DNA from: a bacterium
Lineage (GTDB): Bacteria > Bdellovibrionota_C > UBA2361 > SZUA-149 > JAGRAN01
Direction: 5' to 3'
Assembly: GCA_030431555.1 (NCBI GenBank)
Contig: JAUIIP010000006.1
Span: 1 to 35,020, forward strand
Length of the DNA: 35,020 bases
The notes beneath the pieces were generated by a model. It was not told where the DNA came from. It saw nothing but the letters and a program-made list of their open reading frames with translations, and did no database searches. How positions within the stretch are numbered: the stretch's first letter is position 1; each line of letters starts with the position of its first letter. Position numbers and translations under genes: made by a program. Positions 1-35,020 of the stretch are shown here, one piece after another.

Positions 1-1
1 C

Positions 2-835
2 CGCACTCCTCTGGTCGACGACAAAACCCTATTCGTTGTTATTAGTCAGTCCGGTGAAACCGCCGATACTTTGGGTTCGCTAAGGCTCGCTAAGGAGTGC
101 GGCTCGAAAACGCTGGCAATCTGTAATGTTGTCGGCTCGACGATTTCGCGTGAAGCCGGGAGTGTCCTCTATACGCACGCCGGACCTGAAATTAGCGTAG
201 CTTCTACTAAAGCTTTCGTAACTCAGCTTACGGCTGCTTACCTCTTGGCGCTTCGCCTGGCGTCAGCCAGGGGCACGCTTGGCGGCGACGATATGGCCGA
301 GGCGCTGCACGATCTGGTGCACTTGCCGTCGGTTATTTCCAGCGCGCTGAATTTAGATCGATCGATTGAGAAAGTCGCCAAGAAATACGGGAGAAGCTCG
401 GATTGGCTGTATCTTGGCCGTGGAATACTTTATCCGATTGCGCTGGAAGGCGCGCTAAAGCTCAAAGAAATTTCTTATTTGCATGCTGAAGGCTACCCCG
501 CCGGTGAAATGAAACACGGTCCAATTGCACTAATCGACGAGGAGACGCCGGTTGTGGTGGTAATGGGTCGCGATGGCGTTAACTACGAAAAGGTAATGTC
601 GAATTTGCGGGAAGTCGAGTCTCGTGGTGGCCGCATTATAGCGATTTGTGACATGGCAGATTCGGAGCTGCGTGAAGTGGCTTGGGAAGTGATCGAAGTC
701 GGTGCGACTTCGCCGCTGATGATGCCGGTTGCGCTGACAATTCCGCTGCAGCTGCTCGCGTATCACGTGGCCGTTTATCGCGGAACGGATGTAGACCAGC
801 CGCGTAATTTGGCTAAAAGCGTAACAGTAGAGTAG
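2..835 (+). CDS. glmS: Glucosamine-6-phosphate synthase (isomerizing), C-terminal part
   Basis: Glutamine:fructose-6-phosphate amidotransferase, which makes glucosamine-6-phosphate, the first committed step towards UDP-GlcNAc for peptidoglycan and LPS. The gene enters from the left edge, so the N-terminal glutaminase domain and the start are outside the window; the frame is open from base 2 (277 residues visible). The first SIS sugar-isomerase domain shows SQSGETADT at bases 44-70 and later [12 protein letters not shown]. The second SIS domain contains [19 protein letters not shown] and [11 protein letters not shown]. The protein ends with the family's usual [15 protein letters not shown]. 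All expected isomerase-domain motifs are present. The GroES-like gene follows on the same strand, so the two may be co-transcribed. Confidence 0.97.
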
Positions 836-902
836 CGCGGTGAGCAGTAATAAGACGAAAAACTCGGAAAAGTTGCAGGGCGACTTGGAGGGAAAGAAAG
901 AC

Positions 903-1262
903 ATGTATTCTCGTGGCAGCGGCTCCGCCGCGAACGGCAGCAAGCCTTTAAGAAAAATCAGCCCGCTAGGGATGAGGGTGCTTGTGAAAATTCGCAAGGA
1001 TGAAGATTTAACTGACGCAGGGCTTTATCTTCCTGAGGGCGCTAAGGAAGAGCAGGAAGAGAGCTTTCTCGGAGAAGTGCTCGAAGTCGCAATAGCACTA
1101 GACGATGAAACCGATGAAGAAGCTAACATCAGCGGCGTTCCGCTGGGAGCGCTGGTCCTGATACCTCGGGATATCGGAGTGCGCGTGCCTTGGGATGAGA
1201 CGCTGCGAATTGTTGAGACTTCCGAAATATTGGCGATAGTTCACGAGGTCAATCTTACTTAG
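903..1262 (+). CDS. GroES-like co-chaperonin (Cpn10 family, divergent)
   Basis: The last ~95 residues follow the Cpn10 plan: PLGMRVLVKI at the start, a mobile-loop-like stretch (DAGLYLPEGAKEE), GEVLEVA, then VPLGALVLIPRDIGVRV and a closing SEILAIVHE. In classical GroES this protein caps GroEL. Here there is an acidic insertion (DDETDEEA) after GEVLEVA, and no groEL lies beside it. I chose ATG 903 because GGAGG at 887-891 precedes it. The frame is open back to GTG 840, which would add 21 residues but lacks a visible Shine-Dalgarno. It sits 67 bases after glmS and 13 bases before the lipoprotein gene. It could be a second, specialised GroES paralogue rather than the main one. Confidence 0.8.
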   Translation: MYSRGSGSAANGSKPLRKISPLGMRVLVKIRKDEDLTDAGLYLPEGAKEEQEESFLGEVLEVAIALDDETDEEANISGVPLGALVLIPRDIGVRVPWDETLRIVETSEILAIVHEVNLT

Positions 1263-1275
1263 AGGTCCACGGCAA

Positions 1276-1977
1276 ATGCGTTTATTGTTTTTATTTTGTG
1301 CGCTCTCATTGCTGATTGCTTGTAAGCCGAAGACTAAAACCGAGACAACGCAGGCCCAGCCGAATCCAATCGTGCAGACCGAAGGTGCGCAGCAGCACGT
1401 AGATCCCTTCCCTAGCCCAAGTGAAGCGCCGGATAACGGCGACGCGCCGGAGAAGGAAGTGGTGTACCCCGGCGGCTTCACCAACACACAGCTGCTTGAA
1501 AAGCTGCAAGAGGCTAGAGACGAGGCCACTCCGCAGCAGCGCCAACTAATTGAGCGTCAGATGGAGATGGTGAAGACGTTTGACCCAAAAGGCATGAATG
1601 AAGACATGCTTCAGCAGGTCGTTGAGCAGTCGATTGCTCTGATGCTCGACTATGGCAAGATGCATCCCGACGACTACGATATCCAGCTTAATGTCGCCAC
1701 TAAGATGTTTCTCTCTGGGTTCACGTCGGGCAACGTCGGCGTCGACGGCGAGAAGTACAAGCAACAAGGCAGGCAGATGTCGATTGATCTCGTCAAACGC
1801 TTTCCGGATAAGGCCTCAGCACATGCTCAGCTGGGCTTTGTTTATTTTCGCATGGGCGAGCTCGATAAGAGTGAAGCGACTATGAACAAATGCCTCGAGC
1901 TCGAACCGGCAAATGGCTTTTGCAGTGCCTACCTCGAGGAAATCAAGAAGCTTCGAGAAGAAGACAAAAAATCCTAG
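1276..1977 (+). CDS. TPR-containing lipoprotein
   Basis: Protein of 233 residues with a hydrophobic signal peptide ending in a lipobox (LIAC, Cys16), so it is probably lipid-anchored in the periplasm or outer membrane. Residues ~17-65 are Pro/Gln/Glu-rich and probably a flexible linker. The remainder is helical. Residues ~175-225 carry a tetratricopeptide-like pair (SAHAQLGFVYFRMGELDKSE followed by a CLELEPANG segment), suggesting a protein-protein scaffold. GAGG about 10 bases upstream of ATG 1276 supports the start. It lies 13 bases after the GroES-like gene on the same strand and ends before a strong hairpin. No catalytic motif is visible. The precise partner is unknown. Confidence 0.75.
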   Translation: MRLLFLFCALSLLIACKPKTKTETTQAQPNPIVQTEGAQQHVDPFPSPSEAPDNGDAPEKEVVYPGGFTNTQLLEKLQEARDEATPQQRQLIERQMEMVKTFDPKGMNEDMLQQVVEQSIALMLDYGKMHPDDYDIQLNVATKMFLSGFTSGNVGVDGEKYKQQGRQMSIDLVKRFPDKASAHAQLGFVYFRMGELDKSEATMNKCLELEPANGFCSAYLEEIKKLREEDKKS

Positions 1978-2033
1978 CACCCACGTAGCATTAAATTAGC
2001 AGGTGGCAGCAGCAAGTGTTACCAACCGTGCTT

Positions 2034-2054
2034 GGAGAATCAGTCTGATTCTCC
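2034..2054. terminator. Hairpin between convergent genes, possible bidirectional terminator
   Basis: GGAGAATCA-GTC-TGATTCTCC forms a perfect 9-bp stem with a 3-nt loop. It lies between the 3' ends of the lipoprotein gene (stop 1977, +) and the GC-rich gene (stop 2089, -), where a shared terminator is expected. No T-run follows on either strand, so it is not a canonical intrinsic terminator. It may act as an RNA 3'-end stabiliser or with Rho. Confidence 0.4.
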
Positions 2055-2088
2055 GACGAACCGAGCTGCGACAGGGGAGGGAAGTTCA

Positions 2089-2793
2089 TCATCCGTGCGG
2101 AATCTGAAGCTCCTGCGCATCGCGAATGCCGACCCAGGGTTCGGGCTCGCTCGGCGTCGGTGCGAAGCCGAGCGCCTGAGCGATGCGCACCGGGGCGAGC
2201 TGCGTCCAGCAGGTCAGCCCGTAGGTGCGCTCGTCGAGCCCGTAGGTCTTCACCCGCTCACCGATCTTGCTGATGGCGATCCCGCGAAGCTTGAGATAGT
2301 TCGCGAGTCCGGACCAGCAGTGAATGCGGCGAAGCAGGGCGGCCAGTGAGAAGCGCCGCGAAGTGCGCTTGGCCGTCTCGAGGTACTTGATCGCCTGAGG
2401 CGAGACCTCGTCGAGCCAGGCGTTGAAGGCCGACGGAAAGTCGCGGCCTTCGAGCGCCTCGGCGTTGCCGTAGTTGCACTCGACGCTGTGGGTGACGTGA
2501 CGGATGTTGACCATTCCGATGTCGTACATTCCTTCAGCCATGGCCCCGGAGACGATCTGGTCGACGTTCGTCCACTGCGTGGCGATGAAGCCCTCATCTT
2601 CGGGGAATGTCGGGTCGACCTCGAGCACGGCGTACTCGACAGTCAATCCGTTCTCCACCTCCGACACGACTTCGGTCAACCTCACGAGATGCGGATGGCT
2701 CGTGAACAGCTTGGCGACGCACTCTGCGTACCTCTCCGAGCCGTAGTCTGAGCCCCACGTTGAGCGGCGGCTCACGGGCACTCTGATTTCCAT
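2089..2793 (-). CDS. Hypothetical protein, GC-rich orphan gene
   Basis: A 234-residue soluble-looking protein that I do not recognise. There is no signal peptide or membrane segment. The N-terminal half is acidic (VEYAVLEVDPTFPEDEGF) and the middle is rich in H/N/E residues (IRHVTHSVECNYGNAEALEGRDF). A basic helix follows around residues 140-160 (TAKRTSRRFSLAALLRRI), and the end is Pro/Glu-rich. A GGAG motif about seven bases before ATG 2793 supports the start. Two 60-base blocks I counted inside it (2161-2280) are 62-73% GC against about 58% or less for neighbours, with strong GC third-position bias, suggesting recent arrival by transfer. It is isolated: the convergent lipoprotein gene ends beyond the hairpin, and upstream is a 313-base gap. 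Confidence 0.65.
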   Translation of the reverse strand: MEIRVPVSRRSTWGSDYGSERYAECVAKLFTSHPHLVRLTEVVSEVENGLTVEYAVLEVDPTFPEDEGFIATQWTNVDQIVSGAMAEGMYDIGMVNIRHVTHSVECNYGNAEALEGRDFPSAFNAWLDEVSPQAIKYLETAKRTSRRFSLAALLRRIHCWSGLANYLKLRGIAISKIGERVKTYGLDERTYGLTCWTQLAPVRIAQALGFAPTPSEPEPWVGIRDAQELQIPHG

Positions 2794-3106
2794 GGTACTT
2801 CTCCATCAAGGGGGATGTATCCCTAAGCGTTCTCTGCCCAGGGTTCGGCACATTATCGAGGAGACATTCCTCACGCCGCTGCGGTGCTCCCGGCGGAAGC
2901 ATGGCAGCGGAGCGAGGAATAAGTACCAGGAGAGAAAAAATCCTTGTTTTTGCTGCTGCCCCCGACGACTGCTGCTGCACTCGGCGGGGGCGCCAGAATC
3001 TAAACGGATAGCAAAAGGGAAAGAGCGACTTCAGGCGATAGATCGCGAATTTAGCACTATATAACGAGAGATTGGGAAAGGCAACAAGCGCTTAAAATTC
3101 AGCCAC
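2794..3106. other. Intergenic gap between metG 3' end and the GC-rich gene
   Basis: No convincing gene is seen in these 313 bases; a + strand frame here is Cys/Arg-rich and not protein-like. It should contain the promoter of the minus-strand orphan gene. Visible structure: GCCCCCG at 2958-2964 pairs with CGGGGGC at 2985-2991 (20-nt loop containing CTG repeats), and GAGGA/TCCTC at 2858-2872 forms a small hairpin with a 5-nt loop. I could not place a convincing -35/-10 pair. Confidence 0.4.
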
Positions 3107-4636
3107 TTAGCTTGGCAGCTCGGCGCGTGGGAACAAGGGGTCACCTGCAACAAGCGCTGCTCCCGGCTCGAGTATGCCCCATTTTTCGGCTGCAGCGATG
3201 TCGGCCGGAGCGGTAATTCCCAAGCGCTCAAGCAGCTCGTTCATCTTGCTGGGCATGACCGGCGAAAGCAGAACGGCCGAGATCCTTAGAACTTCCAAGG
3301 CGGCGTACAGGCTTTCCGCCGCCGCGTCTTTGTCCTCTTTGACGGTTTTCCAAGGCGCAAGCTCGTCGAGGTATTTGTTCGTTGCGTCCAATAGGTCGAC
3401 GACATGTCCCAGCGCAGTATTTGGTGACATTGTATCGATTTCCTGTTTGACCCGCTTGGCCGTGCCGACTGCTAGTTCCATCAAGCCACTTGTTCGCGCA
3501 TCTTTTAAGCTGCTTGGCGGAACTCCGTCGAAATTCTTGCAGGCGAGCTTAACTGTTCTGCTCATCAGATTGCCGAGGTTATTGGCAAGCTCAGCGTTAA
3601 GCTTGGAGACGACGAGCTCTTTGGAAAACTTCGCGTCGTTGCCTAGGTAAATTTCGCGCGTGAGGAAATAGCGCAGACCATCAACTCCAACGATATCTTT
3701 CATATCGAGTGGGCTGACTACTTTGCCTTCTGACTTGCTCATCTTGGCGTCGTCTTCGTTGAGCCACCAGCCGTGGGCGAAGATCTGCTTTGGAAGCGGG
3801 ATTTCCAGCGCCATCAGCATTGTCGGCCAATACACGCTATGGGTAGTAAGAATGTCCTTGCCGATTAGGTGAATCGCGTCCTTCCAGAATTTGTTGAAAA
3901 GCTGTTCTTTTTCGGCTCCTTGACCGTAGCCAATCGCAGTTGCGTAATTCAGCAGGGCATCAAACCAGACGTAGGTAACGTAGCTGCGGTCAAACGGCAG
4001 CTCAACTCCCCATGCCAGTCGGCTCTTTGGGCGGCTGATGCATAAGTCCGTCAGCGGCTTCGCCAGGAACCCCAGCACCTCGTTCTTCTTCGTGTCGGGC
4101 TGAATGAACTGAGGATTGTCTTCGATATGCTTAAGCAGCTGGTCCTGGTATTTGGACATCTTGAAGAAGTAATTCTTCTCGGTGATCTTTTTGACTTCCT
4201 TGCCCTGCGGGCTCTTGCCGTCTACCAGTTCGCGCTCGGAGTAGAACATCTCCTCGCTGACCGAATACCAACCCTCATAAGAGTCTTCGTAAATCTCACC
4301 CTTATCATAGAGTTTTTGTAGGCAGTCCTGAACCACTTGCTTGTGAAAGGGCATAGTGGTTCGAATGAAGAAATCGTAATCAATCTCCAGCTCTTTCCAG
4401 ATGTCGCGAAAGCGCTCGACCAGCTCGTCGACGTGCGTCTGAGGGTCTAATCCACGAGCGTCGGCAGCGGACTGCACCTTTTGTCCATGTTCGTCTGTGC
4501 CGGTCAGGAAGTAAGTCTCTTCGCCGAAAAGTTTATGGTAGCGCGTTAGTACGTCGGCCACGATAGTCGTATAGGCATGCCCAATGTGAGGCGCGTCGTT
4601 AACGTAGTAAATAGGGGTTGTGATGTAGAAACTCAT
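3107..4636 (-). CDS. metG: Methionyl-tRNA synthetase, zinc-free short form
   Basis: Charges tRNA-Met with methionine in the cytoplasm; class I aminoacyl-tRNA synthetase. The N-terminal Rossmann fold begins with YITTPIYYVNDAPHIGHAYT (HIGH at residues 17-20) followed by FLTGTDEHGQKV. The second ATP signature KMSKS is at residues 298-302. ANNLGNLMSR marks the start of the helical anticodon-binding domain. The connective region reads GWYSVSEEMFY and lacks the zinc-ligating cysteines seen in many bacterial MetRS. At 509 residues there is no C-terminal EMAP-like tRNA-binding extension. The start ATG 4636 has a short AGG upstream. It is divergent from the methyltransferase gene, with 91 bases between their starts. 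Confidence 0.97.
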   Translation of the reverse strand: MSFYITTPIYYVNDAPHIGHAYTTIVADVLTRYHKLFGEETYFLTGTDEHGQKVQSAADARGLDPQTHVDELVERFRDIWKELEIDYDFFIRTTMPFHKQVVQDCLQKLYDKGEIYEDSYEGWYSVSEEMFYSERELVDGKSPQGKEVKKITEKNYFFKMSKYQDQLLKHIEDNPQFIQPDTKKNEVLGFLAKPLTDLCISRPKSRLAWGVELPFDRSYVTYVWFDALLNYATAIGYGQGAEKEQLFNKFWKDAIHLIGKDILTTHSVYWPTMLMALEIPLPKQIFAHGWWLNEDDAKMSKSEGKVVSPLDMKDIVGVDGLRYFLTREIYLGNDAKFSKELVVSKLNAELANNLGNLMSRTVKLACKNFDGVPPSSLKDARTSGLMELAVGTAKRVKQEIDTMSPNTALGHVVDLLDATNKYLDELAPWKTVKEDKDAAAESLYAALEVLRISAVLLSPVMPSKMNELLERLGITAPADIAAAEKWGILEPGAALVAGDPLFPRAELPS

Positions 4637-4727
4637 GCTGCCTGAACTCGACTGATTTCAACGCAGGCTAGCAATCCGCAGTAAAAAATGCAAGAAATAC
4701 CAGTGGATTAGAGAAAGCTTTAAGGCC

Positions 4728-5399
4728 GTGGGACTTCTTCGATATATCTCCGACAATCGCAACCCCAAGTCGCTGGCCGTGCGTCTGCGGCGCAGGCGTT
4801 TTGCTTTCTTCGAGTCTCTGATTGCGGGCCTGGCGCGGCCGCTCAGAATTATCGACATCGGTGGGACAGAGCAGTTTTGGCAGCAAATGGGACTCGCCGG
4901 AGATGACTCGCTTGAATTGACTCTGGTTAACCTCGGACCCTGCGATGCGCAAACTGCGAACATCACCTGCGTTGTCGGTGACGGGCGAGACCTTAGCGCT
5001 CAGTATGAGGACAACTCGTTCGATGTTGTTTTCTCCAACTCCGTCATCGAGCACGTTCCAAGTGACGATGAGCAGCAGCGAATGGCAACGGAGATGCGGC
5101 GCTTGGCGCCTAGGTATTTTGTCCAGACGCCGAATTACTACTTTCCACTCGAGCCGCATTTCTTAGTCCCAGGTTTCCAGTGGATGCCCGAGCGGCTTCA
5201 GGCTCTTCTACTGATGCGCTTTAGTCTGGGCTGGGTAGAGAAGCAAGCCGACCGAGAGTCGGCACTTAGAACAGCTCGTTCAGTGAAGCTGCTGCGTGAG
5301 AGCGAATTGCGCGCGCTGTTTCCCGGCTGCAAGATAGAGCGCGAAAGGATTCTCGGTCTGACCAAGTCTTTGGTCGCCTACGGGGGCTGGGATACCTAG
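4728..5399 (+). CDS. Class I SAM-dependent methyltransferase
   Basis: Protein of 223 residues with the Rossmann methyltransferase order: motif I IIDIGGTEQFW (residues ~41-51), an acidic strand 4 motif preceded by VVGDGRDL, then NSFDVVFSNSVIEHV, typical of the methyltransf_11/25-like group, and YFVQTPNYYFPLEPHFLVPGF after it. Motif I has IGGTE instead of GxGxG, as in several sugar- or lipid-modifying members, and the PNYYFPLEPHFL stretch is also common in glycan-related methyltransferases. The substrate is unknown. The start is GTG 4728 with no strong ribosome binding site. Its stop lies 9 bases from the stop of convergent pepA. Confidence 0.8.
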   Translation: MGLLRYISDNRNPKSLAVRLRRRRFAFFESLIAGLARPLRIIDIGGTEQFWQQMGLAGDDSLELTLVNLGPCDAQTANITCVVGDGRDLSAQYEDNSFDVVFSNSVIEHVPSDDEQQRMATEMRRLAPRYFVQTPNYYFPLEPHFLVPGFQWMPERLQALLLMRFSLGWVEKQADRESALRTARSVKLLRESELRALFPGCKIERERILGLTKSLVAYGGWDT

Positions 5400-5408
5400 G
5401 AAATTGCT

Positions 5409-6980
5409 TTAGAGCTGGGCAATAAACTGCAGCAGTGTGCCGACGCCGAAGCCAGTTGCACTGGGTTGAATGTATTCGTTGCCGCTGTCGACGAAAGCCG
5501 GACCGGCGATATCCAAATGCGCCCAGCGCACGTCTTCGGGAACAAACTCCTTCAGAAACAAAGCCGCGGTCGTAGCACCCGGTGCACCACCTGAGCCGAT
5601 GTTCTTAATATCGGCGACACTGCTCTTAATTGCACTTCGATACTCGCTGTCTAGCGGAAGCGGCCAAAGCTTTTCCCCGGCGTCGTGTGCAGCGGTGATC
5701 AGCATGTCGCATAGGTCGTCATCGTCGGTAAACAGTCCGGCAAGCTTGGAGCCCAGTGCCGCCATGCAGGCCCCGGTCAAAGTGGCAGCGTCGACGATAA
5801 TGTCCGCATCGAGCTTCTCCGTATATGAGAGAGCGTCAGCTAGCAAAAGCCGACCCTCGGCGTCCGTGTTTAGGATTTCAATTGTCTTGCCGTTAAGCGC
5901 TCGAACCACATCGCCCGGCTTGACGCTCGAGCCGTTGATCATGTTTTCCGAGGTGGGAATGAGTGCATGGACTTCATGCGTCGGGCGATCGGCCTTAGGC
6001 ATGCGGCTGATTGCGTGCATTACGCCAAGCATGCAGGCGGCACCTGCCATGTCGCATTTCATCGTCATCAGCCCCTGGCGGGTTTTGATTGATAAACCGC
6101 CGCTGTCGTAGGTCACACCTTTGCCGACCAGAACTACGCGCTTGCAGCGTTTACTGCGGTTAACGGGCTTGTAAACCAAGTGAGTCATATAAGGCGCAGC
6201 GTCACTTCCGCGAGAAACGGCTAGGAGCGCGTTGGCTCCCATTTTACTAAGCTGAGCGCGGTTGAAAGTTCTTTGAGTAATACCGCTGCCTTTCTTAGAT
6301 GCTATTTTGCGCGCTGTGGCGACAAGGTCACGCGGCTGGAGATTGCTCGGAGGAGTATTAACCAGATCGCGGGCGAACGCAGTGCTTTCAGCTCTTAGTT
6401 CTGCCAGCGCTGCGGCCTTCGACATCTGCCGGGTGTTGAAGGACTGCGAGGAGAGAACAAAAGTCCGCGCCGAGGTCTTGCTGCGTGAATTCGAGGACTT
6501 AAAATCGTTAAATTGATACGAAGCTAGATGAATCCCTTCGCTGATCGCCTCGACTATTAGCCTTGCGTTCGTCGCGGGCACGCTGTCGAGAACAACAGAC
6601 ACTTTCTTGGAGTTGTGCTCCTTAGCGGCTTTCCAGACGTCTCCGCCAAAGCGGCGCCATTCTTGAGCATCAGGTGGATCCTGAGCATCGAGCGAAGTCA
6701 CACCCGAGAGACGCAGAAATAGATCGGGTTCACCCAGGTTGATCGAAACTCGATTGAAAGCGCCTGGACTGAATTCGAAGTGTTCAATGCCTGACTTCAG
6801 GTAACCGTCGAATTCCTGGTCGAGCTCCTTGAGTTGTTGGCGAAGACTCGGTGCAAACGCGGACCAGCCGGTGGCTGACTTCGATTTGCTTCCCTTTGTT
6901 TGCGCTGCGCTGACAGGCAGGACCAGCAATTCACAGTCTTCGGGCGCTGATTTTGAAAGCGATATTTTGACCTGGCCCAT
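5409..6980 (-). CDS. pepA: Leucyl aminopeptidase, M17 family
   Basis: Cytosolic dizinc (or Mn) exopeptidase removing N-terminal residues from peptides. The C-terminal catalytic domain is complete: LVGKGVTYDSGG (metal Lys and Asp, about residue 290), MKCDMAGAA (Asp), and the family signature NTDAEGRL at residues 371-378 (Asp373, Glu375, Arg377). A macro-like N-terminal domain precedes it with DLVNTPPSNLQP at the junction. I chose ATG 6980 (523 residues) because AAGGAG stands just upstream; an upstream TTG at 7052 would add a 24-residue leader without an obvious ribosome binding site. E. coli PepA also binds DNA at the cer site through its N-terminal domain; whether this one does cannot be told. 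Confidence 0.96.
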   Translation of the reverse strand: MGQVKISLSKSAPEDCELLVLPVSAAQTKGSKSKSATGWSAFAPSLRQQLKELDQEFDGYLKSGIEHFEFSPGAFNRVSINLGEPDLFLRLSGVTSLDAQDPPDAQEWRRFGGDVWKAAKEHNSKKVSVVLDSVPATNARLIVEAISEGIHLASYQFNDFKSSNSRSKTSARTFVLSSQSFNTRQMSKAAALAELRAESTAFARDLVNTPPSNLQPRDLVATARKIASKKGSGITQRTFNRAQLSKMGANALLAVSRGSDAAPYMTHLVYKPVNRSKRCKRVVLVGKGVTYDSGGLSIKTRQGLMTMKCDMAGAACMLGVMHAISRMPKADRPTHEVHALIPTSENMINGSSVKPGDVVRALNGKTIEILNTDAEGRLLLADALSYTEKLDADIIVDAATLTGACMAALGSKLAGLFTDDDDLCDMLITAAHDAGEKLWPLPLDSEYRSAIKSSVADIKNIGSGGAPGATTAALFLKEFVPEDVRWAHLDIAGPAFVDSGNEYIQPSATGFGVGTLLQFIAQL

Positions 6981-7217
6981 AGAACTCCTTAATTTTCTCC
7001 GGCAAACAAATCTCACCATATAGCCTTGCGAGGCAGCGAAGGACAGCTTCAAATTAGGCTAAGCCACTGGTTTTGCGCCGATGTTTCATTAGAATTCGCT
7101 GGGTGATTCTCATGCGAGTTCGTACGGATTGTTACCATTCCCACTGAGCTTAAAAGCATGTAGGCTATTATATGTGGGGTTTAGGGATGTAAGATCCCGT
7201 AGTTCATAAATATCTAG

Positions 7218-8633
7218 ATGGCCAGCGACAGTGCGATAAATACCGTAGGACTTGATGTTGTATATTGGCGCGGAAGCGCTGAAATTCTAAGCGACATCAT
7301 TCGCCTGCTCGATAAAGACGGTTTTATCGTTCATCAAGTTCGCACCCTCGAAGAGGTTCTCGATTTCGTTGAGCGCCAGCCCCCGGCATTTTTAATGGTC
7401 GACGGCTCGGCCGGCGAGAGCGAAGCCTCGAAGCGAGTTGTCGAGATCTCTTCCGCGCCCAAGCTGTATTCCATTCCGATAGTCTTTTTCAGCCAAGCTG
7501 CGCAGGCGCGAACGGCAGTTCTGAAGAAACAGGTGGAGCAGCTGCTGGCGATTGATATTCCGATAAAGCCGGATGCGTTCATTAATCGAATAACGGAATT
7601 TACCTCACCCGCGCGCGAGCGCGAGTCGGAGACTGTTCGACGAGAAGTTTTCAAGGGTATCCGCAAAGAAACCGTAGCGGGTTATCAGCTTACAAGTGCG
7701 AACAAGCTGCTGTTCTTCGACGACAAACAGCTTCTGCCGCCACACGAAAAGCAGGAAGAGATTAAGCGCCTGCTCGACCAAATGACTGAGCGTGACCGCT
7801 GGATTGGACTTCATGCGCGGCGCACAGCCTTTCTTTCCTCGGCGATGCGGGAACACAGTAATATTGCGCCGGAACGCGATCTCAATATCCGAACAGTCAG
7901 CATGCTGATGAATATCGGAATCTCTGAGAGCAACCCGGACTCCGGGAAACTAGACCTTTTCGGCAATGCCTCCCCGCGCGCCGTTTCGCAAGTTGTTAGC
8001 GGGCTGCGTGAAGCTGCGGCGGTTGTTCGGCAAGACTTAGACGACGAAAAGGCGGCGGTTACTCTAGAGGCGGTCGCCGCCTTGGTCGAAAAAACCTCTC
8101 CCCCCGATGACAAGACAATCGTGGAGGACGCTCAGTATGCCCTGGCGGCTGAGATGGCGGACCGGGCCTGCTGGAGCCTCGATTTTTGGAATCCACGCGG
8201 TGCACACTTGGTTATGCGCAAGCTCAGGCAGGGAGTTTATTTTCTGCCGAGCCAGGAGGTCGTCGAGTCTTTGGGCAATATCTTGAGTCAGGCCGTCATC
8301 CTCGACTACCGTCTGACTAACATCTATCACCTGAATCTGTCTGACAGCGCGCGTGATGCCAGGCGCAGAAACGTCCGAAGCGCTCTTCAAGAAGCAGACA
8401 AAATGTTCGGCAGCGCTAAACAGACCGAAATACCGCTCTACGATTTGGAAGACGGAATGACTCTGTCGAAGCCGGTTGTTTCACTGGACGGCGAGGTTGT
8501 CTGCAATGCGAACGTTTCACTCGATCACGACATGATTTGGCGTCTTTGGCAGCTTGCCGGAGTTCGTCCGCTGCAGCCGACGGCGTTTATCACCGAAGAC
8601 GAAGTTGCCGCGAACGAAGACGAGTCGTCCTAG
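7218..8633 (+). CDS. Regulator with pseudo-receiver and degenerate HD-like domain
   Basis: A 471-residue protein. Residues ~10-125 follow a response-regulator receiver fold: LMVDG (Asp62) sits where the phosphoacceptor lies, VVFFS precedes helix 4 and IPIKP holds the conserved Lys117. The acidic pair after strand 1 is missing (VVYWRGSAE), so Mg-dependent phosphorylation is doubtful. Residues ~195-240 resemble an HD-type hydrolase opening (H199...ERDL...SMLMNIGI), with MN231-232 replacing the metal-binding HD. Near the C terminus, [23 protein letters not shown] matches the short domain often found with HD-GYP and HDOD proteins. It is probably a signalling scaffold rather than an enzyme. Its stop codon interlocks with that of convergent acs in a shared CTAG. 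No clear ribosome binding site is seen before ATG 7218. Confidence 0.65.
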
Positions 8634-10594
8634 TCGGGCCTCCCCTCCATCAACGCGTCTATCACACTCGGATCGGCGAGAGTCGAAGTGTCGCCAAGAC
8701 TGCGCGTGTCACCTTCGGCAATTTTTCTCAAAATTCGGCGCATGATTTTGCCCGACCGTGTTTTAGGCAGCGAGGGGGTAAAGTGAATTACATCCGGTGT
8801 GGCAATTGGTCCGATGTCGCTGCGCACCTGCTGGACCAGCTCCTTGCGCAAGTCTTCGGATGAATCGATGTCACTGCGGAGGGTAACGTAACAGTAGATG
8901 CCCTGTCCCTTGGTGTGGTGCGGGAAGCCGACAACTGCGGCTTCTGTTACGGCGGCATGGGCAACCAGCGAACTTTCTATCTCGGCAGTGGCGAAGCGGT
9001 GCGCTGATACGTTAATCACGTCATCGATTCTTCCAAGCAGCCAGTGGTAGCCGTCGCCGTCGACCCGACATCCGTCCGCAGGATAATAGCGCCCTGGAAA
9101 AGCCGAGAAATATACCTTTTTTATCAGCTCGTTCTTCGGGTCGCCGTATACGCCGCGAATCATTCCCGGCCACGGTCTGTTAATTGTAAGTGACCCGCCT
9201 TCATCAACGTCAGCCGGCTTTCCCGCGGCGCCGGGTTTGGCTGCGTGTGCACCAGGGAGTGTCGTAAGCATAATTCCGCCGGTCTCAGTTTGCCACCAGG
9301 TGTCTACGATCGGGCAGTTCTCCTTGCCGATAACGCGGTGATACCAAATCCAAGCTTCCGGATTAATCGGCTCACCGACAGTTCCCAGCAGTCGCAAGGA
9401 ACTGAGGTCGTGTTTGTCGGGCCACTGCTCGCCAAGACGCTCCAAGGCGCGGATTGCAGTCGGAGCGGTATAAAAGACAGTGACCTTGTACTTCTCGACA
9501 ATGCTCCAAAAGCGATCCGGCTCGGGATAAGTCGGCGTGCCTTCAAACATAACGTTTGTTGCGCCGTTTGAGAGCGGGCCGTAAGTAAAATACGAATGTC
9601 CGGTGATCCAGCCGATGTCTGCGGTGCACCAGAAAATATCATCTTCCTTGAGGTCAAAAACGCATTTTGTCGTCAGGTGGGTATAGAGCAAGTAGCCGCC
9701 TGTCGTATGCAAAACGCCCTTTGGTTTCCCGGTGCTGCCGCTGGTGTAGAGGATAAACAGCGGGTCTTCGGCGTCCATCGGCTCAGGCGGACAGTCGACT
9801 GAAGCTTCGGCCATCAGCTCGTGCCACCAATAATCCCGACCGTCTGTCATAGCGGGTGAAGAGCCGCCGCGGTCGAAGACAATCACGTTCTCCACGCATG
9901 GACACTCGGCGGCTGCCGCGTCGACTTTTTCTTTTAGCTGGACGGTTTTGCCTGCATGAAAACTTACATCTGAGGTCACGATAAGCTTAGAGCCGCAGTC
10001 GTTGACACGATTTCGCAGCGAGTCAGAGCTAAAGGCGGAGAAGACAACCGAGTGAATGGCTCCGATTCGGGTGCATGCCAGCAGTGCGATCGGAAGCTCC
10101 GGAACCATCGGCATGAAGAAAGTTACCACGTCGCCTTTCTTAATGCCGATGCTTTTCAGGGCATTTGCAAACTTACATACTTCACTGTGTAAATCGCCGT
10201 AGGTCAGTACTCTTTCTTGAGAAGCGTCTTCACCCTGCCAAAGGATTGCGGGCTTATCCCTGCGTTTATCGAGGTGGCGGTCGATGCAGTTCGCAGAGAC
10301 GTTGAGCTTGCCGCCGACGAAGAACTCTACGAATGGCCCTTCCTTAGATCCGATTGACTCAAAGTCATGCCGCATGACTTCTTTCCACGGCTCGATCCAT
10401 TCAAGGTTTGTCCGGGCTTGCTCGGCCCAGAACTCTTCAGGATTGGTAATTGATGCTTGATACATCTTCTCGTAGTCGGCTGCGCTTATCACGGCGTCTT
10501 TGGCGAAGCCTGCGCTGGGAGGAAAGGAACGATTCTCCTGCAGCTGATGCTCGATTTTCTCTGATGGCTTGCTCATACTGAGTTTAATCTCCAT
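8630..10594 (-). CDS. acs: Acetyl-CoA synthetase, AMP-forming, with unusual substitutions
   Basis: Activates acetate to acetyl-AMP and then acetyl-CoA; ANL superfamily, 654 residues, cytosolic. Diagnostic motifs are intact: phosphate loop [24 protein letters not shown], the acetate-pocket Trp in [15 protein letters not shown], and C-terminal [11 protein letters not shown] with the lysine used for regulatory acetylation. Several normally invariant sites differ from Salmonella/E. coli Acs as I remember them: FGGFS is FSAFS (S186-A187), the CoA-contact arginines around RAGRS are H213 and K216, TGDG is PADG (505-508), and SGHRLGTAE is SAHRFATAE (A531, A535). The linker after KPGAAGKP is about 15 residues shorter than in E. 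coli. ATG 10594 is used; ATG 10576 is an alternative. Confidence 0.9.
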
Positions 10595-10811
10595 TGTGAT
10601 AAGAAAAATCGAATAATTGAGTCGATTGAGCGGTCAAACTAAAGGTTTAGACGGTTTATCCGCAGCGAGAAATGTACAGTACGCTGCTGGCAATGTCCAA
10701 CTAAGTGCAAAGCGCAGGCTGCTCGGGCATTGTATCGTTTTGCTTTACTTGACAAGCGACCGAGACTGATTAGCTTTCTGTCGGTTACTTAGTTGAATGC
10801 TTGGAACTGAA

Positions 10812-11564
10812 ATGATTAAGGCTGAAGGGCTACGCAAACATTACGGCGATGTCGAAGCTGTCAAAGGAATCAGCTTCGAAATCTCAAAAGGTTCAGTTGT
10901 AGGTTTGCTTGGTCCTAACGGCGCCGGCAAGACGACAACTATCCGACTGCTGACAACATTCCTTCCTCCGACTGCCGGCACTGCCAGCATCGCCGGATTT
11001 GACATTCGCAAGCAGGCCGCGGAGGTGCGCAGAAACATCGGGTATCTTCCGGAGACGCCCCCGCTTTATCCCGAAATGCGCGTCGACGAATATATTACCT
11101 TTGTCGCCAAGCTTAAGGGCGTCGCCCGCGCTGAGCTTAGCGCCGCAGTGGAGAAGGCAATAACACGCTGTAGTTTGGTGGAGGTCGCACACAAGCTCTG
11201 CTCTCAGCTTTCCAAGGGCTATAAGCAGCGAGTAGGTTTGGCTCAGGCAATTGTGCATGAACCGCCGCTAATAATTCTCGACGAGCCGACCAGTGGGCTC
11301 GATCCGGCACAAATTATAGAAATTCGCCGTCTTATCTCTGAGCTGAAAGACAAACACACGGTTGTTCTCAGCACGCATATCCTTTCGGAGGTTGCAGAAA
11401 ACTGCTCCGAGTTGATCATCATCGCAGACGGGAGCATCGCACTTAGCGGCACAATGCAGGAATTGACCGCAGAGAAATCCCTAGAGCAGCTGTTCCTCCA
11501 GGCAGTATTCAAGCGCAAGTCTCCTGACTCATCTCCGGAGCAGTCGGCACAGGTGCGGCAATGA
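10812..11564 (+). CDS. ABC transporter ATP-binding protein (GldA-like)
   Basis: Nucleotide-binding subunit that should energise the permease encoded next. Walker A is GPNGAGKTT (residues ~36-44), the Q-loop region reads IGYLPETPPLYPEM, the signature is LSKGYKQRVGLAQA, Walker B is LIILDEPTSGLDP, and STHILSEV carries the switch His. The Q-loop glutamine is replaced by Glu (LPETPPLY), which is common in the GldA/ABC-2 branch. ATG 10812 makes the protein begin MIKAEGLRKHYG as in relatives; ATG 10797, five codons upstream in frame, is the alternative. Its end overlaps the permease start by 4 bases (ATGA), indicating translational coupling. It is the first gene of a five-gene + strand cassette. Confidence 0.93.
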   Translation: MIKAEGLRKHYGDVEAVKGISFEISKGSVVGLLGPNGAGKTTTIRLLTTFLPPTAGTASIAGFDIRKQAAEVRRNIGYLPETPPLYPEMRVDEYITFVAKLKGVARAELSAAVEKAITRCSLVEVAHKLCSQLSKGYKQRVGLAQAIVHEPPLIILDEPTSGLDPAQIIEIRRLISELKDKHTVVLSTHILSEVAENCSELIIIADGSIALSGTMQELTAEKSLEQLFLQAVFKRKSPDSSPEQSAQVRQ

Positions 11565-12322
11565 GAAATATACTGACAATCGCAGCGCGCGAGATTCGCG
11601 GCAGTTTCGTAACGCCATTGGCCTACGTAGTGATGGCGGGCTTCCTGCTGCTCTCGGGCTTCTTTTTCTTCACTCTGCTCCAGCAGTTCAACGCAGTCCT
11701 GCTGCAAGCGGCGATGATGCCGGACCTGCACCCAAGCCTTAACGAGTGGGTGGTAACACCGTACTTTCAGACCTTGCAGATAGTCTTAATTTTTCTGCTG
11801 CCGGTTATGACGATGCGCTCGCTGGCCGAAGAGAAAAGCAGCGGCACGTACGAACTGCTGGCCACTTCGCCGATCTCTACTGTTGAGCTTGTGTTCGGCA
11901 AGTTTGCCGGAGCCGCCGTGGTGGTTGCGATCATGCTTGGTCTTAGTTTCGTCTTCCCGGGAACCCTTATCGCCGTGGCTGATCCTGAGGCGGCGCCGAT
12001 TTATGTCGGATTTTTCGGATTGCTGCTGTTTGCCTGGGCCTTCACTGCGCTGGGAGTGGCGGTCTCCTCTTTTACCAAAAGCCAGGCCGTGGCGGGGATT
12101 GTCGGCCTGGTATTGTTTCTCTTGTTTTTTGTGATCGATGCTCCAGCGGCTAAGGCCGGCGAAGGAGTGGCTGAAGTCCTGCGATACCTTGCTCCGAGCG
12201 CGCAGTGCGAGATGTTCATGAAGGGAGTAATTAGCAGCACTTCACTCGTATATTTTTTGAGTTTAATCGCGCTTGGATTGTTTATGAGTGTTCGTGTGCT
12301 CGAAGCTCAGCGGTGGCGCTAG
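11561..12322 (+). CDS. ABC-2 type permease (GldF-like)
   Basis: A 253-residue inner-membrane protein with about six hydrophobic segments: the first near residues 18-40 (AYVVMAGFLLLSGFFFF), then VLIFLLPVMTMRSLAEEKSSGTYELLATSPIS, the typical ABC-2 cytoplasmic coupling loop, then four more. The length and the EEKSSGTYELL motif match the GldF group of permeases. It overlaps the ATPase gene by 4 bases and is followed 12 bases later by the GldG-like gene, the usual order of Gld-type exporters. In Bacteroidota these genes are needed for gliding; in other phyla they are widespread with an unknown cargo, so no gliding role is claimed. Confidence 0.92.
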   Translation: MRNILTIAAREIRGSFVTPLAYVVMAGFLLLSGFFFFTLLQQFNAVLLQAAMMPDLHPSLNEWVVTPYFQTLQIVLIFLLPVMTMRSLAEEKSSGTYELLATSPISTVELVFGKFAGAAVVVAIMLGLSFVFPGTLIAVADPEAAPIYVGFFGLLLFAWAFTALGVAVSSFTKSQAVAGIVGLVLFLLFFVIDAPAAKAGEGVAEVLRYLAPSAQCEMFMKGVISSTSLVYFLSLIALGLFMSVRVLEAQRWR

Positions 12323-12334
12323 GAGGGGTGGCTG

Positions 12335-13924
12335 ATGAATAAGCGTCTTCAGTTCAGCGGAATTGCGGCCCTTGTGCTGTTGGTGTTCGGGCTGCTGGCC
12401 CAGGCGCTGATAGTTGAAGATCCGATGCATGTCTCTGCAATTCACTTTGTTGCGGCGGCGCTGCTGCTGGTCGTGTTCCTGGCTTCTGGCGGCGCTCAGC
12501 TGCTGCGCTCAAGAGAGGTTCGCCTGAGAGCGGGCTTTGGTGCGAGTGTTACGCTGTACAGCGGCTTGTTCGTGGGCCTGCTGGCGCTGGTAAATTTCCT
12601 CGCTCTCAAGAACGAGTTTTTCAAGTACGACAGCACCGAGCAAAAGGTCTACACGCTGGCCCCTCAGACTGAGAAGGTTCTAGATTCGCTCGATCAAGAT
12701 ATAATTATGCGCGGATTCTTTCTCGCCGGGCAGCTCGATCTTAATGTCGAGGATTTGATTCGGCGCATTGCTGCGGCATCCGACAAGCTTTCCTGGAAGT
12801 TGATTGACCCGGAAAAGGAACCGACGCTTGTTGAAAGCCTGGGAATAAATCAGTCCGGCACAATTCATTTCTCTTTCAAAGAAGGCGACAGCAAGAAATC
12901 CGTAAAACTTACGAGAGACATCAGTGAACAAGAGATAGTTAATTCTCTGCTTAAGCTGACTAAGGGCAGCGGCAAGAAGGTTTATTATCTCACGGGGCAC
13001 GGCGAGCCGGACATCGACGGCTCAGGTGAGCAGGGCTATTTGTTTCTCAAAGAATCGATCGAAGGTGAGAACATTACTCTCGAGAAACTTGCATTGGGCG
13101 AAGGTGCTGCTGTGCCGCAGGATGCTGACTCAGTTATTGTTTCCGCTCCCGAGCGTCCGCTGCTGGATTCCGAGCGAAAAGCCCTTGCGGCCTATTTGCG
13201 CGGCGGCGGCAGCGCGGTGCTGCTGCATGAGCCTCGGCGAACGGACGATATAGCGAAGCTTGCCCAGCCGCTTGGCATTAGTATTGGTGCGGACGTTGTC
13301 GTCGACCAGGTTGTGCGCTTGTTTGCCGGACCAAGTTTGGGTGTGCAGCCGATGGTTACAACCTACGGAAAACACGCAATAACGGAGGACTTCACCGAAG
13401 GAACTCTATTCAGTCTCGTCTCTTCCGTGCGCTCCGAGCAAGAGGCCGAAGTCCCAGGCTCGCGCACTGAGCTTGCAAGGACCAGCGACAAGAGCTGGGC
13501 TGAGAGCAACTTGGATCTATTATTTGCTGAAGAAGCAGAAGCAGCCCCCGAAGTGAATGATATCCGAGGACCGGTCTCTGTTGCCGTGGCGTATGACGGC
13601 TCGAACGCTCCGAGCGCCAAAGCCGAAGAAGATGCGCAGCCGGAAAAACCGCCCTACGGCGGAAGGGTTGTCGTGTTTGGCGATGCTGACTTTGTGACGA
13701 ACATTCTCATCCGGCAGCTGTTCAACCGAGACTTCTTTTTGAATGCGCTTAACTGGACTCTTGGTGAAGAGGAGCAGGTTTCGATTCGGGAGCGTTCGCT
13801 GCGCGGTTCGACCAAGGGAGTTACGGCGGAGCAGTTTAGTACTCTGTTCCTGCTTACATCGGTTTTGTTTCCGGAGTTATTGCTGATTATCGGGTTGTCT
13901 ATTTGGTGGGCTCGCCGAATATGA
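12335..13924 (+). CDS. GldG-like ABC-associated membrane protein
   Basis: A 529-residue protein with three N-terminal hydrophobic segments (residues ~7-27, 33-52, 67-88), a large extracytoplasmic ABC-transporter-auxiliary domain, and one C-terminal membrane helix (LFLLTSVLFPELLLIIGLSIWW). The soluble part contains VYYLTGHGEPDI and AAYLRGGGSAVLLHEP, hallmark stretches of the GldG/DUF4350-like family, and ends with VVVFGDADFVTN and FFLNALNWTLGEE. A strong AGGAGGGG stands seven bases before the ATG. It presumably forms the periplasmic part of the ABC system encoded by the two preceding genes. Acidic, Glu/Ala-rich loops near residues 388-435 look disordered. Confidence 0.87.
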   Translation: MNKRLQFSGIAALVLLVFGLLAQALIVEDPMHVSAIHFVAAALLLVVFLASGGAQLLRSREVRLRAGFGASVTLYSGLFVGLLALVNFLALKNEFFKYDSTEQKVYTLAPQTEKVLDSLDQDIIMRGFFLAGQLDLNVEDLIRRIAAASDKLSWKLIDPEKEPTLVESLGINQSGTIHFSFKEGDSKKSVKLTRDISEQEIVNSLLKLTKGSGKKVYYLTGHGEPDIDGSGEQGYLFLKESIEGENITLEKLALGEGAAVPQDADSVIVSAPERPLLDSERKALAAYLRGGGSAVLLHEPRRTDDIAKLAQPLGISIGADVVVDQVVRLFAGPSLGVQPMVTTYGKHAITEDFTEGTLFSLVSSVRSEQEAEVPGSRTELARTSDKSWAESNLDLLFAEEAEAAPEVNDIRGPVSVAVAYDGSNAPSAKAEEDAQPEKPPYGGRVVVFGDADFVTNILIRQLFNRDFFLNALNWTLGEEEQVSIRERSLRGSTKGVTAEQFSTLFLLTSVLFPELLLIIGLSIWWARRI

Positions 13925-13943
13925 CCCTGGGCGGTTTTATTTA

Positions 13944-15395
13944 ATGAACCTAGCCAAAACACTTCTGATGTCCTTGCTGCTGATTGCCGGCGGCGCTTAC
14001 ATTTACGTCTATGAACTAAGCCCGAGCGAAGAATCGGAGACAGAGAAGCCGCTTTTCCCGGACGTCAGCGATGAAAGTATTCAAAAACTAACTCTGGCCG
14101 GCGCTGAAGAGTCGTTCTCGCTTGAGAGAATCGACGGTAACTGGCAGCTGACTGAGCCGCTGAAGGCCGCAGCCGATCCGGCTGCGGTGGACAACATCGT
14201 CTATGCACTCGACAGCATGCTTGTGCGCAACTCTATCGAAAACAGCGGCGAAGAAGCTCTGGCGGGATTCGGACTGGCGGAGCCTGAGCTTAGTGTTGAG
14301 TTCACTGCCGGAGCCACAACACGAAAGATTTCTTTCGGCAAGCAGCACCCTTTCTCGGGCAGACGTTACGCTCGCCTTAACGGCGAGGGGCCGGTGCTGC
14401 TGATTGATGAGTCGAGTTATCAGAGCCTGAAGAAACGACGGTTCGACGTCCGGGATAAGCAGATTGTCAGCTTAAAGCCGGAGGAGATCTCTAAGCTGAC
14501 GCTTCAGCGCCGCTTAATTGGCGAGATGCAGCTTGAGCGAAAAGGGGAGGGCTGGGAAGTTAGCGCCTTCGGCGATCAACGCATCGCCGACACGGAGCTC
14601 GTCGAGCGAATCGTGAAATCAGTCAGCGGGATTCGTGCGAACGAATTTGTCGATGAGCCGGGCGAGGATTTAGCGCGCTTTGGCCTGGACGACCCGGTTG
14701 TAGTTGTTGAACTTGGAAAAGAGGGCGGCGAGAAGCCAGCGGTTACGCTGAAAATCGGAGAAGTCGGCAGCGGCCCCGACGAGCGGAAAATGTATGTGCA
14801 GCGGGATGACTCTGCGCGCGTATATGGAGTAGGGAAACGATTCTACTCTAAGCTGCTTCAACCGGCCCACTACTACCGTGATTCGACTCCGTTTGATGAA
14901 ATTGATGTAGGTAAAATCAAGTCAGTTCAAATCGAATCGCTTGATGACCCGCTAAGCAGCTTTACTATTCGCACCGGCACAATACCCGGAGCGGGGACGG
15001 TCTGGGGGGTGGTTGATTTTTCCGGCAGGCCCGATGTAGCTGACGAAAAGAGCGTTCTGGATTTTCTAGAAGCTCTGCTTCACATGCGAGCGCTGTATCT
15101 GTCTCCCGAGGAGCGCAGAGGGATGAAGGGCTCACTAATGCCGGTGAAATCTTTTGATATTATTTTTGTGGGAGACTCGGGCGAAGATCTGAGCTACCGT
15201 TTGCTTGTGGCTGGAGAAATTGAAAGCGCCCAAGCTGCTTCGCAGGAGAATTCCGCCCCTGCTCCACGCTACGGAACGCTAAAATTAGGCGTAAACGATG
15301 ATGCCGTGCCGGTCATCCTAAGAGGGGAGCGTTGGGAACGTCTAAATAAGTCTAGGGAAGATTTTCTGCCGCAGCAGGAAGAAAGCGTTGAATGA
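13944..15395 (+). CDS. DUF4340 domain protein, tandem repeat of the domain
   Basis: A 483-residue protein with a single N-terminal hydrophobic anchor (residues ~6-24) and an extracytoplasmic body. Two copies of the DUF4340 unit are visible from matching landmarks: LAGFGLAEPELSVEF in the first half and LARFGLDDPVVVVEL in the second, each followed by a beta-rich stretch with the pattern KISFGK or TLKIGE. DUF4340 proteins regularly follow GldG-like genes and are thought to act with the same ABC system; their biochemical role is unknown. The last 4 bases overlap the start of the PBP1A gene (ATGA), which links this system translationally to cell-wall synthesis. Confidence 0.88.
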   Translation: MNLAKTLLMSLLLIAGGAYIYVYELSPSEESETEKPLFPDVSDESIQKLTLAGAEESFSLERIDGNWQLTEPLKAAADPAAVDNIVYALDSMLVRNSIENSGEEALAGFGLAEPELSVEFTAGATTRKISFGKQHPFSGRRYARLNGEGPVLLIDESSYQSLKKRRFDVRDKQIVSLKPEEISKLTLQRRLIGEMQLERKGEGWEVSAFGDQRIADTELVERIVKSVSGIRANEFVDEPGEDLARFGLDDPVVVVELGKEGGEKPAVTLKIGEVGSGPDERKMYVQRDDSARVYGVGKRFYSKLLQPAHYYRDSTPFDEIDVGKIKSVQIESLDDPLSSFTIRTGTIPGAGTVWGVVDFSGRPDVADEKSVLDFLEALLHMRALYLSPEERRGMKGSLMPVKSFDIIFVGDSGEDLSYRLLVAGEIESAQAASQENSAPAPRYGTLKLGVNDDAVPVILRGERWERLNKSREDFLPQQEESVE

Positions 15396-17767
15396 TTAGA
15401 AAGTTTTTTAAGTTTTGTTTTGTTTGGGGAATCATCCTCTCGCTACTGCTGGCTATTGCGGGCATGGTTGGCGGTTTGTACTTCTACCACCAACTCACAC
15501 GCGATCTGCCGCGCATCGCGCGGCTTGAGGACTATCGGCCCAAGGCCGTCAGCACGGTATACGCTTCGGACGGCAAGACTCCGATTGCCGAGCTGTACGA
15601 TGAGCGGCGCTATCCCGCGGACTTCAACGAAATCCCCGATCTGATGCGCAAGGCGTTTTTGGCCGCCGAGGACGCTAACTTCTACAGCCACCCTGGGATT
15701 GATGTGGTCAGTATCCTCCGGGCGCTTTGGGTGAATTTACGTAAAAAGGGAAAGATGCAGGGCGGCTCTACGATTACGCAGCAGCTCGTTAAACGCCTTC
15801 TGCTCTCATCCGAAAAAACCTACGAACGTAAAGCGAAGGAAGCAATTCTTTCGTACCGGCTGGAGCAGGAGCTGAGCAAGGACGAAATTTTCTCGATGTA
15901 TCTTAACGAGATTTACCTTGGCTCGACTGCGTACGGGGTGAAAGCTGCTGCCCGAGTTCATTTTCATAAAGAACTCGGCGAGCTTAATTTGGCTGAAATT
16001 GCTTACTTGGCGGGACTTCCGCCGAAACCAAGCTACTTGGCCGCTCCCCAGCACCGCGACGAGGCGATGACTCGCCAGCGCTATGTGCTCGAGCAGATGC
16101 TTGAGAACAATTATATTACTCCTCAGGAAAAGAAGGCTGCGCTCAGCCAAGAGCTGACAATTTATCCGCCTTCGAATCAGACAATTTTTCGCGCACCATA
16201 CTACGTGTCTCACGTAATGCGACTGCTCGATGAAGCAATCGGCACTAAGCATCTGCGCCCCGGCGGTTTGAAAATTGTAACCGCACTCGATCTAGAGGCC
16301 CAGGATATGGCTCAGCGGGCGGTCAAACGGGGGCTGCTGGAGGTTGATAAGCGCCGAGGCTGGCGCGGTCCTGTAGGCAAAATCGACAATCCGGATTCGC
16401 CGGAACTGCTTGATACCGAAGCGCTTGAGAGCAAGGGCGGACTGCATTACGACACGATTTACCGGGCTTTGGTGACCAAAGTTAACCGCAAGCAGGCTTC
16501 GGCACACGTGCAAGTCGGCGAATACGAGGGCAGTGTCGACCTAAAAGCAGCTTCTAAGTGGGCCAACAAGATGCTCGTGAAGAAGGAGGACGGCGACGAA
16601 AGCGTCAAATGGATTAAGCTCGCGAGTTCGGTAAAACCCGGTCAGTTGATCGAAGTTTCGGTTGATGCTGACAGCACGAATCTCGATGAACTCGAAGGCA
16701 AGGCAGGCGTGTCGTTCAAGCTCGATCAAACACCCGAAATAGAGGGTGCGTTTGCTTGTCAGAACGCGCTTACCGGCGAGCTGATTGCGATAGTCGGCGG
16801 CTACGATTATGGACGCAGCCAGTTTAACCGTGCGACCCAGGGACTGCGTCAGCCCGGTTCGTCGTTCAAGCCGTTTATTTACTTATCAGCTATCGAGAAT
16901 CTCGATTACACTCCGGCTAGCATCGTCCCCGATTCCCCAATTAGCATGGTTGACGGTACCGGCCGCTTGTGGAGCCCCAGCAACTACGACAGAAAGTACC
17001 TCGGACCGATTACTATGCGCACGGCTCTGCAGCGTTCGCGAAATGTCGTGTCGGTCTACCTTCTCGATAAAGTCGGAGTTGATGCCGCAATTGAAATAGC
17101 ACGGCGCTTCGGTATCACCACCAGAATTCCTAGAGAAATGTCGATTGCCCTCGGCGCAGCCGAGACGAAGCTGGTTGAAATGGTTCGCGCCTACGGAGCG
17201 TTTGCTGCAGGAGGCTGGCTTGCCGACCAAATCGTAATCAAGGAGGTGCGCGATCGTCGAGGTTCGATGATTTACGAACAGCGGCCGAAACAACAGCAGG
17301 TCGTCGGCGCCGACAGCGCGTTTATCATGGCGAACATGATGAAGGGAGTGGTTGAGCGCGGTACGGCGCAACTGATCAAGCAGCTAAAGCGCCCGGTGGC
17401 CGGTAAAACCGGTACCACGAACGACCAAATGGATGCCTGGTTTCTTGGCTACACTCCAGAGTGGGTTGCGGGAGCCTGGGTTGGCTTTGACGTTAAGCGC
17501 ACGATTGGCCGCCGCGAGACCGGCGGAAAAGCAGCGGCACCTATATTCTTGTATTTCATGCAGGAGTTTCTAGAAGACAAGCTGTCGCTCGATTTCGATA
17601 TTCCGGACGGAGTGATTCCTGTCCCGATTCGGCTTTCAACTGGAAGCCTGACCGACGCAGACGATCCCAACGCTTTTATTGAGTATTTTAAGAGTGGTAC
17701 GGAGCCTAAATTCAGGCGTGATGACCGTGCGATACCGACTGACTACCTCTCGAGTGATGAGTTCTGA
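15392..17767 (+). CDS. Penicillin-binding protein 1A, bifunctional class A
   Basis: Polymerises and cross-links peptidoglycan in the periplasm; 791 residues. An N-terminal membrane anchor lies at residues ~9-30. The GT51 glycosyltransferase domain shows EDANFYSHPGID with the catalytic Glu (about residue 92), GGSTITQQLVKRLLL and SMYLNEIYLG. A middle OB-like region (residues ~330-450) precedes the transpeptidase domain, whose active serine is in SSFK at 490-493, with SRN at 549-551 and KTG at 672-674. All catalytic motifs are intact. The PBP1A-type order and the central insert indicate the mrcA/ponA group. The start overlaps the DUF4340 gene by 4 bases, and the cassette appears to end here with a 114-base gap. 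Confidence 0.96.
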   Translation: MIRKFFKFCFVWGIILSLLLAIAGMVGGLYFYHQLTRDLPRIARLEDYRPKAVSTVYASDGKTPIAELYDERRYPADFNEIPDLMRKAFLAAEDANFYSHPGIDVVSILRALWVNLRKKGKMQGGSTITQQLVKRLLLSSEKTYERKAKEAILSYRLEQELSKDEIFSMYLNEIYLGSTAYGVKAAARVHFHKELGELNLAEIAYLAGLPPKPSYLAAPQHRDEAMTRQRYVLEQMLENNYITPQEKKAALSQELTIYPPSNQTIFRAPYYVSHVMRLLDEAIGTKHLRPGGLKIVTALDLEAQDMAQRAVKRGLLEVDKRRGWRGPVGKIDNPDSPELLDTEALESKGGLHYDTIYRALVTKVNRKQASAHVQVGEYEGSVDLKAASKWANKMLVKKEDGDESVKWIKLASSVKPGQLIEVSVDADSTNLDELEGKAGVSFKLDQTPEIEGAFACQNALTGELIAIVGGYDYGRSQFNRATQGLRQPGSSFKPFIYLSAIENLDYTPASIVPDSPISMVDGTGRLWSPSNYDRKYLGPITMRTALQRSRNVVSVYLLDKVGVDAAIEIARRFGITTRIPREMSIALGAAETKLVEMVRAYGAFAAGGWLADQIVIKEVRDRRGSMIYEQRPKQQQVVGADSAFIMANMMKGVVERGTAQLIKQLKRPVAGKTGTTNDQMDAWFLGYTPEWVAGAWVGFDVKRTIGRRETGGKAAAPIFLYFMQEFLEDKLSLDFDIPDGVIPVPIRLSTGSLTDADDPNAFIEYFKSGTEPKFRRDDRAIPTDYLSSDEF

Positions 17768-17881
17768 CGCGGCAAAGCTGCGGAGCCTTCGACAAATCTA
17801 ATAAGTGCTTACAAACTAAAGCAGTTTTGTTAGGTTTGGATTGCTTGGTGTCATAGCGGGCTAGAGCACGACGCAATTTTT

Positions 17882-18448
17882 ATGATTAAAACGATCATTA
17901 AAAGAACGCTGCTGCTTTGCGCTTTGCTTTCGGCAGTGCCAGGGCTGACTACGGCGGCTGAAGACAAGCTTCCGTTCAAGACGCCGGTGGATCCGAGGAC
18001 GCTTCCCGATACGGCTCTGATCGAAACCACCAAGGGCTTTATTGAGATAGAATTTTATCGTCAACACGCACCGACGACTATTCGGAACTTTGAGTATTTA
18101 GGACGAAAGGGTTTTTACAATAATCTTCTGTTTCATCGTGTTGTGCCGGGTTTCGTGGTGCAGGGCGGAGACCCAGGGGGCACGGGTAAAGGCGGACCAG
18201 GCTATACGCTTCCGGCAGAGTTTTCCGACATTAAACACATTCGGGGAACGATAGGTCAGTCGCGTATGGCAAGTGAAGTTAATCCGCGCCGAGCCTCTAA
18301 CGGAAGTCAGTTCTACATCTGTATGAGGCGCGCTCAGCACCTCGACGGACTGTATACAGTATTTGCGCGGGTGATTAACGGAATGGAAGTAGTAGATTCA
18401 CTCACTGAACAGGACCGCATTAAGGCGATCCATTTTCCAAAGCGGTAG
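17882..18448 (+). CDS. Secreted cyclophilin-type peptidyl-prolyl isomerase
   Basis: Speeds cis-trans isomerisation of prolyl bonds during folding. A signal peptide occupies residues 1 to ~24 (ending near TTAAED), so it should act in the periplasm. The cyclophilin core is complete: LLFHRVVPGFVVQGGDP with the catalytic Arg in FHRV, GGPGYTLPAEF, RASNGSQFYICM and HLDGLYTVFARV. Length (188 residues) is usual for bacterial PpiA/B relatives. ATG 17882 has no clear ribosome binding site; the upstream 114 bases probably hold its promoter. The vWA gene starts 3 bases after its stop, so they are likely co-expressed. Confidence 0.93.
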   Translation: MIKTIIKRTLLLCALLSAVPGLTTAAEDKLPFKTPVDPRTLPDTALIETTKGFIEIEFYRQHAPTTIRNFEYLGRKGFYNNLLFHRVVPGFVVQGGDPGGTGKGGPGYTLPAEFSDIKHIRGTIGQSRMASEVNPRRASNGSQFYICMRRAQHLDGLYTVFARVINGMEVVDSLTEQDRIKAIHFPKR

Positions 18449-18451
18449 TCT

Positions 18452-20893
18452 ATGTGTAAGGGCGCCCAGCATCCGTCAAAATCGCGCGCGAAACTTTTTC
18501 GCCCGACGACGATTTTTCTGCTGCTGGCGGCAGTGTTTCTGCTGCTTGACGATTTCGCCGCACAGCCCGAGTCTCTCATTTCTTTGGTGAACAGCGCCTT
18601 AGCGGAAGACAGTGGGCACAAGGAAAGTGCACACAAACCCAGCAGCAAGCGCAGCAGCAGACGCAAACGGCGCAGGCGCTCCAAACACAGCGAGCAGAAA
18701 CCGCAGGAACATGAAGTCCCTAAGGCGATCGGCGCCGGCACGGCTGATCACGCACAGTTCAATTCAGACCTTGAGCGGCCGGACGGAATAGACGCCGTTC
18801 TCGTGCTGGACGCATCCAGAAGCATGACCCGCACTGACCCAAAGCGCCTGCGCGACCAGGGTGCTCGATTGTTTCTGCGCTTTTTGACGAAGGAAGATCG
18901 CCTGGGTGTGATTAAGTTCGATCGGGACGACGAAGTTGTCTCAGAGCTGTCAGACGTAAATACCAAGAATCTGAGGTCGATTGACAAGTCTATTGGCGAC
19001 ATTGCTGCCGACGGAAATTTTACGAACCTGCAAACTCCGCTTGAAACTGCGCTGGAAATGCTGCGCAAGAACGGCCGCAAGAAAGCGACCAAAGCGGTAA
19101 TCCTGCTAAGTGACGGCAAGCTTGACCCGCATCCCGAGGACGGGAGCCACGAGGAGGTTTTCGATCAGCTATTTGGAGTAGACCTGCCGGGCTACAAGCG
19201 TGAAGGCATTAGAATCTACACCCTCGCACTTTCGTCGGCCGCTGATAAGGAGCTGCTCAGCCGACTGGCGAAGGAGACCGGCGCGCTGCACTGGTACACG
19301 CCGGACGCCGATACAATTCACAAAAAGTTTTCGGATTTATTCTTGGCACTGAAAAAGCCGCAGGTGCTCGAGATGACCGGCGGCGGTTTTACTATTGATG
19401 AAAGCGTTACGGAAGCGACGTTCTATATCAATCGTGAAAAGAGGTCGGGAGCTGATATACGCCTGCTTGACCCGAAGGGCGCGGTGATTACCAGCACAAC
19501 TCTTCCGATAGGTGTTAAGTGGTTCAAAGGTGATAACTTCGATGTTGTTACTATCGATGCGCCCGAGCATGGGAACTGGACGGTTGAAGGAATCGAAGAT
19601 CCGACAGGCTTTGCAACCTTGCTGACCGATCTAAAGCTGCAGGTGCGCTGGCCGGAGAAAACCGAACTCTCCGTCGGTGACCGCATACTGGTTGCCGCCC
19701 GCCTGACAGAAAAGGGCGAGGTGTTCGAAGCTCCGGACCTGACCCAGGTTCTATCGTATGTCTACAAGATCGAAGACGCCGAAAGCGGCGAGACCAAGTT
19801 CAGCGGTGTACTTAACGACGAAGGCAAGAACGTGGACGACGAGAAGGGTGACAAGATCTACAGCGCCACAGTTCACGTCGACGTAGAAGGTGAGCTGCGA
19901 GCAATTGTCGGTGTTGCAGGGCCGACCTTTACTCGACAGCAGCAGCTTTTATTCTCCGCAAAGGGTGCCCAGGTAGAACTCGTGCTGGAGGAAGCAGACG
20001 AGTTTGCGAAACGTCCGGAGAGATTCAAAATCACCATTGCTAACGAGTTAGTTCGCTTGCGGGACCTGAGCGTTTTGCTGGTCGCCCAACGTGAAGATGA
20101 CGAAAAACCTCTGGTAATCGAAGCGGAGCGTGATCGCAGCAGCCGCACAGAATACCACGTCGATCCAAAGCAGCTCGAAGCGGGTGAATACGAGCTGTTT
20201 GCGCAAGTAAGCGGAACGAATAAAGGCGAGAAAGAAGAGTTTGCGAGCAGTCGACTTGAGTTTACCGCTACCGGAGAAAAAGAGCCGGAAGTAGTAGAAG
20301 AGCCGGTGGTTGCCTACATTGTAGTAATGGTCATTGCGCTGCTGTGGTCAGGCGCCTTGGCGTACTTGTTTCTAATGAAGAAGCCTGTCGGCAAGCAGTC
20401 GAATGTTAAGCGCCTCAAGGCCTACCAGCATCCGGAAGAGCCTGTAGCTAGCCTGGAGGCGGTCAAATCCAAGGCCTCGGAAGCTAAGCGCAAGGCCGGT
20501 GATGCGGATAAGAAACTGGTCGATGTAGAAGCTTTGGCGGCAGGAGATCTCCCTGATTTCGGCAGCGGTGCTGCGGAGCAATCCGCAGAGCCGGCGAAGG
20601 ATGCGGCGCCGGACGACATTGAAGCAGACGGAGCCGAACAAGATGAGGGCGAGGGTACGCAGCAGCAAGAGGCAGACGTCGAGCCCCCACCAGCAGAAGA
20701 AGTGCAGGAGGAGCAAAGCTCAGACGGCGCTGGGGACGTAGCTGAAGAGGCTGAGGAAGAAGCACCGTCCGAAGAGCCTGAGCAGGAAGAAACGGAGCAG
20801 GAAGACGCTGAAGCAGCCGAAGAAGAAGCTGTTTCAGAAGAGCAAGAGCCGGCTGAGCCGGAGCAGGCTGAAGAAGAAGAAAAGAAAGAGTAA
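18452..20893 (+). CDS. Membrane von Willebrand factor A protein with acidic C-terminal tail
   Basis: An 813-residue protein. A basic N terminus and one hydrophobic segment (residues ~19-35) form a signal anchor or signal peptide, followed by a Lys/Arg/Ser-rich linker (~55-85). The vWA domain starts near residue 110 with MIDAS motif DASRS (120-124); the further metal-site elements GNFTNLQTPL and LLSDGKLDP follow. Residues ~300-610 are beta-rich with Ig-like or CARDB-like units, extracytoplasmic by topology. A second membrane helix lies near 619-644 (VVAYIVVMVIALLWSG). The last ~130 residues are extremely Glu/Asp-rich and predicted cytoplasmic. vWA domains bind partners in a metal-dependent way; the partner here is unknown. 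It is followed 17 bases later by a coiled-coil membrane gene. Confidence 0.8.
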   Translation: MCKGAQHPSKSRAKLFRPTTIFLLLAAVFLLLDDFAAQPESLISLVNSALAEDSGHKESAHKPSSKRSSRRKRRRRSKHSEQKPQEHEVPKAIGAGTADHAQFNSDLERPDGIDAVLVLDASRSMTRTDPKRLRDQGARLFLRFLTKEDRLGVIKFDRDDEVVSELSDVNTKNLRSIDKSIGDIAADGNFTNLQTPLETALEMLRKNGRKKATKAVILLSDGKLDPHPEDGSHEEVFDQLFGVDLPGYKREGIRIYTLALSSAADKELLSRLAKETGALHWYTPDADTIHKKFSDLFLALKKPQVLEMTGGGFTIDESVTEATFYINREKRSGADIRLLDPKGAVITSTTLPIGVKWFKGDNFDVVTIDAPEHGNWTVEGIEDPTGFATLLTDLKLQVRWPEKTELSVGDRILVAARLTEKGEVFEAPDLTQVLSYVYKIEDAESGETKFSGVLNDEGKNVDDEKGDKIYSATVHVDVEGELRAIVGVAGPTFTRQQQLLFSAKGAQVELVLEEADEFAKRPERFKITIANELVRLRDLSVLLVAQREDDEKPLVIEAERDRSSRTEYHVDPKQLEAGEYELFAQVSGTNKGEKEEFASSRLEFTATGEKEPEVVEEPVVAYIVVMVIALLWSGALAYLFLMKKPVGKQSNVKRLKAYQHPEEPVASLEAVKSKASEAKRKAGDADKKLVDVEALAAGDLPDFGSGAAEQSAEPAKDAAPDDIEADGAEQDEGEGTQQQEADVEPPPAEEVQEEQSSDGAGDVAEEAEEEAPSEEPEQEETEQEDAEAAEEEAVSEEQEPAEPEQAEEEEKKE

Positions 20894-20910
20894 TAGCGAG
20901 ATTAGCTAAG

Positions 20911-21597
20911 ATGTTAATCGCTGCAATAATCGTAGTAGTACTTATTTTCCTCATCGCCGCGGGCGGTATCGCCGGTACTTTGTTCTATCAGATCAACGCG
21001 CGCAAGACGGTTCTCGAAGACAACATCAACCTGCTCAAGAAGGAATACGAATTAAAAGAGGCAATGCTGAAGGACCTGGCGGAGGCTGCGCTGGGACTGG
21101 CTCCGGCCGGAGATGCGGAGTCGCTGAAAGAAAAGCTGCTGGAACTTGAAGAGCGGCTGCGAGCTGAGCAGGGACGCTTAACAATTACTCAAGCGGAACT
21201 TGACGCCGTCGACTCTAGGCTTCGTGAACTCGAAGAGGTTGAGCGCGAACTGGAAGCTAGTTCAATTGAGTCGGCAAAAGAAGTCGAGATGCTGCGCTCT
21301 CAGGCGAGAGACATCGAAAGCCGTAATGAAATGCTCAAAGAACAGCTCCAGCTTTCGTTCGACCAAATAGAAATTTTGCTGAGCCAGTTCGGCAACTCGC
21401 AGGCGGCCCGCGATCAGCTGAATTCTATGAAGACAGCTCTTGAGGAAACTCAGGAACGAATCCAATACTACTCAGATCAAATCAGCGAACTTAACGAGCG
21501 ATACGGTAAGCTGAAGAACGCCTACGATGCGCTTGATATCGAATATGCCCAGCTTTACGAGAAGCACAATCAAATGGCAGCCGCCAGCGGCAGCTAA
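20911..21597 (+). CDS. Membrane-anchored coiled-coil protein
   Basis: A 228-residue protein with one N-terminal transmembrane helix (residues 2-26, LIAAIIVVVLIFLIAAGGIAG) and then almost uninterrupted heptad-rich helix, full of Leu/Glu/Lys/Arg, from about 35 to 220 (for example LKEKLLELEERLRAEQ). There is no catalytic domain. By topology and composition it resembles spacer or scaffold proteins that hold complexes at the membrane. It lies 17 bases behind the vWA gene on the same strand and is likely its partner. The family name cannot be given. Confidence 0.7.
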   Translation: MLIAAIIVVVLIFLIAAGGIAGTLFYQINARKTVLEDNINLLKKEYELKEAMLKDLAEAALGLAPAGDAESLKEKLLELEERLRAEQGRLTITQAELDAVDSRLRELEEVERELEASSIESAKEVEMLRSQARDIESRNEMLKEQLQLSFDQIEILLSQFGNSQAARDQLNSMKTALEETQERIQYYSDQISELNERYGKLKNAYDALDIEYAQLYEKHNQMAAASGS

Positions 21598-21638
21598 GTG
21601 CATCAGACGCGTAGCACCAGCAAGCAGCTTTTATAAGA

Positions 21639-21785
21639 CTATTTGGACTCAGGATCTTTTGGAGGGTTTGAGCTCTGGGAGATAATGTAGAAATAGACTA
21701 CGAGCGGCAGTCCAAGCAAAACTACAAACATAAATACTACAGATAAGTTTTCCGGATCTGTGAAAAGTGCAGCAAGCTCTTCCAT
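21639..21785 (-). CDS. Small single-span membrane protein
   Basis: A 48-residue frame starting at ATG 21785 with a GAGGG motif 5-6 bases upstream; a GTG at 21827 would make it 62 residues but lacks such a site. The short acidic N terminus MEELAALFTDPENL is followed by a strongly hydrophobic helix (VVFMFVVLLGLPLVVYFYII) and a short polar tail ending NPPKDPESK, the pattern of a genuine small inner-membrane subunit. It is convergent with the coiled-coil gene (41-base gap) and divergent from bioA. No family is recognised. Coding status rests on the ribosome binding site and hydrophobic profile alone. Confidence 0.55.
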   Translation of the reverse strand: MEELAALFTDPENLSVVFMFVVLLGLPLVVYFYIISQSSNPPKDPESK

Positions 21786-22020
21786 AATTCCCTCAGCAGC
21801 GCCCTGAACTGACTTCTTAGCTGACACAATGCTAGCATGGAGCGCGTGAGTTCACTAGCCGCAGTGTTTTGTGTAAAGCTGAATATCTTGTTCAACTTTA
21901 ACGGGTTAGCGCGGTCAGTCGGCGTCTCTTGCGCCCGAAATAAAGCAGCTAACGCCATCGGCTTCCCATCGGCTTTCGTATGATCTAGTTTTCTGGCGCG
22001 GCAATAAAGGGGAATTTGCT

Positions 22021-23391
22021 ATGAGCAGTGAGCAGCGGAGACTGACAGAACTCGATCACCAATACATTTGGCACCCGTTTACCCAGCAGAAGCATTGGAC
22101 GGAGTCGGAGCAGCCGCTAATAGTCGAAAGCGCCGAAGGCTTTGATTTAATTGATGTCGAGGGCAAACGCTACCTCGACGGCGTATCTTCGCTGTGGTGC
22201 AACGTCCATGGTCACAGCGAACCTGAGCTAATGGCTGCGCTACACGATCAAGCCGACAAGCTCTGCCATTCTACTTTGCTGGGCTTAACGCATCGCCCGG
22301 TGATTGAGCTGAGTGAAAAGCTGTTTAAGATTTTGCCGGAAGGCTTGAGCAAAGTGTTCTACGCCGATGCGGGCACAACTGCGGTCGAGGCCGGTTTGAG
22401 AATAGCGCTCGAATGGTGGCAGAAGCAGAGCGGCGAGGCAGCTAAGAAAAAGCGTAAGCTGCTTTCGCTCGACGGAGCCTACCACGGAGATACAGTCGGC
22501 TCCGTTACAATCGGGTTTCTACCGGCATTTCATGGTTCAATCGAACCGATTTTGGTGCCGGCACTTCGCACACCGCCGCCGCATATGTTTCGCTTTTACG
22601 ACGGGATGAGCGAGGAGGATGCGCTGGCAGCGGCGCTTGAGCAGCTTGAGCAGACCTTGCTGCGCGAAGCCGATAGCATCGCCGCGTTTTTTATGGAACC
22701 GCTGGTGCAGGGTGCTGCGGGAATTTGGGTCCAGCCGCCTGAGTTTCTACGCGCCGCGCGCGAGCTTTGCCGCAAGCACAACGTTTTATTCCTAGCGGAT
22801 GAGGTAGCGACAGGCTTTGGCAAAACCGGCAGTCTGTTTGCTGTCGAGCAAGGTCCGGTGTCGCCCGATATTATGATTATTGGCAAGGGGCTGAGTGCGG
22901 GCTACCTCCCGATTTCGGCAGCGATCTGCAGCCAGGAACTATACGACGGCTTCCTGGGCGGGGTTGAAGAAGGCAAAACTTTTTTCTACGGACAGACCTT
23001 CGCGGGCAATCCGCTCGCAGCGCGAGTTGCTTCAGCAAACCTCGACCTGCTTGAGCAGAGAAATGTGCTAGGCGGTCTCCCGGAGCGGATAGCAGCTATG
23101 ACCAAGGCGCTGGATGAGAATGTCCAGCCGCTTGGTTGCGTCGATGAGGTTCGCCAGTGCGGCTTGATGGTTGGTATCGAGCTTACCAAGAAGCCGGGTG
23201 AGCGCTGCCCGTATCCGGCCCAGGAGCTTGCGGGTTGGAGAGTTATCTATGAAGCGAGGAAGCGCGGCGTGGTGATTCGCCCGCTCGGGAATGTGATAAT
23301 TTTGATGCCGGCAATTACAATGCCCGCGCAGCAGATCGAGCGGCTGGTTCAGGTCACCGCGGATTCGCTGCGTGATGTATTGGGAGGCTAA
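22021..23391 (+). CDS. bioA: Adenosylmethionine-8-amino-7-oxononanoate aminotransferase
   Basis: PLP-dependent class III aminotransferase converting KAPA to DAPA in biotin synthesis, using S-adenosylmethionine (or lysine in some relatives) as amino donor. Family markers: YIWHPFTQ near the start, SSLWCNVHGH, LDGAYHGDTVGSVTIG, LADEVATGFGKTG and the PLP lysine K289 in IIGKGLSAGYLPISA. Length is 456 residues. AAGGGG stands 8 bases before the ATG. It is immediately followed by bioD (3-base gap), which performs the next step. The 235-base upstream region to the small membrane gene holds its presumed promoter; no classical BirA operator palindrome was evident there. Confidence 0.96.
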   Translation: MSSEQRRLTELDHQYIWHPFTQQKHWTESEQPLIVESAEGFDLIDVEGKRYLDGVSSLWCNVHGHSEPELMAALHDQADKLCHSTLLGLTHRPVIELSEKLFKILPEGLSKVFYADAGTTAVEAGLRIALEWWQKQSGEAAKKKRKLLSLDGAYHGDTVGSVTIGFLPAFHGSIEPILVPALRTPPPHMFRFYDGMSEEDALAAALEQLEQTLLREADSIAAFFMEPLVQGAAGIWVQPPEFLRAARELCRKHNVLFLADEVATGFGKTGSLFAVEQGPVSPDIMIIGKGLSAGYLPISAAICSQELYDGFLGGVEEGKTFFYGQTFAGNPLAARVASANLDLLEQRNVLGGLPERIAAMTKALDENVQPLGCVDEVRQCGLMVGIELTKKPGERCPYPAQELAGWRVIYEARKRGVVIRPLGNVIILMPAITMPAQQIERLVQVTADSLRDVLGG

Positions 23392-23394
23392 ACT

Positions 23395-24117
23395 ATGGCA
23401 GCGCCGATTATTTTAGTAAGCGGAACTGATACCGGTGTTGGCAAGACGGTCGTTAGCTGCGGTTTGCTGCGAGCGTTCAAAGCGCTCGGAAAGTCAGCGG
23501 CTGCTTTGAAGCTGATTGAGACCGGTATTATGCCGACCGATCCTGCTTCGGATGCGAATGCGCTGTGGAACGCATCCAGCGCCGATCAGACAATTTCAGA
23601 AGTTTGCCCGTTTAGCTTTCCTGAACCGGCAGCCCCCAACGTTGCGGCGCGCGCTGCCGGTGGAAGTCTCAGCTTTGAAGATGCAGCAAACGCGATTAAT
23701 TCCCTTCCGCAGAGCGCCGACTTGAGTCTGATTGAAGGTGCGGGTGGTTTGTTAGTGCCAATCAACGACGAATTGACGTTCGTCGACTTAGCACAGGAGC
23801 TCAAGCTGCCGGTGCTGCTGGTGGTGGGCTCAAGGCTTGGTGCAATAAACCACGCCGCACTCAGCTTTGAAGTTTTGGCCAGCCGGGGAGTAAATACACT
23901 TGGCTACGTGTTAAATGAGTGCTTTGAAGCGGACGATGAGCAGGCGCAATACCGCCTGGCGCTGGAGAGCAACCGCGAAGAAATCTATCGTGCCGCCTCG
24001 CGGTACCAAGTCGCAGAGCTGGGGAGCATTCCCTGTATATACGCCCAGTCACAAAGCGGGGAAGTGTTCGAAGGGATCGCTAAGCGTTTGCTTGACGGTC
24101 TTGGCGAGGGCCTGTGA
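23395..24117 (+). CDS. bioD: Dethiobiotin synthetase
   Basis: ATP- and CO2-dependent ring closure of DAPA to dethiobiotin. The P-loop GTDTGVGKT is at residues 10-18 and the switch-like EGAGGLLVPI near residue 115 closes the active site. The usual KPIETG-type motif around residue 39 reads KLIETG, so the catalytic Lys is retained and only the Pro is changed. Length is 240 residues. It lies 3 bases after bioA and its end overlaps the following gene by 4 bases. bioB, bioF and bioC are not in this window, so the remaining biotin genes must lie elsewhere or be acquired by uptake. Confidence 0.95.
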   Translation: MAAPIILVSGTDTGVGKTVVSCGLLRAFKALGKSAAALKLIETGIMPTDPASDANALWNASSADQTISEVCPFSFPEPAAPNVAARAAGGSLSFEDAANAINSLPQSADLSLIEGAGGLLVPINDELTFVDLAQELKLPVLLVVGSRLGAINHAALSFEVLASRGVNTLGYVLNECFEADDEQAQYRLALESNREEIYRAASRYQVAELGSIPCIYAQSQSGEVFEGIAKRLLDGLGEGL

Positions 24118-24638
24118 GCGTAATATCTGCATTCATTAAAGAGCGCAGAGCCGACCAGAAACTGTGCGATCGACTCAGTAGACTCGCGCCGCAAGAGCAG
24201 GTGGTCGTTGAGAAGATCATTTCCTCGCTCAACCCAAGTGCAAATACTCTAAAGGAGCTGCTGCGGCTCGCGGAAGAAATTGCTGCTCGGGAGTCCAGCA
24301 CTTTGGCCGAAGTGCTAAATGCTGAGGAGATTGAAGAGTTGCTTGAGCATCCGAGCAGCAAGAAAGATCGCCAGCGTCTTATTCGCGTTGAACTGGAGCG
24401 CTGGCGCTTTCCTCAGCTCGGACGACTCAGGGATCAACTACAGGACTGTCAGCAGCAAATTCTTAGTGAGCTGGGGCTTCGGGTCGAGTTGCCCCAAGAC
24501 CTTGAAGGCGATACACTTTCCCTCACGATTTCCGCTAAGAACGGCCGGGATTTTGCTGTGCAAGGCGCTAAAATGACAGAGCTAAGCGCGCACCCGGCGC
24601 TCGCGAAAATATTTTCTCTACTAAAAGGTGACTTTTAG
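24114..24638 (+). CDS. Hypothetical protein, helical, within the bio-secA cluster
   Basis: A 174-residue protein without signal peptide or membrane segment. It is mostly alpha-helical and charge-rich (TLKELLRLAEEIAARE, then DRQRLIRVELERWRFPQLGR), with a beta-rich end (DTLSLTISAKNGRDFAVQGA). I do not recognise the family. GTG 24114 overlaps the stop of bioD by 4 bases, which is characteristic of translational coupling, so the short frame is very likely real. Genes on either side run the same way. The arginine-rich helix could bind nucleic acid or protein; this is only a guess. Confidence 0.68.
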   Translation: MSVISAFIKERRADQKLCDRLSRLAPQEQVVVEKIISSLNPSANTLKELLRLAEEIAARESSTLAEVLNAEEIEELLEHPSSKKDRQRLIRVELERWRFPQLGRLRDQLQDCQQQILSELGLRVELPQDLEGDTLSLTISAKNGRDFAVQGAKMTELSAHPALAKIFSLLKGDF

Positions 24639-24645
24639 CCTCGTC

Positions 24646-25821
24646 ATGTCGGCAGCTAAACCTTCGTACTGGCCAGAGCGCGTTTTTGTAACGCAGGATG
24701 CGCTTGAAGACGCGCTTAGCGAGCGCGTGTTGTCGCGCTTGGGAGATGTCGAAGTAAAGGTTCTGGACTCACGGGCTGACCCGGTGACTGAGACGAAGTT
24801 TGGTTCGGCATTAGAAGGCGACGCTGCACGCTTCGATTTGGGTAAGCGAACCTTGCTGCTGACTCGCCACGAAGGCGGCTGGATGGAGCGCTGTCCGGCA
24901 GGAGGGAGCGGCAATTTGGTTTGCTGCAACCTTTGGACTGTTAATCCCGGCGAAGGCTGCCCACTAGATTGCTCGTATTGTTACCTTCAGTCCTACTTAA
25001 AGCGAAACCCCAGCTTGAAGTTGTTTACCAATGTCTCGGATATGCTGACCGCGATTGAGCGCGGCGTCAGCGCTGAGCCGAGCAGGCTGTTTCGCATCGG
25101 AACCGGTGAAACAATAGACAGCTTGGTTTGGGATCCGCTGACAGACTTGTCGAGTGAATTAGTGCCGCTTTTTGGGCGATTGCCGAACGCCTTGCTTGAG
25201 CTTAAAACCAAGACGGCGCTGGTAGACCAGTTGGTCGATCTGCGCCACGAGCACAAAGGCCGAACAGTAGTATCCTGGTCGCTCAATGCTAGGGCTGTAA
25301 CCGAGCGCGAAGAGCTCTGGACTGCTCCGCTGGCTCAGCGAATTGCTGCTGCTGCGCGCTGCGTGGAAGCCGGCTACCGTGTAGGATTTCACTTCGATCC
25401 ACTGATAGATTTCTCGGGATGGCAGGAAGCCTATTCAGCGGTGGTGGACCAGATTTTTGAGGCAGTTCCTGCATCAAGCATTGCTTGGATCAGTCTGGGG
25501 ACTCTCAGGTATAAGCGTGAGATGCAGCAAGTTATGCGCGAGCGTTTTCCCGAGAGCCAGGTCTCGCTGGGCGAGCAGCAGCTGGGGACAGACAATAAAA
25601 TGCGCTACTGTCAGCCGATGCGGCTGAGGCTGCTTAGGTTTATGTGGGACCGTTTGAAGAAGGAATCGCGCGACTTGCCCGTCTATATGTGCATGGAAGG
25701 TTCTTCCTCTTGGCGGGCAGTTAGTGGAACTGCGAGCAGCGAGGACGGTTCGCTGGTAGAAATTATTTCGCGCAAAGGGCGGCTTGAAGACCAGGCCGCC
25801 GAAGGAGTTTTCCTGCAGTGA
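24646..25821 (+). CDS. Spore photoproduct lyase-like radical SAM protein
   Basis: Radical SAM enzyme of the SplB-like branch, 391 residues. The [4Fe-4S] motif is CPLDCSYC (Cys105, Cys109, Cys112) followed by YLQSYL, very like SPL. The strand RIGTGETIDSLVWDPLTDLS and the C-terminal VYMCMEGSSSW stretch also match this family. True SPL repairs the 5-thyminyl-5,6-dihydrothymine lesion in spores; homologues occur in bacteria that form no spores and have unclear substrates. I chose ATG 24646 because the protein then begins MSAAKPSYWPERVF, as family members do; GTG 24628 would overlap the previous gene. Its stop overlaps the secA start by 4 bases. Confidence 0.85.
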   Translation: MSAAKPSYWPERVFVTQDALEDALSERVLSRLGDVEVKVLDSRADPVTETKFGSALEGDAARFDLGKRTLLLTRHEGGWMERCPAGGSGNLVCCNLWTVNPGEGCPLDCSYCYLQSYLKRNPSLKLFTNVSDMLTAIERGVSAEPSRLFRIGTGETIDSLVWDPLTDLSSELVPLFGRLPNALLELKTKTALVDQLVDLRHEHKGRTVVSWSLNARAVTEREELWTAPLAQRIAAAARCVEAGYRVGFHFDPLIDFSGWQEAYSAVVDQIFEAVPASSIAWISLGTLRYKREMQQVMRERFPESQVSLGEQQLGTDNKMRYCQPMRLRLLRFMWDRLKKESRDLPVYMCMEGSSSWRAVSGTASSEDGSLVEIISRKGRLEDQAAEGVFLQ

Positions 25822-28595
25822 AGATGATCATCAACAAAATTTTCGGGTCGGCCAACGAACGCGAGCTTAAACGCTTATGGCCGAAGGTTGAGCAAATTAA
25901 CAGCTTGGAGCCCGAATACGTCCGCATGAGTGACGTGCAGCTTCGCGAGCAAACTGACAAGTTTCGCCGTCGGCTCGAGGACGGCGAAACGACGGACGAT
26001 ATTCTGCCCGAAGCGTTTGCAGTGGTGCGAGAGGCCGGTAAGCGCACGCTCGGCATGCGCCACTTCGACGTTCAGCTAGTCGGCGGGATGGTGCTGCACG
26101 AAGGGCGCATCGCAGAGATGAAAACCGGTGAAGGTAAGACGCTTTGTGCGACACTGCCGGTATATCTGAATGCGATTAGCGGCAAAGGTGTGCATGTCGT
26201 TACCGTAAACGACTACCTGGCTCGCCGCGATGCTGAGTGGATGTCTGCGATCTATGCTTTTCTCGGCCTGACGACAGGTGTCGTGGTTCAGGGGATGGAG
26301 CCGCCGGAGGTCTACGAGGCGTACCGCGCTGACATTACCTACGGTCAGAACAACCAGTTCGGCTTCGACTATCTGCGGGACAATCTCAAGATGGATGCGA
26401 GCGAGATGGTTCAGCGCGGACACAATTTCGCAATTGTCGACGAAGTTGACTCGATTTTAATCGACGAGGCGCGAACTCCGCTGATTATTTCCGGACCGAG
26501 CGACAAGCCGACCGAACTTTACAACACCGCAAATGACCTCGTTAAACACCTAAGCCCTAAGGAAAGCGAGGAAGAAGATGCCCCGGGTGATTACAGCGTT
26601 GAGCTTAAAAGCAAGCAGGTATCGCTAAGCGACCAAGGGGTTAAGCGCGTAGAGCAGCTGCTTGGTATCGACAACCTATACGACCCGCAGCATATTGACC
26701 TGGTGCACCATATCCAGCAGGCGCTTAAAGCCAACGTCACGATGAAGCGCGATGTGGATTATCTCGTTCGAAACGGCGAAGTGATGATCGTCGATGAATT
26801 TACTGGACGGGTGATGCACGGACGGCGCTGGTCCGACGGACTGCACCAAGCCGTAGAAGCTAAGGAAGGTGTCGAGGTTCAGCGTGAAAGCCAAACTTAC
26901 GCCTCTATCACCTTTCAAAACTACTTCCGGATGTACGACAAGCTTGCCGGTATGACCGGTACTGCTGATACGGAAGCCGTAGAATTCAAGAAAATCTACA
27001 ACCTCGACGTCGTGGTCATTCCGACCAACGAGCCGATGGTTCGCCGTGACAACCCGGATGTTGTCTTCGTCAGTGAGCGCGCCAAATACGAAGCGGTCTG
27101 CGAAGAAATTGCTGAAGTTCACAAAGCCGGCCAACCGGTGCTTGTCGGAACTGCAAGCATCGCCAAGTCGGAACTGTGCAGTATGCTGCTAAGAAAGCGC
27201 GGCATCCCGCATCACGTCCTCAACGCGAAACATAACGAACAGGAAGCTTATATCGTCGCGCAAGCCGGACGACTAGGCGCGGTAACAATCTCGACCAACA
27301 TGGCGGGCCGCGGAACTGATATTATTCTCGGCGGTAACCCGGTGTTTCTTGCCGAGGAAGAAGTCGGCACGCGCGACCCGGATGACCCGGAGTTCCAAGA
27401 GGCTCTTAAGCGCTACGAAAAAATCTGTGCTGAAGAGAAACAAAAAGTCCTCGAAGCCGGCGGTCTATTCGTATTAGGCACTGAGCGCCACGAGAGCCGG
27501 CGTATTGACAATCAGCTGCGCGGTCGCTCCGGTCGTCAAGGCGACCCGGGAGCTTCACGTTTCTACGTCTCCTTGGAAGACGATTTGATGAAGCGCTTCG
27601 GCGGAGAGCGGATGCAGGCAATTATGGCTCGTGTCGGCGTGCAGGAAGACGAGGCTATCGAAGGCACTTTGGTGGCTCGCGCTATCGAAAATGCGCAGAA
27701 GAAGGTCGAAGGCTATCACTTCGACATTCGTAAGCACCTGCTTGAATACGACGACGTGATGAACAAGCAGCGTGAAGTGATCTATGCGCTGCGCTCAAAA
27801 ATCCTGCGTTCCGAAGCCATTGAAGAAACGCTTCAAGAAATTATCCCTGAGCTAATCGAAGAATTGATTCTTGTTCGCGCTAACGAGAAAGAACCGCCGC
27901 ACAACTGGGATCTCAAAGGGATGTTTACCGAGTTTCACCGTATTTTCGGTCTGAAGCTCGACGACGAACAGGAATTTCTCGATCGCCAGGAAAGTGCGAA
28001 CAAGGAAATGGCGCAGGACATCTTCGAAAGCATGTCGAAGAAGGCCTCAGCGGAGCTGGAAAACCGTAAGCAGATCATCGGTGAACAGCGGCTGCTCGAC
28101 GGCGTGCGCTGGTTGATGCTCAAAGCGATTAACCAGTACTGGATGGAACACCTCGCGGCGATGGATCACCTCAAGGAAGGTATCGGTCTTCGCGGATACG
28201 GACAGCGCAATCCGCTGCATGAGTATCAGCGTGAAGCGTTCTTCCTGTTTTCGGCGATGCTCTCAAGCATCAATCACTACGTAGTCAGCCAGGTCTTCCT
28301 GTCGCGGCCACTGTCGGACGAAGAGGTGCGCGAGCTCGAAGAGAAGCTGCGCGAAGAGCAGCGCAAGCAGGAAAAGGCTGCGGAAGCGACTCACGAAGAC
28401 GTCATGGAAGGCGGCAACAAGGAAGAAGGCAAAGGCGATTCAGGCGGGTTAAATCGGCGACAGCGCAGACGCCAGGCTGCCCGCAACAAGGAAGACTATT
28501 TGCCTACTAACCCCGCGGGTGCTCAACCACCGTCTAAATCAAAATCTCGAAAGAAGAACAAAGCCGCACGCAGAGCGCGTAAGAATCGGCGGTAG
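25818..28595 (+). CDS. secA: Preprotein translocase ATPase SecA, without C-terminal zinc motif
   Basis: Motor that pushes unfolded preproteins through SecYEG at the inner membrane. Nucleotide-binding domain 1 shows Walker A in AEMKTGEGKTL (residues ~100-107) and VDEVDSILIDEARTPLIISG; domain 2 has NMAGRGTDIILGG and GRSGRQGDPGASRFY. The preprotein-crosslinking and helical scaffold regions (NQYWMEHLAAMDHLKEGIGLRGY) are intact. Length is 925 residues. SecA normally ends in a CxC..CH/CC zinc-binding motif that contacts SecB and lipids; here the last ~45 residues carry no Cys and are strongly basic (RRQRRRQAARNK and KSRKKNKAARRARKNRR). GTG 25818 overlaps the previous gene by 4 bases; ATG 25824 is an alternative. 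Confidence 0.97.
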   Translation: MKMIINKIFGSANERELKRLWPKVEQINSLEPEYVRMSDVQLREQTDKFRRRLEDGETTDDILPEAFAVVREAGKRTLGMRHFDVQLVGGMVLHEGRIAEMKTGEGKTLCATLPVYLNAISGKGVHVVTVNDYLARRDAEWMSAIYAFLGLTTGVVVQGMEPPEVYEAYRADITYGQNNQFGFDYLRDNLKMDASEMVQRGHNFAIVDEVDSILIDEARTPLIISGPSDKPTELYNTANDLVKHLSPKESEEEDAPGDYSVELKSKQVSLSDQGVKRVEQLLGIDNLYDPQHIDLVHHIQQALKANVTMKRDVDYLVRNGEVMIVDEFTGRVMHGRRWSDGLHQAVEAKEGVEVQRESQTYASITFQNYFRMYDKLAGMTGTADTEAVEFKKIYNLDVVVIPTNEPMVRRDNPDVVFVSERAKYEAVCEEIAEVHKAGQPVLVGTASIAKSELCSMLLRKRGIPHHVLNAKHNEQEAYIVAQAGRLGAVTISTNMAGRGTDIILGGNPVFLAEEEVGTRDPDDPEFQEALKRYEKICAEEKQKVLEAGGLFVLGTERHESRRIDNQLRGRSGRQGDPGASRFYVSLEDDLMKRFGGERMQAIMARVGVQEDEAIEGTLVARAIENAQKKVEGYHFDIRKHLLEYDDVMNKQREVIYALRSKILRSEAIEETLQEIIPELIEELILVRANEKEPPHNWDLKGMFTEFHRIFGLKLDDEQEFLDRQESANKEMAQDIFESMSKKASAELENRKQIIGEQRLLDGVRWLMLKAINQYWMEHLAAMDHLKEGIGLRGYGQRNPLHEYQREAFFLFSAMLSSINHYVVSQVFLSRPLSDEEVRELEEKLREEQRKQEKAAEATHEDVMEGGNKEEGKGDSGGLNRRQRRRQAARNKEDYLPTNPAGAQPPSKSKSRKKNKAARRARKNRR

Positions 28596-28600
28596 AGAAC

Positions 28601-29359
28601 ATGCAGCGGCCAAGTCCCGAGCAGCGTCTGGCAGTTAGGGAAAGGCCTGAAGGCGCAAAACCTTCAATGCTGCAAAAATGGCGCGACCTCTTGTTCCTGC
28701 ATTGGCCGTACGATCCGACGCTGGTTCAGACATTTCTGCCGCCTGGCCTTTTCGTCGATACCTTCGATGACGTTGCCTACATGGGAGTCGTGCCGTTTTT
28801 CATGGTCGACGTCCGTCCGTTCATGCTTCCGCCGACGATCTTCTACTCGAATTTTCCCGAGCTGAACTTTCGCACTTACGTTCACGACGCAGAAGGCAAT
28901 CCCGGAGTTTGGTTCTTCTCGCTCGACGCTGCTAACTGGCTTGCCGTTGAAGCTGCCAGGCGTTTTTTTTATTTGCCGTATTTTCACGCTGAGATGTCGG
29001 GTGGGCGCGACCCCGAGAGCGGAGAAGTTGACTACTACTCGAAGCGCGTTGGGACTGACCCCTCGCAGGCCTGTGAGTTTGTTTATGCTCCGGCGTCTGA
29101 CCTAAGGCCTGCGGAGCCGGATACCTTTGAATTCTTTTTACTGGAGCGCTATTTGCTGTTTGCCTGGTCGGAGAAGCAGCAGCAGCTTTACCGTGGGCAG
29201 GTTTATCATACTCCTTATCCCGCCTGCGACGTCGACTTGATTGAATACAACGACAACTTGTTTGAGATTAACGGACTTGCGAAGCCGGGCGTCCCGCCGA
29301 TTCATGCCATTATGTCCCCCGGCGTCGATGTCGAAATCTTCTCCCTGCAAAAACTCTAA
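28601..29359 (+). CDS. DUF2071 (YqjF-like) family protein
   Basis: A 252-residue protein of the uncharacterised YqjF/DUF2071 family. Landmarks: LLFLHWPYDPTLVQTFLPPGL, AYMGVVPFFMVDVRP, FPELNFRTYVHD, GVWFFSLDAANWLAVEAAR, and a C-terminal segment with FFLLERYLLFAWSEK and GQVYHTPYP. There is no signal peptide and the function of the family is not known. It starts 5 bases after the secA stop and closes the bioA-to-DUF2071 string; beyond it lie the inverted-repeat element and the RHS gene. Being last and with no catalytic precedent, its link to the rest of the cluster is unclear. Confidence 0.9.
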   Translation: MQRPSPEQRLAVRERPEGAKPSMLQKWRDLLFLHWPYDPTLVQTFLPPGLFVDTFDDVAYMGVVPFFMVDVRPFMLPPTIFYSNFPELNFRTYVHDAEGNPGVWFFSLDAANWLAVEAARRFFYLPYFHAEMSGGRDPESGEVDYYSKRVGTDPSQACEFVYAPASDLRPAEPDTFEFFLLERYLLFAWSEKQQQLYRGQVYHTPYPACDVDLIEYNDNLFEINGLAKPGVPPIHAIMSPGVDVEIFSLQKL

Positions 29360-29419
29360 CCGCGCCGTCACCTGCAACTGTACCTGAACTTACACTTGAA
29401 CTCTTTCTGGGCTTATTGC

Positions 29420-29632
29420 GGCGGCTGTATGGTGGAAGCAAAGCTCTGGCGTCCGGGGCCCGCGCCAATGCACGGCTGCAGAACTTCGCTTGCAGCGCGG
29501 CCGCGATAATCCTGCCGAGCCTAGCAGCCAAGCAAGCGAATTTCCTTCACCGCGCCCACTCCCCCGCACCACCCAAAGCGCTAAGTTTTTCAGCCCCTGC
29601 CGCCAGAGCTTTGCTTCCACCATACAGCCGCC
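29420..29632. repeat. 213-bp element with perfect 32-bp terminal inverted repeats
   Basis: The arm at 29420-29451 (begins GGCGGCTGTATGG, ends GCTCTGGCG) is the exact reverse complement of 29601-29632. The 149-bp centre holds further symmetry: TTCGCTTGC at 29485-29493 pairs with GCAAGCGAA at 29532-29540; GCTGC at 29475-29479 pairs with GCAGC at 29492-29496 as a competing hairpin; and CGCGGCCGCG at 29496-29505 is itself palindromic. A 6-base direct repeat GGGCTT is found just outside each end (29409-29414 and 29636-29641), at unequal distance, so it is only a weak target duplication candidate. There is no credible gene inside. It could be a MITE-like non-autonomous element or a large transcript-end structure. 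Confidence 0.75.
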
Positions 29633-29653
29633 CCGGGGCTTGGGAGCTGGGGT

Positions 29654-29675
29654 GAAACGATTTCCTGCTCGTTTC
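29654..29675. repeat. Short inverted repeat upstream of the RHS gene
   Basis: GAAACGA (29654-29660) and TCGTTTC (29669-29675) form a 7-bp stem with an 8-nt loop, 124 bases before the RHS start. It could be a regulator operator or part of the leader. No T-run follows. The rest of the gap 29360-29798 shows no gene; besides this and the 213-bp element, the only other site is a Shine-Dalgarno AAGGA seven bases before ATG 29799. Confidence 0.35.
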
Positions 29676-29798
29676 GATAACCGTAGTAGGTGAACGTTAA
29701 TGCAGTGAACTTTATTGCTGCGCTCGTACTTCACTAACAGGCGTGATTGACATTGGGCCACCACTTACCCTGCAGCCCAGCCTCGAAAAGGATTTGAC

Positions 29799-32700
29799 AT
29801 GAAAAAGCTGCTATTAGCTTCCCTCCTATCCCTTCTTTTGCCCTTAAGTGTTCTTGCTGACCCGCCTGAGGTGGTGTTTCAAGCGGGTGCGAAATTTAAC
29901 GGGTCTTACGCAGAGCCGTTCGACTTTTTCTTTAGCGGCGACAGTTGGAATCAAAGCGACAGTGGAACTGCCAACGAGATATCGCGCACTAACGATTCTT
30001 CCGGCTCTGTAAGCGGCAATACAATCTCTTTTAACTCCGAAGTGACAATGAGTGGCGATCCGACTTCGGACTATACTGCCACGGCAACCACCGAAACCTT
30101 GGTTAATATTTGGGTCAGGGGTGGCGCAAACGTTTCCGTTTCGGCAAATGGCAGCGGCTCAGGGGAATGGAATTTCCCTGCCACTGGAAATGCTGATCTC
30201 CGTTACGGGACGTACACTCCGTGGAGCGGTGGTGATTTTCAACTGGATAATCAAACCGGAACAGGTAGCGACGGAGGCAGCGACTCTGACAGTGAAGACT
30301 ACGACGGTGATTGCTCTCCGAGTGGAACAACGTTCGACGCTTGGCCAGGAGTAGTGTACCGCCCTCTTTGGGGCGGGGCATGGACCGTTACGACCTATTT
30401 AGATCTTTACGGTATCGAGCAAAAAAGCGGCGAGACTAGCGGCAGCACGACTCTATCTGTCACTCTCGGCGCAGATGACCCTAACGCCATCATCGATGGA
30501 CCATACGTATCAGCAAGTCCAACTACAAACCCCGACCTAGGCGACACAGTTGTCGTTTACAACGATTCCTACGACCCAGATGAAACCGGCGTTGATGATG
30601 GAATCTGCACAGCACTCTGGACAATAACCGCCCCCGACGGCACGCAGACTCAATCAGGCACTTTGTCCGGCACTAGCTTTACAGCCTCTATGCCTGGCCC
30701 GTGGAAAGTAAAGCTCGAAGTTACAGACAACGAAGGAAATACCGACGAAGACGAGATTGAAGTACCAATTAACACCCCTCGCTATGCAATGCCGGGAAGT
30801 GGGCCAGGAAACGAGAAAACGGAGCAAGTGTCTTGCGAGGCAACGGGAGCCGACGAGTCGGCCACGCCAAAACGAGCCGTTGCTAAAGTAACAGTTGGAA
30901 GCGGCGGGGGAAACGCTAGGTCGACGTATGACGATCCCGTGCGCACTAGGGGTTATCCACTAAGAAACAGAGTTCACATCAACACCCAGCAGCGTATCCC
31001 CGGTCGCACAACCCCGATGGGCAACGCAGACTTCTCCTATAACCTCGAAGTGGTTGAGGCTGACCTCGGAGGCGGCACTCATTTTTATGTAGTAGACGGC
31101 GACGGCACGGTTCTCGATTTCGGCTCTACCGGAGGCTCGCCGACTGCTGAGGCGGGAGTTTACTCGACACTTAGCACGGTCGGAGGCGGAGGCTACGAGC
31201 TTGCCGGCGCAGGACCGATCGAATCTGTCTATATGGCAGGCAACTTCGAGTACGAATTTAACTCGGACGGCAAACTTACAACAATAACCGACCCGGCTGG
31301 GAACGTTCAAAATCTAAGCTACAATGGCAACGACGATCTGGTGGCGGTAACAGACGCCAGCACTGGCCGCGCCATTACTTTTGAGTACGACACCCCGGGT
31401 TCGATTGCGCGGGTGGTTGAAAACGGCGGAGAGGCAGAAACCCACCTGACATACTCAAGCGGCAAGCTCACTCAGATTCTGCTGAAAGACGACAGCGCCA
31501 ACGTAATCCGTAGAGTCGACTACACCTACAACGCAAATGGCCTGCTTGAGTCCGTTAAGCGTGACAACGATAACGACACTTTAGTTGAGCTCGATTATGT
31601 TTACGGCGGCAACGGAATTTATCTGGCGAACTTCACCCACGGAACCGGTGGAAGCGGATTTGATTACTTCGCAGTGCCCGGAGGCGGGGCGCAGCACCGA
31701 GTTGTAAAAACCAACGGCAAAGGCGGCACGGAAATTTACGAGTATGACTCCAATTTCAATCTCGTAAAGACAATCCTTCCGACTCACAACGGAGGTTCAT
31801 CGGCGCCGACCTACACCTATACGTACGACGCGAACTTCAACATGCTGACAAGCAGCAATGGTTCGACGACTCATACCTACACCTACACGGGACTAGGTAA
31901 AGTCGCGACATATTCAGACGGCACAGGCACCTGGACCTACGGCTACTCCGGAGTGGATCTAACATCAGTCAGTGACTCTATCGGCACGCTGTACACCCTT
32001 GCCTATACGGACACCAACAATCCGCATCATCCGACGACAATTACCGATGCAGATAGTGATGTCTGGACATACGCCTATAATACTTATGGGCAGCTGACCT
32101 CGATTGCTCCACCTAGCGGAGCAGAAGTCGGCACCACGACAATCACCTATGAAGAAAACTCGATGTCGCCGAACTATGGCTACACCAAGACGATTACAAA
32201 CGGAGCCGGAGACGTAGTAACATTTAACAGCTACACCTCTCTAGGCGACCTGACATCAGTCTCGACCAGTCCTACCGGAGGAGTCACAAATACCTACACC
32301 TTTGAATACGACGCACAGCAGCGCCTGGTAACTGTTACTCATCCGGACAGCAAAACCTACGAGCGAACTTATACAGGCGCAAATCTAACTCAGGAAACCG
32401 ACGAAGCGGGAACTGACTACGACTACGAGTATTGTCCGCATTGCGGTGCGATGACTGAATTCGCCGGTCCGCTTACAAAAACCCTTAACTGGGAAGTAGA
32501 CGACGATTTCGACACTACTGAGTTTAGCGATGCTCGGTCGAAGGTAACGGAGTATCAGTACGGTTACGCCAGAGAGCTTAAGAAAGTTCTCTATCCAGAC
32601 TCGACGTACAAAGACTATGAATACGACAACTACGGCAGACTGGATAAGCTGACCAGCAAGCCGAACAATACTACGAGAAGTGCAAACTTCATCTACAACT

Positions 32701-34523
32701 CAACTGGTAGGCTAGATGAAATCGACTTCTCTTACTATAAGACCGTTGATATCGAGTATACGTATAATTCTGACGGTACCGTTGCTTCAGTAGATCACGA
32801 AGCAGGTACCACCAGCTACACTTATACCGACGACCGGCTAGGTGACACGATTACCTACGACTACAGCGTTCCGGCGCTGACTAACGACCAGATAATCGAG
32901 TACACATACTACCCAGATAACTTGGTTCATACGGTTACCTGGAAGGATGACACAACAACCGTAGCCTCCTGGACGTACACCTACGACGGGGCCGGCAGGG
33001 TCGAAACCATCACCAACTCCTACGGCGAAGTAACAGAGTATGACTACGACGGTGAAGGGAAGCTCACCGACGTGGAATTCGATAACGCCACTTACCTTGA
33101 GTACACCTACAACCAGCAAACCGGCTGGCCGACCGCAATCGAGTACACAAACGGCGGCGGCATCATGGAGCAGTACAGCCTTGTCTACGACGACGGCTAC
33201 AACACGGTAGGAAACCTAACAGACGTTACAGAGTACTCTACTGATACCATGGAGTACGAGTACGACGCCCTGTACAGGCTTACCTCTGAAACTCGCACCG
33301 GCACAGGTTCATACTCACACGACTACGAGTACGACCTGGCAGGTAACCTCACAACCCTAGACAGCTCCTCGTTTGCCACCTACGACGATGCAAACAAGTT
33401 TTCATCGCTCTCGATCGGTACGTACGAATACGACTCCGACGGCAATATGCGCAGATTCGCTGGTTCTGGACTTCCGACTACGTACAACACCTGGGACGTG
33501 CGAGGTAAAATAATTTCAAGCGTTATAAGTGGAGATACTATTGCCTGGGAGTATGATCATCGAGGACTGCGAGTCTCTAGGAGAGGAGATGTCCCGAATA
33601 GGTACTACATCTTTGCTGGAAGCACGCTAATCGGTGAAATCCACGGCACAACTCCAGCCTACGCCTACACCTGGGGGCCTGACGGAGTAGTATCCCAGAG
33701 GGACATCGCCAACACCGAGTCATACTGGTACCAGTTTGGGCCACAAGGAGAGACCAGGGCGCTAGTAGATGATTCGGCAAGTACGGTAGAGACGTACCTA
33801 TATGATGCCTACGGCATCAGACTCTCTGGTTCTCCAACTCTATATAACCCCTTCAAATACGGCGGGAAGTTCGGCTATTACACCGAAGAAACAGCTTTTG
33901 GCAGGATTCTAGCAGGGCAGAGGTGGTATAGTCCCGAGCACAGGAGGTGGATTAGCCGGGATCCGATTCAGTACGCAGGAGGGGATAACCTCTATGCGTA
34001 TGTGATGGGGGATCCGGTTAATTTGGTGGATGTGGATGGGACGCAGCCCACAGTTGTCGCTATAGGTGCTGAGGCTGCTAAGCAGGTAGCCGGTAAACAC
34101 CCTGCTGTGGTTGTTGGCGCAACCGTTGGCTACGCATGCACTCAATTCGAGACATGTGGCATACCTATCGAGAAGGCGAATAGCAATGGCGTGCCTGTTG
34201 TTGTTCAGGCTATCGCGGATGGAGTGGAGAATATCTCCCGTGCTAGCCAAGCTGTTGTCTCGTGGATGTGTGGTGCTGACGACGAAGATGCGGCGAAACA
34301 TGATGAAAATCAGGAAGCCTTAAAGGGGATTGCCAAGGAATACGAAAAGCGTTCTAGGGCCAAACCGATAGATCCAGAAGACGCAGAAACTTTGCAAAGT
34401 TGGGCTGAAGAATACGGTATGCCCGGAAGAAGCACGGATAGACCTGAGAGACACGAACAACGTAAGGTGGGCCAACGCAAGCATATTCATGTTGGTGGAA
34501 AGAAGAAGATATTTGTGAAGTGA
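29799..34523 (+). CDS. Secreted PKD/RHS (YD-repeat) polymorphic toxin-like protein
   Basis: A 1574-residue protein. A Sec signal peptide occupies residues 1 to ~21 (LLLPLSVLADPP). Residues ~22-226 are Ser/Thr/Gly-rich and beta-like, ~227-324 form a PKD-like domain (DPNAIIDGPYVSASP ... WKVKLEVTDNEGNTDED), and from ~475 to ~1370 YD/RHS repeats (EYDxxGxL style) build the hollow RHS shell. A CPHC motif sits at 879-882. The RHS core terminus reads RWYSPEHRRWISRDPIQYAGG ... GDPVNLVDVDG, ending at residue 1414. The final 160 residues differ from the repeats and form the presumed toxin tip. Arginine codons AGG/AGA are frequent, unlike secA, where CGN dominates, consistent with transfer. A probable immunity frame starts 8 bases downstream. 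Confidence 0.9.
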   Translation: MKKLLLASLLSLLLPLSVLADPPEVVFQAGAKFNGSYAEPFDFFFSGDSWNQSDSGTANEISRTNDSSGSVSGNTISFNSEVTMSGDPTSDYTATATTETLVNIWVRGGANVSVSANGSGSGEWNFPATGNADLRYGTYTPWSGGDFQLDNQTGTGSDGGSDSDSEDYDGDCSPSGTTFDAWPGVVYRPLWGGAWTVTTYLDLYGIEQKSGETSGSTTLSVTLGADDPNAIIDGPYVSASPTTNPDLGDTVVVYNDSYDPDETGVDDGICTALWTITAPDGTQTQSGTLSGTSFTASMPGPWKVKLEVTDNEGNTDEDEIEVPINTPRYAMPGSGPGNEKTEQVSCEATGADESATPKRAVAKVTVGSGGGNARSTYDDPVRTRGYPLRNRVHINTQQRIPGRTTPMGNADFSYNLEVVEADLGGGTHFYVVDGDGTVLDFGSTGGSPTAEAGVYSTLSTVGGGGYELAGAGPIESVYMAGNFEYEFNSDGKLTTITDPAGNVQNLSYNGNDDLVAVTDASTGRAITFEYDTPGSIARVVENGGEAETHLTYSSGKLTQILLKDDSANVIRRVDYTYNANGLLESVKRDNDNDTLVELDYVYGGNGIYLANFTHGTGGSGFDYFAVPGGGAQHRVVKTNGKGGTEIYEYDSNFNLVKTILPTHNGGSSAPTYTYTYDANFNMLTSSNGSTTHTYTYTGLGKVATYSDGTGTWTYGYSGVDLTSVSDSIGTLYTLAYTDTNNPHHPTTITDADSDVWTYAYNTYGQLTSIAPPSGAEVGTTTITYEENSMSPNYGYTKTITNGAGDVVTFNSYTSLGDLTSVSTSPTGGVTNTYTFEYDAQQRLVTVTHPDSKTYERTYTGANLTQETDEAGTDYDYEYCPHCGAMTEFAGPLTKTLNWEVDDDFDTTEFSDARSKVTEYQYGYARELKKVLYPDSTYKDYEYDNYGRLDKLTSKPNNTTRSANFIYNSTGRLDEIDFSYYKTVDIEYTYNSDGTVASVDHEAGTTSYTYTDDRLGDTITYDYSVPALTNDQIIEYTYYPDNLVHTVTWKDDTTTVASWTYTYDGAGRVETITNSYGEVTEYDYDGEGKLTDVEFDNATYLEYTYNQQTGWPTAIEYTNGGGIMEQYSLVYDDGYNTVGNLTDVTEYSTDTMEYEYDALYRLTSETRTGTGSYSHDYEYDLAGNLTTLDSSSFATYDDANKFSSLSIGTYEYDSDGNMRRFAGSGLPTTYNTWDVRGKIISSVISGDTIAWEYDHRGLRVSRRGDVPNRYYIFAGSTLIGEIHGTTPAYAYTWGPDGVVSQRDIANTESYWYQFGPQGETRALVDDSASTVETYLYDAYGIRLSGSPTLYNPFKYGGKFGYYTEETAFGRILAGQRWYSPEHRRWISRDPIQYAGGDNLYAYVMGDPVNLVDVDGTQPTVVAIGAEAAKQVAGKHPAVVVGATVGYACTQFETCGIPIEKANSNGVPVVVQAIADGVENISRASQAVVSWMCGADDEDAAKHDENQEALKGIAKEYEKRSRAKPIDPEDAETLQSWAEEYGMPGRSTDRPERHEQRKVGQRKHIHVGGKKKIFVK
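34041..34520 (+). other. Variable C-terminal tip of the RHS protein (presumed toxin domain)
   Basis: These are residues 1415-1574, after the conserved RHS core. First comes a hydrophobic Val/Ala-rich helix region (HPAVVVGATVGYAC) with two Cys, then VPVVVQAIADGVENIS. The last ~80 residues are charged: ALKGIAKEYEKRSRAKPIDP, ETLQSWAEEYGMPGR, and a His/Lys-rich end (RHEQRKVGQRKHIHVGGKKK). Compact tips with a WAEEYG-P-R helix and a closing HIHVG strand are a shape I associate with small RHS/CDI nuclease toxins, but I cannot name the family. The two closely spaced His (HIH) and the earlier RHE are candidate catalytic residues. GC is about 47% in the one block counted. Confidence 0.5.
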
Positions 34524-34530
34524 TACTTAT

Positions 34531-35020
34531 ATGGAAAACCCGTCCGAAGAGAACATTTTGTGCTGTGATATCTTTCCAAAGATCGACGGAGCAAACTACG
34601 TAAAGCTACTAGATTTCTGTTTTGATAAATCAAGTTTGTTCTGCTTCGTGCTTAGAGAAAGACTAGAAGGTTTTACGAGTAATGATGTTAAGGAGCTAAT
34701 AGAGAGGTTGGCCCCTTACCTCGTCATTCGGGAGGTTGTGTGTAAGTGGCCAGGTACGGAAACTTCAGAGCCCCATCCGGTTCATTATTATCGTACGGAA
34801 AAAGCAGCCAAGGAACACTTGCTTGAGTATAGCAGTGCTTTAGGGGTTTGGTTATCTCCGATGCGTCCGGAGGACTTGAGCTTTTTAAGGGTCAACGGCC
34901 GTATCTTTATGGAGTCTGTTACTCATGAGCACTGGTTTTCCATGTTTCCTACTGAAGCGGAGTACCAGGAGCTTCAGAAGCTTAAACTGTCCGAGCTAAT
35001 AGTTCCTTCTGAAGAAGTTT
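34531..35020 (+). CDS. Probable immunity protein for the RHS toxin, incomplete at window end
   Basis: An open frame from ATG 34531, 7 bases after the RHS stop, that stays open through at least 163 codons to the right edge. It begins MENPSEENILCCDIFPKID; further on it reads RLAPYLVIREVVCKW, HYYRTEKAAKEHLLEYS, PEDLSFLRVNGRIFMES and THEHWFSMFP. There is no signal peptide or membrane helix, so it is cytosolic as an immunity protein should be. Acidic and aromatic residues are common. Two 60-base blocks counted (34561-34680) are 35-40% GC, much lower than the housekeeping genes, which is usual for toxin-immunity tails. The family is not recognised; the role is inferred from position alone. Confidence 0.6.
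   Translation, partial: MENPSEENILCCDIFPKIDGANYVKLLDFCFDKSSLFCFVLRERLEGFTSNDVKELIERLAPYLVIREVVCKWPGTETSEPHPVHYYRTEKAAKEHLLEYSSALGVWLSPMRPEDLSFLRVNGRIFMESVTHEHWFSMFPTEAEYQELQKLKLSELIVPSEEV

What the first reader, a model, noticed from the sequence alone, without database searches (positions are those of the whole stretch)
29799..35020. Candidate RHS toxin-immunity pair with Sec signal and PKD domain
A single gene joins a Sec signal peptide, a PKD-like domain, a long YD-repeat shell, an intact RHS core terminus and a 160-residue unrelated tip, followed 7 bases later by a low-GC cytosolic open frame. That is the toxin-plus-immunity architecture, but here export would be by Sec rather than via a type VI VgrG/PAAR partner, none of which is seen in the window. 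The tip is not one I can name, so the effector activity may be new.
Basis: partly seen in the sequence, partly recalled or inferred. Interest (0 to 1): 0.75.

Follow-up and report, generated by a model that had tools for sequence, protein, structure and literature searches.

The report
Sec-exported RHS toxin with immunity gene
This is a bacterial competition toxin of the well-known RHS polymorphic type, followed by the gene that protects its maker; the machine is ordinary, but its small poison tip and its antidote belong to a matched pair of families that Pfam and NCBIfam do not yet model.

Summary
Observation confirmed, with one correction. ORF 29799-34523 (1574 aa) has a Sec-type signal, a weak PKD-like domain, YD repeats, an RHS core (1335-1414) and a variable tip. 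The next frame starts 7 bases later, but the contig ends at 35020, so that frame has no stop.

The toxin-immunity reading holds. (1) The genome carries a second RHS core, 91% DNA-identical to window 33561-34025, that switches at the core end to a known toxin, Ntox37, plus another downstream gene: tip swapping in one genome. (2) The last ~74 residues are the toxin domain proper. It recurs at RHS C-termini in Alphaproteobacteria and Deltaproteobacteria and as a displaced tip in Gemmatimonadota. In 3 of 6 relatives the next gene is homologous to the window's downstream frame (profiles without the window sequence: tip E 5.5e-11, immunity 8.1e-19). (3) Some immunity relatives sit among, or are fused to, other immunity-like genes; a few stand alone. 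(4) T6SS sheath gene VipA is absent from all 15 genomes of the order.

Sec export of RHS toxins is documented (WapA; Zhang 2012), so the architecture is not new. Neither tip nor immunity family has a Pfam or NCBIfam model or a solved relative. The activity is inferred as nuclease/RNase-like, unproven. New member of a known kind.

The parts
29799..29858 (+). Sec-type signal peptide (residues 1-20, MKKLLLASLLSLLLPLSVLA)
   Evidence: sequence and hydropathy; no SignalP run; SecA is encoded in the same contig
30549..30764 (+). PKD-like beta domain (about residues 251-322)
   Evidence: PF22352 E 6.5e-4, PF18911 0.011, PF00801 0.018, all below cut-off but on the same stretch; PDB 2yrl (KIAA1837) E 0.28
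31248..33788 (+). YD/RHS repeat shell
   Evidence: PF05593 E 4.7e-25, TIGR01643 E 1.2e-16; solved Rhs proteins 8h8a, Tse15, Tse5, 7q97 match
33801..34040 (+). RHS-associated core, end of the conserved shell (DPIQYAGGDNLYAYVMGDPVNLVDVDG)
   Evidence: TIGR03696 E 5.6e-16; 91% DNA identity with the second core of the genome over 33561-34025
34041..34298 (+). Spacer between core and toxin (residues 1415-1500), shell-like GC
   Evidence: GC 55.2% against 45.9% in the toxin domain; toxin homology starts after it
34299..34520 (+). C-terminal toxin domain (residues 1501-1574), unmodelled family with signature L..WA.EYG.P.R...E.H..R....HIHVG...I.V
   Evidence: leave-out HMM E 5.5e-11; alignment of seven tips; no credible Pfam or NCBIfam match for any member
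34531..35020 (+). Cognate immunity gene, 163 codons, cut by the contig end (no stop)
   Evidence: leave-out HMM E 8.1e-19; homologues follow homologous tips in L020, L022, L023

Best explanation
An RHS polymorphic toxin with its cognate immunity gene. Steps: (1) the N-terminal signal sends the unfolded protein through SecYEG/SecA to the envelope (inferred from sequence; T6SS sheath shown absent in the order). (2) The YD repeats fold into a shell that encloses the tip, and the core cuts the tip loose (inferred from solved Rhs relatives). (3) The ~74-residue C-terminal domain is the poison. It is swapped as a cassette together with the next gene (shown: a 91%-identical core with an Ntox37 tip in the same genome). 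(4) The downstream protein stays in the cytosol and neutralises that tip (shown by family: homologous genes directly follow homologous tips in three other lineages; binding not tested). (5) The most likely activity is a small nuclease, probably a metal-independent RNase using the conserved K, R and HxH residues (inferred; about 40%).
For: RHS repeats and core. Second module in the same genome: core 91% identical over 466 bp ending at DPVNL, then Ntox37 (PF15535, E 2.5e-11) and a different 211-aa gene overlapping by 4 bases. Tandem core+tip+small-ORF modules in order relative G009. Tip homologues at RHS C-termini in Rhizobium jaguaris, Methylocystis iwaonis, a Deltaproteobacteria MAG and G291, at the end of a 3,602-codon frame in G280, and as a displaced tip in a Gemmatimonadota MAG. 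Downstream homologues directly after the tip in three of these six, a pairing found without using the immunity sequence. Leave-out HMM tests. Immunity homologues beside other immunity-like genes and a DUF4279 gene (L046) or fused to DUF4279 (L028). GC drop starting at the toxin domain. No VipA in 15 genomes; the control rings in E. coli.
Against: No activity was shown. The window tip lacks two features kept by most relatives: the GP before the last strand and the His of HIPV (KIFV here), so this copy may be altered. Tip and immunity models have no significant PDB fold match, so 'nuclease' rests on residue conservation and analogy. Some immunity homologues are not beside RHS genes. No outer-membrane delivery route was identified.
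Confidence: 0.82

Rival explanations
1. The RHS gene is a structural or adhesive surface protein (YD-repeat wall protein); the C-terminal variation is drift and the downstream frame is an unrelated gene.
For: Sec signal, PKD-like domain and no identified injection machine.
Against: A recognised toxin (Ntox37) sits on the near-identical core in the same genome. The tip-plus-next-gene pair recurs in distant bacteria.
Confidence: 0.05
2. The pair is genuine by descent, but this tip is a decayed or altered copy that no longer kills.
For: The window tip lacks the GP and the last His conserved in other members, and carries small insertions in the helix linker and after the conserved R.
Against: The 4.7 kb frame is intact from signal to tip; K, R and HxH, the residues invariant in all seven, are kept; the immunity frame is open.
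Confidence: 0.15
3. The tip is a divergent Ntox30 (PF15532) domain, the 'RxH, THIP' two-histidine RNase toxin of Zhang et al. 2012.
For: R...H and HIP(V) motifs, RHS carriers including spirochaetes.
Against: No Pfam match to PF15532 in any of seven members. Ntox30 is described as all-beta; the tip model is alpha-alpha-beta-beta-beta. The one Ntox30 found in 195 genomes has a different motif layout by eye.
Confidence: 0.08

Closest known systems
WapA / Sec-exported RHS polymorphic toxins (Bacillus subtilis, Streptococcus suis; PMC12704120; Zhang 2012 Table 1 'T2SS/Sec-dependent')
   Same: Signal peptide, YD-repeat shell, RHS core, variable C-terminal toxin, immunity gene directly downstream
   Different: No LysM or other wall-binding domain was hit in the N-terminal region; a PKD-like domain takes that place; the envelope type of the host was not determined
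T6SS Rhs effectors (Tse5, Tse15, RhsA, RhsP)
   Same: RHS shell and core; sequence matches to solved chains
   Different: No T6SS sheath gene in the genome or its order; a Sec-type signal instead of PAAR/VgrG
Ntox37 (PF15535) module of the same genome
   Same: Same RHS core (91% DNA identity), adjacent downstream gene
   Different: Tip and downstream gene unrelated by sequence to the window's
Ntox30 (PF15532)
   Same: R/H and HIP motifs, RHS carriers
   Different: No profile match, different predicted fold

Membership tests
RHS polymorphic toxin | YD/RHS repeats and Rhs_assc_core | tested here: met
   PF05593 E 4.7e-25, TIGR03696 E 5.6e-16
RHS polymorphic toxin | Conserved shell with swappable C-terminal tip | tested here: met
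   Second core in the same genome, 91% identical, Ntox37 tip
RHS polymorphic toxin | Adjacent immunity gene specific to the tip family | tested here: met
   Downstream homologues follow homologous tips in L020, L022, L023; leave-out HMM E 8.1e-19. Binding not tested
RHS polymorphic toxin | Tip is toxic and immunity neutralises it | not testable with these tools
   needs an expression assay
WapA-type Sec-exported RHS toxin | N-terminal Sec signal | tested here: inconclusive
   Classical n-h-c pattern by sequence and hydropathy; no SignalP
WapA-type Sec-exported RHS toxin | Cell-wall anchoring (LysM, sortase) and Gram-positive host | not tested
   no LysM or wall-binding hit in the N-terminal Pfam scan; sortase and host envelope not examined
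T6SS Rhs effector | T6SS present; PAAR/VgrG partner | tested here: not met
   No PF05591 (VipA) in 15 genomes of the order, control rings in E. coli; no PAAR hit in the RHS protein itself
Ntox30 (PF15532) | Profile match | tested here: not met
   No match at E up to 1 for seven members
Ntox37 (PF15535) | Profile match of the window tip | tested here: not met
   Only the second module of the genome matches
BECR-fold RNase toxins | N-terminal helix plus four-stranded meander with catalytic K/R/H | tested here: inconclusive
   AF2 model helix-helix-three strands, pLDDT 73, no PDB match

The most novel reading that the evidence does not exclude
The ~65-75-residue HIHVG...HIPV domain and its WPGT/PEDL/HE immunity partner are an undescribed toxin-immunity family pair, with a fold not in the PDB, spread across several phyla; the window delivers it by a Sec-exported RHS protein in a lineage that lacks T6SS.
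Probability: 0.4. Interest if true: 0.5.

Novelty: new member of a known kind. Interest (0 to 1): 0.36.

Why it matters
It gives a matched, recurrent toxin-immunity pair that Pfam-A and NCBIfam do not model, with a clear signature that lets other genomes be annotated. It also shows RHS tip swapping in a MAG lineage without T6SS, where delivery after Sec export across the rest of the envelope is the open question. The general architecture is established, so the gain is a new effector family, not a new system.

Tried and rejected
A first hit for the tip in G086 (E 0.003) lies in unrelated coding DNA with stops and was rejected. Single-sequence scans with the immunity protein found nothing in genome contigs or plasmids. 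Searches of viral contigs and phages gave no credible relative. A profile search of 395 genomes of the Gemmatimonadota relative's phylum found only the known member. Tip against the Ntox37 tip by profile comparison: no relation. Ntox30 was considered from its 'THIP' motif and not supported. Fold searches in PDB and BFVD gave nothing significant. Weak Pfam hits (DnaB_2, PsaE) were rejected as noise. RNA families and tRNAs in the window: none. Leptospira RHS plasmids also match the tip; their tips were not read.

Full report
CHECK. The frame 29799-34523 (1574 aa) and a following frame from 34531 are there. The window is a complete contig (C319, 35020 bp) of a 3.53 Mb, 354-contig assembly; the downstream frame leaves the contig without a stop. 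RHS repeats and core are confirmed; solved Rhs proteins (8h8a, Tse15, Tse5, 7q97) match the shell. The PKD-like domain is below every curated cut-off but several PKD models agree on the stretch. The signal peptide is judged from sequence and hydropathy only. SecA itself is encoded at 25818-28595 of this contig.

TIP SWAPPING IN THE SAME GENOME. A search of the genome with the whole protein found a second place, C147:12775-13317. Its DNA is 91% identical to window 33561-34025 (466 bp) and the match stops at the end of the core, DPVNL. The protein then carries Ntox37 (PF15535, E 2.5e-11), and a different 211-aa frame overlaps its stop by 4 bases. C147 ends inside the core, so it is open whether this is a full gene or a displaced module. 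A REP-type transposase lies near it. In order relative G009 two core+tip modules lie in tandem, each followed by a small frame. The only other genome held from the genus (G001) has no RHS core.

THE TIP FAMILY. Pfam, NCBIfam and PDB gave nothing for the tip. A permissive tblastn with the last 74 residues gave a weak hit (E 0.05) in a Rhizobium jaguaris plasmid. That hit is the exact C-terminus of an RHS protein, and the next gene, 2 bases on, is homologous to the window's downstream frame (22% identity over 124 residues, pairwise E 2e-5; WPGT, PED and HE kept). From there came Methylocystis iwaonis, a Gemmatimonadota MAG with a displaced tip and a Deltaproteobacteria MAG with an RHS tip, and two more in genomes G291 and G280. 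Residues kept in all seven: K, R, H-x-H-V, I and V. The window copy differs from most in the GP and the last His. Three of the six relatives (Rhizobium, Gemmatimonadota, Deltaproteobacteria) have the homologous immunity gene next; the other three have other small genes.

INDEPENDENT TEST. HMMs built without any window sequence and run on all 453 six-frame segments of the window give the RHS tip at E 5.5e-11 (next 3.2) and the downstream frame at E 8.1e-19 (next 0.15). Shuffled segments score at most 7.0 and 9.4 bits against 37.6 and 62.7. GC drops at the toxin domain (45.9%) and stays low in the immunity gene (44.4%), while the 87-residue spacer (55.2%) looks like the shell.

IMMUNITY FAMILY CONTEXT. 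Homologues occur beside other immunity-like genes: contig L046 holds a Hint-toxin-like fragment (by sequence; no Pfam match), a DUF4279 gene, two copies of a gene resembling the L033 downstream gene, and this immunity gene. In L028 it is fused to DUF4279. This matches the polyimmunity loci and proteins of Zhang et al. 2012 (PMC3482391). Against a strict link, L030 and L031 stand before a transporter-like gene and lack the HE motif, and a Carnobacterium plasmid carries the gene alone.

DELIVERY. No T6SS sheath gene in 15 genomes of the order. Sec-exported RHS toxins are documented: Zhang et al. list RHS repeats under the Sec-dependent route and call that route the most prevalent; WapA of Streptococcus suis was shown to need its signal sequence (PMC12704120). 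The window's architecture is thus known; how the toxin crosses the rest of the envelope is not shown here.

MECHANISM. The tip model (pLDDT 73) is helix-helix-three strands without PDB or viral match; the immunity model (pLDDT 80, pTM 0.79) is a mixed alpha/beta protein, also without a confident match. Only three sequences could be used for these models. Invariant K, R and HxH make a small metal-independent RNase the most likely activity (about 40%), by analogy with the two-histidine RNases of Zhang et al.; metal-dependent nuclease or another nucleotide-directed activity remains possible.

VERDICT. A real, intact RHS toxin with its immunity gene: a new member of a known kind, with a toxin-immunity family pair absent from Pfam-A and NCBIfam.

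Noticed in passing
window 29420-29459 and 29593-29632: Inverted repeat of 40-nt arms (95%) with a 133-nt loop holding a second 13-nt inverted repeat, between the DUF2071 gene and the RHS gene; found only here in the genome.
   Followed up: partly
L018 1335-4140 (contig C147): Beside the Ntox37 module lie further small frames of unknown family (169 aa, 260 aa with a sub-threshold BamE hit, 282 aa), possibly orphan immunity or cargo genes.
   Followed up: partly
L018 4449-5315: REP-associated tyrosine transposase-like gene next to the Ntox37 module (PF01797 E 3.5e-7; NF047646 below cut-off).
   Followed up: no
L018 5730-6365: The frame after the Ntox37 tip looks internally duplicated (two ...YPTK..EAEM-like units); no Pfam or NCBIfam match.
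   Followed up: no
L053 5435-5974 and 11693-12232: Carnobacterium viridans plasmid pDC01-4 carries the immunity homologue alone, twice in what looks like a duplicated plasmid unit.
   Followed up: partly
L030, L031: Distant stand-alone immunity homologues directly before a transporter-like gene in two genomes of the G098 phylum; they lack the HE motif.
   Followed up: no
L046: Array of immunity-like genes beside a Hint-toxin-like fragment, including DUF4279 and two near-identical copies of a 124-aa gene.
   Followed up: partly
window 25818-28595: SecA is encoded about 1.2 kb upstream of the Sec-exported RHS gene; probably coincidence.
   Followed up: no
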